From assembly GCF_036173125.1 (NCBI RefSeq), contig NZ_CP108054.1:9431501-9495500 (forward strand): a stretch of DNA of 64,000 bases, in the 5' to 3' direction. This document shows positions 1-64,000 of the stretch, in pieces; the stretch's first letter is position 1; the number at the start of each line of letters is the position of its first letter. The translations under genes and the position numbers were made by a program. This DNA comes from Streptomyces sp. NBC_00286 (GTDB lineage Bacteria; Actinomycetota; Actinomycetes; Streptomycetales; Streptomycetaceae). The notes under the pieces are model-generated. The model searched no databases. It worked only from the letters and a program-made list of their open reading frames with translations, and was not told the origin of the DNA.

Positions 1-315
1 CGGGGACACGCCGCCGGACTGGGCAGATTTCCGCGGCTCGGCGGGTGCGCGGGGCCCGTCACTCACGCACCGTGCCGGTGGCTCCTTGCGGCGGAGGATC
101 ACCGCGTCGATCGGTGGCCTGTTCGGCCTGACCTGAGCCCGTTGGGGCGCCGGTACGTCGGGCAGGGCAGCCACCGCGGCACATACCAGGGAGTGGGCCT
201 CACCTTCTCGATGAGCAGGAAACGGCCGGCGAGCGTCATGAGCCGGTGACCGCCAGGACGAGGCTCCTCACCCCGCAATCCGCGGATGGGGCATGTGGTA
301 ATCCGCGGATGAGGC

Positions 316-720
316 ATGCGCATGAAGGCAGTTGTGTGGCACGGAGTCGGGGACATCCGTCTCGAAAGCGTGCCGGAGCCGAAGATCCAGGACCCGTACG
401 ACGCGATCATGCGGATCACGACCTCCGCCATATGCGGCACCGACCTGCTTTTCGTTCCCGGCACGATGTCCGGCCTGCGCGAGGGCCGCATCCTCGGGCA
501 CGAGGCTGTCGGCGTCGTAGTGGACGTCGGTTGCGGATCATCGTGGTCGACGGTGTGGCGGACCGGCTGGATGTGGCCCGCGACCGGCACGCCGAGACCA
601 TCGACTTCAACGCCGAAGACCCCGTCGAGGCGGTGCGCGAACTGACCGGCGGTATCGGTGTCGACCGCGTCATCGACGCGGTGGGCGTGGACGCCGCTGT
701 GGCCCGGCTCGGTGTACCGG
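316..720 (+). pseudogene. Zinc-dependent alcohol dehydrogenase, internally deleted and frameshifted
   Basis: The reading frame from 316 encodes a clear N-terminal medium-chain dehydrogenase start: MKAVVWHGVGDIRLESVPEP, then a CGTDL zinc-site motif and GHEAVGVVVDVG. After roughly residue 73 this frame becomes nonsense. A different frame (about 530-720) reads IIVVDGVADRLDVARD and then EAVRELTGGIGVDRVIDAVG, which is the downstream cofactor-domain part of the same family. The expected middle segment and the whole C-terminus are missing. This is seen directly as one homologous protein split between two frames, so a deletion with frame change followed by truncation is inferred. It resembles glutathione-independent formaldehyde dehydrogenases, but too little remains for a substrate. 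Confidence 0.8.
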
Positions 721-768
721 TCCGGCTCAGCAGGCCGTTGGTGGCGCGGCGAACGAAGCAGGGGCGTG

Positions 769-2190
769 TCAGCGAAGGAGAGGTCCTGTGACGAGGGGGA
801 GGACTGCGCCGCCGGCGATGCCGAGGACGAGGGAGACCGAAGCAGCGGTGTAGGCCGTGGCGGCAGCCCAGCGGCCGAGTGCGGCGTGGGCTTCGGTGGG
901 TGCGGGATCGGTGGTGGTGAAGAGGGGGGCGAGCCAGCGCAGGTAGTAGAAGAGGGAGGCGACGGTGTTGGCGACGGCGAGGGCGGTCAGCCAGGTGTAG
1001 CCGCCGTCGACGGCGGCGCTGAAGATCTCCAGCTTGCCGAGGAAGACGCCGGTGGGCGGGGTGCCGACCAGGCCCAGCAGGCACACGACCAGGACGGCGC
1101 CGAGACCGGGGTGGCGGCGGGCGAGGCCGCGGTAGTCGTCGAGGTCGCGGGCGTGCGGGAGTTCGGTCACGACGGCGAACGCGCCGAGATTGGTGGCGGC
1201 GTAAGCGGCGAGATAGAACAGCAGGCTCTTTTGGGCGAGGTCGGTGCGGGTGGCGACGGCCAGGGCCATCAGGAGGTAGCCGACCTGGCTGATGGTGGAG
1301 TACGCGAGCAAGCGTTTGACGGAGTTCTGGAAGAACGCGGCCAGGTTGCCCAGCGTCATCGTGACTGCGGCGATGACGGCCAGCAGCAGAGGCCAGTTGA
1401 CGTCACTGTCGGGCAGGGCCTGGTGCAGCAGGCGATAGCCGGCGATCAGGCCGCCGATCTTGGGCAGGGTCGTGACGTAGGCGCCGACGGGGGTGCGCGC
1501 GCCCTCGGTGACGTCGGGGACCCAGAAGTGCGCCGGGACCGCCCCGGCCTTGAGCAGCAGGCCGGCCAGGACGCCGATGAGCCCGACGGCGACAAGTCCG
1601 TAGGCGGCGGTGGGCAGCGCCCTGTGCAGTTCGCGGTAGAGGGTGGCGTGGCCGGCCGCGTAGAGGAGAGCCGTGCCGGCGAGCATGGTGGTGCCGAGCA
1701 GGACGCCCATCAGGTAGTACTTCAGGGCTGCCTCGGTGCCGCGTTCGTCCTTGGCGAAGGCTGTGAGCGCGTAGCCGGGGATGCTCGCGAGCAGGTAGGC
1801 GGCGAAGAGCGTCAGCAGATCGTTCGCGCCGATCAGGACAAGGGTGCCGGCTCCGGTCAGCAGGAGCAGCACCCAGTACTCGGCCTCACGTTTGTGACCG
1901 CGGACGGTTTCCACGGACATGGCGATGATCAGCAGCAGGGCACCCAGAACGATCAGGCGGCCGACGTCGGTGGCCGCATCGACGGCGAACGCGTGGGAGA
2001 AGACGGTCTGTTCGCGGCCGGTGGCCATGGTGATGCCGGTGGCGACCAGGCCGGCCACGCAGGCGGCGGCCGCCAGCACCGCGACGGTCCACTGACGGCG
2101 GCGGGGCAGCCAGGCACCGGCGAGCAGGCCGATGACGGCGGCGCCGAGCAGGGAGAGTTCGGGGACGAGGGCGGCGAGGTTCTCGTTCAT
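769..2190 (-). CDS. nuoN: NADH-quinone oxidoreductase subunit N-like (antiporter-type membrane subunit)
   Basis: This 473-residue polytopic membrane protein is the last gene of the complex I membrane-arm operon. It carries the proton-antiporter fold, with the conserved lysine-bearing stretch KAGAVPAHFWVPDVTEG and the segment VKRLLAYSTISQVGYLLM typical of NuoN. The ATG at 2188-2190 lies inside the ATGA overlap with the stop of nuoM, which fixes the start; the same frame stays open far upstream but only as a shadow of nuoM. In complex I this subunit pumps protons across the cytoplasmic membrane. With no peripheral arm encoded nearby, its electron source here is unknown. Confidence 0.93.
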   Translation of the reverse strand: MNENLAALVPELSLLGAAVIGLLAGAWLPRRRQWTVAVLAAAACVAGLVATGITMATGREQTVFSHAFAVDAATDVGRLIVLGALLLIIAMSVETVRGHKREAEYWVLLLLTGAGTLVLIGANDLLTLFAAYLLASIPGYALTAFAKDERGTEAALKYYLMGVLLGTTMLAGTALLYAAGHATLYRELHRALPTAAYGLVAVGLIGVLAGLLLKAGAVPAHFWVPDVTEGARTPVGAYVTTLPKIGGLIAGYRLLHQALPDSDVNWPLLLAVIAAVTMTLGNLAAFFQNSVKRLLAYSTISQVGYLLMALAVATRTDLAQKSLLFYLAAYAATNLGAFAVVTELPHARDLDDYRGLARRHPGLGAVLVVCLLGLVGTPPTGVFLGKLEIFSAAVDGGYTWLTALAVANTVASLFYYLRWLAPLFTTTDPAPTEAHAALGRWAAATAYTAASVSLVLGIAGGAVLPLVTGPLLR

Positions 2191-3692
2191 CGGGCCACCA
2201 GTCCGGTAACCGTGCGGCTGGCCGGTTCGATGACGTCCAGCAGCCAGCGCGGCGCGACGCCGATCACCAGCGCGACCGCCAGCAGCGCCACCGTGGAGAC
2301 GGTCTCGGTGCCCTTGAGGTCGCCGACGCCGCCGGTGGGGGCGGTCTGCGGCAGGCGCGGGATGCCGAGGAACATGGAGCGCAAGGCGCGCAGGAACAGG
2401 GCAGCAGTGATCAGGATGCCGGTCAGGGCGATGGCGGTGGCGATCGTCTGGGAAGCCAGGGCGCCGGTGAAGATCTGGAACTCGGCGATGAACCCGGAGA
2501 AGCCGGGAATGCCGAGACTGGCGAACGCCGCAAGGGCTGTGACGCCGGCGAAGCGTGGAGTGTGCGCAGCCAGTCCGGAGTAGGCATCCATCGCGTATGT
2601 CTGCCCACGGTCGTACAGCACGCCGCTGAGCAGGAACAGGGCGCCGGTGATCAGGCCGTGGCTGACCATCTGGGTGACCGCCCCGGTGACCGCGAGGGAG
2701 CGGGCCTGGGCGTCGGTGCCGGCCAGCGTTCCGGCGGCACCGACGGCGAGGACGATGTAACCCATGTGGTTGACCGAGGTATAGGCGATCATGCGTTTGA
2801 AGTCGGTCTGCGCCAGGGCGACCAGCGCACCGTAGACGACGGAGACGGCGCCGATGACGACGATGACCAGGGCGTAGTGGCGCCAGCCGGCCGGCACCAG
2901 GGGCATGGCGATGCGGACGAAGCCGTAGGTGCCCATCTTCAGCAGAATGCCGGCCAGGATCGCCGAGCCGGCGGCGGGGGCGTCGGTGTGGGCGGGTGGC
3001 AGCCAGGTGTGGAACGGCACGGTCGGGGTCTTGATCGCCAGGCCGACGCCGATGGTCAGCAGCACCAGGCCGGCGTACAGGCCGCGGCCGGCGAGCGGAT
3101 TGCTCTGGGTGAGGTCGACGAGGTCGAAGGTGTGGGGTTCGGCGGCGAGGTACAGGCCGATGAAGCCGAGCAGCAGGGCGAGGGAGCCGATGAAGGTGTA
3201 GAGGAAGAACTTCAACGCCGCAGCCCGGGCTCGCTCGCCGTGGCCCCACCCGGCGATGACGAAGAACATGCCGACGATCGACAGGTCGAAGAAGACGAAG
3301 AAGAGGATCAGGTCCAGGGCGACGAACAGGCCCAGGCTGACGGTCTGCAGGAACAGGAACAGGCACACGTACGAACGCGCCCGTCGCCGCTCCTTCAGCG
3401 AGTACACAGCGACGGTCAGGAACAGCAGACAGGTCAGCGCCACCAGGGGGAGGGACAGGCCGTCGACGCCGACGTGGTAACCCACCCCGGCACTGGGGAT
3501 CCACCGCACCCGCTGCTGGAACTGCATTCCGCCGCCCGGGTCGAACTCGGTCCAGACGGCGACGACCAGGGCGAGGTCGACGGCGGCAGTGGCGATCCAC
3601 ACCCAGATGTACGCCCGGTCGGAGAGCGTGCGGGGCAGGAGCAGCAGTACCGCACAGACCAGCAGGGGCAGGAACGTGACGACGCTCAGCAC
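2187..3692 (-). CDS. nuoM: NADH-quinone oxidoreductase subunit M-like (antiporter-type membrane subunit)
   Basis: A 501-residue membrane protein of the NuoM class, with about 14 hydrophobic segments. The conserved run KTPTVPFHTWLPPAHTDAP holds the antiporter lysine and following histidine, and AQTDFKRMIAYTSVNHMGYI is the second family hallmark. Translation starts at a GTG (3690-3692) only four bases after the nuoL stop and ends in an ATGA overlap with nuoN, so expression is probably coupled. It would form one of three proton channels in the membrane arm. Length and motifs match bona fide NuoM with no visible damage. Confidence 0.94.
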   Translation of the reverse strand: MLSVVTFLPLLVCAVLLLLPRTLSDRAYIWVWIATAAVDLALVVAVWTEFDPGGGMQFQQRVRWIPSAGVGYHVGVDGLSLPLVALTCLLFLTVAVYSLKERRRARSYVCLFLFLQTVSLGLFVALDLILFFVFFDLSIVGMFFVIAGWGHGERARAAALKFFLYTFIGSLALLLGFIGLYLAAEPHTFDLVDLTQSNPLAGRGLYAGLVLLTIGVGLAIKTPTVPFHTWLPPAHTDAPAAGSAILAGILLKMGTYGFVRIAMPLVPAGWRHYALVIVVIGAVSVVYGALVALAQTDFKRMIAYTSVNHMGYIVLAVGAAGTLAGTDAQARSLAVTGAVTQMVSHGLITGALFLLSGVLYDRGQTYAMDAYSGLAAHTPRFAGVTALAAFASLGIPGFSGFIAEFQIFTGALASQTIATAIALTGILITAALFLRALRSMFLGIPRLPQTAPTGGVGDLKGTETVSTVALLAVALVIGVAPRWLLDVIEPASRTVTGLVAR

Positions 3693-3696
3693 AGGA

Positions 3697-5568
3697 CTAC
3701 CTCACCAACAGCACGATCAGGGTCAGAACGGCGAAGCCGACGGCGGCCTGGGCGTAGTACTGGTGCAGCAGCCCGGTCTGCGGACGCCGCGCCCACCGGC
3801 CCAGTCTCCGGGCGCCGGCGGCCACCGCGCCGACGGCGGCGTCGATGCCGCCGTCGTCCAGCCGGCCGGCAAGCCGGGCCGTGACGATCCCGCCGCGGGC
3901 GGCCTGCCGTACGGCACCGTCGGCGACGCGGTCGTCGAAGACGGCCAGCGCCCGAGCCAGCCCCAGTACGGGCCGCACCACCACGGCGTGCGCGGCCCGC
4001 TCCAGATACAGCCACCCATGCGCCCACCGCACCACAGCTCCCGGCGCCGGCGCGGGGCGGGGCGCCCACCACCAGGCCAGGCCCGCGGCGGTGAGTGCGA
4101 CACCGGCGGACAGGCCCAGCTCCCACGGCTTGGGGGACGGCTCGCCCGGGGCACCGACCAGCCGCTTCAGCCAGGACGCCGGTCCGGGCAGGGTCAGCAC
4201 GCCCAGCACGGCCGCGGCGAGGGTGAGGGCGAGCAGCGGTGCCGGCGTCGTGCGGGCGGTGCGCCGGGTGCCGCTCTGCTCGGTGTCGTACCCGGCATCC
4301 GGATCGTCGGGCAGCGGCCGGGTGACGTACCAGACGGCCTTGATGCTGTAGACGGCGGCGACGGCGGCCGCCGCGAGCCCCACAGCGTACAGCGCGGTGC
4401 TCTCGGCACGTGCGGAGGCGAGGACTTCGTCCTTGGCCGCCCACAGCGACAGTGGCGGCAGCCCGGCCAGCGTCAGCGCTCCGGCGGTGAAGGTGGTGCC
4501 GACCAGAGGGTGGGTGCGGGCGGCGCCGCGCAGCGCGGGCAGCTGCTTGGTGCCGAGCGTGGTCAGCCAGGCTCCGGCGGCGAGGAACAGTCCCGATTTC
4601 GTGGCGGCGTGCGCGACGAGCTGGGTGGTGCCCGCGGCGACCCCGCTACTGCCGGCGGCCAGCACCATGAACCCGATCTGCCCCGAGGTGGACGCCGCGA
4701 GCAGCTGTTTCAGATCGCGCTGGGCGACGGCGACCACGCCGAGGGCGAGAGCGGTGACGGCGCCGGCCCAGGCGACCAGCGGACCGGCCCAGCCGGTGGC
4801 GGCCAGCAGCGGATGCAGGCGTAACAGCAGGTAGGCGCCCGCGGCGACCATGGTCGCCGAGTGCAGCAGCGCCGAGACGGAACTGGGTCCCTGCATGGCC
4901 CGCGACAGCCAGAAGGAGAACGGCAGCTGCGCCGACTTGCCCAGGGCGGCTACGACCACACCTGCGGTGATCAGGTGCAGCCACGGTGAGGTGGCGTGCG
5001 GCAGGGTGTCCAGGTTCAGGGAACCGGCGCCGCCGGCCATCGCCGCGCCGGCGGCCAGGTACAGGCCGAGGTCGGCGGTGCGGGTGGTGAGGAACGCGGT
5101 GTCCGCCGCGCGTACCCGCTCGGGCCGGTGCCACCAGTAGCCGATCAGTGCCCAACTGGTGGCGCCCATCACCTCCCAGGCCATCAGCAGCAGCGGCAGC
5201 GTGGTCGCCGTGACGGTGACCAGCATGGATCCGGCGAAGATCAGCATCAGCCCGAAGTACCGCCCCCGGTTCTCCTCGTGGGCGAACTCCCCCGCCGCGA
5301 AGGCCAGGACGGCGGCGGTGACCGCGGCCACGAGGGTCACCATCACCGCGGACAGTCCGTCCACTGCCAGGCCCGCCCGCATTCCGGCGAACAGCGGCGC
5401 ACTCGTCTCGGGCCGGGTCACCGCGGCGGCGACGGCCACGCCGAGCGTCGCCACGGCCACCGTCACGCCGATGGGGGCAACCAGCCGGTTGTAGCGAGCG
5501 CCCGTCAGACCGAGGGCCGTTCCCGCGCCGAGGGGAAGGGCGATCAGCAGCCAGATCAACGCGCTCAT
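3697..5568 (-). CDS. nuoL: NADH-quinone oxidoreductase subunit L-like (distal antiporter subunit)
   Basis: A 623-residue NuoL-class protein. The key glutamate lies in LLMAWEVMGATSWALIGYWW, and the lysine/histidine channel segment is GKSAQLPFSFWLSRAMQGPS followed by SALLHSATMVAAGAYLL. A long C-terminal extension after about residue 480 ends in a last hydrophobic helix, as expected for the lateral helix and anchor of NuoL, though it is alanine-rich and shorter than in E. coli. The start at 5568 overlaps the nuoK stop (ATGA). It forms the distal proton pump of complex I-type machines. Confidence 0.93.
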   Translation of the reverse strand: MSALIWLLIALPLGAGTALGLTGARYNRLVAPIGVTVAVATLGVAVAAAVTRPETSAPLFAGMRAGLAVDGLSAVMVTLVAAVTAAVLAFAAGEFAHEENRGRYFGLMLIFAGSMLVTVTATTLPLLLMAWEVMGATSWALIGYWWHRPERVRAADTAFLTTRTADLGLYLAAGAAMAGGAGSLNLDTLPHATSPWLHLITAGVVVAALGKSAQLPFSFWLSRAMQGPSSVSALLHSATMVAAGAYLLLRLHPLLAATGWAGPLVAWAGAVTALALGVVAVAQRDLKQLLAASTSGQIGFMVLAAGSSGVAAGTTQLVAHAATKSGLFLAAGAWLTTLGTKQLPALRGAARTHPLVGTTFTAGALTLAGLPPLSLWAAKDEVLASARAESTALYAVGLAAAAVAAVYSIKAVWYVTRPLPDDPDAGYDTEQSGTRRTARTTPAPLLALTLAAAVLGVLTLPGPASWLKRLVGAPGEPSPKPWELGLSAGVALTAAGLAWWWAPRPAPAPGAVVRWAHGWLYLERAAHAVVVRPVLGLARALAVFDDRVADGAVRQAARGGIVTARLAGRLDDGGIDAAVGAVAAGARRLGRWARRPQTGLLHQYYAQAAVGFAVLTLIVLLVR

Positions 5569-5870
5569 CCCTTCAGGTCGCCGGCCATGTCGGTCATGTC
5601 GACCCGGCGGGCGCGGTAGATCGCGGTGGTGACGGCGAAGCCCATCGCCATCTCCACCGCCATCGCGACCACGGCCGCCACAATCACCACCTGGCCGCTT
5701 GGGGCCCCGGGGGCGAGGAAGTGCCAGAAGTCGGCGGCCGCGACGATGATGCCGCCGATCATCAGCTCGATCCCCATCATGATCATGACGATGGACTGCT
5801 GGGACAGCGCGCCGAACAGGCCGGTGCAGAACAGGCCCGCGGCCAGCACCAGGATCAGTTCGAACGTCAT
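5565..5870 (-). CDS. nuoK: NADH-quinone oxidoreductase subunit K-like
   Basis: A 101-residue protein with three transmembrane helices. The segment GIELMIGGIIVAAADFWHF holds the conserved membrane glutamate of NuoK, and a second acidic residue is in AMAVEMAMGFAVTTAIY. The ATG at 5868-5870 sits in an ATGA overlap with nuoJ, so the long upstream open frame is not coding here. In complex I it links NuoJ and NuoN in the proton relay. It is intact and of normal length. Confidence 0.93.
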   Translation of the reverse strand: MTFELILVLAAGLFCTGLFGALSQQSIVMIMMGIELMIGGIIVAAADFWHFLAPGAPSGQVVIVAAVVAMAVEMAMGFAVTTAIYRARRVDMTDMAGDLKG

Positions 5871-6436
5871 CGGCCCACTCCTCCGCCGGCCGGGTCCTTC
5901 GCGGGCCGCTGGTCCAGGTCGTCGCCGAATCGGTCGTAGCGGCCGCGGTGGGTGGCCAGCACGGTGGCGGCGACCATGGTGGCCAGCAGCACGAACCCGA
6001 GGGTGACCATGGTCAGCATCTGTTCGGCCATCAGCGCCCTGCCGACCTGGAAGGTCGTGTCCCGGGGCTGCAGTGCGGCGCTGTCCCGCCAGGGCACCAG
6101 GAAGATCCCGGCGACCAGCGCGGCGAAGACAACGCCGCTGATGACGAGCGCGCCGCGCTTGTTGTGCAGCATCGACATCGGCATCAGTCCGGCCGGGTTC
6201 ATCATGTAGGCGATCATGAACACGGCCATGACCACCATCTCCATGACCATCATCAGCACGATGACCACGCCCAGATAGGGCAGGCCGAGGACGGTCGTGA
6301 CGCCGCCGACGCACACCAGGGCCGCCAGCAGCGAGAAGGTGACCCGTGCCATCGAGTTCAGCGTGAACACCAGCACGCCGAAGACCAGGGCAAGTACTCC
6401 CAGAACCACCAGCAGCACGGTGTTGGTCGTGCCCAT
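5867..6436 (-). CDS. nuoJ: NADH-quinone oxidoreductase subunit J-like
   Basis: This 189-residue membrane protein has five predicted helices. The conserved glycine-tyrosine region is represented by TTVLGLPYLGVVIVLMMVME, although the strictly conserved NuoJ tyrosine context is modified. The stretch MMVMEMVVMAVFMIAYMMNP is unusually methionine-rich. The gene starts 18 bases after nuoH and overlaps nuoK by ATGA. The C-terminus is soluble and charged. Assignment rests on gene order (H-J-K-L-M-N) and topology as well as sequence; NuoI is missing between H and J, where it normally lies. Confidence 0.85.
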   Translation of the reverse strand: MGTTNTVLLVVLGVLALVFGVLVFTLNSMARVTFSLLAALVCVGGVTTVLGLPYLGVVIVLMMVMEMVVMAVFMIAYMMNPAGLMPMSMLHNKRGALVISGVVFAALVAGIFLVPWRDSAALQPRDTTFQVGRALMAEQMLTMVTLGFVLLATMVAATVLATHRGRYDRFGDDLDQRPAKDPAGGGVGR

Positions 6437-6454
6437 GACGCGGTTCCCTTCCTT

Positions 6455-7384
6455 CTATCGGTTGAGGTTGACCACGGCTGGAACCAGGACTTGCACGATC
6501 GTCAGCGGGATGAGCACCACCCAGGCGAACTCCACGTACCGGTCGGCTCGGATCATCGGCAGCCGCCGCAGCACCCACACCAGCAGACCGAGCACCAGCA
6601 GCGTTTTGACCAGCGACCACACCGAGGCCGGCAAGCCCGGCCCGGCGCCGCCGCCCAGGAAGAGCGGGACCGCCATGGCCGAGCCGGATGCCAGCCACAG
6701 CCACCGGCCGGCCTGCAGCAACAGCCGGTCCACGCCGGACGTCTCGCCCAGGACACCGCCGGCGAGGTCGCGGCCGACTGGATAGGCGAAGGGGCCCAGA
6801 AAGCTGAACGCCAGCACACCGGCCAGGTAGGCGGCGAAGGCGACCGGCATCCACACCGCGTACCACAGCCCGTGCTGCGCGGCGGCGATGTCGCCCACCC
6901 GCAGCGACTCCGCCCCGGTGGCGGTGGAGATCAGCGCGAACATCAGCGGCAGCTCATAGGCCAAGCCCTGGGCGAGAAACCGGTACCCGCCGATCAGGGA
7001 GAACGCGGCGTTGGGACCCCAGCCGGCCAGCCACAGCCCGGCCCAGGTCAGCACCTCCATGGCGTTGAACCACACCACCCCGACGGACAGGTCGGCGACC
7101 GCGTGGTTTCCGAACGGGATGACCAGCGTGGACAGCACGGCGGCCACCGGCACGGTGATGACACCGGTCCGCCACAGCAGCCGGTCCGGGGCGGGCATCC
7201 GCCGCGGCTGCGCCACCAGCGCCCGCGGCACACCGAGAAACGGCCGCACCGCGGTGGCGAGGCTGACCGGCCGTCCCGCGCTCCGGGCGTCCAGCACCGC
7301 GTCGCCGGCCACCGCCAGCACCGCAAAGCCGAGCAGCAGCCCCGGGGCGGCCAGCAGCGTCCACCACGCCCCCGCCTCAACCAT
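6455..7384 (-). CDS. nuoH: NADH-quinone oxidoreductase subunit H-like
   Basis: A 309-residue membrane protein. The motif GGYRFLAQGLAYELPLMFAL corresponds to the quinone-pocket loop of NuoH, which in canonical proteins reads roughly ...SAAQ.iSYEip. Further helices end in RADRYVEFAWVVLIPLTIVQV. The ATG at 7382-7384 overlaps the upstream 480-residue gene by eight bases. In complex I this subunit anchors NuoB, NuoD and NuoI and forms the quinone chamber. With those partners absent, the adjoining fusion-like protein is the obvious candidate partner. Confidence 0.9.
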   Translation of the reverse strand: MVEAGAWWTLLAAPGLLLGFAVLAVAGDAVLDARSAGRPVSLATAVRPFLGVPRALVAQPRRMPAPDRLLWRTGVITVPVAAVLSTLVIPFGNHAVADLSVGVVWFNAMEVLTWAGLWLAGWGPNAAFSLIGGYRFLAQGLAYELPLMFALISTATGAESLRVGDIAAAQHGLWYAVWMPVAFAAYLAGVLAFSFLGPFAYPVGRDLAGGVLGETSGVDRLLLQAGRWLWLASGSAMAVPLFLGGGAGPGLPASVWSLVKTLLVLGLLVWVLRRLPMIRADRYVEFAWVVLIPLTIVQVLVPAVVNLNR

Positions 7385-8819
7385 GCGTCACCTCCAGCGT
7401 GCGGGCGGCCAGTTCGTCCGGATCGGGGTCGAGGCTGGCCACGATGAGGCGGGCCGCGGCCAGCTCGGCGCCTTCCAGCAGCCGGGGCAGCAGCCCGATC
7501 AGGGCGGACGACGGCGGGTGTTCGGCACTCCAGTGGCCACGCGGGCTCTCCTCCACCGCCACCTCGAGCGGAGACGACTCCTCCAGCCGTCGCAGGTCGT
7601 GCCCGATATCGGTGAGCCACTGCCGGTAGCGGTCGGTCACGTCCCCACCGGCCCGCGCTGCCGGACCACTCACTCCTGCCTCCCCCGCGTCCTGTGCCGT
7701 CACGACGCCGATGCCGCGAGTCAGCCAGGCCAAGGTGCGCGAGAAGCCGACCCTGCGGGTGAAGCGTTCCAGTCGAGGCGCAACCGCGGCGCGGGGCGCG
7801 CCGGAGAGCAGGTCGTCCCGCAGCCGCCGGGCCGACAGAACCTCGCTCGGCCAACCCGCCACGGCCAGCAGCCGGCCCAGGCTGTCCATGTGCGCTGCCA
7901 TGCGCCTACGCACCGCCTCGCCCACGGGCACCGGATCCCCAGCAGCCGCCCGCAGCCAGGGCCGCACCCAGAAAGGCTCAGCCGCCGCGTCGGCAACGGG
8001 CGTCGCCGGTTCTTCGAGAGTGGCGTGCTGGACGACGTCGCCCTGCAATACCAGACGGATCGTCAGGCCCGTGGGCCAGTCGGTCAGTAACGCCCCCAAC
8101 GGCACATGCAACTGGTCCAGCGTCAGGCCGTCGCGGTCCTCACCCTGCTCGGCCATCGGCAGCCCGGCCGGCATCTCCATCTCCCCGCCCCCGTGGCCGC
8201 CGTTGCTGCCGTGCCCCTCGTCGTCGCGGTGACCGTCGGCCTCTTGGCCATCGTGGGCGTCCCCACGGGCGCCCTGCTCTGCCTCCGGTCGATGGCCGGC
8301 ATCATGCTGGTCGCGTCCACCGCTGTGCCCGCCGTGGGCGTCATCGGCCTGGTCGTCCGCGGTGCGCCTGCCGCTTGCCCTGTCCCTGCCGTGGTGGTCT
8401 CGCTGCGCGTGTCCGGGAGCGTCCTGGTCGCCCTCTTGATGTTCCTGCGTTCTCTGTTCCCCGTCCTGCTGTTCGCCTTCCTCAGGGGCTGCCTGCTCGT
8501 GCTGGACGGTCGGTGAGCGGAGTCGGGCCCGGCCGGCCTCCAGCGCGTCCTCCACCTCGTCAGCACTGCGGGCGTGCACCCGGGCGCGCGGCGCGGGCAG
8601 GTCCTGCCACAGCCGGTCCAGCGCCGCCTGCAGGCTCACGCAGTGGGGACCGGCGACAAGGAGGAGATCGGCCTGCGCCGGAGTGGAGACCTGCGGCCAG
8701 TCCCGCAGCCGCAGCAGCCGCTCGGCGGCCAGTCGTACCGCTGTCCCACGCGGCAGAGTCGCCAGCAGCACGCGCGGTCGTGCCGCGGTGCCGCGCAGCG
8801 CCGGCCCGGTCACGTCCAT
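7377..8819 (-). CDS. Unusual NuoB/NuoD-like composite protein with His/Asp-rich linker
   Basis: A 480-residue soluble protein between nuoA (10-base overlap) and nuoH (8-base overlap). Residues 45-80 (ADLLLVAGPHCVSLQAALDR and following) resemble the part of NuoB and [NiFe]-hydrogenase small subunits just before the distal cluster ligands, but no cluster cysteine set exists. Residues 105-213 are a low-complexity linker rich in Asp, Gly, Gln and 13 histidines. Residues 232-265 (LDQLHVPLGALLTDWPTGLT...QGDVV) recall the N-terminal beta domain of NuoD/HycE, and 300-375 recall its helical region without active-site residues. The domain reading is inference; position and overlaps make it a real operon member. 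Confidence 0.75.
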   Translation of the reverse strand: MDVTGPALRGTAARPRVLLATLPRGTAVRLAAERLLRLRDWPQVSTPAQADLLLVAGPHCVSLQAALDRLWQDLPAPRARVHARSADEVEDALEAGRARLRSPTVQHEQAAPEEGEQQDGEQRTQEHQEGDQDAPGHAQRDHHGRDRASGRRTADDQADDAHGGHSGGRDQHDAGHRPEAEQGARGDAHDGQEADGHRDDEGHGSNGGHGGGEMEMPAGLPMAEQGEDRDGLTLDQLHVPLGALLTDWPTGLTIRLVLQGDVVQHATLEEPATPVADAAAEPFWVRPWLRAAAGDPVPVGEAVRRRMAAHMDSLGRLLAVAGWPSEVLSARRLRDDLLSGAPRAAVAPRLERFTRRVGFSRTLAWLTRGIGVVTAQDAGEAGVSGPAARAGGDVTDRYRQWLTDIGHDLRRLEESSPLEVAVEESPRGHWSAEHPPSSALIGLLPRLLEGAELAAARLIVASLDPDPDELAARTLEVTHG

Positions 8820-9160
8820 CGCAGAGCGCCCTCCCGCCAGGCATAGGCGATCCCGGCGAGCAGGATCCCGAGGAACAAGAACATCTCGATCACCGCGCTG
8901 GGCCCCATGGCGGAGATCACGCGCGTCCACGGGTACATGAAGACCATCTCCATGTCGAAGGCGAGAAAGAGCATCGTCACCGTGTACCAGCGCACATGGA
9001 ACCGGCTTACCGCGTGCTCCACCGGCTCCGATCCCGATCCGAACGGCGTCGCGGACAGCGCTGCCGAACCGATCCGCCCCGCCCACGCCGACGCATAGAC
9101 GCTCGCAACGGCGACCAGGGCCATACCGAGCAGAGACAGCGCCGCAGCGGTGCCGCTCAT
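8810..9160 (-). CDS. nuoA: NADH-quinone oxidoreductase subunit A-like
   Basis: A 116-residue protein with three hydrophobic segments. The core RFHVRWYTVTMLFLAFDMEM followed by VFMYPWTRV is the NuoA/ND3 signature, including the acidic FDMEMVF segment. The usual loop before it is partly kept as SGSEPVEHAVSRF in place of GcGfeP...aR.rF. The start at 9160 overlaps the stop of a 34-residue ORF (ATGA), with a GGTGAG ribosome-binding sequence before it. It is the first recognisable gene of the complex I-type operon and belongs with nuoH at the quinone-chamber end. Confidence 0.9.
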   Translation of the reverse strand: MSGTAAALSLLGMALVAVASVYASAWAGRIGSAALSATPFGSGSEPVEHAVSRFHVRWYTVTMLFLAFDMEMVFMYPWTRVISAMGPSAVIEMFLFLGILLAGIAYAWREGALRWT

Positions 9161-9261
9161 ACGTTCTCACCGTCCAGGCCGACGACCGACCGGCCAGACC
9201 ATGCCGGCAGAACCCTCCCTCCGCGCACCGCGTACACCGATGCCTCCTCGCCCAGGAACAT
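9157..9261 (-). CDS. Small 34-residue ORF translationally coupled to nuoA
   Basis: This short ORF starts MFLGEEASVYAVRGGRVLPA and ends with a TGA that overlaps the nuoA start (ATGA). On the minus strand AAGGAGG lies five bases before the ATG at 9259-9261, the strongest ribosome-binding site of the operon. No family is recognised and there is no membrane segment. It may be a leader peptide that sets translation of nuoA, or a very small accessory protein. Confidence 0.5.
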   Translation of the reverse strand: MFLGEEASVYAVRGGRVLPAWSGRSVVGLDGENV

Positions 9262-9588
9262 CCTTGCCTCCTTACCGGCCTGTTTGAATCCATTGGGGTA
9301 CCCCCCGGAGGCAGGCGCAATCCGGGGTAGCGCCCGGCTGCCGGTGCTCCAAGGGCACGGGCCATCAGCTCCGCGGCCGCCGCAGGTCGGCCGCCACCCG
9401 CTGACCCGGAGCGACGCAGCAGCGACCCGCACTGAAGCGACCCACATGGACTGGCCACCAGCAATCCAGGGAGCGCGCAATGATCAACGTGGTGATAGGG
9501 ACGGCGCCGCGGGGGTACTGAGTGTGGTCCGGAGTCGACCACCGAAGGGCCGGCGGTGGATTCGTGGAACGGCAGGCAGGAGAGGGCG
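9262..9588. other. Divergent intergenic region between nuo operon and holin-like gene
   Basis: No convincing gene is seen in this 327-base stretch. It holds a possible stress-type promoter for the nuo operon at about 9298-9323 on the minus strand, with the 10-base palindrome GGGGTACCCC at 9295-9304. The plus-strand side must carry the promoter of the downstream holin-like gene, but no clear consensus was found. Confidence 0.5.
9298..9323 (-). promoter_or_regulatory. Possible SigB/SigH-type promoter of the nuo-like operon
   Basis: Read on the minus strand, GGAT is followed after 16 bases by GGGTAC (9298-9303). This fits the Streptomyces general-stress consensus GNNT-N14-16-GGGTAC/T, with transcription expected to start about 30 bases before the 34-residue ORF. 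The -35 match is minimal, so this is suggestive only. Confidence 0.35.
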
Positions 9589-10056
9589 ATGCACACGCGA
9601 GGTGATGATTCGGCGTCGGACGGCGGCCGCATGGGGGATGCCGCGGCCCGGCTGGCGGAGGACACCGCTGAACTGGCCCGACGGGAGGTCAGGGCGATGC
9701 AGGACGAGGCCGTGACCGCGCTCAGGAGGTTCGGAGCGGGCGGACTGTTGCTCGCGGGCGCCGGTACCTGCGGTGTGCTCGCCCTGTGGTCGGCGCACGA
9801 GGCGCTGCTGCGGGCTGCCGAGTCCGTTCTGCCGAGGGCAAAGACGTCGGTGGTGCTGACGGGTGCGTACGCTTCCGGGGCCGCGGCGTTCGGCATGGCG
9901 GCCCGCAACCGGATCCGTGCCGGGGCGCACGCCACCGCCGGGGCCATGGAGAAGGAGGCAGGGCAGCTGGAGCAGGAGCATGCACCGATGCGGAGCGAGC
10001 CCGTCGAGCGCGGTGGGGAGGACATCGGCCCCGGCGGATCGGACGCTGGTTCCTGA
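9589..10056 (+). CDS. Holin-X-like small membrane protein (phage holin family, actinobacterial)
   Basis: A 155-residue protein. Residues about 15-50 form an amphipathic charged helix (AAARLAEDTAELARREVRAM). Two hydrophobic helices follow, roughly at 52-78 and 88-110, and then a charged C-terminal tail. This pattern matches the Actinobacterial Holin-X/phage_holin_3_6 family common in Streptomyces stress regions, where lytic function is unproven. The ATG at 9589 is preferred over an in-frame GTG at 9556 because CAGGAGAGGG lies just upstream. It stands alone between two divergent operons. Confidence 0.7.
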   Translation: MHTRGDDSASDGGRMGDAAARLAEDTAELARREVRAMQDEAVTALRRFGAGGLLLAGAGTCGVLALWSAHEALLRAAESVLPRAKTSVVLTGAYASGAAAFGMAARNRIRAGAHATAGAMEKEAGQLEQEHAPMRSEPVERGGEDIGPGGSDAGS

Positions 10057-10384
10057 GGCGAGGGAACGACGTACCATCGACGGCGGTGAGGTCACCCCCG
10101 CGGGTGTGCGCGCCGTTCCGGTCCTCGGCGGCCGGCGTAAAGCGGGCCGTCCGCGCCGACAGCGAGGGATAGGGCTCCGCCGAGATGCGGGCCGAACACG
10201 CCGTGCGGCGCCGGCTCGACGCGATCGCCCGTGCCATGCCGGCGGCCATCCGGGCCAGCCACAACGACGACGCGTTCGACGACCAGCGCGATTCGATCCG
10301 GATGGAGGAAGAGACTGACGGCTGCGGGCGAAACGCCGCCACGGTCCTTCGCACCCCGGGCGGAAGCGGCGAGCATGCCGCGTC
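10057..10384. other. Non-coding stretch upstream of the hydrogenase maturation operon
   Basis: Several short overlapping frames exist here but none shows a family signature, a good ribosome-binding site or consistent codon use. The stretch presumably contains the promoter of the hypX operon. No stress-type or other consensus could be assigned with confidence. Confidence 0.5.
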
Positions 10385-12181
10385 ATGGACATCCTGCTCG
10401 TCGCCAGCACCTTCAACAGTCTCTCCCAGCGCGTGTACGCCGAACTGTCGGAGCACGGCCACCGGGTGGACGTTGTCCTCGCCGCGTACGGTGCCGACGA
10501 GGTCCGCGCCGCTGTACGGGAACTGCGCCCGGAGCTGATCATCGCGCCGATGCTGAAGACGGCCCTGCCAGAAGACGTGTGGCGGGAGAACACCTGTCTC
10601 ATCGTGCACCCGGGACCGCCCGGCGACCGCGGGCCGTCGTCCTTGGACTGGGCGATCGCCGAGGAGGTGCCGCGCTGGGGCGTGACGGTCCTGCAGGCCG
10701 AGGCGGCGATGGACGCGGGGGCCGTCTGGGCGGCGGTGCCGTTCTCGGTGCCGCCGGTGGGCAAGAGCGACCTGTACCGCAACGAGGCCTCCGACGCCGC
10801 CGTTGCCGCCGTGCGGCAGGCTGTGCAGCGGTACGCCGACGGCTCGTTCAAACCGCGGCCGCAGAGCGATCCCTCGGTCCGCGTGGTGTGGCGGGACTTC
10901 TTCCGCCAGGAGCGGCGGCGCATCGACTGGGAGGGCGACAGTACCGAAACCGTGCTGCGTAAACTCCGCGGGGCCGACTCGCAGCCGGGAGTGCTGGACG
11001 AACTCCTGGGCCGTGAGGTGTTCCTGCACGGCGGGCATCCGGAGGACCGGCTGCGCGGCCGTCCCGGCGACCTGCTCGCGACGCGGGCCGGAGCCGTGTG
11101 CCGGGCCACCCGGGACGGCGCGGTCTGGATCCCCGAAATCCGACCGCGCAAGAGCTCGGGCGACCCGGCGCCCTTCCGGCGCCCGGCGGCCTCAGTGCTG
11201 GCCTCGCTGTCGGATCCGTCGGCCCACCGTTTCCCTGGCCCGGTCGGCAGCGGTCTTTCGGGCGGTCGCCTGCCGTGCCCCACGGGTCCTCCCCTGAGGC
11301 TTCCGGACATGCCGGCCCCGCTCGAGCTACCCCTCGACCGCCGCACCTGGGCGGACATCCGCTACCGGCAGCTCGGCAACGTCGGCCTGCTGAGGTTCTC
11401 CTTCCCCAGCGGTGCCATGAGCACCGGCCAGTGCCGCAGGCTGCTCGCCGCCTACCGGTATGCGCTCTCCCGCCCGACCTCGGTGCTGGTCCTCGGCGGT
11501 ACCCGTGACTTCTTCTCCAACGGCATCCACCTGAACGTCATCGAGGCGGCCGCCGACCCGGCCGGGGAGTCCTGGACCAACCTGAACGCGATGGACGACC
11601 TGGTCGAGGCGGTGCTGCGCACCACCGACCGGTTGGTCGTGGCGGCGCTCGGTGGCAACGCGGCGGCGGGCGGCGTCATGCTCGCCCTCGCCGCCGACGA
11701 GGTGTGGTGCCGTACGGGCGCCGTCCTCAACCCGCACTACCGGCGGATGGGCCTGTACGGGGCGGAGTTCTGGACGTACACCCTGCCGCGCCGCGTCGGA
11801 GCGGAGACGGCCGAGCGGCTGGTGACCGAGGCGCTGCCGGTGAGTGCCGCCGCGGCCGTCGGCATGGGGCTGGTGGACCGCCTGGTGCCGGTCGCGGCAC
11901 AGGAGTTCGCGGCCGAGGTGGAGCGTGTGGCCGTGGCACTCGCCGATGCCCCGGACCTGGCAGAGCGGGTCGCGGCCAAGGCCCAGGCACGGGAGCGGGA
12001 CGAGGCCATCCGGCCGCTCGCACAGTACCGGCAGGCCGAACTGGCCCGCATGCACACCATCTTCTTCGACCCGCAAGCCCCCTACCACGCCCTGCGCTCC
12101 GCCTTCGTACGGAAGACGCCGAGCGGCTCTGCCCGGCCGCTCGCCCCTGTCGGCGAGCCCGCCGCCGGGAGCGTCCGGTGA
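10385..12181 (+). CDS. hypX: HypX/HoxX: CO-ligand synthesis enzyme for [NiFe] hydrogenase
   Basis: A 598-residue two-domain maturation protein. Residues 1-200 are a formyltransferase-like domain, with the tetrahydrofolate-site motif HPGPPGDRGPSSLDWAI. The C-terminal half (about 320-560) is a crotonase-fold domain containing LGGTRDFFSNGIHLN and GGNAAAGGVMLALAADEVWC. In the known HypX family the formyl group of N10-formyl-tetrahydrofolate is converted to CO, the active-site iron ligand, under oxic conditions. It heads the maturation operon, and its TGA overlaps the GTG of the endopeptidase gene. Its presence supports maturation during aerobic growth. Confidence 0.93.
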   Translation: MDILLVASTFNSLSQRVYAELSEHGHRVDVVLAAYGADEVRAAVRELRPELIIAPMLKTALPEDVWRENTCLIVHPGPPGDRGPSSLDWAIAEEVPRWGVTVLQAEAAMDAGAVWAAVPFSVPPVGKSDLYRNEASDAAVAAVRQAVQRYADGSFKPRPQSDPSVRVVWRDFFRQERRRIDWEGDSTETVLRKLRGADSQPGVLDELLGREVFLHGGHPEDRLRGRPGDLLATRAGAVCRATRDGAVWIPEIRPRKSSGDPAPFRRPAASVLASLSDPSAHRFPGPVGSGLSGGRLPCPTGPPLRLPDMPAPLELPLDRRTWADIRYRQLGNVGLLRFSFPSGAMSTGQCRRLLAAYRYALSRPTSVLVLGGTRDFFSNGIHLNVIEAAADPAGESWTNLNAMDDLVEAVLRTTDRLVVAALGGNAAAGGVMLALAADEVWCRTGAVLNPHYRRMGLYGAEFWTYTLPRRVGAETAERLVTEALPVSAAAAVGMGLVDRLVPVAAQEFAAEVERVAVALADAPDLAERVAAKAQARERDEAIRPLAQYRQAELARMHTIFFDPQAPYHALRSAFVRKTPSGSARPLAPVGEPAAGSVR

Positions 12182-12774
12182 CTGAGCCCCGCACGCGTCT
12201 GCTGGTGGCGGGCGTCGGCAACATCTTCCTCGCGGACGACGCCTTCGGCCCCGAGGTGATCCGCGCCCTCGATCGGCGCCCGCTGCCGCCCCAGGTGCGG
12301 GTGCGGGACTTCGGCATCCGCGGCCTCGACCTGGCCTACGAACTGCTGGACGGCTACGCCACCGCGGTTCTCGTCGACGCCGCGCCGCGCGGTCACCGCC
12401 CGGGCACCCTGTCCCTGATCGAACCCGATCTGCCGGAGGCCACGCCTGCCACCACCCCGCCGGAGGCCCACGGCATGGACCCGGCCAAGGTGCTGTCCCT
12501 GGCCGCGCACCTGGGCCACGGCACGCTGCCGCGCGTCCTCGTGCTCGCCTGCGAGCCGCAGGTGCTGCCGCGCGGCGACGAGGATATCGTCCCGGGGTTG
12601 AGCACACCGGTGCGGGAGGCGGTCGTCCGGGCCGTGACGGCCCTGCACACGATCGTGCCGGTCCTGCTCGCCGACCCTGCCGCCACCCAGCCGTTGGACC
12701 GCCCGGAGGAATCCGCGGACGCGTCCGCGGCCGGTCTCCCGCATCCGGTACCCGGCGGCGTCGAGTATCGATAG
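12178..12774 (+). CDS. [NiFe] hydrogenase maturation endopeptidase
   Basis: A 198-residue member of the HyaD/HybD/HoxM protease family. The motif GVGNIFLADDAFGPEVI carries the first acidic nickel-sensing residues. The second site appears as VLVDAAPRGHRPGTLSL and the histidine as AAHLGHGTLPRVLVL. These enzymes trim the C-terminal extension of the large subunit once nickel is inserted; the likely client is HhyL, encoded about 8 kb away. The GTG start at 12178 overlaps the hypX stop (GTGA). The Pro/Asp-rich tail after residue 165 is longer than in most relatives. Confidence 0.9.
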   Translation: MTEPRTRLLVAGVGNIFLADDAFGPEVIRALDRRPLPPQVRVRDFGIRGLDLAYELLDGYATAVLVDAAPRGHRPGTLSLIEPDLPEATPATTPPEAHGMDPAKVLSLAAHLGHGTLPRVLVLACEPQVLPRGDEDIVPGLSTPVREAVVRAVTALHTIVPVLLADPAATQPLDRPEESADASAAGLPHPVPGGVEYR

Positions 12775-12875
12775 CGGGCCGGGCCCTGTCGCCCACCGCG
12801 CGGATCCGCAGCGGACCGGACTCGGTCGTCCCCCCGTCCCGATTCGTTTCCAGCCGATCACGAGGAGCAGTACGC

Positions 12876-13655
12876 ATGTGCCAGTCCGCCGACGTCACCC
12901 GGGCCGTGCTGGCGAAGAATGACGGCCTGGCCGCCGACCTGCGGGGCGAACTTGCCCGGCAGAGCGTGACCTTGGTCAACCTGCTGTCCAGCCCCGGCAG
13001 CGGCAAGACGGAGCTGCTCGGACAGGTGCTGGCCCGGGCGGTGGAACGGCGCGTCCCCGTGGCGGCGCTCACCGCGGACCTGGCGACGGAGAACGACGCG
13101 CGGCGGCTCGCCCGCGCGGGAGCGCCGGTGAAACAGCTGCTGACCGACGGACTGTGTCATCTGGAGGCCCGGCAGGTCCGCCGCCATCTCGACGGCTGGC
13201 TGCCCGAGGCCACCGCTGTGCTGTTCGTGGAGAACGTCGGCAATCTGGTCTGCCCGGCGTCCTACGACCTCGGCGAAACCCTGCGGATCGTGCTCATGGC
13301 AGTGACCGAGGGCGAGGACAAACCGCTGAAGTACCCCACCGCCTTCGGCTCCGCCCACCTGGTGGTCCTCACCAAGACCGACCTGGCCGAGGCCGCCGGT
13401 TTCGACGCTGCGGCCTTCCGAGCCCATGTGCGGCAGGTCAACCCCGGAGTGGAGGTCGTACGCTCCTGCGCCCGCACAGGTGACGGTGTCGACACCGTCC
13501 TGGAACGAGTCCTCGCCGTGCGCGACGGCGACCCCGCGCACCGGCCTCCACTCGCCCCGCATCCCTACGGCCACGTCCACGAGCCCGAGGACGGCCCCGC
13601 ATCCCCGGACGAGCCGCATCCACACCCGCACGCCGTGGCCGGCCCCGCCTCGTGA
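12876..13655 (+). CDS. hypB: HypB: GTPase for nickel insertion, with C-terminal His-rich tail
   Basis: A 259-residue GTPase of the HypB/UreG type. The Walker A motif is SSPGSGKTEL (about residues 44-53), the switch region contains ENVGNLVCPASYDLGE with its conserved cysteine, and TKTDLAE is the guanine-specificity loop. GAGGAG precedes the ATG by seven bases. HypB helps HypA deliver nickel to the hydrogenase large subunit. The histidine-rich nickel-storage stretch, usually near the N-terminus, lies here at the C-terminus (about 228-254, including PHPYGHVHEP and PHPHPH). The N-terminal CxxCGC high-affinity motif is absent; only one cysteine is at position 2. Confidence 0.93.
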   Translation: MCQSADVTRAVLAKNDGLAADLRGELARQSVTLVNLLSSPGSGKTELLGQVLARAVERRVPVAALTADLATENDARRLARAGAPVKQLLTDGLCHLEARQVRRHLDGWLPEATAVLFVENVGNLVCPASYDLGETLRIVLMAVTEGEDKPLKYPTAFGSAHLVVLTKTDLAEAAGFDAAAFRAHVRQVNPGVEVVRSCARTGDGVDTVLERVLAVRDGDPAHRPPLAPHPYGHVHEPEDGPASPDEPHPHPHAVAGPAS

Positions 13656-16015
13656 CCGCCCCCACCACCGAGGGCGTGCGGCGCCGTATCACCGTGCGCG
13701 GCACGGTGCAGGGCGTGGGCTTCCGCCCCTACGTGCACCGCCTGGCCTCCGACCTCGCGCTCGCCGGATTCGTGAGCAACACCCCGAACGGTGTGCTGAT
13801 CGAAGTGGAGGGCCCGCCGGAGGGCGTCGAACGATTCTGCGACCGGCTTGCCCAGGAGCCTCCCCCGCTGGCCGCCGTGACCGGCATCGCCGTTGAGTCC
13901 GTCCCCGCCACGGGCACCGGCGCCCCCTTCACGATCCGGCCCTCGGAGCAGTCCCCGGGACGCACGCTGCTCCCGCCCGACACCGCGACCTGCGCCGATT
14001 GCCTGCGGGAGCTGAGCGATCCGGCGGACCGCCGTCACCGGCACCCGTTCGTCACCTGCACCCACTGCGGGCCCCGCTTCACCATCGCCACGGGAATGCC
14101 GTACGACCGGGTGGCCACGACCATGGCGGACTTCCCGATGTGCGCCGCGTGTGCCACGGAGTACGGCGATCCCGGCGACCGGCGCTTCCACGCCCAACCC
14201 GCGGCCTGCCCCGACTGCGGACCCCGGCTGTGTCTGGTGCCCGCGGCCGGGAGCGACCTGCATCCCGCCAAGGACGCGGACGCACTGACGGCGGCCAGGG
14301 CCCTGCTGGCCTCGGGGCGGATCGTCGCCGTCAAGGGCATCGGCGGCTACCACCTGGCCTGCGACGCCACCGACGACCGGGCCGTCGCCGTGCTGCGCAC
14401 CCGCAAGAAGCGAGGTGGCCAGCCGTTCGCGGTCATGTGTGCCGACCTGGCCACGGTCGAGCGGATCGCCCTGCTCTCCGGCGCTGAACGGGCGGCCCTC
14501 ACCAGCCCCCGGCGGCCCATCGTCCTACTGCGCCGCCGCACACCGGAAGGGACCGTCGGGCTCGCTCGCGGAGTGTGCGAAGGCAGCCCGCACCTCGGCG
14601 TGATGCTGCCCTACACCCCCGTACACACCCTGCTGTTCGGTCTCCCCGGCGACCCACCGGGCCCCCGTGCTCTGGTCATGACCAGCGGCAACCGCTCCGG
14701 GGAACCCATCGTCACGGACGACGACGAGGCGCTCACCCGCCTGGCCGGGCTGGCCGACGCCTGGCTCGTCCACGACCGGGCCATCGCCTCGCCGTGCGAC
14801 GACTCGCTGGTGCGCGTGCGGCCCGACGGCACCGAGCAGGTACTGCGCCGCTCCCGCGGCTACGTGCCCCGCCCGCTGCGCCTCCCGGTCGCGGTGCGTC
14901 CCGCGCTGGCCGTGGGGGGCGACCTGAAGAACGTCCCCTGCCTGGGTGAGGGAGACCAGGCCTGGTTCGGCCCGCACATCGGTGACATGGGCGACCTGGC
15001 CACCCTGGAGGCCGCCGGGCGGGCGGACCGGCGGATGCGTCGTCTTACCGGCGTGACGCCCCGACTCGTCGCCGCCGACCGGCACCCGGGCTACCACTCG
15101 GCCCGGTGGGCCCGCGACCTCGCCACCGCCTCGCCGGGGCAAAGGCCCTTCCTCGTCCAGCACCATCACGCGCACATCGCCTCGGCGATGGCGGAGCACG
15201 GCCTCGACGGCACGGCGCCCGTGATCGGCGTCGCGTTCGACGGCACGGGTTACGGCGACGACGGCACGATCTGGGGCGGCGAGGTCCTGCTCGCCGACTA
15301 CGCCGGCTACCGGCGCTTCGCCCACCTGACCCCCGCCCCGCTGCCCGGCGGAGACGCGGGTGTGACCAACCCCTGCCGCATGGCGCTGGCGCGGCTGTGG
15401 GACGCAGGCCTGCCGTGGGAGGCGGACCTGCCCAGCGTCGCGGCTTGCACCTCCGTGGAACTCTCCGTGCTGGAGAGGCAGTTGACACGCGGGCTGGCGT
15501 CCGTGCCGACGTCCAGCATGGGACGGCTCTTCGACGCCGTATCCTCCCTCGTCGGCCTCTGCCACCGGGCGGGATACGAGGCGCAGGCCGCGCTGGAACT
15601 TCAGGCCGCCGCGGCCGTCGCCTGGGACGCGGACAGGGCGGCGTACGACTTCGGCGTCACCGGCGCAGACGGCACGCCCGGCACCCCATTGCGGTGCGAC
15701 CCCGCTCCGGTGCTGCGGGTGCTCGTCGCCGATCTGCGACGCGGTACCCCGGCCCCCGTGCTCGCGGCCCGCTTCCACCGCGGCGTCGCACGGGCCGTCG
15801 TGCAGATCTGCCGACATGCGCGCCGGGCCACCGGCCTGACCACCGTCGCCCTGACCGGCGGTGTCTTCGCCAACGCGCTGTTGGAGGAGGAGTGCACGGC
15901 GCTGTTGGCCCGGGACGGCTTCGCGGTACTGCGCCACGGCGAAGTCCCCCCGAACGACGGCGGGTTGTCCCTCGGCCAACTGGTGGTCGCGGCGCACGAA
16001 CGACTAGAGGAGTGA
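13652..16015 (+). CDS. hypF: HypF: carbamoyltransferase for cyanide-ligand synthesis
   Basis: A full-length 787-residue HypF. Domains in order are acylphosphatase (VRGTVQGVGFRPYVHRLA), two zinc-finger motifs (CADCLREL with CTHCGPRF, and CAACATEY with CPDCGPRL, residues about 110-200), a YrdC-like domain, and a C-terminal Kae1-like carbamoyltransferase domain with QHHHAHIASAMAEHG. It converts carbamoyl phosphate and passes the carbamoyl group to HypE for the CN ligands of the NiFe site. The GTG start lies in a GTGA overlap with hypB, and hypC follows after three bases. Confidence 0.95.
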   Translation: MTAPTTEGVRRRITVRGTVQGVGFRPYVHRLASDLALAGFVSNTPNGVLIEVEGPPEGVERFCDRLAQEPPPLAAVTGIAVESVPATGTGAPFTIRPSEQSPGRTLLPPDTATCADCLRELSDPADRRHRHPFVTCTHCGPRFTIATGMPYDRVATTMADFPMCAACATEYGDPGDRRFHAQPAACPDCGPRLCLVPAAGSDLHPAKDADALTAARALLASGRIVAVKGIGGYHLACDATDDRAVAVLRTRKKRGGQPFAVMCADLATVERIALLSGAERAALTSPRRPIVLLRRRTPEGTVGLARGVCEGSPHLGVMLPYTPVHTLLFGLPGDPPGPRALVMTSGNRSGEPIVTDDDEALTRLAGLADAWLVHDRAIASPCDDSLVRVRPDGTEQVLRRSRGYVPRPLRLPVAVRPALAVGGDLKNVPCLGEGDQAWFGPHIGDMGDLATLEAAGRADRRMRRLTGVTPRLVAADRHPGYHSARWARDLATASPGQRPFLVQHHHAHIASAMAEHGLDGTAPVIGVAFDGTGYGDDGTIWGGEVLLADYAGYRRFAHLTPAPLPGGDAGVTNPCRMALARLWDAGLPWEADLPSVAACTSVELSVLERQLTRGLASVPTSSMGRLFDAVSSLVGLCHRAGYEAQAALELQAAAAVAWDADRAAYDFGVTGADGTPGTPLRCDPAPVLRVLVADLRRGTPAPVLAARFHRGVARAVVQICRHARRATGLTTVALTGGVFANALLEEECTALLARDGFAVLRHGEVPPNDGGLSLGQLVVAAHERLEE

Positions 16016-16018
16016 CCC

Positions 16019-16300
16019 ATGTGCTTGGCAGTGCCCGGCAAGGTCGTCGCCATCGACGACGGCGCCGACCCGCTCACCGGGTTGATCGACTTCGGCGGTG
16101 TGCAGAAGCGGGCGTGCCTGGAGTACGTGCCGGAGGTGCGGGTGGGTGAGTACGTCATCGTGCACGTCGGCTTCGCCCTCCAGCGTCTGGACGAGGAGTC
16201 GGCGCAGGCCTCCTTGCGGCTCTTCGAGGAACTGGGGCTGCTGGAGGAGGAGTTCGGCGACGCCTGGGAACAGGCGGCAAAGGAGGCGGGAAGCCGATGA
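16019..16300 (+). CDS. hypC: HypC: hydrogenase maturation chaperone
   Basis: A 93-residue HypC/HupF protein opening with [10 protein letters not shown]. The second residue is the catalytic cysteine that binds the Fe(CN)2CO precursor with HypD. The middle contains the usual [20 protein letters not shown] segment. It lies three bases after hypF, preceded by GAGGAG, and overlaps hypD by ATGA. It carries the iron moiety between HypD and the HhyL apoprotein. Confidence 0.95.
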
Positions 16301-17439
16301 AGTACATCGACGAGTTCCACGACCCCGATCTGGCCCGGCGGCTGCTGGACGAGATCCGCGCGACGGTCACCCGGCCGTGGGCACTGATGGAGGTCTGCGG
16401 CGGACAGACCCACTCGATCATCCGGCACGGCATCGACCAACTGCTGCCCGAGGAGGTGGAGCTGATCCACGGCCCGGGCTGTCCCGTGTGTGTCACACCG
16501 CTGGAGATGATCGACAAGGCGCTGGAAATCGCCGCGCGTCCAGGGGTGATCTTCTGCTCCTTCGGCGACATGCTGCGGGTGCCGGGCACCGACCGTGACC
16601 TGTTCCGGGTCAAGGGCGAGGGCGGTGACGTACGGGTGGTCTACTCACCGCTCGACGCCCTGGAACTCGCCCGTCGGCACCCGGACCGGGAGGTGGTGTT
16701 CTTCGCCATCGGCTTCGAGACGACCGCCCCCGCGAACGCGATGGCCGTGCACCAGGCCCGCCGCCTGGGCCTGACCAACTTCAGCCTGCTGGTGTCCCAC
16801 GTGCGGGTGCCGCCCGCGATCGAGGCCATCATGACGGCCCCGTCCTGCCGGGTGCAGGGCTTCCTGGCCGCCGGGCACGTGTGCAGCGTGATGGGCACGG
16901 CCGAGTACCCGCAGCTGGCCGAGCGGCACCGCGTACCGGTCGTGGTCACCGGATTCGAACCCCTCGACATCCTGGAGGGCATCCGCCGTGCCGTCCGTCA
17001 ACTGGAGCGCGGCGAGCACCGCGTGGAGAACGCGTACGCCCGCGCCGTGCGCGAGGACGGGAATCCGGCCGCGGTCCGCATGATCGAGGAGGTGTTCGAG
17101 GTCACCGACCGGTCCTGGCGCGGCATCGGGCGCATCCCGTCGAGCGGCTGGCGGCTGACCGACGCCTTCCGTGCGTACGACGCCGAGCACCGCTTCGACG
17201 TCACCGGCATCCGCACCGAGGAGCCCGCCGAGTGTCGCAGCGGCGAGGTGCTCCAGGGGCTCATCAAGCCGACCGAGTGCTCCGCGTTCGGCACGACCTG
17301 CACCCCGCGCACCCCGCTCGGCGCCACCATGGTCTCCAGCGAGGGCGCCTGCGCGGCCTACTACCTGTACCGCCGGATGAACGGCCAGACACCGCAGGCC
17401 GACCGGGCCGCGCGGGAGGAGATGAACCCCGTTGCCTGA
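16297..17439 (+). CDS. hypD: HypD: iron-sulfur scaffold for Fe(CN)2CO assembly
   Basis: A 380-residue HypD of normal length. The conserved motif [17 protein letters not shown] is at about residue 30, the [10 protein letters not shown] redox-cysteine site is near 65, and [11 protein letters not shown] lies in the central domain. The C-terminal cysteines ([20 protein letters not shown]) bind the [4Fe-4S] cluster. It provides electrons and the platform on which HypE and HypC build the diatomic ligands. The gene overlaps hypC (ATGA) and hypE (8 bases), so the maturation genes are tightly coupled. Confidence 0.95.
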
Positions 17440-18502
17440 ACAACTCGCCGACACGGTCGACCCGGCCAACTGGACCTGTCCCGCCCCGCTGCGCGACCAG
17501 CCGGTCGTGGTGATGGGGCACGGCGGCGGAGGAGCGCTGTCGGCGGAGCTGATGGAGCAGGTCTTCGTCCCCGCCTACGGCAACGCCACCCTCGCCGCGC
17601 TCGCCGACTCCGCCGTTCTTGAACTCGACGGCGCCCGGTTGGCCTTCTCGACCGACTCCTACGTGGTCCGGCCGCTGTTCTTTCCCGGCGGCAGCCTCGG
17701 GCACCTCGCGGTCAACGGAACCGTCAACGACCTGGCGATGAGCGGCGCCCGGCCCGCATACCTCTCCGCCGCGTTCGTTCTGGAAGAGGGCGTGGAGCTG
17801 ACCGTCGTCGAGCGGATCGCGCGCGCCATGGGAGCGGCGGCCGAGGCTGCCGGAGTCACGGTGGCCACCGGCGACACCAAGGTGGTGGAGTCCGGGCACG
17901 GCGACGGCGTGTACGTCACCACCTCCGGGATCGGCCTTGTTCCCGACGGGGTCGACCTGCGTCCTCAGCGTGCGCGGCCCGGCGACGCCGTCATCGTCAG
18001 CGGGCCGATCGGCCTGCACGGCGTGGCGATCATGAGTGTCCGGGAAGGACTGGAGTTCGGCGTCGAGGTCGCCAGCGACACCGCGCCCCTTGCCGACCTG
18101 GTGGCGGCCATGCTCGCCGTCACCAGGGACATCCACGTGCTGCGCGACCCCACCAGGGGCGGGCTGGCCGCTTCGCTCAACGAGATCGCCCGCGCCTCCG
18201 GCACCGGGGTGAGGCTGTCCGAGTGCGCCATCCCGGTGCCGGACGCGGTCGCGAACGCCTGCGGTTTCCTCGGACTCGACCCGCTCTACGTCGCCAACGA
18301 GGGGCGTCTCGTCGCCTTCGTGCCCCGGCAGGCGGCCGACCAGGTGCTGGCGGCGATGCGCGCCAACCCGCAGGGCTCGGGCGCCGCGATCGTCGGGGAG
18401 TGCGTCGCCGACCACCCCGGCATGGTCGTGGTCTCCACCGGCCTGGGCGGCACCCGAGTGGTGGACATGCCCCTCGGGGAGCAGTTGCCGCGCATCTGCT
18501 GA
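17432..18502 (+). CDS. hypE: HypE: dehydratase forming the cyanide ligand
   Basis: A 356-residue member of the PurM/HypE fold family. The glycine-rich [18 protein letters not shown] is at about residues 28-45, and TDSYVV and ATGDTKVV are nucleotide/metal motifs. The C-terminus is PRIC, whose last cysteine receives the carbamoyl group from HypF before ATP-dependent dehydration to thiocyanate. The start is assigned to the TTG at 17432, which overlaps hypD; no other start keeps the family N-terminus. It closes the plus-strand operon just before a strong hairpin. Confidence 0.93.
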
Positions 18503-18511
18503 CCCGCAGCG

Positions 18512-18580
18512 CCGACCGGAAACGGCCCTGGCGGTGGGGCGGCCTCGCCCGCACCGTCAGGGCCGTACTACGCCGGTCGG
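18512..18580. terminator. Large bidirectional hairpin between hypE and hypA
   Basis: Nested inverted repeats are visible. CCGACCGG at 18512-18519 pairs with CCGGTCGG at 18573-18580, and ACGGCCCTG at 18522-18530 pairs perfectly with CAGGGCCGT at 18558-18566. An inner GGGCG/CGCCC stem caps the structure. It sits exactly where the plus-strand maturation operon and minus-strand structural operon converge, and reaches into the last codons of hypA. No U-tract follows, as is usual in Streptomyces. Confidence 0.7.
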
Positions 18581-18912
18581 ATGTCGGTGATCTCCAGCTC
18601 CCGGCCGCTGCGGAGCGCCGTGGAGGGACGGTCGCAGCGCGGGCACCAGAAGAATGGCGGCACTCCCACCGAGAACTGCTCGGCGCACGACTCACACCAG
18701 GCGCGGGCGGGCACCCGCTCGACGACGAGCTTCGCGGCGGCCAGGGCGGTGCCGTCGCGGGCCACCTCGAAGGCGAAGTCGAGGGCTTCGGGGACCACGC
18801 CGGACAGCTCGCCCACCCGTACGCTCACCGCCGCGACGGCGTCCGTGCCTTGGGCCCGCGCCAGCTCATCGGCCCGTTCGACGATCGCGGTCGCGATCGA
18901 CAGTTCGTGCAC
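18568..18912 (-). CDS. hypA: HypA: nickel metallochaperone
   Basis: A 114-residue HypA. It starts with a GTG followed by HELSIATAIVE, whose histidine 2 is the nickel ligand. The zinc site is built by CESCAEQFSV and WCPRCDRPS near residues 72-95. It delivers nickel to HypB and the large subunit. It is the last gene of the minus-strand structural operon, starting seven bases after a 49-residue membrane protein, and is thus separated from hypB and the other hyp genes, which lie on the opposite strand. Confidence 0.95.
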   Translation of the reverse strand: MHELSIATAIVERADELARAQGTDAVAAVSVRVGELSGVVPEALDFAFEVARDGTALAAAKLVVERVPARAWCESCAEQFSVGVPPFFWCPRCDRPSTALRSGRELEITDIRPA

Positions 18913-18919
18913 GGCGGGC

Positions 18920-19069
18920 TCAGCGCGGATGCCGGGAACCGGCGTGGAAGCCGGCCATCCGCCAGATCCGCACCTCCCGTACCGCTCCGGGCAACTCCTT
19001 GACCAACAGTGCGAGGAAGGCTCCGCCCACCAGCACCGCCTCCGCCATCAGGATCTGTCTGGCCGTCAT
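18920..19069 (-). CDS. Small single-pass membrane protein (DUF6893-like) in the hydrogenase operon
   Basis: This 49-residue ORF encodes MTARQILMAEAVLVGGAFLA, then ALLVKELPGAVREVRIWRM and a short basic tail. One hydrophobic helix (residues about 6-23) is followed by the LPxxxRxxRxxRM pattern of DUF6893-type tiny actinobacterial proteins. GGGAG lies six to seven bases before the ATG at 19067-19069. Its place between the 68-residue protein and hypA suggests a membrane tether or accessory factor for the hydrogenase; that role is inference. Confidence 0.65.
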   Translation of the reverse strand: MTARQILMAEAVLVGGAFLALLVKELPGAVREVRIWRMAGFHAGSRHPR

Positions 19070-19135
19070 AGCCGCTCCCTGCTCGCTCGTATTACTGGTC
19101 TCTTCGTGACGTGTGCCATCGCCCGGCCCGGGCCC

Positions 19136-19342
19136 TCATCCCGGGGAGATGCTCGGCATGATCTTCATGATCGCGTTGTGCCGCTTCCAGTGGATCCCCG
19201 TGGACCGGCGCGCGTCGGCGGTGCCGTCCTCGTTGTGTCCGGACTGGTGGCGGTACGGGCCCTTGTTGCCCTGGTGGATGCCGTAGACGTGGGTGGGCGT
19301 GTCCGGCCTCACCTGGGGTCTGCCGACCTTGATCCTGCCCAT
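19136..19342 (-). CDS. 68-residue hydrogenase-operon protein of unknown function
   Basis: A small basic, histidine-rich protein beginning MGRIKVGRPQVRPDTPTHVY and containing GIHQGNKGPYRHQSGHN. It has no cysteines and no membrane helix. AGGAGAG lies upstream of the ATG at 19340-19342. It stands alone between DUF5947 and the 49-residue membrane protein, all on the same strand. I recall similar short proteins beside group 1h hydrogenases but know no function. Eight histidines could bind metal, which is speculation. Confidence 0.65.
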   Translation of the reverse strand: MGRIKVGRPQVRPDTPTHVYGIHQGNKGPYRHQSGHNEDGTADARRSTGIHWKRHNAIMKIMPSISPG

Positions 19343-19369
19343 GCCGTTCTCCTCTCCTGTGGTTCGCGG

Positions 19370-19966
19370 CTACCGTCGCTCGGTCAGCTCGGCGAAGAAC
19401 CGCTCGACGGCGGGCCAGACCCGGCCGCCGCCGGACAGCCCCCGCCACTCCTGGCGAACGAGGGCGACCAGCCGGAAGCAGTCGTCGACCGGCACGATCC
19501 AGTGGTGGTTCAGGGACCTGGCGGTGTTCACCAGCAGCGCTTCCACCTCGGGTTCCACGCCGGCCAGCTCCGGACACCTCGCCACCGTCTCCCGCCAGGC
19601 GCCCGCGTCCACCTCCCACCGGGTGGCACCCGCCGGGCTCGGGTAGTGCGCGGACACGGTGCCGTCCGTCCGGGGCACGAAGAACGCCAGACCGACGGGG
19701 ACACCGAGCGGCCCGGTCTCGATCTTGGAGAGCCTCACCCGCCGCTGCGGGACCAGCCGGTAGTGACCATCGCCGGCCCCGTCGCCCACGAAGAGCACCG
19801 AGCACGCACGACAGGCGCACAGCGTCTCCTCGCGGCCTGTGTCGTACAAGTGGCGGTGGTCGGCAGCGATCGGCGCGCCGCACAGGTCGCAGCGCGCCTC
19901 GGCGCCGCCCGCCCGTCGGCCGGCGGACGAGCGGATCACGCGGGCCAGGGCGCCACCGGCCGTCAT
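19370..19966 (-). CDS. DUF5947 family protein of the hydrogenase cluster
   Basis: A 198-residue soluble protein. Two cysteine pairs near the N-terminus (RCDLCGAPI and CACRACSVLF) could bind zinc or an Fe-S cluster. The rest matches the DUF5947 pattern (YRLVPQRRVRL, IPVGLAFFV-like GVPVGLAFFV, and a HHWIVPVDDCFRLVALVR segment). The start at 19966 lies in an ATGA overlap with the NifU-like gene. DUF5947 genes accompany actinobacterial hydrogenases next to NifU-like genes; a role in cluster delivery or electron transfer is plausible but undemonstrated. Confidence 0.8.
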   Translation of the reverse strand: MTAGGALARVIRSSAGRRAGGAEARCDLCGAPIAADHRHLYDTGREETLCACRACSVLFVGDGAGDGHYRLVPQRRVRLSKIETGPLGVPVGLAFFVPRTDGTVSAHYPSPAGATRWEVDAGAWRETVARCPELAGVEPEVEALLVNTARSLNHHWIVPVDDCFRLVALVRQEWRGLSGGGRVWPAVERFFAELTERR

Positions 19967-20571
19967 GGTGCTCCCTGCGGCTGGACGGGTCGGCGCACCA
20001 GCGTGTCCAGGGGGACGAACGCGGCCTGCCGGGACTCCTGCTCCGCCACCGGCTCCACGGCCGTCAGTTCGGGCGCCGCGGCGAGAACCGCCTCTCGGAC
20101 GGCCTCCTCGACGTCGGCGGATGCCGACCCGCACCCGGATCCGCATCCAGGGGTACGGAGCCGGATTCGCGCGACCGGGCCTTCCACTGCGGCCAGTTCC
20201 GCATCACCGCCGCGTTCCTGGAGGGCGGGCCGGAGCCGCTCGACGGCCCGGGCGGCCCGACGCTCGGGCGGCTCCGGGTGGACCTCGTGCAGCACCAGCA
20301 GGTGACCCAGCAACTCGTCGTCGGCCAGGCGTGCGCCCAGCGCGGCGTCCGCACGGTCCATCACCCGGGCCAGCGCCTCGCCGTAGACCTCGGTCAGCGC
20401 GCCGACGGCGTCGAGGGCTGCTTTGGCCGTGGGGCCCGGCGCGATCTGCACCTTTTCCAGCAGCTCGTCGATGCGCGTGAGCCGTGCCATGACCTCGCCG
20501 TCGTCCAGCCGCGGGGCCGGACCTGCGCCACCGGCCTCTTCCGCGGCGGCCGAGTGAGCGGATTCAGCCAT
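19963..20571 (-). CDS. NifU-like protein of the hydrogenase cluster
   Basis: A 202-residue protein. The N-terminal 120 residues are helical and unlike canonical NifU. Residues about 125-175 resemble the NifU C-terminal scaffold domain, with LRTPGCGSGCGSASADVEEA followed by ...VLAAAPELTAVEPV. The cysteine spacing is CxxxC rather than the usual CxxC. The gene overlaps hhyL by eight bases and DUF5947 by four, so it is co-translated with the large subunit and probably serves Fe-S supply or redox transfer specific to this hydrogenase. Confidence 0.85.
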   Translation of the reverse strand: MAESAHSAAAEEAGGAGPAPRLDDGEVMARLTRIDELLEKVQIAPGPTAKAALDAVGALTEVYGEALARVMDRADAALGARLADDELLGHLLVLHEVHPEPPERRAARAVERLRPALQERGGDAELAAVEGPVARIRLRTPGCGSGCGSASADVEEAVREAVLAAAPELTAVEPVAEQESRQAAFVPLDTLVRRPVQPQGAP

Positions 20572-22363
20572 GGGACGCTCCGTAGGTGGGGGAATGCAGG
20601 GTGCTGAGCGTCTTGCCCTTGCCGAGGTACATGTGGACCCCGCAGGGCAGGCAGGGATCGAAGCTTCGGACGGTCCGCATGATGTCGACGCCCTTGAAGT
20701 CCTCCGGCCCGTTCTCCTCGAAGATGGGCTGTCCCTGGACGGCGTCCTCGTACGGGCCGGGGGTGCCGTAGCTGTCGCGGGGGCTGGCGTTCCAGGGGGT
20801 CGGCGGGTACGGGTGGTAGTTGGCGATCTTCTTGTCCTTGATCACCAGGTGGTGGGAGAGGACGCCGCGCACCGCCTCGTGGAAGCCGCAGCCGATGGCC
20901 TCGTCGGGCACCTCGAAGTCCTCGTACACCTTGGTCTTCCCCGCGCGCACCAGTTGCATGGCCTCCTCCAGGGACTGGAGGGCCATCGCGGCCGCGTAGG
21001 CGATGAAATAGGGCCGGGCGCGGTCCCGCTCGATGGTGTTGCTCCACTTGGGGATGTGCCACTCCAGCGTCGTCTCCGGCAGCTTCTCGCTCTTGGGAAG
21101 CGAGATGCGCACGCTGTGCCCGGTGGCTTTGATGTACGGAGTGTCGACCAGGCCGTTGAGCGCCGTGGACCACAATCGGGCGAGCGGACCGCCGCCGGTG
21201 TCGAGGGCGAGGTGCTCACCGCTCTCCTTGTGGTACCAGCGCGGGCTCATGACCCAGCTGTAATTGGCGTCGAACTCGCGCTTCTGCGGCACAGGGACGG
21301 TGGTCTGGTTCCACGGGTGCCGCATGTCGACCGGGTTGCCGAGCGGGTCGTGGGTGACGAACGGCTTCTCGTTGACCCAGTCGTCGTAGTAGGAGCTGCC
21401 CAGCAGGATGCGCATCCCCAGGTTGATGTCGACCAGGTTGTTGGTGACCAGTTCGCCGTCGAGGACGATGCCGGGCGTGACGTACATCGCCTTGCCCCAG
21501 TCGTTCATGGTCTCGTAGCGGTAGTCGACCACGTCCGGGTTCTGGAAGGAGCCCCAGCAGCCGAGCATGATCCGGCGGCGTCCGACCTCCTCGTAGCCGG
21601 GCAGCGCCTCGTAGAAGAAGTCGAACACGTCGTCGTTCATCGCCACGGCCTGCTTGATGAAGTCGAGGACCTTCATCAGGCGGGACAGGTAGTCGGTGAA
21701 CGTGTTCGGCTGCGGCATCGTGCCGACGCCGCCCGGGTACATCGTCGACGGGTGGACGTGGCGCCCTTCCATGAGACAGAACATCTCGCGGGTGACGCGG
21801 CTGACCTTCAGGGCCTCCTTGTACACCTCGCCCTCGAACGGGTTGAAGGCGCGCATGATGTCGGCGATGGTCCGGTAGCCGTGAATCTGCCCGCGGGGCG
21901 CCTCGGTCCGCTCGGCCCGCGCCAGCACACTCGGGTTGGTGGCCTTGACCATCGCCTCGCAGAAGTCCACGAACACCAGGTTGTCCTGGAAGATCGTGTG
22001 GTCGAACATGTACTCGGCGGCCTCGCCGAGGTTGACGATGTGCTCAGCGAGCGGCGGCGGCTTGATGCCGTAGGCCATCTGCTGCGCGTAGTTCGAGCAG
22101 GTGGTGTGGTTGTCGCCGCAGATGCCGCAGATGCGCGAGGTGATGAAGCCCGCGTCGCGCGGGTCCTTGCCCTTCATGAACACCGAGTAGCCGCGGAAGA
22201 GCGACGAGGTGCTGTGGCACTCCACGACTTCCTGGTTGGCGAAGTCGATCTTCGTGTAGATGCCGAGGTTCCCGATGATCCGGGTGATGGGGTCCCAGGA
22301 CATGTCGACGATCTGCGGCGGTCTGCGCTCGCCCGCCCGGATCCGGTCCTCGGTTGTCGTCAT
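20564..22363 (-). CDS. hhyL: Group 1h-type [NiFe] hydrogenase large subunit
   Basis: A 599-residue large subunit. The L1 motif RICGICGDNHTTCSNY supplies Cys79 and Cys82, and the L2 motif DPCLPCGVH supplies Cys571 and Cys574; together these ligate the NiFe(CN)2CO site. Endopeptidase cleavage is expected after His577, removing a 22-residue tail (MYLGKGKTL...). The extended L1 context and the small-subunit pairing fit the high-affinity actinobacterial type (group 1h/5) that oxidises atmospheric H2. It follows hhyS after 73 bases and overlaps the NifU-like gene. No Tat signal is present on either subunit. Confidence 0.95.
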   Translation of the reverse strand: MTTTEDRIRAGERRPPQIVDMSWDPITRIIGNLGIYTKIDFANQEVVECHSTSSLFRGYSVFMKGKDPRDAGFITSRICGICGDNHTTCSNYAQQMAYGIKPPPLAEHIVNLGEAAEYMFDHTIFQDNLVFVDFCEAMVKATNPSVLARAERTEAPRGQIHGYRTIADIMRAFNPFEGEVYKEALKVSRVTREMFCLMEGRHVHPSTMYPGGVGTMPQPNTFTDYLSRLMKVLDFIKQAVAMNDDVFDFFYEALPGYEEVGRRRIMLGCWGSFQNPDVVDYRYETMNDWGKAMYVTPGIVLDGELVTNNLVDINLGMRILLGSSYYDDWVNEKPFVTHDPLGNPVDMRHPWNQTTVPVPQKREFDANYSWVMSPRWYHKESGEHLALDTGGGPLARLWSTALNGLVDTPYIKATGHSVRISLPKSEKLPETTLEWHIPKWSNTIERDRARPYFIAYAAAMALQSLEEAMQLVRAGKTKVYEDFEVPDEAIGCGFHEAVRGVLSHHLVIKDKKIANYHPYPPTPWNASPRDSYGTPGPYEDAVQGQPIFEENGPEDFKGVDIMRTVRSFDPCLPCGVHMYLGKGKTLSTLHSPTYGASHG

Positions 22364-22436
22364 GTGCGTTCCTGCCCTCGCTGTTCGCTGCGTTCGACGG
22401 TCGGTGGTGTGGGTTCGCCGGGCGCCGGGTCGTGGT

Positions 22437-23528
22437 TCACGGACGCCAGTCGGGGTCGTAACCGGAGGTGAGCACCGGCTTGTTGTGGTGCCACTTGGGT
22501 TCGCGGTTGACCGCGATGTTGGTGATGCCGCGCATGCGGCGGATGAACGCCCCGTAGGGCTTGATGAGGATCGACGACAGGCTGCCGCCGGCCGGCTCGT
22601 CCATGAACGGCATGAACATGTCGGGAAAGCCCGGCATGGTGCAGCCGATGCAGATGCCGCCGACGTTCGGGCAGCCGCCGATGCCCGACATCCAGCCGCG
22701 CTTGGGCACGTTGCAGTTCACCACCGGGCCCCAGCAGCCCACCTTCACCTGGCACTTGGGGGAGTTGTAGTCCTTGGCGAAGTCGCCCTGCTCGTAGTAC
22801 GCGGCGCGGTCGCAGCCCTCGTGCACGGTCTTTCCGAACAGCCACTGCGGCCGCAGCATGTGGTCGAGCGCCGGTGCCGGGGCGGCCCCCGCCGCGTGGT
22901 AGAGGACCCAGAGCAGAGTCTCCATGAAGTTCTCCGGCTGGATCGGGCAGCCGGGGACGTTGACGATCGGGAGGGCGCCTTCCGACTTGAAGTCCCAGCC
23001 GAGGTAGTCGGCCAGACCCATGCAGCCCGTCGGGTTGCCCGCCATCGCGTGGATGCCGCCGTACGTGGCGCAGGTGCCGGCGGCGACCACCGCCCACGCC
23101 TTCGGGGCGAGCCGGTCGATCCACCAGTTCAGAGTGAGCGGTTCGCCGGTGTCCGGGTCGTTGCCGAACGACGTCCAGTACCCCTCGCCCTCGATGATCT
23201 TCTGGTTGGGGATCGACCCCTCGATGACGAGGATGAACGGCGAGAGCTCGCCGCGGATCGCCGCGCGGTAGGGGGCGAGGAAGTCCTCGCCGCCGAGGCT
23301 CGGGGAGAGCACCTTGTTGTGCAGGTTGACCTTCGGCAGCCCGGGGACGAGCCCCTGCACGAGGTCCTCGATCGCCGGCTGGCCGGCCGCGGTGAAGGAC
23401 ACCGAGTCGCCGTCGCAGCTCATCCCCTCGGAGATCCACAGGACGGTGATCTCGTCGAAGCCGTCCTCGCGTGCTTCGGACCGGCTCGGTTCGGTGGCGA
23501 CCTCACGGGTGCCGCTTGCGGTCGTCAT
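22437..23528 (-). CDS. hhyS: Group 1h-type [NiFe] hydrogenase small subunit
   Basis: A 363-residue small subunit without a Tat signal. The proximal-cluster motif is EGMSCDGDS: Cys38 is kept, but the usual second cysteine is replaced by Asp41 (CxxD), as in the actinobacterial-type hydrogenase of Ralstonia eutropha. Further cluster ligands lie in AAGTCATYGG, NVPGCPIQPE, HEGCDRAAYY, KVGCWGPVVNC and GGICIGCTMPGFPD. It relays electrons from the NiFe site to an unknown acceptor. The start overlaps the hemerythrin stop (ATGA). Confidence 0.95.
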   Translation of the reverse strand: MTTASGTREVATEPSRSEAREDGFDEITVLWISEGMSCDGDSVSFTAAGQPAIEDLVQGLVPGLPKVNLHNKVLSPSLGGEDFLAPYRAAIRGELSPFILVIEGSIPNQKIIEGEGYWTSFGNDPDTGEPLTLNWWIDRLAPKAWAVVAAGTCATYGGIHAMAGNPTGCMGLADYLGWDFKSEGALPIVNVPGCPIQPENFMETLLWVLYHAAGAAPAPALDHMLRPQWLFGKTVHEGCDRAAYYEQGDFAKDYNSPKCQVKVGCWGPVVNCNVPKRGWMSGIGGCPNVGGICIGCTMPGFPDMFMPFMDEPAGGSLSSILIKPYGAFIRRMRGITNIAVNREPKWHHNKPVLTSGYDPDWRP

Positions 23529-24070
23529 GTCTTGGGCCTCCGCTGCAGTCGGTCCCGGAACCGGTCGTACACCGCGGCCACCGGCCCGGCGAAAGCGAGC
23601 GCGGGCGGCCTGTCCGGGGCGTGGGGGTGGGGGCGGGTCGGCGCGGTCTGTTTGGCCTTCACGAGCATCCGCCCCAGCTCGTCGAGCCGCTGCTGATCGA
23701 CTGCCTCGCGCAGCTTGGGAATGAATTCGGTCTCCTCCTCGCGCACGTGCTCCTCGACGTCCCGCCGCAGCTGCGCCAGCAGTTCTTCGGTGCGTTCGTC
23801 GTCCTCGCCGAGCCCGTCCAGCTCAGCGAGGGTCTTCTTGACGGCCATGTGCTCGCCGAGATGGTCGTCGACCAGCCGCTCGCCGTCCGGCAGGACCTTC
23901 CTGGCGAGGGGGTAGACCATGAGCTCCTCCAGTGCCGCGTGCTTGGACAGCTCGCGGATCAGCAGCTCCACCACGCCGCGTCGCTGCGCCGCGGAGGCGG
24001 CGGAGTGATAGTCGCGGAAGAGCTGCTCGACCATGCGGTGGTCGTGCACCAGCACCTCAAGACCGTCCAT
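23525..24070 (-). CDS. Hemerythrin-domain protein encoded in the hydrogenase operon
   Basis: A 181-residue protein. The hemerythrin/HHE pattern of iron ligands is present: VLVHDHRMVEQLF, ELSKHAALEELMVYP, VDDHLGEHMAVKK and VEEHVREEETEFIP, arranged on four helices over residues 1-120. The tail contains KQTAPTRPHPHAPDRPP and an amphipathic helix. It overlaps hhyS by four bases and the upstream 611-residue gene by 14, so it is firmly in the operon. A diiron site could sense or bind O2 or quench peroxide near the enzyme; the role is inferred. A relative lies at 32103-32666 and shares the tail motif. Confidence 0.9.
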   Translation of the reverse strand: MDGLEVLVHDHRMVEQLFRDYHSAASAAQRRGVVELLIRELSKHAALEELMVYPLARKVLPDGERLVDDHLGEHMAVKKTLAELDGLGEDDERTEELLAQLRRDVEEHVREEETEFIPKLREAVDQQRLDELGRMLVKAKQTAPTRPHPHAPDRPPALAFAGPVAAVYDRFRDRLQRRPKT

Positions 24071-25892
24071 CGGACCGTCCCTCCTCCGGCCCGTCGGCCA
24101 GATCTCGGGGCCGCTCGTGCGGCGGCCGGGAAGCCTCGGGCAGCGCGGCCGGACCCGCGGTGTCCATGGGATCGAGCGGCTCGAGTTCGTCGGGCCGGAA
24201 GTAGTGGAAACGGCCGTACCAGCCGTGCAGCTCCGCCGCCGGATCGTCGTCGACGGTGACGGCGAGGTGGACGCTGCCGTCCACGTCGTGGAGGACCGCC
24301 GCGACCCGGGCGGTCCGCCCGGCCAGGAACATGTCCTGGGCGTCGGCCCCCCGGACGCGCGGGTGGAGCCGCACCCGGTGGCCGCCCCCCACCGGCACGC
24401 CGTCGATCAGCACCGTGTCGGTTGTGGGGGACAGGCCGTCGTCGGCGCCCTCCTGCCACCACGCCGGCCGGTCGGTGGCGGCCGTTGCGCCAACGCGGTT
24501 CCTCGGTCCGGCCGGCTCAGCGGCCTGGGCGGTGAGCGCACCGGCGTCGGGGCGTGCCGGTGCGGCGGGGGGAGCCGTGACGTCGACGGGGCTCGGCATG
24601 GCTTCGCCGGGAAGCGCGTGAATGTCCGGGAGGGTGGTCGCGCCGAGGGCCGCGGGCGGGGCGGGGACCAGTGAGCGGATGGTGCCGTGCAGCCGGGCGA
24701 AGACCTCCGGAGGCATGTTTTCGACCCGGTCGAGGATCTCGGCGGCACGCCGGTCGGTGGCTCGTGCCTCGCGCTTCTCCTCATCGGTGAGGAGCAGGGT
24801 GCGCAGCGTCAGGATCTCGTCGATCTCCGCGGCGTCGTGGAGATCGCCCGGGCTCTCCGGCGCCACCTGCGGGTGGTCGGGAAGGATGATCGGCGCGGAG
24901 AGCACGGCGTGTCCGGTGAGGCCGGCTCCTGCGTACGTGTCCGGCAGGTCCTCGGCGCCGCGGGTACGGACCGCGGGTGCGGGCGATTCGCCACCGAGGA
25001 CGGGGAAAGTGAACGCGTTGCGGCAGTCGCGCGCGTACCGCTCGAGGCCCGGCGGCGGATCGATCAGCGACACGAACTCCACGCCGTCGCCGCCGATGAG
25101 AGTGTGCGTCGCGATCAGCGCGTGGCGCTGCGCCTCTTCGCGAGCGGCGCGCGGATCGGGTGCGGATTGCGTGTTCTCGGTACGGATCCGCAGACGGCAG
25201 ATGTCTTCCTCGATCTGCTCGGCCAGGAGGGTGGTGGTCGCACGGACGGCCGCCCGTCGCCGCACCACCCGACCGGCGCCCCCGGGAAGTGGTTCGATCT
25301 CCTCCCCCTCTGACGCACCCACGGGGAAGGTGTGCTCCCGCCGCATCAGGTCGCCCAGCGGGACGACGACGTCCCGTTCGAGCGGTACCGCCTCGGCGAA
25401 AGTCAGGTGGACCGTTCCGTCGTCCGTGTGGAGTGACTCGACGGGGCTGTACCGCTCCTGCGGACCGGCCTCCTCCACCTGCTTGTGCTGCATCTGCAGG
25501 TACCGCACCCTCACCCGCACGAGCGCGTCGGACCGGCGACTGCGCAGCAGGCACTCGGTCCGCTGGTACCAGGAGTCGACAGATCCTGAGATGCCAGGAA
25601 GCACGGGGTTGTCCCGCTCCACCCAGTTCCGCGGGAACAGGACGCCGAACTGCCACCGCACGCGGTTCTTGGGGGAGGACCGGCGATACGGGTAGAGCAG
25701 ATAGCCCTCGTACAGGACGGCGTCGGCCACCGCACCGAGTCGATCCAAAGGACCGCCGTATCCGTCCGACGGCGACCTGGTGCCGTCCATGGCAACGGCG
25801 CACGCCGTTCCACTGCCCGCCAGAGCCTCCGCCATCCCGCCTCCACGGATCCGTACGCGTGCCATCCCTTCCACCACCGTGGCACCGTTCAC
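24057..25892 (-). CDS. 611-residue conserved protein heading the hydrogenase structural operon
   Basis: A large soluble protein of unknown function. Residues about 40-225 form a beta-rich domain (AVLYEGYLLYPYRRSSPKNR, QFGVLFPRNWVE) and 230-420 a mixed domain. Residues 430-500 are a Pro/Ala-rich linker. The C-terminal segment (about 520-585, DMFLAGRTARVAAVLHDVDG then AVTVDDDP and FHYFRPDELEPLD) resembles a domain often encoded beside actinobacterial hydrogenases. A GTG at 25890-25892 with GGAGGGG upstream is taken as the start; an ATG at 25865 is an alternative. It contains no cysteine-rich or membrane region. It overlaps the hemerythrin gene by 14 bases. Confidence 0.75.
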   Translation of the reverse strand: MNGATVVEGMARVRIRGGGMAEALAGSGTACAVAMDGTRSPSDGYGGPLDRLGAVADAVLYEGYLLYPYRRSSPKNRVRWQFGVLFPRNWVERDNPVLPGISGSVDSWYQRTECLLRSRRSDALVRVRVRYLQMQHKQVEEAGPQERYSPVESLHTDDGTVHLTFAEAVPLERDVVVPLGDLMRREHTFPVGASEGEEIEPLPGGAGRVVRRRAAVRATTTLLAEQIEEDICRLRIRTENTQSAPDPRAAREEAQRHALIATHTLIGGDGVEFVSLIDPPPGLERYARDCRNAFTFPVLGGESPAPAVRTRGAEDLPDTYAGAGLTGHAVLSAPIILPDHPQVAPESPGDLHDAAEIDEILTLRTLLLTDEEKREARATDRRAAEILDRVENMPPEVFARLHGTIRSLVPAPPAALGATTLPDIHALPGEAMPSPVDVTAPPAAPARPDAGALTAQAAEPAGPRNRVGATAATDRPAWWQEGADDGLSPTTDTVLIDGVPVGGGHRVRLHPRVRGADAQDMFLAGRTARVAAVLHDVDGSVHLAVTVDDDPAAELHGWYGRFHYFRPDELEPLDPMDTAGPAALPEASRPPHERPRDLADGPEEGRSDGRS

Positions 25893-26323
25893 CGTTGCCT
25901 GCCCCTCCGGCGCACCCGCTTTGAGCCGTCCGGCGGAGCCGCGGGCAACGCCGTGCGCCGAGGGCCACGGGCGGGCGTATCAAGCAGCGCGCTCAGGCTG
26001 GCGAAACCAAGTCGTCCGGCGGTGGATCGCGCAAGAGCAAGCCCTCCCGCCAGAGCGGTGGCACGCGGTCGAAGGCGTCTGGCGGCGCAGGAGGAGCACG
26101 GTCAGGTCCCACCCGCGACGGACTCCCCGCGGAGGCGCAGTCGTAAAGGGACCGAGGACGCTCATGGACAACTACCACGCGACCGCCCGCATCCTGCCCC
26201 GGTCACCCCGGCTGCACCGCGAACGTCACCCGCGCGACGTCCTCACGGCCTCCTTGGGCTGAGATTTTCCGTCACGACACACTGTCCGGCCGACCGGCCG
26301 GGAACGCCTGCTCTCACCCCTAA
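25893..26323. other. Intergenic region upstream of the hydrogenase structural operon
   Basis: No gene with supporting evidence was found in this stretch of about 430 bases. It must carry the promoter of the minus-strand operon that begins at 25892. I could not identify a confident -10/-35 pair or an operator. Short frames present on both strands lack ribosome-binding sites and family signatures. Confidence 0.5.
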
Positions 26324-26713
26324 TCACGGCTCCGGCGGTTGACTCCGCCGCTCGTTGTGCCATGCGATGGCGCGCCGGATTTCCGGCTCATGCAGGCCGG
26401 TCAGGCAGGCAAGCTGCTCCATGGTGAGAACCGGGGGACCGGACGCCAGGACGCGGGTGATCTTCGCCGCCCAGAGTTCCTCTTCGATGAAGGGCCGACG
26501 CCGGTACGTCTCTCTGATGGCGTCGAAGTGCACGTCCCTGCAGGCCGTCACGTGGCGAAGGCCGTCGAACCAGTCGTTGGTGGCATGCGTGGCGGAGGAG
26601 TCAGGGACGTACCCGCTCACCGCGTCACTCGCCGGGAACACGTCGCCGCACAGGTCGCACAGTTCCAAGCGGGCTGCTCGTGCCGGCCGAGCACGCTTCC
26701 TGCGCTTCCACAT
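26324..26713 (-). CDS. Hypothetical CxxC-containing small protein
   Basis: A 129-residue protein of unknown family. A basic N-terminus (MWKRRKRARPARAARLE) leads into LCDLCGDVFPASDAVSGYVP, a possible single zinc knuckle. A helical C-terminal part ends near LTMEQLACLTGLHEPEIRRA, which looks like a helix-turn-helix. The ATG at 26711-26713 is preferred over upstream starts because GGGAG lies five bases before it. It is on the same strand as the hydrogenase operon but about 430 bases upstream of it, so co-transcription is uncertain. Confidence 0.6.
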   Translation of the reverse strand: MWKRRKRARPARAARLELCDLCGDVFPASDAVSGYVPDSSATHATNDWFDGLRHVTACRDVHFDAIRETYRRRPFIEEELWAAKITRVLASGPPVLTMEQLACLTGLHEPEIRRAIAWHNERRSQPPEP

Positions 26714-26956
26714 CGTGCTCCCAAGGAGGTGACGAGACGTCGGCTTGTTGAGCAGCCGCTGAAACGGGCGGTACGGAAAGCCTCCGGGAATGGGCTTCCA
26801 CGCCGACACGGTTTCTCACTCGTTCCGTCGGCCGGGGAGGTCTTCTCGAAGCACGGATGCGGCAGGTGGGTTGGTTCCGCCCGGACGTTTTCCTCGCCAT
26901 GGCAATGAATGCCGCTCTCGGGCAGCCGCCATGCCGGACGCCTGTCCCGGGCGCCG

Positions 26957-27409
26957 TCAGCGCAGGACCTGGTACACCGAGGCGGTGGTGAGGCCGTACA
27001 CAAGATGTGGGACCACGTCGGACGCCCACGACGTCAGGTCCCACGAGGCGGGATCGGTCACTCTCAGCGCGGCGGCCGGGGCGTCACTGCCCGCCATGGC
27101 GGCCGCGCCGAGCAGCGGGCCGACCGCCCAGGCGGGCAGTGCTCCGCTGCCGCGCCGCAGCAGGCCGTACGCCGCGCCGACGCCGAGGCCGGTGACGTAG
27201 CCGAGGAACGTGCCGGCAGCTTGTTCGCGGTTGGACTTGGCCTCTCCGTCACCCAAGTCGACGCCTATGCGGTCGGCGAGACGATCGGCGACCTGGGTAG
27301 GGACGTCGCTGGAAGCCCGGCCGCGCAGCAGCATGTCGCCGTAGGTCGTCAGGTTGAGTGCGATGGTGCCGACCGCGCCTGCCAGCAGGCCTTTGGTGAC
27401 TGGCTGCAT
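26957..27409 (-). CDS. Small integral membrane protein (DUF1440/YagU-like)
   Basis: A 150-residue protein with three or four hydrophobic helices. It opens MQPVTKGLLAGAVGTIALNL and has a glycine-rich pair GTFLGYVTGLGVGAAYGLL at about residues 68-86. The central loop (VADRLADRIGVDLGDGEAKS) is acidic. A divergent relative of the same general fold lies at 27865-28362. GGGAG is found eight bases upstream of the ATG. Function is unknown; such pairs are common in Streptomyces stress regions. Confidence 0.7.
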   Translation of the reverse strand: MQPVTKGLLAGAVGTIALNLTTYGDMLLRGRASSDVPTQVADRLADRIGVDLGDGEAKSNREQAAGTFLGYVTGLGVGAAYGLLRRGSGALPAWAVGPLLGAAAMAGSDAPAAALRVTDPASWDLTSWASDVVPHLVYGLTTASVYQVLR

Positions 27410-27864
27410 GGGACGTACTCCCTTGGCATGTGAGCCGTTGGGACTGTCAGGCCCTCCGGGTTCCCTGGCAGCGGTCGACAAACAGGGCCCGGAGGCTGGT
27501 TCGGCGCGCTCTGACAGAGCAGTGCTCCGGACTCTGGCAGAACGGCTCGGGCGTGTGCATCTCGGAGCCGCAGGTGGCCGATCGCCTCTCACCAGCGGGT
27601 TGGGCTTTCCTGGAGCGGGGTACTCGCGACATACTGCCAAGATTTGTCGAAAATCGGTTGCCGTCCACGGAAGTGCGAGTTTCCCCACTCGAATCGACGG
27701 CTTGTTTCTGAACATCTGCGCCATGTCAGAACTGACCCCTGTGCTGCGGGGACGTGTCAGCCGACGGGGGAGGGACTGCCAGGCAGGGACATTGCGTCCG
27801 GGCACGGGCGTAGGGGCGGCGCCGAGCAGACCATCGCCGAGGGGGCAACCAGAAGGGGAGAGCC
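27410..27864. other. Divergent intergenic region between two small membrane-protein genes
   Basis: This 455-base stretch separates two oppositely oriented membrane-protein genes and probably holds both promoters. Bases about 27630-27720 are noticeably less GC-rich than their surroundings. No gene is supported: the open frames present lack ribosome-binding sites and recognisable domains. Confidence 0.5.
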
Positions 27865-28362
27865 GTGGCCGAACCGAAAAGGACGTGGTCATCGATCAGT
27901 CGTGCCGGGGCGCGGGGGCTTGTCGCCGCCATGGCGATGACGGGCAGCCGCACAGTGGCGGCGGGTATCGCTCCGGGGGAGCGGACGCCGCCAGAGGCGA
28001 TCGTGGAGAAGCAGGCGCCATACCTCTTCTCGCGCTTGGAAAAGCACCAGCGTGAAGCCGTCACCGAGCTGCTCCACTGGGTGTACGGCGCCGGTGGCGG
28101 TCTGGCTTTCGGCTTGCTGCCTGCACGGATCCGTCGATTTCCCGGGACGGGCGTGGTCTACGGATTGACGTTCTGGCTGGGCTTCGAGATGGGGATCGCT
28201 CCCATGCTCGGCATCGAGCAGGTGAAGCACCGGAAGGTGCTGTGGCGTGTGGTCATTGCGCTCGACCACGTGCTGTACGGCGTGGTGGTGGCCGGCCGTC
28301 TGGCCCCGGAACCGGCGATCGACGGCGACCGGGCCGAAGGCGAGGGCGAGGGCGACGACTGA
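27865..28362 (+). CDS. Small integral membrane protein (DUF1440/YagU-like)
   Basis: A 165-residue protein with about four membrane segments: GARGLVAAMAMTGSRTVAAG, LHWVYGAGGGLAFGLLPARI, GTGVVYGLTFWLGFEMGIAP and VIALDHVLYGVVVAGRL. The topology and the loop TPPEAIVEKQAPYLF are typical of DUF1440-like proteins. The GTG start at 27865 follows GGGGAG by five bases. It is probably a distant relative of the divergently encoded gene at 26957-27409. No function is known. Confidence 0.7.
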   Translation: MAEPKRTWSSISRAGARGLVAAMAMTGSRTVAAGIAPGERTPPEAIVEKQAPYLFSRLEKHQREAVTELLHWVYGAGGGLAFGLLPARIRRFPGTGVVYGLTFWLGFEMGIAPMLGIEQVKHRKVLWRVVIALDHVLYGVVVAGRLAPEPAIDGDRAEGEGEGDD

Positions 28363-28620
28363 ACGCGGGACAGGGCTCCCGCGGGGTCGACCTGCCCATG
28401 GTGAGTAGTCGCCGCAGCTTTGGCCTGCGCGCCCGTGTCAGGTCTCAGTCGGACGAAAGGCGGTGCTGCGGCGGCTGGCGCAGCCGGCCGCTGTGACCGA
28501 CGAGCGCATACACGGGGCGTGTCGCCGGCTGCCGGGCCTTCCGCCTGGTGTCACCCACGACGCGTGGAGCTTGGTGAGCCCCCTATGGGGTGGTGACTGT
28601 CCTGATACGGTCCCGCGGCG

Positions 28621-28770
28621 GTGTGCGCCTCGTGCGACGCCGCGTTGTGCGCGGAGCACGTGCGTGAGGAGGGGGAGGAGATCCGGCAGCTGGTCGGCAT
28701 GGGCAAGGCCACTCACGGTCGTCCTGCCCGCAGTTGCCGGTGCGACATGGCACGGGCGTCTCAGATGCGG
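28621..28770 (+). pseudogene. DUF2180-like zinc-finger protein, C-terminal remnant
   Basis: One frame reads VCASCDAALCAEHVREEGEE, then IRQLVGMGKATHGRPARSCRCD. This matches the pattern of short Streptomyces DUF2180 proteins (..C..CGA.lC.eH...., then ...GmG.aT....R...C..C). The N-terminal CYDC part is absent and the final CxxC is degraded to CRCD. No start codon with a ribosome-binding site precedes it. Decay is inferred from the missing ends. Confidence 0.45.
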
Positions 28771-30605
28771 GGGAGTCCGTGTGCGGTCGGGGCTGTGCCA
28801 GGAGGACCCTGATCCATGCCGGGGCGCGCGGTCCTCGTCTGTGTCCCGCTGAGGAACCGCGCCGTGTTGACCAGGCCGACGAGGCTGAACGCCTGCGGGG
28901 TGTTGCCCAGATGGCGGCGGGCGCGGGGATCGTACTCCTCACTGAGCAGGCCGACGTCGTTGCGCATGGACACCAGGTGTTCGAAGAGCTCTTCCGCCTC
29001 GGCCTGGCGCCCGATGCCGTGGAGCGCGTCGGCCAGCCAGAACGTGCAGGCCAGGAAGGCACCCTCGGTTCCGGGGAGAGCGTCGACGTTGTCGTCGGCG
29101 CCCAGACGGTAACGCAGCAGCAGACCGTCGTCGCACAGCTCCCGCCGTACGGCCTCCACGGTGCCGTGGATGCGAGGGTCGCTCCAGGGCAGGAATCCGA
29201 CCCGGGGCAGGAGGAGCAGTGAGGCGTCGAGACCTCGGGAGCCGTAGTACTGCGTGAAGGTGTTGCGCTCGGAGTCGTAGCCGTCTGCGCACACGTCGGC
29301 GTGGATGCGGTCCCGTAGGGCGCGCCAGTGGTCCGCCGGGCCGCTGAGGCCATGGCGGGCCACGGTGTCCACGGCCCGGTCGGCGGCGACCCAGGCCATG
29401 ACCTTGGAGTGGACGAAGTGGCGTCGAGGTCCGCGGACCTCCCACAGCCCGTTGTCCGGCTCCTTCCAGCGGCCCTCGAGGTGGTCGAGCAGGGCGCGTT
29501 GCATGTCCCAGGCGGTCTCGTGCGGGGTGAGGCCGGTGCTGCGGGCCAGGTGCAAGGTGTCGAGGACCGCTCCCCAGACGTCCAACTGGAGCTGGTCGGC
29601 GGCGGCGTTGCCGATGCGCACCGGGGCGGAACCCTCGTAGCCGGACAGCCAGCGAAGGGTGTGCTCGGGAAGTCGGCGTGCGCCGTCGACGGCGTACATG
29701 ATCTGCAGTTTCGCCGGATCGCCGGCGACGGCGCGCAGGAGCCACTCCCGCCAGGCCGCGGCTTCGTCGACGTAGCCGGTGCCGAGCAGTGCCTGCAGGG
29801 TGAAGGCGGCGTCCCGCAGCCAGCAGTAGCGGTAGTCCCAGTTGCGCTCGCCGCCGATCTCCTCGGGAAGGGATGTGGTGGCCGCGGCGAGGACTCCGCC
29901 TGTGGGCGCGTAGGTGAGCGCCTTGAGCAGGAGAAGGGAACGCCGCACCTCCTGAGGCCATCGGCCGTCGTAGCGGCACCGGGACATCCAGTCAGTCCAG
30001 AACGCCTCGGTGTCCGCGAGTGCCATGTCGGCGTCCACGGGTTCCGGGCGGGCCAGGTGGGAGGGGGCGTGGGTGAGCACGAAGGGCACGCGCTGCCCGG
30101 CCTGGACGGTGAACTCGGCGACGGTCGTGAGATCTCGGCCGTGCAGGTCGACGGGTGTGCGCAGCCAGAGGGCATCGGGTCCTGCCACCGCGGCCAGGTC
30201 CGGCCCGATGCGGCGCACCCAGGGCACCAGATGGCCGTAGTCGAGTCGGAGCCGCAACTCCATGCGCATGGTCACGTGGCCGGACAGGCCCTCGACCACG
30301 CGCACGACGTCCGCCGCCTCGCCGCGCAGTGGCATGCAGTCCACAACGCGCACGTCACCTTCGGGGGTGTGCCACACGCTCTCCAGGATCAGGGTGTCGC
30401 CGCGGTAGCGGCGGTGCGTGGCAGGGCCTCCGGACGCGGGCGCGAGCAGCCACCGCCCGGCCTCCTCGTGGTGCAACAGGGCGGCGAAGCACGCCGGGGA
30501 GTCGAAACGGGGCAGGCAGAGCCAGTCGATGGAACCGTCGCGGCCGACCAGCGCGGCGGTGTGCAGATCGCCGAGCAGGGCATAGTCCTCGATGGCCGCG
30601 GCCAT
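28761..30605 (-). CDS. GH15 family glycoside hydrolase (glucoamylase/trehalase-like)
   Basis: A 614-residue cytosolic enzyme. The N-terminal trehalase-like beta-sandwich domain starts IEDYALLGDLHTAALVGRDG, with SIDWLCLPRFDSPACFAALL next. The (alpha/alpha)6 catalytic domain contains GGERNWDYRYCWLRDAAFTL (about residue 300), bearing a general-acid region, and ADDNVDALPGTEGAFLACTF near 530, bearing the catalytic base glutamate. Members hydrolyse alpha-glucosides such as trehalose or maltodextrin. The ATG at 30603-30605 with GGAGAG five bases upstream is chosen over the longer frame that begins at 30725. It is monocistronic. Confidence 0.9.
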   Translation of the reverse strand: MAAAIEDYALLGDLHTAALVGRDGSIDWLCLPRFDSPACFAALLHHEEAGRWLLAPASGGPATHRRYRGDTLILESVWHTPEGDVRVVDCMPLRGEAADVVRVVEGLSGHVTMRMELRLRLDYGHLVPWVRRIGPDLAAVAGPDALWLRTPVDLHGRDLTTVAEFTVQAGQRVPFVLTHAPSHLARPEPVDADMALADTEAFWTDWMSRCRYDGRWPQEVRRSLLLLKALTYAPTGGVLAAATTSLPEEIGGERNWDYRYCWLRDAAFTLQALLGTGYVDEAAAWREWLLRAVAGDPAKLQIMYAVDGARRLPEHTLRWLSGYEGSAPVRIGNAAADQLQLDVWGAVLDTLHLARSTGLTPHETAWDMQRALLDHLEGRWKEPDNGLWEVRGPRRHFVHSKVMAWVAADRAVDTVARHGLSGPADHWRALRDRIHADVCADGYDSERNTFTQYYGSRGLDASLLLLPRVGFLPWSDPRIHGTVEAVRRELCDDGLLLRYRLGADDNVDALPGTEGAFLACTFWLADALHGIGRQAEAEELFEHLVSMRNDVGLLSEEYDPRARRHLGNTPQAFSLVGLVNTARFLSGTQTRTARPGMDQGPPGTAPTAHGLPRI

Positions 30606-30838
30606 ACGCTCTCCGGGCGGTTCGGGTGAACGGTCGGCTGAGCTTCGCCCGAGTGCCCGGGACGCTGCTCCGTACACCGCCGGGACCGGCTTCCGGTGGC
30701 CTCCCACCCGTCCGAACTTCCGCACACGGGGCGACGATCAGGGTTTCAGCGGTCGTATGCCGTGAGACCCAAAAGGGCTGAGAGACATCGTCCGGACGCA
30801 GAGTGCGTCAAGGCGGTTTCCGATGGGAGGGGACCCAG

Positions 30839-31150
30839 GTGCCGGATACATTGACGCTGATCGCCGGGGACCGCCAACGCGTCGAGCGAGGCAAGGAGTT
30901 CGCACCTCTCGCCGTCCTGGTGGCGTCCGATGGCGAACCCGCCGGCGGCCGCATGGTGAGTTTCTTCGTCGACGATCCCGAGGGAACCGGTACCGACTTC
31001 CGAGGTGGCTCGCCCGTCCGGGTCACCACGGCCTCGGACGGTACGGGAACCACGGATGTGCCGCTCATCGCCGGCGATTCCCCCGGCGTCGTGCAGATCA
31101 ACGTCATCGCCGACGGCGTGAACTCCGCCTTCTCCGTGGTAGTGGTGTAG
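30839..31150 (+). CDS. Single Ig-like (Big-type) domain protein
   Basis: A 103-residue protein made of one bacterial Ig-like beta-sandwich: TLIAGDRQRVERGKEFAPLA, VLVASDGEPAGGRMVSFFVD, VTTASDGTGTTDVPLIAGDS and VVQINVIADGVNSAFSVVVV. No signal peptide or membrane helix is seen, so it appears cytosolic. The GTG at 30839 is chosen because GGAGGGG lies just before it. Such domains normally occur in surface proteins; a free-standing cytosolic copy is common in Streptomyces but of unknown role. Confidence 0.7.
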   Translation: MPDTLTLIAGDRQRVERGKEFAPLAVLVASDGEPAGGRMVSFFVDDPEGTGTDFRGGSPVRVTTASDGTGTTDVPLIAGDSPGVVQINVIADGVNSAFSVVVV

Positions 31151-31393
31151 GGCAGCGAGCGCCAACAGAAGCTGGGGCTCTCGGGCGGGGGCCCGTGGTG
31201 TGTCTTCGTGCGGCCACAGGGCGTACATGTAAACCGTTGCCCGCTGAGCGGGAAAAGGCCGGGGCCCCGCCTCGCCCGCCCGGACATGAGCACCTCCCGC
31301 GCCTCATCTCCACACGTACGTCAAGGGTGCGTACGCGAAGCCACGGGAACGGCACGGTCCCGCAGGCACTCTTCCCCGGGCGGCGCCGCCCGG

Positions 31394-31561
31394 TCAGCAG
31401 CCCGTCATTGCACGCCGCAGGAAGGTGCAGGACCGGTTCAGCAGCCGGGACACCTGCATTTGGGACACGCCCACGACGTCCGCGACTTCGCGCTGGGTGA
31501 GGGAGTTGAGAAAGTAAAGCCTCAGCACGCGGCGTTCCCGGTCGGGCAGCCTGGTGATGCC
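31394..31561 (-). pseudogene. SigB/SigF-class sigma factor, region 4 remnant
   Basis: The minus strand encodes GITRLPDRERRVLRLYFLNS, then LTQREVADVVGVSQMQVSRL and LNRSCTFLRRAMTGC before a stop at 31394-31396. This is sigma region 4, including its helix-turn-helix, and closely parallels the intact sigma factor at 33152-34129 (TQQQIADDIGVSQMQVSRIL). All upstream domains are missing; homology stops abruptly at about 31561, where an unrelated ORF ends. It is therefore a truncated gene left by rearrangement. Confidence 0.75.
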
Positions 31562-31882
31562 TTACGGCATGCCTGATCCGGGCCGGTCCTCAAGGACCTG
31601 CGACGGTGAGGGCGGAGCCAGCCCATACGGCTGGGGCGACCGGCGTTCATCGCTGCCGGGTGCCGAGAGGATCGCTGCGAGCAGCAGCCCGACAGCGGCC
31701 ACGACAGCGGCCACGACGGCGAACGCGACAGCGAGCCGTCGCCAGGCGGCCCGTCCTGGTGTGTGGCAGGCTCCTGAAAGCGGGGCCCGTACCGAGCGCC
31801 GTCGCCGCTGGGCCGCCGGGAGCCGGTCGGGCCAAGCCCTGGTGAGAAAGTCCTCGCGCCCAGGAGGCGGCTGCACCGTCAC
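31562..31882 (-). CDS. Hypothetical single-pass membrane protein
   Basis: A 106-residue ORF with a GTG start at 31880-31882. A basic cytosolic N-terminus (about residues 1-48, rich in Arg and Pro) is followed by a strong helix, AVAFAVVAAVVAAVGLLLAAIL (written here to show about 20 hydrophobic residues at 51-72), and a short polar tail. Its stop abuts the sigma-factor remnant, so the C-terminus may be artificial. No family is recognised and no strong ribosome-binding site is visible. Confidence 0.4.
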   Translation of the reverse strand: MTVQPPPGREDFLTRAWPDRLPAAQRRRRSVRAPLSGACHTPGRAAWRRLAVAFAVVAAVVAAVGLLLAAILSAPGSDERRSPQPYGLAPPSPSQVLEDRPGSGMP

Positions 31883-32102
31883 ATCCGGTCACGGGCAGTC
31901 AGCGAGCCCGCCCTGGCCATGGCAGTGCACTACGCGCGTGCCGACGCTTTCCACAGGCGCCCAGTCAGCGCAGCGAACGAGGATCACGGCGCAGGGCCGT
32001 GCAGCTGCGGGAGGCGGGTACTCGCAGCACGGTTGCCGACCATACGACCGAGCCCTGAGCGGACACCAGGTCGGCTCAGATCAAGGAGAGGAGCGCCCGC
32101 AC

Positions 32103-32666
32103 ATGGGGCATGGAGGAAACGTCATCCAGGAGCTGACAGCGGACCATCGGGAAGTGGACGAGCTGTTCGCGCAGATCGAAACCCACACCGCGGCGGACTC
32201 CAGGCGCCGAGAGCTGGCCGACCAGCTGACCATCGAGCTCGTCAGGCACTCGGTGGCGGAGGAAGAGCACCTGTACCCGGCGGTGCGCCGGTACGTCGAC
32301 GGTGGTGACGACCTCGCCGACAAGGAGATCGCCGACCACAGCGAAGTGGAGCGCCTGCTGAAGGACTTGGAGTCCTGCGAGCCCGGCGACGCGCAGTTCG
32401 ACATCCTCATCGGACAGCTCAAGTCGTCGGTGACCGAACACGTCAGGGACGAAGAAGACCGCCTGTTCCGCCTGCTGGCCGGGGCCTGCCCTCCGGAAGC
32501 ACTCGGTGAACTGGGCGAAAAGGTACGCCAGGCCAAAGAGACCGCGCCGACCCGCCCGCACCCCGCAGCCCCGGACACCCCGCCGCTCAACAAACTCCTC
32601 GCCCCAGGGACCGGAATGGTGGACCGGGTCCGCGACATGCTCACCGGCCGCGGCAAGCAGGACTGA
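32103..32666 (+). CDS. Hemerythrin-domain protein (second copy)
   Basis: A 187-residue HHE-type protein. Iron-ligand motifs in order are QELTADHREVDELFAQIETH, LVRHSVAEEEHLYPAVRRYV, IADHSEVERLL and VTEHVRDEEDRLF. The tail KETAPTRPHPAAPDTPP and the following amphipathic helix (VDRVRDMLTG) repeat the tail of the hemerythrin in the hydrogenase operon (23525-24070), so the two are paralogues. The ATG at 32103 is preceded by GAGGAG. It stands alone; a role in O2 or nitrosative/oxidative stress handling is usual for the family. Confidence 0.9.
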   Translation: MGHGGNVIQELTADHREVDELFAQIETHTAADSRRRELADQLTIELVRHSVAEEEHLYPAVRRYVDGGDDLADKEIADHSEVERLLKDLESCEPGDAQFDILIGQLKSSVTEHVRDEEDRLFRLLAGACPPEALGELGEKVRQAKETAPTRPHPAAPDTPPLNKLLAPGTGMVDRVRDMLTGRGKQD

Positions 32667-32964
32667 CCCGAAGCCGAAGACCAGCGTGGAGGGTGGCCGG
32701 GCGCACTGAGACGTACATGCTTTTTGATGCCCACGCGGATGTCAGCCACCTGATCACCGGGCTCGCGCGTTTCCGGCGCCGGGCTGCGGCTCGGCGTACG
32801 AGCGTCCGTACCGGAGGGACGTGACCGCGCCGTCCCGCGCAGGTGCCCGGGGCAGCCCGGTGTGCTTGGAGCTCACCCGAACGGACGCACGCGAAGCGGT
32901 TTGCGGGCCATCGCGGGAGGTAACCCAAGGGCCCACCGTCCTCACCACCCGTTCAGGAGAACCC

Positions 32965-33213
32965 ATGACTGAAGTCGCCGATTACGTGCTGCAACGCCTG
33001 ACGGGGTGGGGCGTACAGCGGGTGTACGGATACCCGGGTGACGGCATCAACGGACTGCTGGGTGCCTTCGACCGGGCCCAGGGAAATCCGGAGTTCATCC
33101 AGGTCAGGCACGAGGAGATGGCCGCGTTCATGGCGTGCGCGCACGCCAAGTTCACCGGAGAGGTCGGCTGCTGCACGGCCACGTCCGGCCCCGGAGCCGT
33201 CCACCTGCGCCGC
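32965..33213 (+). pseudogene. Pyruvate oxidase-like TPP enzyme, N-terminal remnant
   Basis: From an ATG with GGAGAACCC upstream the frame reads MTEVADYVLQRLTGWGVQRV, YGYPGDGINGLLGAFDRAQG, then IQVRHEEMAAFMACAHAKFT and CTATSGPGAVHL. This is the first 83 residues of a thiamine-diphosphate enzyme of the PoxB/acetolactate-synthase family, including the catalytic glutamate of the RHEEMAAF motif. Homology stops at about 33213, where the frame runs antisense into the end of a sigma-factor gene. About 500 residues are missing. Confidence 0.85.
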
Positions 33214-34129
33214 CCGCGCCGAGGCCGAGGTCGTCGAGGTTTCGGCGGGCCGGGCGCCGGATGACGGCGGGCCCGGCGGACGGGCGAGCGGCGGCCTTCC
33301 GCTCGTTGTCCGGAGCCGGAGTCGGATCGGTTTCCGTCAGGGCGCCGCGCAGCTGGGCAAAACAGCGTGTCAGGATCCGCGAGACCTGCATCTGCGAGAC
33401 GCCGATGTCGTCGGCGATCTGCTGTTGGGTCCACTCGCGGTAGAAGCGCAGGTAGACGACGCGACGTTCCCTGTCCGTGGGCTGCCGCACGGCCGAGGCC
33501 AACGTCACGGTGTCGACGACGCGTTCGAGCCTACGGTCCTCGGAGCCGACCAGCGACACAAGAGGAGCGCCCTCGCCGTCGGGCGCCGGGGCGTCCAGGG
33601 CACGCGGGCGGCATTCCCGGATCGCGCGCAGCGTCGACATGACGCGGTGCGTCTCGAGACCGGTGTGCTCGGCGATCTGCCCGGGCGTGGGCGAACAGCC
33701 GGCCAGTTGCTGCTCAAGCTCCTCGACGGCTTGGAAGACCTGGCCGGACGCCTCCTGCACAGGGCGGGGAAGGCGCATCGTCGTGGTCCGGTCACGGATG
33801 TGCCGCTTGAGCTCGCCGACGACGGTGGGCAGCGCGTACGAGAGGAACGCGTATCCCCGTGTGTGGTCGTATCCGTCGACGGCCTTGACCAGTCCCAGTG
33901 CCGCGACCTGCACAAGATCGTCCAAGTCCTCTCCGAGATCGCGGAAGCGGCGGGCGACCCGGCGTGCCATCGGCAGCAGCTGGCGGATCGCCCTCTCTCG
34001 GAGGGCTGTGCGGTTCGGCCCCGGGGGTTGGGCCGCCATGTCCCGCAGCAGCGCGTCGATGCTGTCCGAGGAGAGATCCGAGGCTGCTGCGGCGTCGTTC
34101 GTCCGGTGCGCATAGGTGGCTGAGGACAA
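33152..34129 (-). CDS. SigB/SigF/SigG-class RNA polymerase sigma factor
   Basis: A 325-residue sigma factor of the actinobacterial stress/differentiation class. Region 2 contains MARRVARRFRDLGEDLDDLV and AFLSYALPTVVGELKRHIRD, region 3 PTPGQIAEHTGLETHRVMST, and region 4 EWTQQQIADDIGVSQMQVSR. A TTG at 34127-34129 is taken as start because AGGAGG lies four to five bases upstream and the family N-terminus begins there. The last 50 residues or so (RKAAARPSAGP...) do not belong to the family and run antisense through a truncated TPP-enzyme gene, so the original C-terminus was probably replaced. No anti-sigma gene is adjacent. Confidence 0.85.
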   Translation of the reverse strand: MSSATYAHRTNDAAAASDLSSDSIDALLRDMAAQPPGPNRTALRERAIRQLLPMARRVARRFRDLGEDLDDLVQVAALGLVKAVDGYDHTRGYAFLSYALPTVVGELKRHIRDRTTTMRLPRPVQEASGQVFQAVEELEQQLAGCSPTPGQIAEHTGLETHRVMSTLRAIRECRPRALDAPAPDGEGAPLVSLVGSEDRRLERVVDTVTLASAVRQPTDRERRVVYLRFYREWTQQQIADDIGVSQMQVSRILTRCFAQLRGALTETDPTPAPDNERKAAARPSAGPAVIRRPARRNLDDLGLGAGGAGGRLRGRTWPCSSRPLR

Positions 34130-34830
34130 CGGTCCTCCTGGTCGGGTGGCGCGAGGGACGCGCGGCGGCGCGAACCCTCTGGGGCGGGGACGGACACCGT
34201 CGGCCGGCGGCGACCCGTTCTGAGCGGGCCGTCTCGGCAGGCGTAGCGAGGCTCGCTTCGCCGACCGGCCGTGGAGCGGAAGAGCGCGGACTGCGCTGCG
34301 CTCATGTCCGTTTGGTCGACGCGACCACCACCTCGCAGGAGTCGTTCCATCTCGTACGGCCCCTGGAGTCACCCGGCGAAGGTGCTGTGAAACGAACGAT
34401 CACCATCCGCCGCGGGACGCGCTCCCGGCGGGGCGACAGACGGAATGCCCCCGTACGGACCCCGACGGCTCCTCACGGCACCTGCCTACCGCTACCGGTT
34501 CGCGACGGCGTGCTTGACCAATGTCTTTCCGAGTCCCACAGCAGCCCCGCCGCCGAGAGCGCGCGTCGCCCACGACGGCGGTGAAGGCGTCGACGAAGTG
34601 GACATCGAGTTCGCCGAGTGGGACAGGAGGGGCTGGCCGCGCGTGAGGACCTCAGGCGACGCGCTCGCCCAGCAGCCTGCACAGCGACCGTCGGATTCCA
34701 GACGATCACGCATGTGAGGATCTGCCCACGACGCGCCCGCGCATGGTGGGCACCAGGCACCAGGCACCAGCCGGACGCGGTCTGGGATGTGGCGGCCACC
34801 ACCGATGCCATGCCCGTTGCGCCGCGTTGC
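34130..34830. other. Gene-poor stretch with possible decayed coding
   Basis: No intact gene is supported in these 700 bases. On the minus strand, 34492-34600 reads RALGGGAAVGLGKTLVKHAV and ends ANR-stop, which looks like the C-terminus of a lost membrane protein, but nothing upstream supports it. The rest carries only overlapping shadow frames. Confidence 0.4.
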
Positions 34831-35124
34831 TCAGCGCCCGTCGTCGACCTCGTCAGCCGGTCGCGAAGCGCCCGTGCCGTGCACCTCGTGCGGACGACGG
34901 AGCCTGCGGTGGCGTACCGCCGGACTCATCGTCGTTGCCAGACCCAGGCAGAAGATGAGCGCCAGAGCCAGGCCGGCGCAGAAGACGGCCAGCGTGTTTA
35001 TCGTGGCGATGTTCTCGCCGAGTATCGACACCGTGTACTCCGGGCCGCCGGACAGGTTGTCAGCGATCACCAGGCCCGTGAAGGCCCCGGTGGCCGCGAG
35101 GAGGAGCAGACCGAGGAGGAACAT
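34831..35124 (-). CDS. Small two-helix membrane protein
   Basis: A 97-residue protein with two membrane helices (MFLLGLLLLAATGAFTGLVI and NTLAVFCAGLALALIFCLGL), separated by the short loop DNLSGGPEYTVSILGENIAT, and a basic/acidic cytosolic tail. The ATG at 35122-35124 is preferred over the one at 35133, because AGGAG is directly adjacent to the latter but nine bases from the former. Similar proteins are frequent in Streptomyces and lack an assigned function. A stress-type promoter lies about 40 bases upstream. Confidence 0.7.
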   Translation of the reverse strand: MFLLGLLLLAATGAFTGLVIADNLSGGPEYTVSILGENIATINTLAVFCAGLALALIFCLGLATTMSPAVRHRRLRRPHEVHGTGASRPADEVDDGR

Positions 35125-35615
35125 CTCGTTCATCTCCTGTGAGAGTCGTGTTGGGGTCCCGGTGTACCCGCGGGCCCGGAAAGCACACGACGACCGTGGC
35201 ATTCGCCACCGGATCCCGTAGTTCATGTCGAACGTCTCAGCACCGCTGTGCGGGGAGACTGCCGTGGTCGGCTGGTGCGAGCCGGAGGACGGCGAGCTGC
35301 GGAACGCGGACCAATGCCGCCTGCGGCGGCGGCGCGAAGCGTTCCACGATCGCGGCGATTTCGGCCCGCCGCCGCGCGGTGACGTCCGCCACCATGCGCC
35401 GTCCCCAGCCGGTACGGCGCGTTCCGGGGCCGTGCCTCCCGTCGCCGCCCTCCACGGCCGTAGCGCTGGTCCTGGCGCCACCATCCGGCCCTGCGTGGTG
35501 GGACGGGAACACCCACCGCCCCGTCCGTGAGAGTGGTTGGTCGGGCTCGCCGTTTAGATGCTCCGCTCACAGGTCACCCACTGGTGAGGTCAGAGCCGAG
35601 TCCGAGGGAGGCGTC
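35125..35615. other. Intergenic region with a stress-type promoter
   Basis: No gene is supported in this 490-base stretch, although several frames are open. Its left part carries the promoter of the small membrane protein (35164-35188). The right part must hold the promoter of the plus-strand unit beginning at 35616, for which no consensus could be named. Confidence 0.5.
35164..35188 (-). promoter_or_regulatory. SigB-type promoter for the small membrane protein gene
   Basis: On the minus strand GTGT (35185-35188) is followed after exactly 15 bases by GGGTAC (35164-35169). This matches the Streptomyces SigB-group consensus GNNT-N14-16-GGGTAC. The start codon lies 40 bases downstream of the -10 element, a normal leader length. 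Confidence 0.5.
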
Positions 35616-35762
35616 ATGACGCTGGTGGCCGACTTCGCGTCGTGGTGCCTGCGGGAGTGGGATGCGGGAAGGGCCTGCGGCCGTCAGACAGGGCTGATCG
35701 ACGGACTCCGTACCGTCGGCAAGCAGGATCTCCACCGGCCGCACGGGAGCAACCCGCGATGA
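35616..35762 (+). CDS. 48-residue ORF coupled to the enolase-superfamily gene
   Basis: A short ORF reading MTLVADFASWCLREWDAGRA and ending GSNPR. GAGGGAGG precedes the ATG at 35616 by four bases, and its stop overlaps the next start (ATGA at 35759-35762). No family is recognised. It may be a leader that couples translation or a very small partner protein. Confidence 0.45.
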   Translation: MTLVADFASWCLREWDAGRACGRQTGLIDGLRTVGKQDLHRPHGSNPR

Positions 35763-36916
35763 CCGGGGACCCGGCCGCCGAAGCGGGCCCCGACCGTGAG
35801 GACCGTCGCGTCCATGCCGTCGACGTGCACGCCTTCCAGGTCCCCACCGACGGTCCGGACGGCAGGGAGCAGGACGGGACCCTGGAATGGGATTCCACGA
35901 CCATGGTCCTGGTTCGTGTGCACGCCGGTGGGCACACCGGGCTGGGGTACACCTACGGAGACGTGTCGGTCGCCTCCTTCGTGTCCTCGAAGCTGGCCCC
36001 GCTGCTGCACGGCCAAGCCGTCTCGTCGCCGCCGGCGCTGTGGCGGCGGATGGGGCAGCAGATCCGCAACGCCGGCCGTCCCGGCGTCGGAGCCATGGCC
36101 CTGTCCGCGGTCGATGTGGCGCTGTGGGACCTCAAGGCGAGAGGGCTGGGGCTCCCGTTGGTCCAGTTGCTCCCCGCCCACCACGACCGCGTACCGGTCT
36201 ACGGCAGCGGTGGCTTCACGAACTACTCCCTCGACCGCCTCGCCGACCAACTCGGCGGATGGGTGCGGCAGGGTATCCCGCGGGTGAAGCTGAAGACCTC
36301 GCGGGAGCCGGAGCGCGATCCGCAACGCCTCACCGCGGTCCGCAAGGCCATCGGTGACGAGCCGGAGCTGTTCGTCGACGCCAACGGCGCGCTCACCCGG
36401 AAGGAAGCGCTCTACTGGGCCCGCAGGTTCCACGACGAGTGGGACGTGCGATGGTTCGAGGAGCCCGTCAGCTCCGCCGACCTGGAGGGCCTGCGGATGC
36501 TGCGCGAGCGAGGCCCGGAGCGCCTGGAGGTCGCGGCGGGGGAGTACGCCTTCACCATGAGGGACTTCGTCAACCTCGTGGACGGTCCCGCCGTGGACTG
36601 TCTCCAGGCCGACGTCACCCGCTGCGGAGGCATCACGGCACTGCTGGAGGTGGCAGGACTGTCGGCGGCCCAGCACCTCGACCTGTCCGCCCACTGCGCT
36701 CCGGCGGTCTCCGCCCATGCCTTCTGCGCTGTGCGCCGCTTGAGGCACCTGGAGTACTTCCACGACCACGTGCGGGTCGAGGACCTGCTGTTCGACGGCA
36801 CCCTGCCGCCGGTCGGCGGCACCGTGAGGCCCGCCACCGACCGGCCGGGGCTCGGTCTGGACATCAAGTGGGCCGACGCGGAGCCCTACCGCGTGTATGG
36901 AGCACGACCAGCCTGA
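35759..36916 (+). CDS. Mandelate racemase/muconate-lactonizing enzyme (enolase superfamily) protein
   Basis: A 385-residue enolase-superfamily enzyme. The barrel motifs are intact: VKLKTS carries the catalytic lysine, and LFVDANGALT, WFEEPVSS and AAGEYAFTM provide the three magnesium ligands. LQADVTRCGG and LSAHCAPAVSAHAFCAV supply the aspartate/histidine pair. These enzymes abstract a proton next to a carboxylate, for example in sugar-acid dehydration. The gene precedes a large FAD/Fe-S oxidoreductase by 28 bases, so the pair may act on a hydroxy acid or sugar acid; the substrate is not visible from sequence. Confidence 0.88.
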   Translation: MTGDPAAEAGPDREDRRVHAVDVHAFQVPTDGPDGREQDGTLEWDSTTMVLVRVHAGGHTGLGYTYGDVSVASFVSSKLAPLLHGQAVSSPPALWRRMGQQIRNAGRPGVGAMALSAVDVALWDLKARGLGLPLVQLLPAHHDRVPVYGSGGFTNYSLDRLADQLGGWVRQGIPRVKLKTSREPERDPQRLTAVRKAIGDEPELFVDANGALTRKEALYWARRFHDEWDVRWFEEPVSSADLEGLRMLRERGPERLEVAAGEYAFTMRDFVNLVDGPAVDCLQADVTRCGGITALLEVAGLSAAQHLDLSAHCAPAVSAHAFCAVRRLRHLEYFHDHVRVEDLLFDGTLPPVGGTVRPATDRPGLGLDIKWADAEPYRVYGARPA

Positions 36917-36944
36917 CCAGGCTCGCGAAGGAGAGTGGAGACCG

Positions 36945-39900
36945 ATGGCGAAGGCATCCCGCCGGAGCACACGCGACGTGCCGACGAAGACCCACCCCGA
37001 CATCGCGGGACCCCCGCGAGCCCGGCAGACCCTCCACGTCGGCAGGCTGGAGCGGGCCCTGCGCAAGGCGGTCGACGGCGAGGTGCGCTTCGACAGCGGC
37101 TCTTTGGGCCTGTACGCGCAGGACGCGTCGAACTTCCGGCAGGTGCCGGTCGGGGTCGTCGTACCCCGCACGCTGGACGACGTCGTCGCCGTGCACAAGC
37201 TGTGCCACCGTTTCGGCGCACCCGTCCTCAACCGCGGCGGCGGCACCAGCCTGTCAGGCGAGACCGTCAACGAAGCCGTCGTGATCGACCACTCCAAGTA
37301 CCTGACCGATGTCGGAGAGGTGGACGCCGACCGGCGCCTGGTCACCTGCGAGCCCGGCGTCATCAACGAAGAACTCAATCGGCACACCGGCCGGTACAAC
37401 CTCGTGTTCGGACCCGATCCCTCCTCCCACTCGCAATGCGTCATCGGGGGAAACATCGGCAACAACTCCTGCGGCATCCACTCGGTGCAGTCGCAGCTGT
37501 ACGGCCCCGGCCCTCGCACCAGCGACAACGTGCACGCCCTGGAGGTCGTCACCTATGACGGCGCCCGCTTCTGGGTGGGGGTGAACGAGGAGGAGCACCT
37601 CGACGACATCATCGCCGAGGGCGGCCGCAAGGGCGAGATCTACGCCGCGCTGCGCGACCTGCGCGACAAGTACGCCGACGCCATCCGGGCCGGTTTCCGC
37701 TCGGAGCACTACGTGCCGCGCCGCGTGTCCGGCTACAACCTCGACGAACTCCTGGCGGAACGCGGCTTCAACGTCGCCCGGGCCCTGGTCGGCACCGAGA
37801 GCACCTGCGCCACCGCCCTGCGAGCGGTCCTCATGCTCACTCCCGCCCTTCTGCAACGCACCACCGTGGTCGTGGAGTACGACGACCTCGCCGACGCCGC
37901 CGAGCACTGCATGGAGATCATCGAGCGGTGGAAGCCGATCGGCCTGGAGGCCCTGGACGACCAGCTCATCCGAGATCAGCAATTGCAGAACATGAACGCC
38001 GAGGACATCGAGAAGCTGCCGCGGCTCGGCGGCGGGGCCTGGCTCGTCGTCCAGTTCGGCGCGGACACCCCCGAGGAGTCCCTCGATCAGGCACAGGGCT
38101 TCGTACGGTGGCTCACCGACGACAAGGGGTACGAGCCGGATCGCATCCGGGTGGCCAAGAGCAAGCAGGAGGGCGGCACCAGCGAGCACGTGTGGGCGAT
38201 CCGGGAAAGCGGTCTGGGATCGACCGCCTTTCCGCCCGACGGCCAGGACCACTGGCCGGGCTGGGAGGACTCCGCGGTTCCCCCGGACAGGATCGGCCAG
38301 TACGTCCGCGAGCTGCGGAAGGTCATGGACAAGCACGGCATCACCGGCGCCATGTACGGCCACTTCGGCCAGGGATGCATCCACTGCCGGCTCAGCTTCG
38401 ATCTGCGGACGGCCGGTGGCCTGGCCACCTACCGCGCGTTCATCGAGGAGGCCGCCGACCTGGCCGTGTCGCTGGGCGGCTCGGTCTCCGGGGAGCACGG
38501 TGACGGTCAGCAGCGCGGCGAGCTGCTGGAGAAGCAGTACGGACCGGAACTGGTTCAGGCCATGCGGGAGTTCAAGGCGATCTGGGACCCGCAGGGCATG
38601 ATGAACCCCGGCAAGGTTGTCGATCCCTACCGGATGGACGAGAACCTCAAACTGGGCATTGACTACAACCCGCCGCGGCACGCCACCAAGTTCGCCTACC
38701 AGGAGGACGGCGGGGACTTCGCCCACGCGACCCTGCGGTGCGTCGGCATCGGCAAGTGCCGCGTGCCGCAAGCCGAGACGACGATGTGCCCCAGCTACCA
38801 GGTGACACGCGAGGAGAAGCACACCACGCGGGGCCGGGCGCGCCTGCTGTACGAGATGCTCAAGGGCGATGTCATCACCGACGGATGGCAGTCGCAGGAG
38901 GTGAAGGACGCCCTCGACCTCTGCCTGGCCTGCAAGGGGTGCACCAACGACTGCCCCGTCAACGTCGACATGCCCACGTACAAGGCGGAGTTCCTGCACC
39001 ACCACTACAAGTCGCTCCGCCGCTGGCGCCCCCGCCACGCCTACGCCTTCGGGTTCATCGACCAGGCCGCCCGCATCGCCTCACGGATTCCTGAACTCGC
39101 CAATCTCGCCACTCACACGCCTGGGCTCTCCTGGATCGCGAAGCTGGCGGCGGGCATCGACCGCCGCCGCCCCTTGCCCCGCTTCGCCCCGATGACGCTC
39201 CAGGAATGGTTCGTCCGGCGAGGGGGCGCCGCCAACCCGGCCGGCCGCCCCGTCGTGCTGTTCCCCGACACCTTCAACAACCACTTCCACACGAACGTCG
39301 GCGTGGCTTGCGTCGAGGCCATCGAGGCCGCGGGCTGGCGAGTCGTCATGCCCGAGCAGCACATCTGCTGCGGACGGCCCCTGTACGACTACGGCTTCCT
39401 CGACACCGCCGAACGCTATCTCCACCGGGTGCTGGACATCCTGCGCCCCCACCTGAGGGCCGACACGCCCATCGTCGGCATGGAGCCGAGCTGCCTGGCC
39501 GTCTTCAAAGACGAGTTGCCCAAACTGCTGCCGCACGACGACGACGCCAAGCGGCTGACCCGCAACGCCTACCACTTCCCCGAGTTCTTCCAGGCCTTTG
39601 GCATCGAACCCCCTCAACTCGACGGCAAGGCACTGCTGTGGGGCCATTGCCACCAACGTGCCACCGGCGGTATGACCCCCGAACAGGAACTGCTGGAGAC
39701 GATGGGGCTGGACGTGCAGAACCTCCAAGGTGGGTGCTGCGGCCTCGCCGGGTCCTGGGGCTTCGAATCCGGCAAGTACGGCATCTCCCTCGACTGTGGC
39801 GAGCAGGCCCTGCTGCCCGCCGTACGCGACGCCGCCGACGACTGTCTGGTGGTGGCCGACGGTTTCTCCTGCAAAACACAGATCAAGGACGCGGGCACCG

Positions 39901-40097
39901 GGCGGCACGCCCTGCACGTCGCCGAAGTGATGAGACTGGCACGCGAGAAGGGCACCCAAGCCGTATCCCGGCTGCCCGAACGCGGCGCCGCACCTCTCCC
40001 GACCCCGCCGCTGCGGGAACGAGCACTTCGCACCGTGACCGCCGCTGCCCTCGGAGCGGCCGTCACCGCACTCGGGGTGCGCGCCGTGCGCCGCTGA
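36945..40097 (+). CDS. FAD/iron-sulfur/CCG-domain oxidoreductase (D-2-hydroxyacid dehydrogenase-like)
   Basis: A 1050-residue fusion enzyme. Domains in order are an FAD-binding_4 domain (RGGGTSLSGETVNEAVVIDH, GGNIGNNSCGIHSVQ), an FAD-linked oxidase C-terminal domain (MYGHFGQGCIHCRLS, SGEHGDGQQRGELLE), a two-cluster ferredoxin domain with CVGIGKCRVPQAETTMCPSY and CLACKGCTNDCP (about residues 600-690), and CCG domains (HICCGRPLYDYG, GGCCGLAGSWGFE). A weakly hydrophobic tail ends the protein. The layout matches D-lactate or D-2-hydroxyglutarate dehydrogenases feeding quinone. The ATG at 36945 follows GGAGAGTGGAG. It forms an operon with the enolase-superfamily gene. Confidence 0.9.
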   Translation: MAKASRRSTRDVPTKTHPDIAGPPRARQTLHVGRLERALRKAVDGEVRFDSGSLGLYAQDASNFRQVPVGVVVPRTLDDVVAVHKLCHRFGAPVLNRGGGTSLSGETVNEAVVIDHSKYLTDVGEVDADRRLVTCEPGVINEELNRHTGRYNLVFGPDPSSHSQCVIGGNIGNNSCGIHSVQSQLYGPGPRTSDNVHALEVVTYDGARFWVGVNEEEHLDDIIAEGGRKGEIYAALRDLRDKYADAIRAGFRSEHYVPRRVSGYNLDELLAERGFNVARALVGTESTCATALRAVLMLTPALLQRTTVVVEYDDLADAAEHCMEIIERWKPIGLEALDDQLIRDQQLQNMNAEDIEKLPRLGGGAWLVVQFGADTPEESLDQAQGFVRWLTDDKGYEPDRIRVAKSKQEGGTSEHVWAIRESGLGSTAFPPDGQDHWPGWEDSAVPPDRIGQYVRELRKVMDKHGITGAMYGHFGQGCIHCRLSFDLRTAGGLATYRAFIEEAADLAVSLGGSVSGEHGDGQQRGELLEKQYGPELVQAMREFKAIWDPQGMMNPGKVVDPYRMDENLKLGIDYNPPRHATKFAYQEDGGDFAHATLRCVGIGKCRVPQAETTMCPSYQVTREEKHTTRGRARLLYEMLKGDVITDGWQSQEVKDALDLCLACKGCTNDCPVNVDMPTYKAEFLHHHYKSLRRWRPRHAYAFGFIDQAARIASRIPELANLATHTPGLSWIAKLAAGIDRRRPLPRFAPMTLQEWFVRRGGAANPAGRPVVLFPDTFNNHFHTNVGVACVEAIEAAGWRVVMPEQHICCGRPLYDYGFLDTAERYLHRVLDILRPHLRADTPIVGMEPSCLAVFKDELPKLLPHDDDAKRLTRNAYHFPEFFQAFGIEPPQLDGKALLWGHCHQRATGGMTPEQELLETMGLDVQNLQGGCCGLAGSWGFESGKYGISLDCGEQALLPAVRDAADDCLVVADGFSCKTQIKDAGTGRHALHVAEVMRLAREKGTQAVSRLPERGAAPLPTPPLRERALRTVTAAALGAAVTALGVRAVRR

Positions 40098-40487
40098 GCC
40101 ACAGGGCGGCCGGCGGACGGGTCCGTGTTTCGGTGCCCGCAGCTCGTCACGGTATTGGAGGCCATCAGCCCAGCGGGCGGCGTCGGTTGAGCGGCAGGTG
40201 CGGTCCGGGACCGGCCGACAGCATGTCCCCTCCGAAGGCCGACAGATCCCGATCCGGGCCGGTTGGGCTCTGGCCGACCTGGGTCGCGGGCTCACCCGCA
40301 CCACGCTGTCGTCCTGACCGTCCCGGAGCACGAGGCAGTGTCTGGGGGCCGGCAAGTGGCACCGCTGCTCCTCCCAGGTAGTGCGGGCGGGACCCGCGGT
40401 GGCGGGTGGCACTGGGGGCCGTACCGGCATGGAGAATGACAAAACTATGTGAACAGGGCTGATCACTCATGGTGGAACCAGGCAGGC
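40098..40487. other. Non-coding stretch
   Basis: Nothing recognisable was found in this stretch of about 390 bases. The few open frames lack ribosome-binding sites and family signatures. It separates the FAD oxidoreductase gene from a membrane-protein gene on the same strand. Confidence 0.5.
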
Positions 40488-40982
40488 ATGCACCTCAATC
40501 ACCTGGCACACGGACTGCGGGCCTCGCTGCGCAACAACGGGCAGGCCTACGGGTTCTCAGTGTCGATCACCGCGGCTTTGGCCCTGCTGAACACCGAAGC
40601 CAAGGTGTCCGGAGCGGCGCACATCATCTATTTCGCCCTGGGCGCGGCCGTTGCGTTCAGTGTTCTGCAGGCGATCGCGTCGAACAGCTTTCGCAAGCCG
40701 TTGGAGCAGGAGCCCAGCACAGTCACGGCCATGGGTATCTCTCTCAGTGTCGTTTCTGTAGGAACATCGGCGGTGCTGGCATGGACCACCGCACATTTCA
40801 TCGGCGGTGTGATCGCCTGGCCGGTGACCGCTTTCCTGGTGTCCGTCGTCTATGTGCTGGTGGCCGGATTGGAACTCGCCATCGCTCAGCGGGCGCAGGA
40901 GTCGTCGTCCCACGGTGAGGCGACTGAGCGGAAGACCGCCGAAGAAGAGGAGGAGCGTCGCAGCGACGGTGAGAAGGAGTAG
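40488..40982 (+). CDS. Hypothetical four-helix membrane protein
   Basis: A 164-residue membrane protein with four hydrophobic segments: GFSVSITAALALLNTE, HIIYFALGAAVAFSVLQAIA, GISLSVVSVGTSAVLAWTTA and VTAFLVSVVYVLVAGLELAI. A highly charged tail follows (TERKTAEEEEERRSDGEKE). The ATG at 40488 is favoured over an upstream in-frame GTG at 40449, which has no ribosome-binding sequence. No family or function is recognised. Confidence 0.65.
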   Translation: MHLNHLAHGLRASLRNNGQAYGFSVSITAALALLNTEAKVSGAAHIIYFALGAAVAFSVLQAIASNSFRKPLEQEPSTVTAMGISLSVVSVGTSAVLAWTTAHFIGGVIAWPVTAFLVSVVYVLVAGLELAIAQRAQESSSHGEATERKTAEEEEERRSDGEKE

Positions 40983-41677
40983 ACCCTGGACTGCCTTCCC
41001 GGCTCCTACTGCTGGATCGGAGGTGGGCCGTCGGGCAGCGGACGGTGAGCGAGATGTCAGTGCGTTCGGTGATGCGGCACCGGTCAGGAGCCGGGCACAG
41101 TGTGGTCGCTGCTGCGGCCGACGGTGAGGCCGGCGGAACGGTCGAAGGGGTCTTCGGGGTCGGGGAAGGCGTTGAGGCTGTCGCCGGCCTTTGCACTCCC
41201 TGGCTGCCGCTTTCCCGCTGCTCAACGCTACGGCCTCCCGGAAGGAGGCCGGAGCGGCATCATCCCTTGCGTTCGCACCACTCACCCCGCGCCGGAACGG
41301 CCACGGGAGGGCGTCTCCGTGACACAACTGCTGCGCCGACTGGCCATGATCCCCGGGCACGGCCCGGCCGCGCAGCCGGCACCGCGCGGCAGGCGGCACC
41401 ATCGTTGGGACGGTTCACCGTCCGATGAGTCGGCGAGCACGGTCGGCGGGTGGGGCGTACGCCACCCAAGCAGGAGGCCGGTGTCACCGCGGCCGCCCAG
41501 GCCGAGGCGCCGTGGCTTGCCGGTGGGCAGCCGGGCGGGGCCATGACACGGCGGAGCCCGGAGGTTGGCGTGAACCGTCGCCGAGGGCGGCGTGGCGCGT
41601 CCGACCGAGCGACCCACATCGCGCCGTGCGCACCGTTCCTGGATCGCTCATTGCCGGCGGTCACTGCCTCGTTGGCG
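40983..41677. other. Gene-poor stretch, possibly decayed
   Basis: No intact gene is seen in these 695 bases. On the minus strand around 41084-41200 one frame reads SAKAGDSLNAFPDPEDPFDR, then SAGLTVGRSSDHTVPGS before a stop. That looks like a natural protein C-terminus, but no upstream part of a gene joins it. The rest is shadow frames. Confidence 0.35.
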
Positions 41678-42229
41678 TCATTCGTCCGGTGAGGGGGATG
41701 TCAGTCCTGGTGCGTCGGTGGCGTCGTCGTCGACGTAGGTGGGGATCTGGGAGTGCACCTGCAGTGCGATCTCGCCGGCTCGTTCGAAGCGTAGGGTGAT
41801 CCACACGTAGTCCCCGCCTCGGATCTGCTGGCGCAGGTCCCTGAGCAGCAGATGGGCGCGTCCTTTCTCCAGTTCGACGAGATTCCCGGTGGGCAGTGGG
41901 ACCGGGCCTCGGACAGTGCCGTCCGTGCTCACGATGTCCACGGAGCGTGCGACGGCCGTCTCCGCGCCGAGCAGCCTGTCCTCGCGTTGTCCCTGGTTGA
42001 ACAGCCAGAGATAGAAGGGAGCGTCGTCGCCCGGTTCCCACGGGCCGTCGGGGGGTTCGGCGATGTGTGCGTAGCGGATCAGGACGGGTCCGAGACGGGC
42101 GTTGGCGCCCGGCGGGTTGTACTCGTTCTCTGTGCTGCCGCATCCCGTCGCCCCCCACATCACCGCGAGACAGCCCGCCACGACGAAAGCGACTGCCCTC
42201 CGCCACGGCCCCGTCATGATTGCGTACAT
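41678..42229 (-). CDS. Lipoprotein with degenerate PCuAC-like copper-chaperone domain
   Basis: A 183-residue exported lipoprotein. The signal peptide (basic RR, then AVAFVVAGCLAVMWG) ends in the lipobox ATGC, with Cys30 as lipid anchor. The remainder resembles the PCu(A)C beta-barrel: PFYLWLFNQGQREDRLLGAE, then VELEKGRAHLLLRDLRQQIR and RFERAGEIALQVHSQ. The His/Met copper set of the family is largely lost: the HxM site reads HLLL. The ATG at 42227-42229 follows AGAGGTGG. A copper role is therefore doubtful; many Streptomyces relatives are of unknown function. Confidence 0.75.
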   Translation of the reverse strand: MYAIMTGPWRRAVAFVVAGCLAVMWGATGCGSTENEYNPPGANARLGPVLIRYAHIAEPPDGPWEPGDDAPFYLWLFNQGQREDRLLGAETAVARSVDIVSTDGTVRGPVPLPTGNLVELEKGRAHLLLRDLRQQIRGGDYVWITLRFERAGEIALQVHSQIPTYVDDDATDAPGLTSPSPDE

Positions 42230-42490
42230 CTCTGTGCCACCTCTCGTTGACGTTTCCGCAGTACACAGGCCACCGCTGACAGGCATGCCACGCTCTTGCG
42301 GTCTGACGTCACCCTTTCGGCCAGACGGAGGACTCATCAGGGGAGCGCAGGCTGTGAGCGAATGGGAGGGGCAAGCCGCCCGGGAGTCCGACCGGTCTGC
42401 CAGGGCGCATCACCACAGCGGGCACTGGACGTGAGCGGCGACACGAACGCTCGCCGGGCTGAGGGGCGGGCGTGGGAAACCGCCACTTGA

Positions 42491-43003
42491 CGCCCGAGCT
42501 CCACGAACGGGCCTCCGTGCGCGCTCCCCATCGGACGCCGCGAAGAGGAGCTGGTCGGCGTGCGGTCGATCGCCGAGGTCACCCAGCGAATGCTGCTGCG
42601 CCCCGTGCCCCTGACAGTGGGACCGCTGCAGGCGGCGGTGTCGTACACCTCGGCCGTGGCCGAGGCGCACATCGGCGGTGATCTGTACGAGGTGGTGGCC
42701 TCACGGCGTGGTGTCCGGGTCATCGTGGGCGATGTGCAGGGCAAAGGGCTGGCCGCCGTTGAGACGGCCGCCGTGGTGCTGGGCGCGTTCCGGGAGGCGG
42801 CGCATGACGAGGCGGAGCTGGCAGGGGTCGGCGCACGTCTGGAGCGCAGCGTCTCCCGGGAGGTGGAGGGCGAGAAGTTCGTCACCGCCGTCCTCGCCGA
42901 GATCGGCTCCGACCACAGGGACGTCTTCCTCAACTACGGTCACCCGGCTCCGATACTCGTGCGGCGCGACGGCACAGCAGACTTTCCCGAGCCCTCGGGG
43001 GGA
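42491..43003 (+). pseudogene. PP2C/SpoIIE-type serine phosphatase, truncated at both ends
   Basis: The frame encodes EEELVGVRSIAEVTQRMLLR, then AEAHIGGDLYEVVASRRGVR, VIVGDVQGKGLAAVETAAVV and VFLNYGHPAPILVRRDG. These are the core motifs of the phosphatase domain, including the metal-binding aspartates in GGDLYE and GDVQGKG. The C-terminal third with its last aspartates is missing from about 43003, where the opposite strand carries an unrelated dehydrogenase fragment. The membrane or sensor N-terminus normal for this family is also absent. It is most likely inactive. Confidence 0.8.
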
Positions 43004-43169
43004 TACCGAACTTGCCGTCCACGACGTTCAGATCGAGGTGGCCCACCTGCGCCGCCCGTACACGTACGAGGGTCTGGCCGGGCTCCCGTACGGGCACCGG
43101 CCGCTGCACCAGCCGGGGCAGGGTGCCGAACTCTTCCAGGACAAGGGCACGCGAGGTCTCGCCACTCAC
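43004..43169 (-). pseudogene. Zinc-type alcohol dehydrogenase, N-terminal remnant
   Basis: The minus strand encodes SRALVLEEFGTLPRLVQRPV, then PVREPGQTLVRVRAAQVGHL and DLNVVDGKFGIPP. This is the first 50 or so residues of a medium-chain dehydrogenase/quinone oxidoreductase. It stops at about 43004, exactly where the PP2C fragment on the other strand stops. Both were evidently cut and joined head-on by one rearrangement. Confidence 0.75.
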
Positions 43170-43445
43170 AGCGTCACCTGTTTCTTGCGGGAGGCCCTGG
43201 TGTTCACGCCGAGGGGGAATCGCATCCGGGTGTTGCGACGCGGAGCGTCGCCGTATCCGGTTCAGGGCGCGGAGCGCCCGTACCGCTGTCAGCATCGCCG
43301 AGGGCGGTACGAACGCGCGTGCCCGTGATCGCTGGTCAGGGTGGCGGCCGGGGGATCGGGGTGCGTTTGTGCTGGCTTCGCACATATGGTCCTTCGCCGG
43401 GTCCGGGACGACACTGTGTCCCGGCCAGGAGCGTGAGGGGGCGAG

Positions 43446-44673
43446 ATGGCGCAGGTGACGGCGGCTGCGGAGGCCGGACAGGCCCGCTACACCTACCGGC
43501 TGCGCGTGTCGTTGACCGCCCGCACCGCCCTGGCGGCGGAGTGGGACCGGTGCCGCTGGGTGGAACGAGTGTGTGGCCAAGTCGAAGCAGGTCCATGCCT
43601 GGAACCAGAACCGTCCCGAGGGCACCGACAAGCAAACGTGCGGCCCGGCCCAGCTCGACAAGATGCTGACCGACGCCCGCGCCCGCACGCCGTGGCTGCG
43701 GGAGGGCTCGTCGGTTCCCCAGCAGCAGCTCATCCGGGCCTTCGGCAAGTCCAGGGCCAAGGCGCAAAAGGACATCCGCGAGGGGGTCCCGCTGCACCGC
43801 CGGGCGGGGATGCCGACGTGGAAGACCAAGCGCGAGACGCTGCCCACGCTCAACTACACCCGGCGCGGCTTCCGTCTCAAGGGCGGCAGGCTGCACCTGG
43901 CGGGCGGCATCGCCCTCACCGTGGTGTGGTCCCGAGACCTGCCCGCCGACCCGACGTCGGTGCGCATCTACCGGGACAGCATCGGGCACTGGTACGCCAG
44001 CTTCGTCGTCCCCGCCAAGGTGCAGCCGCTCCCCGCCACCGGCCGCGCACTCGGCGTCGACTGGGGTGTGAAGGAGACCGCGACCACCACCTCCGACGCG
44101 CACGACCTGCCGCACGCCGAGCACGGCAAGAAGGCCCAGACGAAGCTGACCCGGTACGACCGGATGATGGCCCGCCGCAAACCGAAGCAGGGCAAGGCCG
44201 GGTCGAGGGGCTACCGCGCGGCGAAGACACTGCGGGCGAAGGCACACAAGAAGGTCGCGAGGCAGCGTGAGGACACCGGCCGCAAGTGGGCCAAACGCGT
44301 TGTGATCGACCATGACGCCATCGCGGTGGAGGACTTCCATCCGAAATTTCTGGCCAGGACCACCATGTCCCGTAAGGCCGCCGACGCCGCCATCGGCGCC
44401 ACCAAGGCCGCTCTGATCGAGATGGGCCGCAAGCACGGGCGGGACATCCGCCTGGTACACCCCGCGCACACCACGATGGACTGCGCGCAGTGTGGAGCGA
44501 GAGCCAAGCACGCACTGCCGCTGGGTGAGCGCACCTACACCTGCACCGCCTGCGGAACCGTGTCCCCACGGGACAAGAACTCCGCACGCGTGATGCTCGT
44601 CCGGGCTGGTCTCAAGCCGGCTGGTGCCGAGGGCGGAAGACCTCCTGGAGCGCTGCTCCAGGAGGCGGCCTGA
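43446..44673 (+). pseudogene. tnpB: IS200/IS605-type TnpB with an N-terminal frameshift
   Basis: The N-terminus is read from 43446 (MAQVTAAAEAG, ARYTYRLRVSLTARTALAAE, WDRCRWV). The remainder continues in another frame from about 43565 (ECVAKSKQVHAWNQNRPEG). At the junction the sequence tgggtggaacgag lacks two bases needed to read WVWNE, so a 2-base deletion is inferred. The downstream 366-residue frame, with a GTG at 43573, keeps the RuvC residues Asp163, Glu253 and Asp334 and a zinc finger (Cys304, 307, 324, 327). The protein is broken unless it restarts at the GTG. No TnpA gene is present. Confidence 0.85.
44641..44665 (+). repeat. Perfect 11-bp inverted repeat at the 3' end of tnpB
   Basis: CCTCCTGGAGC at 44641-44651 pairs perfectly with GCTCCAGGAGG at 44655-44665 around a three-base loop. 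It lies in the last codons of tnpB, where the guide (omega/reRNA) transcript of IS605-type elements usually overlaps the coding region. Confidence 0.8.
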
Positions 44674-44682
44674 GCCAGGAAT

Positions 44683-44704
44683 CCCCTCCCCCTTCAGGGA
44701 GGGG
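44683..44704 (+). repeat. Right-end hairpin of the TnpB element
   Basis: CCCCTCCC (44683-44690) and GGGAGGGG (44697-44704) form a perfect hairpin, followed by AGGATTCAA. This sits about ten bases after the tnpB stop and matches the conserved right-end layout of Streptomyces IS605/IS1341-type elements. It is presumably the 3' end of the guide RNA scaffold, with the element boundary near 44713. Confidence 0.65.
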
Positions 44705-44709
44705 AGGAT

Positions 44710-45072
44710 TCAATCCGTATCGACGCAGGACCCGCGGGAAGCGACGATCCACAGCACGCGGTCAAAGACGAACCCCAGGATGCCCAAGGTAATGATCCCG
44801 ACGAAGACCCAGTTGATGCGCTCGTAGTTGCGGGACGTCCAGATCAGCGAGCCGAGCCTGACCTGGGCGGCGACGATCTCGGCGGAGACGATGGTCAGGA
44901 AGCTGTTGCCCATGGCCAGGCGAGCTCTGGTGACGATGTACGGCACGGTCGACGGCAGCACGATCCCCTGCAGGATCTGTCGGCGGCTCGCGCCCAGACT
45001 CGCCGCCGCCGCAGTCTCGACCCGCTCACAGCCATCACGCAGGCGCTCGTGTTGAACGTGACGATGGGCCCG
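44710..45072 (-). pseudogene. ABC transporter permease (SsuC/TauC-like), C-terminal remnant with frameshift
   Basis: On the minus strand one frame reads GPIVTFNTSACVMAV (45070-45025), and a second frame continues ETAAAASLGASRRQILQGIV, LPSTVPYIVTRARLAMGNSF and WTSRNYERINWVFVGIITLG. The EAA-type loop (ETAAAASLGASRRQ) identifies a nitrate/sulfonate-family permease. Only the last third remains, it is frameshifted near 45025, and its final residues run into the edge of the TnpB element. It is joined directly to an amidohydrolase remnant. Confidence 0.75.
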
Positions 45073-45390
45073 TCTCGACGGCGGTGCGGTAGCCCACGGA
45101 CAGACCACCCACGTCACGGGCCGTGGTGATGCCCGCGTCAAGGGTCTGCCGCATCCGCGTGGCCGTGTCCAACGTGACCAGAACGGGGTCGAGTTCGGCG
45201 CGACGACCGGGCGGCGAGCCCTGCGCATAGGCGAGATGGACATGGCAGTCGAAGAAGCCGGGCAGCACCGTACGGCCCCCGGCGTCGACTGTCCGCGTCG
45301 GCGTGACGTCCTCGGGCGCCGAAGCGGCGGGGCCGGCGTAGGTGATGGTTCCCTCGGCGTCGATGCGACACCGGGTGTACGGGCTAGCCC
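45065..45390 (-). pseudogene. Metal-dependent amidohydrolase, N-terminal remnant
   Basis: The minus strand encodes DAEGTITYAGPAASAPEDVT, VDAGGRTVLPGFFDCHVHLA and TATRMRQTLDAGITTARDVG, ending at YRTAVETG. The FDCHVHL metal-binding motif is diagnostic of amidohydrolase family 1. The first beta strand is missing on one side, and about 300 residues are missing after 45070, where permease sequence begins. Both breakpoints are abrupt. Confidence 0.8.
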
Positions 45391-45391
45391 T

Positions 45392-46042
45392 ACCCACCTG
45401 TCGACGGGCGTGCCCACCGAGGGCAGCCGTTGGAGGCTGCGCAGCCTGGACTCGCTCCAGTGCGCCAGGATCGAGGCGGCCCTGCCCGCGCCACCGGCCG
45501 CTGTCGAGCCCACAGGATGGGACGGCCTCGACGCGCGGCTCATGGAACTGCTGGGCACCGACGGCCGGATGTCCCTGCGCGAACTGGCGGCGGCGACGGT
45601 AGCGGGCCTGACAACGGTCCGCCGCAGACTCCAGTCTCTGCTCGCCTCACGGGTGAGCCTGCGCTGTGACCTGGCCCGACCCCTGTCCGGCTGGCCGTTG
45701 TCCGCGGTGTACTTCGCGTCCGTACCCGGCCAGTACCTGGCGGAGACCGTACGGGTGCTGTCCGGTGTGCGGGAGGTCCGGTCGTGCGCGATCACGGCGG
45801 GACCCCACAACCTCGTCATCGACGTCTGGCTGCGTGAGCTGGCCGACGTCCACACCTTCGAGGCACACCTCTCGCGCCGGCTGCCCCGCCTGGCCATCGG
45901 CGACCGGTCCGTGGTCCTGCGCACGGTCAAGCACATGGGCCGGCTGCTGGACAGCGACGGCCGCTGCGTGGGCGTCGTACCGCTGCGGAACCCGCAGGGC
46001 CCTGAGCCGTCCGCCTCAGGCTCGGACCTCTGCGTGGGATAG
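45392..46042 (+). pseudogene. Lrp/AsnC-family regulator lacking its N-terminal half
   Basis: The frame encodes an AsnC helix-turn-helix (GLDARLMELLGTDGRMSLRE, LAAATVAGLTTVRRRLQSLL) and a ligand-binding domain (VYFASVPGQYLAETVRVLSG, RSCAITAGPHNLVIDVWLRE). Before it lie only about 45 residues that look like the end of a preceding domain (SLDSLQCARIEAALPAPPAA). Many Streptomyces Lrp proteins carry two tandem HTH-AsnC units; here the first is lost at the junction with the amidohydrolase remnant. A GTG at 45410 could still start a 210-residue protein, so it may be partly functional. Confidence 0.65.
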
Positions 46043-47164
46043 CGGGAGCCCGTACACGCGGCAGGCGTTGTCGCGCCCCATCCACCTGCTGATCCGGAGC
46101 GCGTCGGGCAGGCTCATCTCGTCGGCGTCCACCCGGTCCTGGAGCAGCCCCGCCAGTCCGTGCCGGAAGGCGAGAGCACCGAGATGGTAGAACTCCGCGA
46201 CTCCGTAGGCGTCGGAGCTGTAGAGCAGTTTGCGGAACGGGGTGATCTCGAGCGCCTCCTCCAGGATCGCCCGGGCCCGCGCGGGGCCGACGTAGTGCAG
46301 GGTGAGACCGACATCGAGGTACACCTGCTCGAAGACCGTCGCCAGGTAGGCGGCCTGGCGCTGATAGGGCCAGCAGTGCAGGAGCAGCACTGGAATGGTG
46401 CCAGAGGTCAGGTGCAGCCAGTCGGTCAGGAGGGTCGGATCCACCCGGTGCATCCGGATGTCGCTGTCCCCGAAGCCGGTGTGCAGCTGGAGCGGCAGCC
46501 CGAGGTCCACGGCGGTCCACAGCAAGTGCCGTACGAGGACCGGGTCGTCCAGGCGTCCGCCGCGCGCGAGCCACCGCCGGGCCGCCCCGGTGACCTCCGG
46601 GTCCGAGGGGCGAACCGGGTCCAGGTCGAAGCCGGTGCGGTAGGCGGCCACCGACTTCACCGCGACGACGCCCGGCCGCCGTATGGCATCCCACGCCGCC
46701 GCCCGGAAGACGTCCGCGTACGCGTCCGGCTCGACCCCCTCCGCCGCCACGGCCTCGGCGACGCTCTCCAGCCGTACGACCTCGTACGCGGCCCCGCCGA
46801 CGACCTCGGCCAGTTCCCGCGGCGTGGTGAGGCGACCTGGCGCGAACCCGGTGTCCACACAGAACACGTCCGTGCCCGCGGCGGCGAGAAAGCGCCGGTC
46901 GACCTCGTGCCGGCCCAGTTCGGCCCGCCGGGCGAGGTACTCCTCGGGCGGTGCGTGGCGCGGCAGGTCCAGCAGGGGAGCGCAGTGGCGGCGGATCGCC
47001 ACGCCGACAGGGCTGTCGAACGGTGAGATCCCGGGCCAGGTCCCGCCCTCGGTGATCAGCGACTCGAAGCGCTCGCGGTCCGGGTCGGCGGTGACGACAC
47101 CATGGCAGTGGTGGTCCACCAACCGCAGCGCGGCGAGCGTCTCTTGGACGGGTCCGGCGCGCAT
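46016..47164 (-). CDS. Amidohydrolase-family protein (FluG N-terminal-like)
   Basis: A 382-residue TIM-barrel hydrolase. Metal-binding motifs are DHHCHGVV near residue 20, LQLHTGFGDSD near 235, VLLLHCWPYQRQAAYLATVF near 270 and LLYSSDAYGVAEFYHLGALA near 320. It starts one base after the stop of the glutamine synthetase-like gene, so the two form an operon. In fungal FluG these two activities are fused as amidohydrolase then glutamine-synthetase domains. The reaction is unknown; hydrolysis of a gamma-glutamyl or amide product is plausible. Its 3' end overlaps the opposing Lrp fragment by 27 bases. Confidence 0.85.
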   Translation of the reverse strand: MRAGPVQETLAALRLVDHHCHGVVTADPDRERFESLITEGGTWPGISPFDSPVGVAIRRHCAPLLDLPRHAPPEEYLARRAELGRHEVDRRFLAAAGTDVFCVDTGFAPGRLTTPRELAEVVGGAAYEVVRLESVAEAVAAEGVEPDAYADVFRAAAWDAIRRPGVVAVKSVAAYRTGFDLDPVRPSDPEVTGAARRWLARGGRLDDPVLVRHLLWTAVDLGLPLQLHTGFGDSDIRMHRVDPTLLTDWLHLTSGTIPVLLLHCWPYQRQAAYLATVFEQVYLDVGLTLHYVGPARARAILEEALEITPFRKLLYSSDAYGVAEFYHLGALAFRHGLAGLLQDRVDADEMSLPDALRISRWMGRDNACRVYGLPLSHAEVRA

Positions 47165-47165
47165 G

Positions 47166-48569
47166 TCAGTAGATCCAGCGGTACGCCGCCGCCACCTGCC
47201 CGTCGTCCAGCCCGGCCACCGCCGCGATCTCGCCGAGGCGCACGGCGATCACGGCGTCGGCCAGGACCGGTTCGAGCGCGGCGCGCAGCGGTTCGTCCTT
47301 GCGGAACTCCTCTACTGCCTCGTCCAGCGATGTCGGCAGGCGGCGTACGCCCCGGATTGCCGCCTCCTCGGCGCCGAACCGCGCCGGATCTCCGGTGATC
47401 TCGTCGGGCAGGGCCGCGGACGACTCCAGGCCGTCGAGTCCGGCGGCGACGAGGCAGCCGAGCGCGAGATACGGGTTGGCGGCGAGGTCGACGGGCTTCA
47501 CCTCCAGGTTCGCCGCCTGGTCGCGACGGCCCGCCGTGCCGGTGATGACGCGCACCGCGGATTCGCGGGTCTCGCGGCCCCAGGCGGTGAACACCCCGGC
47601 CCACTGCGAGGGTTTGAGCCGCAGATAGCTGGCCGGGCTCGGTGCGGTCACGGCCGTCAGCGCCGGCAGATGCGCGATCAGTCCGGCGGCGAACGACTCC
47701 GCCTCGGCCGTCATGCCGTACCGGCCCTCGCCGCCGGAGTGCAGGTTTCTGCCCTCGCGCCAGGCGGAGAGATGGACATGGCCGCCGTTGCCGACGCCCT
47801 CGGCGAAGACGGCCGGGGCGAACGAGACCCTGAGGCCGTGCCGCTGTGACACCGCCCGGATGGTCTGCCGTACGAGCACGCTACGGTCGGCCGCGGCGAC
47901 CGGGTCGAGCGCGCCCACCGAGAGCTCGAACTGACCGGCCGCGTACTCGGGATGCAACTGGTCGACATCCACCCCCTGGGCGGCCAGTGCGGACATCAAC
48001 TCGGCGGTGCAGTCGCTCAGTTCGACCTGCCGGGTGGCGCCGTACGCAGGGCCCGACACTGCGGGCACGAAGTCGTCACCGGGGGCCGATCCCTGTCCGA
48101 CCGCCCACTCGATCTCGATGCCCGCCTTGAACGAGATCCCGTGCCGTTCAGCGGCGTCGGCGACGATCCGGCGCAGAAAGGTCCGGCCGCACCCCGGATG
48201 CCGCTCACCTTCCTGCGTGACCCGGTCCACCGGGGCCCATGCCCAGCCGGGCTGCCCGGACAGGACGACCAGGTGATCGAGATCGGGGTACAGGCGAAGA
48301 TCGCCGTCAGGTGAGCCGAGTACGTCGGTGGAGACGATGGAGTCGTTCGCCAGGAACGTGTCGAACACCGGCGACATACCGACACCCCACGCGGCGGCCG
48401 AGGCGAGCTTGGCCGTCGGGATCGTCTTCACCCGGCCGATGCCCGCGGTGTCGACATAGGCGAGGACGATGCCGTGCACACCCCGCCCGGTCAGCTCCGC
48501 GCTCAGCGCGGTGGCCCGCTCGACATCGCCCGGGCGCCCGCCGGGAACGGGATCGGCAAGGGTGGTCAT
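47166..48569 (-). CDS. Glutamine synthetase-family ligase (FluG C-terminal/GlnA4-like)
   Basis: A 467-residue GS-fold protein. Characteristic segments are FKAGIEIEWAVGQ (metal-binding glutamates), LHPEYAAGQFELSVG, GNGGHVHLSAWREG (metal histidine) and the ligand loop SYLRLKPSQWAGVFTAWGRE. The usual adenylylation motif of GlnA is absent, so it is probably a gamma-glutamyl ligase for an amine other than ammonia, as in Streptomyces GlnA3/GlnA4. GAGGAGG lies five bases before the ATG at 48567-48569. It is the first gene of a two-gene operon and divergent from a P450. Confidence 0.88.
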   Translation of the reverse strand: MTTLADPVPGGRPGDVERATALSAELTGRGVHGIVLAYVDTAGIGRVKTIPTAKLASAAAWGVGMSPVFDTFLANDSIVSTDVLGSPDGDLRLYPDLDHLVVLSGQPGWAWAPVDRVTQEGERHPGCGRTFLRRIVADAAERHGISFKAGIEIEWAVGQGSAPGDDFVPAVSGPAYGATRQVELSDCTAELMSALAAQGVDVDQLHPEYAAGQFELSVGALDPVAAADRSVLVRQTIRAVSQRHGLRVSFAPAVFAEGVGNGGHVHLSAWREGRNLHSGGEGRYGMTAEAESFAAGLIAHLPALTAVTAPSPASYLRLKPSQWAGVFTAWGRETRESAVRVITGTAGRRDQAANLEVKPVDLAANPYLALGCLVAAGLDGLESSAALPDEITGDPARFGAEEAAIRGVRRLPTSLDEAVEEFRKDEPLRAALEPVLADAVIAVRLGEIAAVAGLDDGQVAAAYRWIY

Positions 48570-48720
48570 ATGTCCTCCTCGGCGAGGTTGATCCGATCCT
48601 CACGTGGATACCGCACCCGGACAACTCCCCCTGTCCGGCCTGAGGTATGGTCCCCACCGGTCAGTAACAAAACCGAACGGTCGCCCGCCGTTACGGAGAG
48701 TGTCGGAGGGCCGCAACACG

Positions 48721-50121
48721 ATGGAATCCCAGCTTGGCGACGGCGCATCCGCGGACCTGGACGACACACGGCTCGAGGCGCTGAACCCGCAGCCGCTGCT
48801 GACCCGGGACTACGAGACGCGCCCCGCGCTCGTCTACGAAGGGCTGAGGCAGCAGCACGGCCCCGTCGCGCCCGTCGATCTGCTCGGTGTGCCCGCCTGG
48901 CTGGTGCTGGGATACCGCGAGTCCCTCCAGGTGCTTCAGGACGACGACGGCTGGCCGAAGGGTCTGGAGAACTGGCGGGCCCGTACCGAGGGCAGGGTGC
49001 CCGCCGACTGGCCGCTCGGGCCCTCGCTCGAGGTCAACCACGTACTGATTCAGGGCGGTTCGGGGTACCGGACGCTGCGGACCGCGTGGGACGCCGCGCT
49101 CAAGCCGTTCCAGGACCCGCGCCACCCGCAGGCGAAGCGCCTCCGGACGGCCGTCACCGCGTACGCCGACGAACTGATCACCCTCATCGCCCAGGGCGGC
49201 GGCACGGGTGTGGCGGACCTGTCCGCGCAGTTCTCGCGACCGCTGCCGCTGATGGTGGCCAGCCATCTGTTGGGCTTCCCCGGCTCGCAGGGTGACGACG
49301 CGCTGATGGACATGTGGCGCGTACTGGACGCGGGCCCGGACGCCGAACCCGCCCTGGAGCGGCTGCTGGAGACGCTGGCCGAACTCGCGGCGGCGAAGCT
49401 GAAGGAACCGGGGGACGACTTCCCCTCGTACCTGCTGGCCGCGCACCCGGATCTTTCCCTCGACGAACTGGCCCGCGAACTGTTCATGCTCCTCGGCATG
49501 ACGTCCGACCACGTCGGCATCCTCGTCTCCAACACCGTGGTCGAAGTCGTGTCGGGAGAGGGCGGTGTACGGGCCAGCCTGTCCGCCGGGATGGTCAGGG
49601 AGGCCATGAACCGGGCGGTCATGCGCAAGCCGCCGCTGGTGAACTTCGTGCCGCGGTTCGCCGCCAAGGACACCCCGCTCGGCAACTACACGATCCGCGC
49701 GGGCGACCCGGTGTGGGTCTCCTCGGCCGCCGCACACGCCGACCCGCTCTTCGCCGAACACGTGGAGGGGAGCACCACGATCAGCACCCGCGCCCACCTG
49801 TCGTGGGGTGCGGGCCGCCGCCAGTGCCCCGCCCGGGAGCTGGCCTCGACCGTGGCGGCGGTGGGCGTGAGCCGCCTCTTCGAACGGTTCTCCGACCTGG
49901 CCCTCGCCCTCCCCGCCGACCAACTCCCTTGGCGCGCCTCCCCGTTCATGCGCGGCCTGCGCTCCCTGCCCGTACGGTACGAACTCGCCTCACCGGCCGA
50001 GCAACCGGCGTCCGCCGCTCCTGGACCGGAGGCGGCCGGACCGGTGGTGCCGGACCCGTCCGCCCGGCAACGCTCATCGCTCTGGCGGTACCTGACGGGG
50101 CTGATCCGCGCGGGCCGTTGA
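48721..50121 (+). CDS. Cytochrome P450 lacking the EXXR motif
   Basis: A 466-residue P450. The heme loop HLSWGAGRRQCPARELA keeps the axial cysteine. The I-helix region LFMLLGMTSDHVGILVSNTV lacks the usual acid-Thr pair. In the K helix, at the EXXR position before the conserved PP, the sequence is REAMNRAVMRKPPLVNF, so RAVM replaces ExxR. Loss of EXXR is known from the CYP157 family of Streptomyces, which this protein resembles in general layout. The ATG at 48721 follows GGAGGG by about ten bases. The Pro/Ala-rich C-terminal tail is long. No ferredoxin gene is adjacent. Confidence 0.88.
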   Translation: MESQLGDGASADLDDTRLEALNPQPLLTRDYETRPALVYEGLRQQHGPVAPVDLLGVPAWLVLGYRESLQVLQDDDGWPKGLENWRARTEGRVPADWPLGPSLEVNHVLIQGGSGYRTLRTAWDAALKPFQDPRHPQAKRLRTAVTAYADELITLIAQGGGTGVADLSAQFSRPLPLMVASHLLGFPGSQGDDALMDMWRVLDAGPDAEPALERLLETLAELAAAKLKEPGDDFPSYLLAAHPDLSLDELARELFMLLGMTSDHVGILVSNTVVEVVSGEGGVRASLSAGMVREAMNRAVMRKPPLVNFVPRFAAKDTPLGNYTIRAGDPVWVSSAAAHADPLFAEHVEGSTTISTRAHLSWGAGRRQCPARELASTVAAVGVSRLFERFSDLALALPADQLPWRASPFMRGLRSLPVRYELASPAEQPASAAPGPEAAGPVVPDPSARQRSSLWRYLTGLIRAGR

Positions 50122-50240
50122 TGCCCGAGCCGGACTCGCTACGGGTGGTTGTGGTCACAACCGGCATGATCGGCGCCGTACATGCCGCCGCACGCCCCTC
50201 CTCGGCCTCGGCTCGGTCGGCTCGCCGATGAGATCGATGA

Positions 50241-50280
50241 GGGGCCCGCCAATCGAGCAGCGCAGCTCATGGCGGGCCCC
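50241..50280. terminator. Strong hairpin terminator between convergent genes
   Basis: GGGGCCCGCCA at 50241-50251 pairs perfectly with TGGCGGGCCCC at 50270-50280 around an 18-base loop. It lies between the P450 stop (50121) and the DUF1097 gene stop (50285), so it can end transcription from both sides. Confidence 0.75.
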
Positions 50281-50284
50281 GTGC

Positions 50285-50866
50285 TCAGGCGCGTGCTTCG
50301 CTGGCCGAAGGTGTCACCTCCCCGGTCTCGCGTATGTCGGGCTCGGCTGCCGTGGCTGGTGGGGCGAACATCAGCCGCAGTCCGAGAGTGGCCGCGAGCG
50401 GGCCGAGAGCGCACATCGCGGCGGCGCTGACGAAGGCGGCGCCCAGATTCCCCGCGTCATAGCCGAATCCGCCGAAGTACGTGGCGAAGGTCGATGCGAA
50501 GCCGAAGAACATCGCCGGGATGAGAGCGAACGGCTTCAGCCGACCGGTTGCCAGCAGGGTGCCGTTGACGAAGAAGATCACCACGCCCAGCGCCAGGGTC
50601 TGGGCGAACGACCCGGTGCCGAACATCGTGCCCGTCTCCCGGTTGAGCAGGACGGCCACCACCGCGAACCCCGCCCCTGTCGTGGTGGCGGTGATCATGG
50701 AGATGGCGTTGGCGATGCTCGGGCCGCCCTGCATGAACGTTCCAGCCCAGGTGATGAAGATCGCCCAGGTCGGCATGTTGAGCGGGCTCATCAGCAGGAA
50801 GACGGTGGCGAAGGCGATGATCGAGGCGCTGACCTCGTGCGGCAGTCTGATGCGTCCGTTGCTCAT
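50285..50866 (-). CDS. DUF1097-family membrane protein
   Basis: A 193-residue protein with six hydrophobic segments, such as VSASIIAFATVFLLMSPLNM, GPSIANAISMITATTTGAGF and GVVIFFVNGTLLATGRLKPF. Glycine-rich YFGGFGYDAGNLG precedes the last helices. The ATG at 50864-50866 lies two bases after the stop of the alpha/beta hydrolase gene. It is the last gene of the formamidase operon. The family is of uncharacterised transport-like proteins; uptake of an amide or export of a product would fit the context but is inference. Confidence 0.75.
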   Translation of the reverse strand: MSNGRIRLPHEVSASIIAFATVFLLMSPLNMPTWAIFITWAGTFMQGGPSIANAISMITATTTGAGFAVVAVLLNRETGTMFGTGSFAQTLALGVVIFFVNGTLLATGRLKPFALIPAMFFGFASTFATYFGGFGYDAGNLGAAFVSAAAMCALGPLAATLGLRLMFAPPATAAEPDIRETGEVTPSASEARA

Positions 50867-50868
50867 GG

Positions 50869-51903
50869 CTACGCCAATCCGCCCGGCTTGGCCAGCAGTT
50901 CCTTGATACCCGTGTCGATGAACTCGGTGTCCTTGGGGCTGCTGCCGCCGCCGGCGAAGTGGCCCCAGATGCCGGGGATCACCCGGAGTTCGGCGCCCGG
51001 CATGTGGCTGACGGCCCAGGCCTCGTCCTCCGGCGGGAAGTAGAGGTCCTTCTCGGCGGGCATGTCCAGCGTGGTCGCTTTGATGGAGGCCAGCGCCGCC
51101 TCGGTGTTCCCGTCGAAGCCGGGGGTGAGCCCGACGTCGCCGTTCTGCCAGGTCCAGAGCATGGTGAGCAGGTTGTTGGGGTCGCGGCCGTCGAGGAAGA
51201 AGCCCTCCCAGAAGCCGACCAGGAAGTCCTCCAGGGAGGTGTAGCCGAGCTTCTCGTACTCCTTCTCCCAGTAGAACGCCTGCGAGAAGCCCCATCCCGC
51301 GTACACCCGGGCGAGCGCGCGCAGTCCGGTGGTCGGCCACTTCTCCGCGTCGTACCAGCCGCCGTTGTACACCGCGTCGGCGGTCAGCGCGGCCTTGACG
51401 CCCTCCAGGAAGACCTTGTTGTGGAGGCTGGTGCGCGGGGAGCCGCAGAAGGGGGCGATCCGCTCGACCATCTCCGGGTAGCTGACGGCCCATTGGAAGG
51501 TCTGCCCGGCGCCCATCGACCAGCCGGTCACGAGCTGGATCTTCTCGATGCCGAACTCCTCGGTGACCAGCTTGTGCTGGGCCTCGATCTGGTCGTACAC
51601 CGTGATGTCGGGGAAGCGGGCGCGGTCGTACGGCGGCGGGGTGTTGCTCGGCGAGGTGGACAGGCCGTTGCCGAGCATGTTCGGGACGATGATGAAGTAC
51701 TCGGCCGGGTCGAGGGCCATGCCGGGGCCGATGAGCCACTCGTTGTCCCAGTGGCGGCCGGAGTACCAGGTCGGGTAGACGATCACGTTGGACTTGTCCG
51801 CGTTGAGCTCGCCGTACGTGGTGTAGGCGAGGTGCGCGCCGCGCAGTGTGGCGCCGCTCTGGGTGGTGAAGTCGCCCAGCTGGAAGGTGAGATGGTCACT
51901 CAT
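50869..51903 (-). CDS. Alpha/beta-hydrolase (homoserine O-acetyltransferase-like fold)
   Basis: A 344-residue alpha/beta-hydrolase. The nucleophile elbow is LVTGWSMGAGQTFQWA (Gly-x-Ser-x-Gly), the family oxyanion strand is VIVYPTWYSGRHWDNE, and the catalytic His probably lies in IPGIWGHFAGGG. The PNMLGNGLSTSPSNTPPPYD segment matches MetX-like proteins, but the large MetX lid is altered, and members of this branch are often amide or ester hydrolases. The ATG at 51901-51903 lies 20 bases after fmdA, so it probably acts in the same amide pathway. Confidence 0.82.
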   Translation of the reverse strand: MSDHLTFQLGDFTTQSGATLRGAHLAYTTYGELNADKSNVIVYPTWYSGRHWDNEWLIGPGMALDPAEYFIIVPNMLGNGLSTSPSNTPPPYDRARFPDITVYDQIEAQHKLVTEEFGIEKIQLVTGWSMGAGQTFQWAVSYPEMVERIAPFCGSPRTSLHNKVFLEGVKAALTADAVYNGGWYDAEKWPTTGLRALARVYAGWGFSQAFYWEKEYEKLGYTSLEDFLVGFWEGFFLDGRDPNNLLTMLWTWQNGDVGLTPGFDGNTEAALASIKATTLDMPAEKDLYFPPEDEAWAVSHMPGAELRVIPGIWGHFAGGGSSPKDTEFIDTGIKELLAKPGGLA

Positions 51904-51923
51904 GGGGCTGCCTTTCGGGACGT

Positions 51924-53171
51924 TCAGGAGGTGACGGCGCACTGGCCGCGGTCGGCTTTTCTCGGGCCCTCGGCCGTCGGCCGGATGTCGAAGTCGAAGA
52001 TCGCCGTGGGGAGGTAGAGGGTGCTGCACGCGTTGGGGATGTCCACGACGCCGCTGAGCCGGCCCTCGATCGGGGCCGAGCCGAGCAGAAGGTAGGCCTG
52101 CTCGCCGCTGTAGCCGAAGGACATCAGGTAGTCGACGGCGTTGAGACAGGCGTTTTTGTACGCCATCGTCGCGTCGAGGTAGTGGTTGGTGTCGGTTTCG
52201 TGGTCGACGGAGATGCCGACGAACGAGATGAACTCGGTGTACTGGGGCGCGACGTTGCCGGGCATGAAGATCGGGTTGGTCGTCACCCCGTACTTCTCCA
52301 TGCCGCCCTTGATCAGATCGACGTGCAGGTCGATGAAGCCGCCCATCTCGATGGCGCCGCAGAAGGTGATCTCGCCGTCGCCCTGACTGAAGTGCAGGTC
52401 GCCGCCGGAGAGCAGGGCTCCGGGCACGAGGACGGGATAGAAGACCCGCGAGCCGCGGGTGAAGTTCTTGATGTCGTGGTTGCCGCCGTTCTCCCGGGCC
52501 GGGACTGTACGGGCGCCTTCGGCGGCGATACGGGAGGCCGTCTCGCCGTCCGCCGTGCCGGCCAGCGAGTTGTCGGCGAGCGGAGGCAGCGCGAGCGCCG
52601 GAACCCGGTGCGGATCGGTGTCGATGAGGGCCTGCTCGCGGGCGTTCCAGCGGGCCAGCAACTCGGCGGAGGGCGCGGTGCCGAAGAGGCCGGGGTGGGT
52701 GATGCCGGTGTAGCGGACGCCGGGGATGTGCCGGGAGGTGGCCTGCTGGCCGTGGAAGTCCCAGACGGCCTTGTACGAGTCGGGGAAGCGGTCGGTGAGG
52801 AAGCCGCCGCCGTTGTTCTTGGCGAAGACGCCGGTGTAGCCCCAGCCTTGCCCGGAACCTTCTCCTTGCGACTGCGGTACGGGGCCCAGGTCGAGGATGT
52901 CCACGACGAGCAGGTCGCCGGGCTCGGCGCCCTCCACCGCGATGGGGCCGCTGAGCATGTGGGCGTGGGTGAGGTCGACGTCACGGACGTCGTTGGCCGA
53001 GTCGTTGTTGCCGATCTGGTTGTCGGTCCAGTCCCGGCACTCGATGCGGAAATCCGAGCCCGGCTTCACGGTGACGGCCGGCGGGATGTCGGGGTGCCAG
53101 CGGTTGTGGCCGGGGACCTTCTGGTCTCGCATGGACATGGCTTGGTCGACGCTGAAGACGACTTCGGGCAT
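51924..53171 (-). CDS. fmdA: Formamidase/acetamidase
   Basis: A 415-residue member of the FmdA/AmdA family that hydrolyses formamide or short amides to the acid and ammonia. Diagnostic stretches are GHNRWHPDIPPAVTVKPGSD, VDLTHAHMLSGPIAVEGAEP, GDLLVVDILDLGP, SGGDLHFSQGDGEITFCGAI and NACSTLYLPTAIFDFDIRP. Length is normal for the family. It lies 24 bases downstream of fmdB and upstream of the hydrolase and DUF1097 genes on the same strand. A cytosolic nitrogen-scavenging role is likely. Confidence 0.93.
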   Translation of the reverse strand: MPEVVFSVDQAMSMRDQKVPGHNRWHPDIPPAVTVKPGSDFRIECRDWTDNQIGNNDSANDVRDVDLTHAHMLSGPIAVEGAEPGDLLVVDILDLGPVPQSQGEGSGQGWGYTGVFAKNNGGGFLTDRFPDSYKAVWDFHGQQATSRHIPGVRYTGITHPGLFGTAPSAELLARWNAREQALIDTDPHRVPALALPPLADNSLAGTADGETASRIAAEGARTVPARENGGNHDIKNFTRGSRVFYPVLVPGALLSGGDLHFSQGDGEITFCGAIEMGGFIDLHVDLIKGGMEKYGVTTNPIFMPGNVAPQYTEFISFVGISVDHETDTNHYLDATMAYKNACLNAVDYLMSFGYSGEQAYLLLGSAPIEGRLSGVVDIPNACSTLYLPTAIFDFDIRPTAEGPRKADRGQCAVTS

Positions 53172-53195
53172 GAACGGCCTCCAGAACAGGGGGAG

Positions 53196-53477
53196 TTATG
53201 GCTTGGGCAGCAGGGCATGCCGGGGGTCGGCGGGCGCAGCCGGACCACGGAGGGTCGCGGGCACTTCGCCGACGACGCGCGGTTCGTGGGCGCTGGCCTC
53301 CTGGGCGTGCAGGGCGCGGGACAGGGGAGCGGGGGTGCGGGTGAGCATCGGGGCGGTGAAGACCCTGCGGGCCTGGTCTCCGCACGCCTCGCACGGTTCT
53401 TGGGGGAGGGCGCGGCCCATCGGACGGATCACGTCGAAGGTGCCGCAGCCCGGGCAGCGGTATTGATACGTGGCCAT
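53196..53477 (-). CDS. fmdB: FmdB-family zinc-ribbon protein
   Basis: A 93-residue protein beginning MATYQYRCPGCGTFDVIRPM, with a second pair in EPCEACGDQARRVFTAP. This is the CxxC...CxxC zinc ribbon of FmdB, a putative regulator first noted beside formamidase. The C-terminal half is disordered and proline-rich. It is the first gene of the fmdBA operon. The leader upstream (53478-53560) contains a locally AT-rich stretch suited to a promoter. Confidence 0.88.
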   Translation of the reverse strand: MATYQYRCPGCGTFDVIRPMGRALPQEPCEACGDQARRVFTAPMLTRTPAPLSRALHAQEASAHEPRVVGEVPATLRGPAAPADPRHALLPKP

Positions 53478-53604
53478 GACGACCAACCTCCAAAAGCTTC
53501 GAGAAAAAACTATTTCCAACCGAAGCAATTGGGCAAGAGGGCGGCGCGTTACGTGCGTGTAAAAGAAAGGCCCACCGCAAGGCCCGCCACGGGGAGGGGG
53601 GCGG

Positions 53605-54705
53605 CTACGGCAGCTGCTGGAGCACGTCCCACTGCAGCCCGTCGGCCGCGGCGAGGAACACCCGCTGCTTCAGATGGCGGTCCCGGATCTGCACGGTGCC
53701 GCGCGGAGACTCGTACTCGAGGCCCTCGGCGGTGGCCTGGATGCGGTCCATGTCCATGGTGCCCGCGCGGCGCAGCAGTTCGGTGAGCATGCGCACGCCC
53801 TCGTAGCAGGATTCGCCGAGGCTGTTGAGCACCGGCGCCCGGGGCCCGAACCGGCGGAAGTACGCGGCGGCGAAGTCAAGGCCGTACGCCGTCGGCAGGT
53901 CCTCGAAGTAACCGGCCGAAGTCATCAGGCCCCGGGTGTTCTCGGGCCCGGTCGCCAGCAGCACGTTCTCCTCGATCAGCGAGCTGAACCGGATGTGGTC
54001 GCGGTCGAGCCCGGCGGCGGTGAACGCGCGGTTGAAGAGCACGGCGTCGTCACCGATCAGCAGCATCAGGACGGCCTCGCAGTCGCTGGCCGAGACCCTG
54101 GCCAGGACCTGGCCGAAGTCCTTGGTGCCCAGCGGCACGTACATCTCGTCGCAGACCTCGCCGCCGAGTTCGCGCAGATAGCGGTGGGCGGCGCGGGCGG
54201 AGGAACGGGGCCAGACGTAGTCGTCGCCGACGATCGTCCACCGCCGGATGCCGAGTTCGCCGGCGAACCACTGCAAGGCGGGCCGCAGTTGGCGGTTCGG
54301 GGTCTCACCGGTGAGGAATACGCCGGGGGACCGCTCGCCGCCCTCGTACAACGCGGTGTAGACGTACGGCACCCGGCCGTCGATGCGCGGGGCCACGACC
54401 TCCCGGACGGCGGAGATGTGCCAGCCGGCCACCGCGTCGACGACGCCGCCGGAGATCAGCGCGTCGATCTCGGTCGCCACCTGCTCGCGCGGCGCCCCGC
54501 CGTCGACGAGTACGAGCCGCAGCTCCTTGCCCAGCACTCCCGACTCGGCGTTGACCTCCTCGGCCGCGAGCCGGGCGCAGCACTCGCAGGACGGGCCGAA
54601 GATTCCGGCCGGGCCCTGGAGCGGGATCACGAGGGCGACATTCAGCGCGTCCCGGGTCCGGGGGCCTGCCGGAGTGCCGAGCCGGACAGACGCCTTCTCG
54701 ATCAT
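53605..54705 (-). CDS. AmiC/UrtA-like amide-binding protein without signal peptide
   Basis: A 366-residue periplasmic-binding-fold protein. It contains VALVIPLQGPAGIFGPSCEC near residue 27, GVVDAVAGWHISAVREVVAP, RWTIVGDDYVWPRSSARAAH and GESCYEGVRMLTELLRRAG. This is the branched-chain/urea/short-amide binding family (AmiC, UrtA, FmdD). No signal peptide is present, so it is probably a cytosolic amide sensor like AmiC rather than a transporter component. It sits between fmdB and a divergent marR gene. Which partner it regulates is unknown; no AmiR-type antiterminator is seen. Confidence 0.85.
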   Translation of the reverse strand: MIEKASVRLGTPAGPRTRDALNVALVIPLQGPAGIFGPSCECCARLAAEEVNAESGVLGKELRLVLVDGGAPREQVATEIDALISGGVVDAVAGWHISAVREVVAPRIDGRVPYVYTALYEGGERSPGVFLTGETPNRQLRPALQWFAGELGIRRWTIVGDDYVWPRSSARAAHRYLRELGGEVCDEMYVPLGTKDFGQVLARVSASDCEAVLMLLIGDDAVLFNRAFTAAGLDRDHIRFSSLIEENVLLATGPENTRGLMTSAGYFEDLPTAYGLDFAAAYFRRFGPRAPVLNSLGESCYEGVRMLTELLRRAGTMDMDRIQATAEGLEYESPRGTVQIRDRHLKQRVFLAAADGLQWDVLQQLP

Positions 54706-54733
54706 AGGCGCTCACACTAGCGATTGGTTGCTA

Positions 54734-54746
54734 CGAGAATATTTCG
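54734..54746. promoter_or_regulatory. Possible operator in the amiC-like/marR divergent region
   Basis: CGAGAATATTTCG is an imperfect 13-base palindrome in a strikingly AT-richer segment (54720-54780) between the two divergent starts. A MarR-type dimer could bind here, but the symmetry is incomplete. Confidence 0.3.
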
Positions 54747-54864
54747 CGGCGATAAGGAAATGACTGTATCGTGGAATCACTCCATGCGAACCTGCCGGTC
54801 TGCCGTGCGCTGACGACCGGCCACCATGGCGCCGCAACGACACCGACGAAGCTTTGGCAGGGCG

Positions 54865-55308
54865 ATGACGACGACCCCGGCGACAGCCGTATCCGACCTC
54901 GACTTCGCGCGGGCGCTCACGCTCGTGGAGCGGAGCGTCGTATCGAGGCTCGGTGAGGCGCTCAAGGCGGAGGGTGCGACGCTCGAGGAGTGGCGCGTGC
55001 TGTCGTTCCTGGGCGACGGCACCGGCCACGCGATGACGGAGATCGCCGAGTTCGCACTCCTGTCGGCTCCCACCCTGACCAAGGTGGTCGACCGCATGGT
55101 GTCCCTCAACCTCGTCCTGCGCCGGGTGGACGACGCGGACCGGCGACGCGTGCTGGTCTTCGCGTCCGAGCGCGGCAACGAGGCACTCGGACGCTGGACG
55201 GCGGCCGTGGAACAGGAACAGGAGAGCATCGTGACGGCCCTCGGTGGCGAGGAGGCGGCACTGCTGAGGACTCTGCTTCAGCGGGCGTGGCGACGTCTGG
55301 GTTCCTGA
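54865..55308 (+). CDS. MarR-family transcriptional regulator
   Basis: A 147-residue winged-helix regulator. It contains ALTLVERSVVSRLGEALKAE, then TLEEWRVLSFLGDGTGHAMT, LSAPTLTKVVDRMVSLNLVL (recognition helix) and RRVDDADRRRVLVFASERG (wing). The ATG at 54865 with a weak GGCAGGG upstream is preferred to 54826. It is divergent from the AmiC-like gene and so probably controls the formamidase-related genes and itself. Confidence 0.85.
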   Translation: MTTTPATAVSDLDFARALTLVERSVVSRLGEALKAEGATLEEWRVLSFLGDGTGHAMTEIAEFALLSAPTLTKVVDRMVSLNLVLRRVDDADRRRVLVFASERGNEALGRWTAAVEQEQESIVTALGGEEAALLRTLLQRAWRRLGS

Positions 55309-55369
55309 GACGACTGTTGAACTTGCCGCCCTGGCCTGGCTGTTGCGGCTCACGGCGTTGTTGCCCCCC

Positions 55370-55816
55370 GGTTGACGCGGAGGTGTTCTGCGCCGCAGGT
55401 CGTAGTCGGCGGGCCGGACGAACCGGGTGCCCTCGCCGACGAAGGTCGCCAGGGCCGGCGAGTCGGCGCTCATGTCCAGGAGCGGCTCGAGGCCGAAGTT
55501 GGGGCCGGTCGCGTCGATGGTGAGTCCGAAGGCGAGGGCGAGTCCGTCGTAGAAGGCGGCCCATTCGGTTCCGGTGACGATACCGGGCATCCATATCCTG
55601 TGCCCGGCAAGGGCGGCGGCGTGACCGCACGGCTGTCGGCGAACTCGTGGGCCGCTCCGGTGAGGAGTTGGAGCGGCTCATCGAGGACGCGGGTGGTCTC
55701 GATGCCGTCGGGGAGTAGCCGCGCGGCCTTGTGACGGCACGGAAGAACGCGTCGATCGTGCCCGCCCGCACAGCCTCGATGGCCGCGCCGGCGTCGAGGT
55801 GTGAGCCGCACTTGAT
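55370..55816 (-). pseudogene. LysR-family regulator, ligand-domain remnant with two frameshifts
   Basis: Three minus-strand frames together read a LysR effector domain: SHLDAGAAIEAVRAGTIDAF then FRAVT (55816-55730), LLPDGIETTRVLDEPLQLLT then GAAHEFADSRAVT (about 55730-55615), and MPGIVTGTEWAAFYDGLALA then FGLTIDATGPNFGLEPLLDM and TFVGEGTRFVRPADYDL (55590-55385). Each frame stops making sense where the next begins. The helix-turn-helix half is missing. It is an evident decayed gene. Confidence 0.8.
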
Positions 55817-55993
55817 CCGCCGTCACTCGTGCGACGGCCGACTCGGCTCGTCAACTCCCGTGTAGTTGGCGGGCGCTTCATCGTGACAACACCTCTCTGA
55901 GATCACGTGTCAACGCGCATCCAGGTGACTGTTCTGAGCATGTCAGTCATGCCATCATGCGCAACCCCCACCGTGGTCGTTCAGGAGGACGCG

Positions 55994-56761
55994 TTGAAGA
56001 CGAGTTCACGGATCCGCAGGGCAACTCTCATACTCGGCAGCGCCGTTGCGCTGGTCGTCGCCTTCCCGGGCTCTGCTCTCGCGGCACCGCCGCGGTCCTT
56101 GCCCGCCAACGCGGAGGCACTGGAGCAGACGTTCCAGCCGACGTACGACTACGACACGGACGGCTGCTACTCCACGCCGGCCATCGGCCCCGACGGCGCC
56201 ATCAACGGCGGCCTCAACCCGACCGGATCCCTCAACGGCCAATGCCGCGACGCCTCGGACCTGGACAACACCAACGGCTACTCCCGCTACAAGTGCAACA
56301 ACGGCTGGTGCGCCATCATGTACGGCCTGTACTTCGAGAAGGACCAGGCCGTGGCCGGCAGCAGTCTCGGCGGACACCGCCACGACTGGGAGCACGTCGT
56401 CCTGTGGGTGCAGAACAACCAGGCCATGTACGTGTCCACTTCGGCCCACGGCAGCTTCGACGTGTACGGCCGCGACCGGATCCGCTGGGACGGCAACCAC
56501 CCCAAGATCGTGTACCACAAGGACGGCGCCAGCACGCACGCCTTCCGCCCCGCGGGCTCGGGCGACGAGCCGCCGGAGAACCACAAGGGCACCTGGCAGT
56601 ATCCGCCGCTGGTCGGCTGGAACGGCTACCCCGCGGGACTGCGCGACAGGCTGAGCCAGGCCAACTTCGGCAGCGCCAACTTCGGCCTCAAGGACGGCAG
56701 TTTCAACAACCACCTCGCCGCGGCCAAGCCGGCCGGCATCGCCTTCGACCCCCACGCGTGA
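55994..56761 (+). CDS. Secreted NPP1-family (necrosis-inducing-like) protein
   Basis: A 255-residue exported protein. A TTG start after AGGAGGACGCG gives a normal signal peptide (basic SSRIRRATL, then hydrophobic ILGSAVALVVAFPGSALAAP, cleavage near residue 31). The mature domain carries the NPP1/NLP heptapeptide GHRHDWE, in LGGHRHDWEHVVLWVQNN, with metal-site residues, and further family segments ADYDTDGCY-like YDYDTDGCYSTPAIGPDGAI and YCNNGW-like KCNNGWCAIMYGLYFEKD. NLPs permeabilise eudicot membranes; Streptomyces relatives may be saprophytic. The gene is monocistronic. Confidence 0.9.
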   Translation: MKTSSRIRRATLILGSAVALVVAFPGSALAAPPRSLPANAEALEQTFQPTYDYDTDGCYSTPAIGPDGAINGGLNPTGSLNGQCRDASDLDNTNGYSRYKCNNGWCAIMYGLYFEKDQAVAGSSLGGHRHDWEHVVLWVQNNQAMYVSTSAHGSFDVYGRDRIRWDGNHPKIVYHKDGASTHAFRPAGSGDEPPENHKGTWQYPPLVGWNGYPAGLRDRLSQANFGSANFGLKDGSFNNHLAAAKPAGIAFDPHA

Positions 56762-56814
56762 CGTACGAGGCCGGAGGCGCCGCCGCACCTCCAGCGCAGG
56801 TGACGGCTCGTCAG

Positions 56815-57516
56815 TCAGTCCCCGGCCGACTGGGTTTCGGCCGCGGACGGCGCCGCCGGCTCCGGGGCGTCCGGGGCGGTGTAGAAGACAGAGGTGCCCT
56901 GCTTGGTGCGGTGGGCCTGGCTCCTGGCCACGAGTCCTTCGAGCGTGGTGCGTACGACGGTGGTCTTGATGCCACGCTCGGGGTGGGCCTTGCCGAGTGC
57001 GGTGGAAATCTCCGCCGCGGAGCGTGGTTCGGTCTGCTCGCCGAGGTGACGGCGGATGAGTTCAACGAGCGTGGGCTGGGCGGACTTTGAGGCTTCCGTC
57101 TTGGCTATGGGCTGCTCGGCTTTCGGCTCGGTCTTGGGCTTCTTGGCCGCCGCCTTCTTGGCCGTGGTCCCAGCGACCTTAGCGGTAGTGGCCTTCTTCG
57201 ACCCGGCCGGCTTTCCGGTGCCGGACTCGGTCGCGGGCTTCGCCCTCTTCCGCTTGGGAGCGGAGGGGGACGCGGGTGCCGCGGCGTCTTCGGTCGGAGC
57301 GGGCTGAGTGGGCAGAGTGGGGGCGTCCGCGCCGAGCGCCCGCTGCATGTTCAGGAGCACGGTGTGGTCATGCTGCAGGGCGAGCAACTGCTCCTGCAAC
57401 GCGCTGATTTCCGCGCGGATGCGTTCCTGTTCCTTGGTGTTGCGGTCGAGGTCGCCGACCACCTGGGCGAGGTACTGCGACGTCAGTTCAGTGGCTGGGG
57501 TAGAGCTCTCCGTCAT
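56815..57516 (-). CDS. Coiled-coil, Lys/Ala-rich, winged-helix DNA-binding protein
   Basis: A 233-residue protein in three parts. Residues 10-60 form a coiled coil (YLAQVVGDLDRNTKEQERIR, AEISALQEQLLALQHDHTVL). Residues 75-150 are a histone-H1-like linker of Lys, Ala, Thr and Pro (KKAAAKKPKTEPKAEQP). Residues 155-215 are a winged helix (LVELIRRHLGEQTEPRSAAE, TTVVRTTLEGLVARSQAHRT). The ATG is at 57514-57516. A nucleoid-associated or silencing role is suggested by the architecture only; no known Streptomyces family name is certain. Confidence 0.75.
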   Translation of the reverse strand: MTESSTPATELTSQYLAQVVGDLDRNTKEQERIRAEISALQEQLLALQHDHTVLLNMQRALGADAPTLPTQPAPTEDAAAPASPSAPKRKRAKPATESGTGKPAGSKKATTAKVAGTTAKKAAAKKPKTEPKAEQPIAKTEASKSAQPTLVELIRRHLGEQTEPRSAAEISTALGKAHPERGIKTTVVRTTLEGLVARSQAHRTKQGTSVFYTAPDAPEPAAPSAAETQSAGD

Positions 57517-57709
57517 GGTGCTGACCTTCCTCGTTCCTTCGCGAGCCGCACGTGCCGCGGGGCGCACCGGCGTTGTGATGTACGTACGGACGAAGCCGGT
57601 TGTTCCCCTGAAGTTACGTCAGACTCTGTGGACGTACGTCCTTGGTGCCGGTTTCGCTTGGTCCTACGGCCCGATCCGCCGGGACTGGTGCGCAACTTAG
57701 CGTCACAGC

Positions 57710-58339
57710 ATGCGTATCGGAATTCTTGGCACGGGCAATGTGGGCCGGGCACTGGCAGCGGGCTGGTCCGCGGCGGGTCACGAGGTCGTACTCGGGTCGC
57801 GTCGGCCGGAGGAACGCAAGGATCTGGGCTTCGCCGTCGCCGGTCTCGGCGAGGCGGCCACACATGCGGAGGTCGTGGTCAACGCGACCCCGGGAACGGC
57901 ATCGCTGGACGTTCTGACCACGATCGGAGCGGCGGCGCTGGACGGGAAGACACTCGTCGACGTCGGTGTCGGGCTCTCCGACGACTTCACCGAGCTGTCC
58001 CACCCCAACAACAGCCTGAGTGAGCAGATTCAGGCGGCATTCCCGGGGGTGATGGTGGTCAAGACGCTGTGCACCATGGACGCGTCCGCGATGACCGACC
58101 CCGCCGGCCTGGACGGCCCAACCACCGTCTTCCTGTCCGGCAACAGCGCGGCAGCCAAGCGGACCACCGCCACGCTGCTCGAAGACCTCGGCTGGCCGCC
58201 GGCCTCGCAGCTGGACATCGGCGGCATCACAACGGCACGCGGCCAGGAGCACTTCGCCCTGCTCTTCATGGGCATCGCGGGCGGTCTGGGCACCCACACC
58301 TTCAACATCAACGTCGTCAGCCGCGCGTCCGGGGCGTGA
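57710..58339 (+). CDS. NADPH-dependent F420 reductase-family oxidoreductase
   Basis: A 209-residue Rossmann-fold protein beginning MRIGILGTGNVGRALAAGWS, with GHEVVLGSRRPEERK next, where the serine/double-arginine tail is typical of NADPH preference. The catalytic part contains VVVNATPGTASLDVLTTIGA and VKTLCTMDASAMTDPAGLDG. Family members include F420:NADP oxidoreductase and YqeB/NPP-type dehydrogenases, so F420 use is possible but not proven. It is a single-gene unit that ends at a hairpin facing fprA. Confidence 0.82.
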   Translation: MRIGILGTGNVGRALAAGWSAAGHEVVLGSRRPEERKDLGFAVAGLGEAATHAEVVVNATPGTASLDVLTTIGAAALDGKTLVDVGVGLSDDFTELSHPNNSLSEQIQAAFPGVMVVKTLCTMDASAMTDPAGLDGPTTVFLSGNSAAAKRTTATLLEDLGWPPASQLDIGGITTARGQEHFALLFMGIAGGLGTHTFNINVVSRASGA

Positions 58340-58368
58340 CACCACCGCCCCGGCCGCACAGCGAAACG

Positions 58369-58421
58369 CCGCGCGGCCGGACCGTATCCCCTGCTACATA
58401 GGCAAGGGCCCGGCCACGCGG
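58369..58421. terminator. Hairpin between convergent genes
   Basis: CCGCGCGGCCGG (58369-58380) pairs with CCGGCCACGCGG (58410-58421), with a single mismatch and a 29-base loop. It lies in the 90-base gap between the F420-reductase-like gene and fprA, so it can serve both. Confidence 0.45.
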
Positions 58422-58429
58422 CTCGAGTG

Positions 58430-59794
58430 TTACGCGCCGCTCTCCTTGAGCATGTCCTCGCGTTCGACGATCTTCACGCGCTCACGGCCTTCGGGCTCGC
58501 CCAGTGCCTTTTCCGCGGCGTCCAGGCGGTACCAGCCCTCCCACGTCGTGAAGCGGACGTTGCGCTCGGCGAGGAACGCGTCCACGGCCTCCGGAGTGGG
58601 TGAACCGGGCGTGTGCAGGCGGTCGTTCGTGTAGTCGTCCAGGAGGTTGGCGACCGTTTCGTTGGCGTCGCCCTTGGTGTGGCCGATCAGGCCCACGGGG
58701 CCGCGCCGGATCCAGCCCGTGACGTACGTCGACTGCAGGTGCGCGCCGGTGTCCTCGAGCACCCGGCCGCCGCTGTCCGGCACCGTGCCCGACTCGACGT
58801 CCCAGGGCAGCTTGGGCAGTTTGTCGGAGAGGTAACCCACCGCGCGGTAGACCGACGTGACGTCCCAGTCCTTGAACTCGCCGGTGCCCTTGACGTTGCC
58901 GGTGCCGTCGAGAGTGGTGCGCTCGGTGCGCAGGCCGACGACGCTGCCGTCCTCGCCGAGGATCTCGGTCGGCGACTCGAAGAAGTGCAGGAACAGCTTG
59001 TGCGGGCGGTCGCCGACATCGCGGATCGCCCAGTTCTCCAGCGTCTTGGCGACCATGTCGGCCTGCTTGTTGCCGCGCCGGGTCTCGATCGAGCCCTCGT
59101 CGTAGTCGATGTCCTCGGGGTCGACGATGACCTCGATGTTGGGGGAGTGGTCCAGCTCCCGCAGCTCCATCGGGCTGAACTTCGCCTGTGCAGGGCCACG
59201 GCGGCCGAAGACGTGAATTTCCTTGGCCCGGTTGGCCTTCAGGCCCTCGTGGACGTTCGGCGGGATCTCGGTCGGCAGCAGTTCCTCGGCCGTCTTGGCG
59301 AGGATGCGCGCCACGTCGAGCGCCACGTTGCCGACACCGAGTACGGCGACCTTCTCCGCCTCCAGGGGCCAGGTCCGCGGGACGTCCGGGTGACCGTCGT
59401 ACCAGGAGACGAAGTCCGCCGCGCCGTACGAGCCTTCGAGGTGGATGCCGGGTATGTCGAGTGCCCGGTCGGCCGTCGCCCCGGTGGAGAAGACCACGGC
59501 GTCGTAGAAGGTGCGCAGATCGTCCAGGCTGATGTCGGTGGGGTAGTCGACGTTGCCGAAGAGGCGGATCTGCGGCTTGTCGAGCACCTGGTGGAGGGCC
59601 TTGACGATGCCCTTGATGCGGGGGTGGTCGGGGGCCACGCCGTAACGGATCAGGCCGAACGGAGCGGGCATCCGCTCGAAGAGATCGATGGACACGCCGG
59701 GTTCGGCGGCCACTTCGGACTTCAGCAGCGCGTCGGCGGCGTAGATCCCGGCGGGGCCGGCTCCGACAATGGCTACCCGCAGGGGGCGGGGCAT
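58430..59794 (-). CDS. fprA: Ferredoxin-NADP+ reductase (FprA/adrenodoxin-reductase type)
   Basis: A 454-residue flavoprotein. The FAD-binding motif is VAIVGAGPAGIYAADALLKS (residues 7-26), a GLIRYGVAPDHPRIKGI segment is diagnostic of adrenodoxin reductases, and VAVLGVGNVALDVARIL is the NADP site. A second FAD segment is TGWIRRGPVGLIGHTKGDAN. It moves electrons between NADPH and ferredoxins, for example for P450s or Fe-S enzymes. A DtxR/DmdR1-type iron box lies about 55 bases upstream, so it is probably derepressed under iron limitation. Confidence 0.93.
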   Translation of the reverse strand: MPRPLRVAIVGAGPAGIYAADALLKSEVAAEPGVSIDLFERMPAPFGLIRYGVAPDHPRIKGIVKALHQVLDKPQIRLFGNVDYPTDISLDDLRTFYDAVVFSTGATADRALDIPGIHLEGSYGAADFVSWYDGHPDVPRTWPLEAEKVAVLGVGNVALDVARILAKTAEELLPTEIPPNVHEGLKANRAKEIHVFGRRGPAQAKFSPMELRELDHSPNIEVIVDPEDIDYDEGSIETRRGNKQADMVAKTLENWAIRDVGDRPHKLFLHFFESPTEILGEDGSVVGLRTERTTLDGTGNVKGTGEFKDWDVTSVYRAVGYLSDKLPKLPWDVESGTVPDSGGRVLEDTGAHLQSTYVTGWIRRGPVGLIGHTKGDANETVANLLDDYTNDRLHTPGSPTPEAVDAFLAERNVRFTTWEGWYRLDAAEKALGEPEGRERVKIVEREDMLKESGA

Positions 59795-59846
59795 GATCAG
59801 GTTCCCTTCGAGTGGTGAACAGGCAACTCGTCGGCAACCCTAAACT

Positions 59847-59860
59847 AAGGCAAGCCTTAC
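59847..59860. promoter_or_regulatory. Iron box (DmdR1/IdeR/DtxR-type operator) upstream of fprA
   Basis: TAAGGCAAGCCTTA at 59847-59860 is palindromic except for the two central bases. Flanked as ACTAAGGCAAGCCTTACTT, it matches the actinobacterial iron-box consensus TTAGGTTAGSCTAACCTAA in its arms. It lies 53-66 bases upstream of the fprA start codon. Confidence 0.75.
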
Positions 59861-59887
59861 TTGGTACGAGGGTCCGGCCTATGACCT

Positions 59888-59904
59888 CATAAAGCAGCTT
59901 TATG
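59888..59904. promoter_or_regulatory. Perfect 17-base palindrome upstream of fprA
   Basis: CATAAAGC at 59888-59895 and GCTTTATG at 59897-59904 form a perfect inverted repeat with a one-base centre. The one-base spacer makes a hairpin unlikely, so a protein operator is more probable. It lies between the stop of the Gfo/Idh gene and the iron box. Confidence 0.5.
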
Positions 59905-59923
59905 GGATGGCCGGGAATTCCCG

Positions 59924-60808
59924 TCAGTTCCGCTCTGTGAGCTGGGCCTCTGCCGTGGCCAGGATCTCCGTGACCCGCAGGCCGAAGGCGGCGTCGCACG
60001 GATCCGGGCGGCCGGTGCGGACGGCGGCGAGGAGAGCGTCGGCGGCCCGCATGAGAGACGGGACCGCTCCTTCTGTCGGCTCGGGCAGTACGGAGACGCC
60101 TGCCTTGCCTCGCAGTTCGAGCGTGGCCCCGGCTGCAGCGGACGGAGCGGTGAGGCTGAGCGTCAGCGTGCTCGATGCCCCGCTGACGTGCTGAAGGATC
60201 AGGTGCACGGTGTCCTCCGGGCCGTGCGCGGCGGCCGCCACCCGCTCGACGTCGCCGAGAACCGGCAGCAGTACGGACAGGGCATGCGGGCCGACATCCC
60301 AAAGGCCACCCTTCTCCCGTCGCCACGGCGAGTCGGCGAACGGGCTGCCGTCCGTGAACACCGAACCGAGCCACTCCGCGCGCCCCGTGAACCACCCGTC
60401 CAGAGCGGCCTGTTCGGCGATCCAGGCCTGAGTGGTGGACTGGAAACGGGCCGTGAAGAACACGACCGATGCCACGCCGGCCTGCCCGGCCGCCTCGACT
60501 ACCGCCCGCCCTTCCTCGACGCTAGCCGCGAGAGGCTTGTCGAGCAGCAGATGGCAGTTCGCCCGCGCCGCGCGCGCCGCGAGCGGGGCCTGCACGGAGG
60601 GAGGCAGGGCGATCGCGACGGCGTCCACGTCGGCGAGCAGGGTGTCGACTTCCTCGTACGCGCGGGTCCCGTGCCGTTCGGCCAGGGCCTCGGCCGCCTC
60701 CTTGCGGCGGCCCCACACGCCCACGAAGTCCAGTTCGCGGTGCTCGCTCAAGGCGGGGGCGTGGGCCATCTCGGCCCACGGTCCTGTACCGAGCAGTCCG
60801 ATGCGCAT
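59924..60808 (-). CDS. Gfo/Idh/MocA-family oxidoreductase
   Basis: A 294-residue NAD(P)-dependent dehydrogenase. The Rossmann motif is MRIGLLGTGPWAEMAHAPAL, and the family EKP motif appears as LLLDKPLAAS with Asp replacing Glu. The catalytic-domain segment is GGLWDVGPHALSVLLPVLGD. Substrates of the family are sugars and cyclitols; none can be named here. It is divergent from a TetR gene with an operator between them, so it is a likely regulated target. Confidence 0.85.
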   Translation of the reverse strand: MRIGLLGTGPWAEMAHAPALSEHRELDFVGVWGRRKEAAEALAERHGTRAYEEVDTLLADVDAVAIALPPSVQAPLAARAARANCHLLLDKPLAASVEEGRAVVEAAGQAGVASVVFFTARFQSTTQAWIAEQAALDGWFTGRAEWLGSVFTDGSPFADSPWRREKGGLWDVGPHALSVLLPVLGDVERVAAAAHGPEDTVHLILQHVSGASSTLTLSLTAPSAAAGATLELRGKAGVSVLPEPTEGAVPSLMRAADALLAAVRTGRPDPCDAAFGLRVTEILATAEAQLTERN

Positions 60809-60915
60809 GCCGCCGCCTCTCCTTGTGGGGATGTCATGGGGCGGCCGACGCCGTGGTCGTCCGGCCGCCTGCTGAGCCTTTCACGCGAGCGGGCTCCCGC
60901 GGCAGTTACGTAATT

Positions 60916-60934
60916 TGCCTAAAGGTATTAGGCA
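60916..60934. promoter_or_regulatory. TetR-type operator between the oxidoreductase and tetR genes
   Basis: TGCCTAA (60916-60922) and TTAGGCA (60928-60934) form a perfect inverted repeat separated by five bases, centred in the divergent intergenic region about 40 bases before the TetR start. A TTACGTAA palindrome lies just beside it (60906-60913). The position and symmetry suit autoregulation and control of the oxidoreductase. Confidence 0.6.
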
Positions 60935-60971
60935 GTCGCATGATTGTTTATGCGGAATGGGAGGTAGAGGC

Positions 60972-61541
60972 ATGACACGCGTAGGGCTGACGGCGGAACG
61001 CCTGACCCGGGCGGGAGCCGAACTGGCCGACGAGGTCGGCTTCGAGCAGGTGACCGTCTCGGCGCTCGCCAGGCGGTTCGACGTCAAGGTCGCGAGCCTG
61101 TATTCGCATCTGAAGAACTCCCATGACCTCAAGACCAGGATCGCCCTGCTCGCTCTGGAAGAACTCGCCGACCGGGCCGCCGACGCCCTGGCAGGCCGGG
61201 CAGGCAAGGACGCCCTGACGGCCTTCGCGAACGTCTACCGCGACTACGCCCGGGAGCACCCCGGCCGTTACGCCGCGGCCCAGTTCAGGCTCGACCCCGA
61301 GGCGGCCGCCGCCAGCGCCGGCGGCAGACACTCACAGATGACGCGGGCCATCCTGCGCGGCTACGACCTGGCCGAACCGGACCAGACCCACGCGGTCCGG
61401 ATGCTGGGCAGCGTCTTCCACGGCTACGTCAGCCTGGAGTTGGCCGGCGGCTTCAGTCACAGCGCCCCCGACTCGCAGGTGTCCTGGTCGCGGATCCTGG
61501 ACGCCCTCGACGTGCTGTTGCGGAACTGGCCCGCACCCTGA
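60972..61541 (+). CDS. TetR-family transcriptional regulator
   Basis: A 189-residue TetR protein. The helix-turn-helix is LADEVGFEQVTVSALARRFD followed by VKVASLYSHLKNSHDLKTRI (residues about 15-60). The C-terminal domain has the WHG-type pattern, with AQFRLDP, a helical core and MLGSVFHGYVSLELAGGFSH. The ATG at 60972 follows GGGAGGTAGAGG and is preferred over an upstream GTG at 60915. It is divergent from the Gfo/Idh gene and followed by an SGNH hydrolase gene on the same strand. Confidence 0.88.
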   Translation: MTRVGLTAERLTRAGAELADEVGFEQVTVSALARRFDVKVASLYSHLKNSHDLKTRIALLALEELADRAADALAGRAGKDALTAFANVYRDYAREHPGRYAAAQFRLDPEAAAASAGGRHSQMTRAILRGYDLAEPDQTHAVRMLGSVFHGYVSLELAGGFSHSAPDSQVSWSRILDALDVLLRNWPAP

Positions 61542-61623
61542 GGCACCGGACGAAGACCGTGCGCCACGCGGCACATCCGAGCAACCCGAGCAATCCCACC
61601 ATGCCGATCAACAGGCGGAGGCC

Positions 61624-62808
61624 ATGCCCACCCACTCCAACTGGACCACCACGCCCATCACTTCGGACCTCCTCCGCGGTGCCCTCGACCTGGAGCCCAC
61701 CCCACACGGCGTACTGCCCCACCGTCTGCCCGCCCGAGCCCGCGCCCAGTACACCGACCCGCAACTCGCCATGGCGGAGTCACAACCCTCCGGCGTACGA
61801 CTGCTCTTCCGCACCCGTGCCACCACCGTCGAACTGGACACGCTGCCCACCAAGCGGACCTACGTGGGTGCCCCGCCCCGCCCGGACGGCGTGTACGACC
61901 TGCTCGTGGACGGTCAGTTGACTGCGCAGGCCACCGTGACGGGCGGCAACACCCTGACGATCGACCTGACCACCGGAGCCGCCGAGCACCAGCCGGGCCC
62001 GCCCGGCACCCTCAGCTTCACCGAACTACCCGAGGGCCACAAAGACATCGAGATCTGGTTGCCGCACAACGAGACCACCGAACTCGTCGCCCTCCGCACC
62101 GACGCCCCAGTCGAGCCCGTACCCGATCGAGGCCGCAAAGTCTGGCTGCACCACGGCAGTTCGATCAGCCACGGCTCCGACGCCGCTAGCCCCACCACCA
62201 TCTGGCCCGCACTCGCCGCCTCCCTCGGCGGCGTGGAACTGATCAACCTCGGCCTGGCCGGCAGCGCCCTGCTCGACCCCTTCACCGCCCGCGCGATCCG
62301 GGACACCCCCGCCGACCTGATCAGCCTCAAGCTCGGCATCAACGTGGTCAACGCCGACCTGATGCGCCTGCGCGCCTTCACCCCCGCCGTGCAGGGCTTC
62401 CTCGACACCATCCGCGAGGGCCACCCCACCACACCACTGCTGATGGTCTCGCCCATCCTGTGCCCCATCCACGAGGACACGCCCGGCCCCGGCGCCTTCG
62501 ACTTCGACGCCCTCGCCGCCGGAGAGCTGCGCTTCGTGGCCACCGGCGATCCTGCCGAGGTCCCCGCCGGGAAGCTGACGCTAGGCGTCATCCGGGAGGA
62601 ACTCTCACGCATCGTGCGGCAGCGGTCGGCCGACGACCCGCACCTGCACTACCTCGACGGCCGCGACCTCTACGGCGAGCGGGACTTCGCCGAGCTGCCC
62701 CTGCCCGACGACCTCCACCCCGACGCCGCCACCCACCGCCGCATCGGCGAACGCTTCGCCGACGCGGCCTTCAGCGCGGGCGGCCCCTTCACCGGCCACG
62801 GCGCCTGA
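61624..62808 (+). CDS. SGNH/GDSL-type hydrolase
   Basis: A 394-residue esterase-like protein without a signal peptide. Residues 1-165 are a beta-rich N-terminal domain (RLLFRTRATTVELDTLPTKR). Residues 170-385 are the SGNH domain, with block I KVWLHHGSSISHGSDA (nucleophile serine near 180), block III around LISLKLGINVVNAD and block V LPLPDDLHPDAATH carrying the Asp and His. It matches GDSL-family proteins with a preceding carbohydrate-esterase-like domain. The gene lies about 80 bases after tetR and may be co-transcribed. Confidence 0.87.
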   Translation: MPTHSNWTTTPITSDLLRGALDLEPTPHGVLPHRLPARARAQYTDPQLAMAESQPSGVRLLFRTRATTVELDTLPTKRTYVGAPPRPDGVYDLLVDGQLTAQATVTGGNTLTIDLTTGAAEHQPGPPGTLSFTELPEGHKDIEIWLPHNETTELVALRTDAPVEPVPDRGRKVWLHHGSSISHGSDAASPTTIWPALAASLGGVELINLGLAGSALLDPFTARAIRDTPADLISLKLGINVVNADLMRLRAFTPAVQGFLDTIREGHPTTPLLMVSPILCPIHEDTPGPGAFDFDALAAGELRFVATGDPAEVPAGKLTLGVIREELSRIVRQRSADDPHLHYLDGRDLYGERDFAELPLPDDLHPDAATHRRIGERFADAAFSAGGPFTGHGA

Positions 62809-63143
62809 AGGCCACGTACGGTCGGGACCTCACGGACGCACAGCGGTGACGAGCCAGTAGCAGCCCGTCAGCCGTACGCCACTGTCCACGTTGCCGGGGG
62901 TGGGTGGTGGGTCCGGGGTGTCCGGCGTATCCGTCGTGTCCGTCATGCCTTTCATGGTGGCGTACGGAGCGGAACCGACCTCGCTGAGCTGTGCGAATGG
63001 GCTCGTGGCCCCCGTTCGGGTGCGACTGATTCGTGAGAGGTCTCTATGAATTTCTGGGGTGTTTGAACACGGCGGGGCTCGGCTCCGTATGGGGGCAGGG
63101 GAAATTCTTGCCCGTGCCTCCGACGAACCGTAGGAGTACTCCC
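62809..63143. other. Intergenic region, possibly holding a tiny ORF
   Basis: This stretch holds the promoter of the DUF1996 gene. A minus-strand ORF at 62830-62946 (MTDTTDTPDTPDPPPTPGNV and then SGVRLTGCYWLVTAVRP, 38 residues) has a weak AAAGG start context. Its last residues look protein-like, but support is too thin to call it a gene. Confidence 0.35.
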
Positions 63144-64000
63144 GTGAGACGCAACACGCGAAGACGCCCAACAGGCGCACGACGCACGACCTTTGCGGCG
63201 GCCGCGCTGATGCTGGGAGGAGGTGCGCTGGTAGCGGCGAACGTTTACGCCACGGCCACCGAGAGCGGCTCGGGTCAGCAGCCGAACCAGAACGACCAGG
63301 TACTGGCTTCGGGTGCCGCCACCATCGACTGCCCGGACGTCGGCAGTAAGTTGACGGCGGTCCCTGACCAGGCGAGGGCGGAGGTCGACAAGGAACTCGC
63401 CCTCCTCGACAAGCAGATCGCCGAGGCCTACCAGCGACTGCAGAACACGGCGCGGGCCCAGCTGCAGGACGCCGGCTTCGCCGACAACGCGATCATGAAT
63501 CCGCTGAAGGACAAGCGGACCGCGACGATCGACCGGATCGCCATCGCCATCGGACGTGTGGGGGAGAAGCCTCAGGGTCTTGAATCCCTTGCCGCCTGTA
63601 CGTTGCGCGCCACCGGGAACGAGGCCGGCGGCGGCGAGAACGGCGACCAGGGCGGCGACGGCCAGGACGCAGGCGACGCCAACCAGGGCGAACAGGGTCA
63701 GGACCAGAACCAGGGTGATGGCCAGGACCAGGACCAGGGCCAGGGCGAGCAGCAGGGCGACAACGGCGGTCAGGGCGGGAAGGCTCCCGTGGCCGCGGAC
63801 TACGTCGACATCAAGAACGTGCAGCCCAACGTGGCCCAGCCGCAGCAGCAGGCCAACGCATCCCGCGGCACCTTCACCACCAGCTGTGGCGTGAACGCCA
63901 ACGGCCTGTTCAACTCGGACAACATCATCGTGGCTCCCGGCGTCACCAACGGCGCCCACCACTTCCACGACTACATCGGCAACCAGGCCAACGACGCCTT
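63144..64000 (+). CDS. Secreted DUF1996-domain protein (partial, cut by window end)
   Basis: The frame runs from a GTG at 63144, with AGGAG eight bases upstream, to the window edge (285 residues seen). A twin-arginine-like basic start ([13 protein letters not shown]) precedes a hydrophobic segment ([20 protein letters not shown]), so it is secreted. Residues about 60-150 are helical ([20 protein letters not shown]). Residues 155-215 are a Gly/Gln/Asp-rich low-complexity linker. The final part [20 protein letters not shown] and [17 protein letters not shown] is the start of DUF1996. Function is unknown; relatives are fungal and actinobacterial extracellular proteins. Confidence 0.85.

Follow-up and report, generated by a model that had tools for sequence, protein, structure and literature searches.

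The locus lies in a 64,000-nucleotide stretch of contig NZ_CP108054.1 from Streptomyces sp. NBC_00286 (hereafter the window, whose coordinates are used throughout). Eight intact genes occupy positions 769 to 9160 of the minus strand in the order A-X-H-J-K-L-M-N by Pfam assignment, and adjacent genes either overlap by 4 to 10 bases or are separated by 4 to 18 bases. They encode a NuoA-like subunit of 116 aa (8810..9160; PF00507, 3.2e-27), a 480-aa protein that we call X (7377..8819), a NuoH-like subunit of 309 aa (6455..7384; PF00146, 5.3e-41), a methionine-rich NuoJ-like subunit of 189 aa (5867..6436; PF00499, 8.8e-12), a NuoK-like subunit of 101 aa (5565..5870; PF00420, 1.1e-10), and three antiporter subunits resembling NuoL (623 aa, 3697..5568), NuoM (501 aa, 2187..3692), and NuoN (473 aa, 769..2190), all of which match PF00361 (1e-49, 2.6e-65, and 2.4e-55, respectively). 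The first-pass annotation had described an intact membrane-arm operon, and Pfam matches to all seven membrane subunits of complex I (A, H, J, K, L, M, and N) within this single unit agree with that description. A possible leader peptide of 34 codons (9157..9261, minus strand) ends in the ATGA of nuoA, and ORFs resembling it are present in close relatives.

We compared the operon with 80 related loci, the best 80 of 237 relatives in GTDB. Using reference proteins verified by Pfam, we found no NuoC, NuoE, NuoF, NuoG, or NuoI among the called genes within 10 kb of X at any of the 80 loci, some of which are cut by contig ends. The peripheral subunits B through G and I had all been described as absent; this holds for C, E, F, G, and I, whereas B and D survive as a cofactor-free fusion, protein X. 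The accompanying statement that no electron input is visible stands.

Protein X does sit in the B/C/D slot, as first annotated, but profile and hhalign comparisons identify it as a remnant of NuoB plus NuoD. Residues 13 to 95 (8535..8783, minus strand) form a NuoB-like region lacking the cluster N2 cysteines, residues 96 to 218 (8166..8534) a variable linker rich in His, Asp, and Gly, and residues 219 to 473 (7401..8165) a NuoD-like region whose PF00346 match in the window is below the cut-off (0.0013). When a profile built from 27 members of the family was compared with all PDB sequences, NuoB proteins were the top matches (best 3.8e-4), with a match to Nqo6 60-107. The profile built from 16 distant X proteins matched NuoD (4.7e-21), the Mbh large subunit (1.1e-20), and NuoB (4.2e-11). 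With hhalign, the genome's own NuoB was matched at 87% (95% for distant X members), and two Pfam-checked NuoD proteins were matched at 98.7% by distant X but at only 17.8% by the window's own group. PF00346 is recognized in seven deep members (6e-11 to 6e-20) and in the X of Halomonas (2.7e-7). These comparisons make X a degenerate fusion of NuoB with NuoD that has no iron-sulphur cysteines, so both subunits are still present as vestiges. Judged from homology of both the membrane arm and the B/D module, the operon belongs to the complex I superfamily in the evolutionary sense.

No cysteine is invariant among the 27 aligned X sequences, an alignment that leaves out L077 (frameshifted in X) and L100 (a remnant). 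No cysteine column is filled in more than 18 of the 27 rows, and none of the commoner columns falls within the NuoB-like region. X therefore has neither the four NuoB cysteines of cluster N2 nor the NiFe CxxC pairs of group 4 large subunits. The NuoD motif GPxHPxxHG reads GPxxxxxPxG. Linker length, counted from residue 110 to the DRD motif, ranges from 20 to 169 residues. In the deep branch, its place is held by a heavy metal binding domain (PF19335, in six of the seven deep X proteins scanned), inside which most of the cysteines of deep-branch X lie; this domain was not found in three other distant X proteins scanned or in the window's X.

Subunit alignments were restricted to members whose length is close to normal, which left 74 to 81 rows. 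Most of the listed residues of NuoL, NuoM, and NuoK are kept in nearly all members aligned. The window's NuoL keeps its proton-path residues, which plasmid copies also have; its NuoK keeps both membrane Glu and carries an extra conserved methionine; and its NuoA keeps the membrane Asp/Glu. The TM5 Glu of NuoN, Leu in the window, is lost in all members aligned. Also replaced in all members are the loop Cys of NuoA, the AEY Glu of NuoH, and the Tyr of NuoJ. Arg stands in place of the AEY Glu in every close (79 of 79), distant (18 of 18), and plasmid (4 of 4) member. Both loop Glu of NuoH are replaced in every member aligned. The loop Asp remains in 16 of the 79 close members and in 13 of the 18 distant ones, and 11 of the 18 distant members have lost the equivalent of Glu157; in the window, the N-terminal GPNR region and the acidic loop are altered. 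Both GPxHPxxHG and the AEY Glu, which we take to make the quinone site of complex I, are thus replaced.

These losses bear on two readings of the locus. X could be a copper redox machine, a proton-coupled copper oxidase or reductase that shuttles electrons between linker copper and membrane quinone. X descends from a quinone-reducing enzyme, its deep-branch form carries a metal-binding domain, and multicopper oxidase genes lie near 6 of 80 loci. The absence of an invariant cysteine, the rewritten NuoD motif, and the replacement of the NuoH loop and AEY Glu make this reading improbable, although the loop Asp is kept in part. Alternatively, the arm could borrow subunits from elsewhere, as the first-pass annotation had considered with a second nuo operon in mind; it would then take NuoB, NuoC, NuoD, and NuoI from the other nuo genes and work as an ordinary complex I. 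Besides a full nuo operon, this genome does carry a second one of the order A-B-C-H-I-J-K-L-M-N and a NuoD-like gene that stands alone. However, X takes the position of B and D in all the intact relatives that we saw, and the key NuoA, NuoH, and NuoJ residues are replaced in all members aligned; we regard borrowing as very improbable.

A hydrogenase island was reported beside the operon, and we recovered it in the window: a HypX-like gene called from 10385 on the plus strand, a HycI-type protease with hypB, F, C, D, E, and A (to 18912), HhyL (20564-22363), and HhyS (22437-23528). The neighbouring hydrogenase had been put forward as a possible donor; in such a reading, HhySL would feed electrons to the membrane arm via X. 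Of the 28 X-bearing genomes, 9 also carry HhyL, compared with 82 of the 171 genomes without X (Fisher P = 0.15); the 28 exclude G059 and G188 (E = 4.4e-4 and 7.9e-4). Most operon-bearing genomes (19 of the 28) lack HhyL, the outcome that the first-pass annotation itself had said would make the link coincidental, and 82 of the 91 HhyL-bearing genomes lack X. In only two of the nine double carriers do X and HhyL lie within 25 kb on one contig (about 11 kb in the window, about 23 kb in G088); in four they are far apart on one contig, and in three they are on different contigs of split assemblies. The co-occurrence and linkage that would mark HhySL accessory genes were not seen. For 20 of the 91 HhyL genomes, we took the regions flanking HhyL by roughly 9 kb in both directions; a genome-wide search gives no X match in 19 of these genomes and places X on another contig in the remaining one. 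Operon genes are absent from the 20 neighbourhoods themselves, whose reach of about 9 kb is shorter than the window's 11 kb, so that this absence alone is no test. On the other side, hypE-D-C-F adjoins the operon in locus L164. With no electron-carrier ligands seen in X, we strongly disfavour a hydrogenase partner, the least probable of the readings considered here, and the link looks coincidental.

Copper genes recur instead beside relatives of the operon. CopA, CopZ, CsoR, or DUF305 genes flank 36 of the 80 operons but occur in none of 30 random regions and none of 20 HhyL neighbourhoods, the counted families having been picked after the flanks had been inspected. The other 44 relatives have no core copper gene within the stretch examined. 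The 80 loci are not independent and form 18 clusters at 85% NuoM identity; core copper genes occur in 9 of these clusters and a CsoR operator in 4. In a set partly overlapping the 80, copper genes lie near 10 of 28 loci. Among 20 distant loci (20 of the 25 extra-genus genomes among the best matches listed, with E up to 2.2e-6), 13 have core copper genes, though at one of them the sole such gene is an ATPase of 31% identity that lies far off. At 8 of the 20, a block of the CopA/CsoR/CopZ type precedes the operon on its own strand; in the deep branch, a CopA-CsoR-CopZ block stands ahead of the operon. The operon is found across Actinomycetota and on at least one gammaproteobacterial plasmid, and the plasmid copies (five of 15 records with a match were examined) sit among genes annotated by others as copper or heavy-metal genes. 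None of the counted copper families was found in the window or in the 33 kb beyond its low edge. Certain neighbours suggest other metals (NicO at 4 and CbtA at 3 of 80 loci), as does an ArsR-type regulator that adjoins NuoA at 4 of the 20 distant loci. YtkA and DsbD/CcdA genes also occur in operon neighbourhoods; like the multicopper oxidases, they may, we presume, serve cuproproteins.

We then searched upstream regions for the operator consensus of Streptomyces CsoR, TACCCC-N3-GGGGTA (PMC3902906). The operator is present with at most one mismatch in 21 of 81 upstream regions compared with 0 of 248 control promoters, and as an exact match in 9 of 81 compared with 0 of 248. Five of the 21 are common to a divergent copZ, eight to another divergent gene, and eight lie behind a tandem gene. 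The window has a CsoR-operator-like site, TGCCTCCGGGGGGTA (9299..9313, minus strand), that starts 153 bases upstream of NuoA, near the position of the sites in close relatives. It has two mismatches, a level at which 5 of 248 control promoters have an equally good site. Across the 9.85-Mb genome, the exact motif occurs at nine places, near CopA, CopZ, DUF4396, MFS, or multicopper oxidase genes; with at most one mismatch, there are 16 operator places and also 16 for a reversed control pattern. No CopY-type sites (TACAnnTGTA) were found. A BlaI-like palindrome, TCCTAC-N5-GTAGGA, is present at 4 of 80 loci compared with 0 of 248 controls, all four outside Streptomyces. Collectively, the copper link of the operon's relatives is well supported.

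The direction in which a metal might move is not readable from sequence, and the system could instead import copper or another soft metal, or deliver it to cuproproteins, as the multicopper oxidase, YtkA, and DsbD/CcdA neighbours might suggest. CopA and CopZ, in contrast, are efflux genes. CsoR releases its genes under copper excess. The CsoR passages of PMC3902906 describe control of copper efflux systems. Import or delivery therefore seems to us a slim prospect, a little less probable than the redox machine.

NuoJ and NuoK are rich in methionine. At eleven positions of NuoJ and three of NuoK, every family and distant member has Met, and none of 30 canonical proteins does. Nine of the eleven NuoJ positions fall within one helix-and-loop segment; the conserved methionine segment of the window, residues 61 to 91 (LMMVMEMVVMAVFMIAYMMNPAGLMPMSMLH; 6164..6256, minus strand), replaces the canonical Tyr-containing helix. 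An alignment of the window's NuoJ with three plasmid-borne copies, of which the Halomonas one comes from a different phylum, likewise has 11 all-Met columns. These methionines weigh against a copper-induced antiporter, in which the arm would exchange H+ for Na+ or K+ in an Mrp-like manner under copper stress, with the X linker as a gating sensor. NuoL, NuoM, and NuoK largely keep the residues of antiporter-like subunits, the window's NuoL, NuoM, and NuoN also score against Mrp models, and the linker varies in length as a sensor region might. An ion or antiporter module was also the closest of the alternatives in the first-pass annotation. However, eleven invariant NuoJ methionines are hard to explain without passage of a soft metal, and we consider the antiporter unlikely, though the most serious of the rivals.

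We favour, at slightly better than even odds, a redox-free relative of complex I in which the proton gradient drives copper(I) across the membrane, probably outward. On this reading, redox chemistry would have been abandoned for metal handling in one branch of the complex I superfamily. NuoA, H, J, K, L, M, and N would make up a membrane arm resembling the one in complex I, capped on its cytoplasmic side by X, which is without cluster N2 and the usual quinone-site features. The His/Met-rich linker of X, or the heavy metal binding domain of the deep branch, would bind copper, perhaps handed over by CopZ. In complex I, the NuoJ/NuoK region couples the quinone site to the pumps; here, copper(I) would pass through that region, lined with methionine. 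Proton movement through NuoL, NuoM, and NuoN, which keep most of their key residues, would drive export. Assembly into a single complex, copper(I) as the substrate, and its transport, direction, and coupling are what we infer from these features.

Compared with complex I (NDH-1, Nuo), the operon has A, H, J, K, L, M, and N in canonical order and most of the L, M, and K proton-path residues. It differs in having no C, E, F, G, or I; in a B and D that are fused, shortened, and free of cofactor ligands; in the changed quinone-site motifs of H and D; in a Met-rich J and K; and, in many relatives, in copper-type operators and neighbours. The match of distant X to the Mbh large subunit recalls group 4 [NiFe] hydrogenases, Mbh, and Ehr, but X has no invariant cysteine for NiFe or iron-sulphur, and the operon's NuoA/J/K/L/M/N set resembles that of complex I. 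Among the redox-free relatives of the antiporter subunits are the Mrp cation/proton antiporters and the DAB systems for NuoL-type carbon uptake; to our knowledge, neither has a B/D-type cap or is known for metal handling. In proposed function, the closest likeness is to the copper exporters CusCBA and CopA, and CusA has Met relays. As far as we know, their folds are unrelated and neither has its origin in complex I. RND transporters, the family to which CusA belongs, work as proton-driven antiporters (PMC7558416). TACCCC-N3-GGGGTA upstream of many of these operons is shared with the Streptomyces CsoR regulon, for which the passages of PMC3902906 name operators at csoR, copZA1, and copZA2 only. 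Our searches of titles and abstracts in the open literature brought up no paper seeming to describe this copper-linked complex I relative. It is about an even chance that the operon represents an undescribed branch in which a quinone-driven proton pump became a proton-driven copper(I) pump with a cofactor-free metal-binding cap and a Met-lined coupling channel.

How the quinone site of complex I is linked to proton channels far from it has long been a question. A natural relative that retains most residues of those channels together with the NuoK Glu, with a metal-binding end in place of the quinone end, would allow coupling to be studied without electron transfer. If the proposal is true, the operon encodes a new kind of metal transporter, plasmid-borne among copper-resistance genes, and the annotation of these genes as NADH-quinone oxidoreductase would be corrected. 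It would also mean that rebuilding complex I can yield a machine driven by something besides electrons.

The operon occupies positions 769-9160 of the window on the minus strand, with gene order A-X-H-J-K-L-M-N, and seven of its genes match the Pfam families for NuoA, H, J, K, L, M, and N; the window itself spans C1:9431501-9495500 of a genome consisting of one 9.85-Mb contig. An open reading frame at 9157-9261 (minus strand) may encode a leader peptide of 34 codons; it has a GGAGG-like site, and its end overlaps the ATGA of nuoA. Similar open reading frames occur in L104, L105, L107, L120, and L152.

As a single sequence, X, the 480-residue protein between NuoA and NuoH, gave only weak matches to NuoD (PF00346; 0.0013, residues 366-396) and NuoB (0.012, residues 41-79). 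As a family, X presents a firm case for relationship to both. PF00346 matched 14 of 27 members (E up to 1) and one NuoB family matched 9 of 27 (E up to 0.1), and when a 27-member profile was compared with all PDB sequences, NuoB ranked first and NuoD next. Most of the weak profile matches listed among 396 genomes of the phylum mapped to the NuoB-like region (model positions 36-85) or the NuoD-like region (293-348). A profile from 16 distant members matched NuoD and Mbh at ~1e-20 and NuoB at 4.2e-11. Using hhalign, the window's group and distant X scored 87% and 95%, respectively, against NuoB of their own genomes, and 17.8% and 98.7% against NuoD. No cysteine is invariant across the 27 sequences, and X has GPxxxxxPxG where NuoD has GPxHPxxHG. 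Because of these profile and hhalign matches, the lack of an invariant cysteine, and the altered motif, X is a NuoB-NuoD fusion without redox ligands, the residues in question being those for N2 and quinone binding.

X was matched in 30 of 199 genomes of the genus, 28 strongly. A further 28 loci were fetched, and all eight genes were present at 26 of them, including one where X is frameshifted; X was located by tblastn where the gene caller had missed it. The other two are a locus truncated by its contig end and a remnant. A GTDB search yielded 237 stretches encoding relatives, the closest of which are from Streptomyces. The unit was found at all of the best 80, which include Micromonospora, Actinomadura, Nonomuraea, and Acidiferrimicrobium; at one locus the contig ends after M, and X was uncalled but detected by tblastn in two. 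None of nuoB, C, D, E, F, G, or I was found in the stretches covered at these 80 loci. Matches also occurred in 15 plasmid records, five of which we examined (Arthrobacter FB24, Curtobacterium, Rhodococcus, Halomonas, and Mycobacterium avium); only A and X are annotated on the Rhodococcus plasmid.

The first-pass annotation had proposed a possible electron link with the nearby hydrogenase, whose island begins at 10385 with a HypX-like gene oriented opposite to the operon, continues with a protease gene, hypB/F/C/D/E, and hypA, and includes HhyL (20564-22363) and HhyS (22437-23528). Co-occurrence did not bear this out: HhyL (E to 1e-20) was present in 9 of 28 genomes with X versus 82 of 171 without (P = 0.15), for a total of 91 among the 199 genomes of the genus. 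Of 20 genomes whose HhyL neighborhoods were fetched, 19 had no X match and the remaining one has X on another contig. The proximity is not unique to the window, since the operon and HhyL lie ~23 kb apart in genome G088 and hyp genes adjoin the operon at L164, the one such case among the best 80 of 237 GTDB loci. The proximity in the window is best read as chance.

The flanks instead contain recurrent families that include DUF305, a P-type ATPase with a heavy-metal-associated domain, an HMA chaperone, BlaI-type and CsoR-type regulators, M56 peptidase, and multicopper oxidase. Core copper genes (a grouping of our own: CopA, CopZ, CsoR, and DUF305) were found in 36 of 80 GTDB flanks (mean length, 12.3 kb) versus 0 of 30 random regions (20 kb). 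For 14 metal-related families taken together, at least one was present in 49 of 80 versus 0 of 30. The families were picked after the flanks had been inspected. The 28 genus-sample loci, partly the same strains, gave 10 and 13, respectively. Core copper genes were absent from 20 HhyL neighborhoods (~9 kb each side). As the 80 loci are not independent, we clustered them by NuoM identity: core copper genes were present in 9 of 18 clusters at 85% and 27 of 65 at 95%. Of the 13 non-Streptomyces loci among the 80, 5 have core copper genes. Twenty distant loci from other families within the phylum lend further support: 13 had core copper genes, one of the 13 having just a 31%-identical ATPase ~10 kb off, and in 8 of 20 the operon lies downstream of, and in the same orientation as, a CopA/CsoR/CopZ-type block, separated from it by at most two genes. 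In this set, L300 and L302 are near-identical, and the chaperone position in L305 is labeled ATPase. PALP-family (cysteine synthase-like) and MFS transporter genes lie near the operon in 17 and 15 of the 80 loci, respectively.

By the annotators' labels, copper or heavy-metal genes adjoin the operon on the Arthrobacter, Curtobacterium, Halomonas, and M. avium plasmids, and BlaI/M56 genes adjoin it on the Rhodococcus plasmid. The operon is plasmid-borne beside such genes in several Actinomycetota and in a gammaproteobacterium, Halomonas (L331, L332, L334, and L335), where its products are annotated as NADH-quinone oxidoreductase subunits and a hypothetical or DUF4779 protein. The window strain is a weak representative of the association, with none of the counted copper-type families near its operon. 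A decayed second copy (L309; pieces of M, L, and N at ~G000:C1:9779295-9781224) lies in the copper island of the same genome, near CopA, CopZ, and DUF4396 genes.

We searched up to 300 bases upstream of nuoA for TACCCC-N3-GGGGTA, based on the S. lividans CsoR operator consensus as given in PMC3902906. Exact sites occurred in 9 of 81 nuoA regions versus 0 of 248 control upstream regions; the counts were 21 versus 0 with up to one mismatch, 30 versus 5 with up to two, and 38 versus 40 with up to three. Of the 21 sites, 5 face a divergent copZ, 8 face another divergent gene, and 8 follow a same-direction gene; they fall in 4 of 18 NuoM 85% clusters. The window genome has 9 exact sites, around which lie CopA, CopZ, DUF4396, MFS, or multicopper oxidase genes, and 16 with up to one mismatch. 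Since the backward-read pattern also occurs at 16 places, the operator evidence lies in motif scarcity, not genome-wide excess. The putative site in the window carries two mismatches and lies almost as far from nuoA as the sites of close relatives do. An ArsR-type regulator gene immediately precedes nuoA in L291, L293, L294, and L297 (~2.4 kb off in L295), which suggests that one branch has an additional type of metal control. Another palindrome, TCCTAC-N5-GTAGGA, lies upstream of nuoA in L140, L154, L155, and L176 (4 of 80 versus 0 of 248 controls), three of which have BlaI and M56 genes nearby.

In E. coli numbering, equivalents of NuoL E144, K229, K342, and K399 and NuoM K234 and K265 are conserved in all aligned members, and NuoM E407 in all except one. 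Most members have Asp at the NuoM E144 position, and both NuoK Glu are conserved with one Asp exception. NuoN E133 is missing from all aligned members, NuoN K217 is Glu in seven distant or plasmid members and one close member, and NuoH E157 is conserved in 77 of 79 close versus 7 of 18 distant members. Because most of these NuoL, NuoM, and NuoK residues are conserved, the proton machinery is largely under selection, with the redox end gone. Elsewhere in this genome, a second nuo-type operon (L012; G000:C1:5998000-6017000) comprises ordered A, B, C, I, and H-N-type genes, its called genes including no D, E, F, or G, and a lone NuoD-like gene (L010; G000:C1:5731349-5732497; PF00346, 6.3e-71) lies ~270 kb away.

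The proteins themselves carry candidate metal-binding features. In 6 of 7 deep-branch X proteins scanned, the NuoB-like and NuoD-like parts are separated by a PF19335 heavy metal binding domain, which was found in none of the 3 other distant X proteins scanned; the window X has a His/Asp/Gly-rich stretch at this place. NuoJ averages 10.2% Met, compared with 3.4% in canonical NuoJ (first 190 residues, n = 30). Eleven NuoJ columns are Met in 80 of 80 family and 17 of 17 distant members and in 0 of 30 canonical sequences, and 11 columns are all Met when the window NuoJ is aligned with those of the Arthrobacter, Halomonas, and Curtobacterium plasmids. The canonical NuoJ Tyr is replaced by Met in 81 of 81 close, 17 of 17 distant, and 4 of 4 plasmid members. 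Three NuoK columns are likewise Met in all family and distant members and in none of the canonical ones.

The association with copper genes is the strong part of the case, and we hold it with high confidence. With somewhat better than even confidence overall, we infer the substrate, direction, and coupling of a complex that would act as a proton-driven copper(I) exporter, in which X may serve as the copper collector and the J/K region as the copper path.
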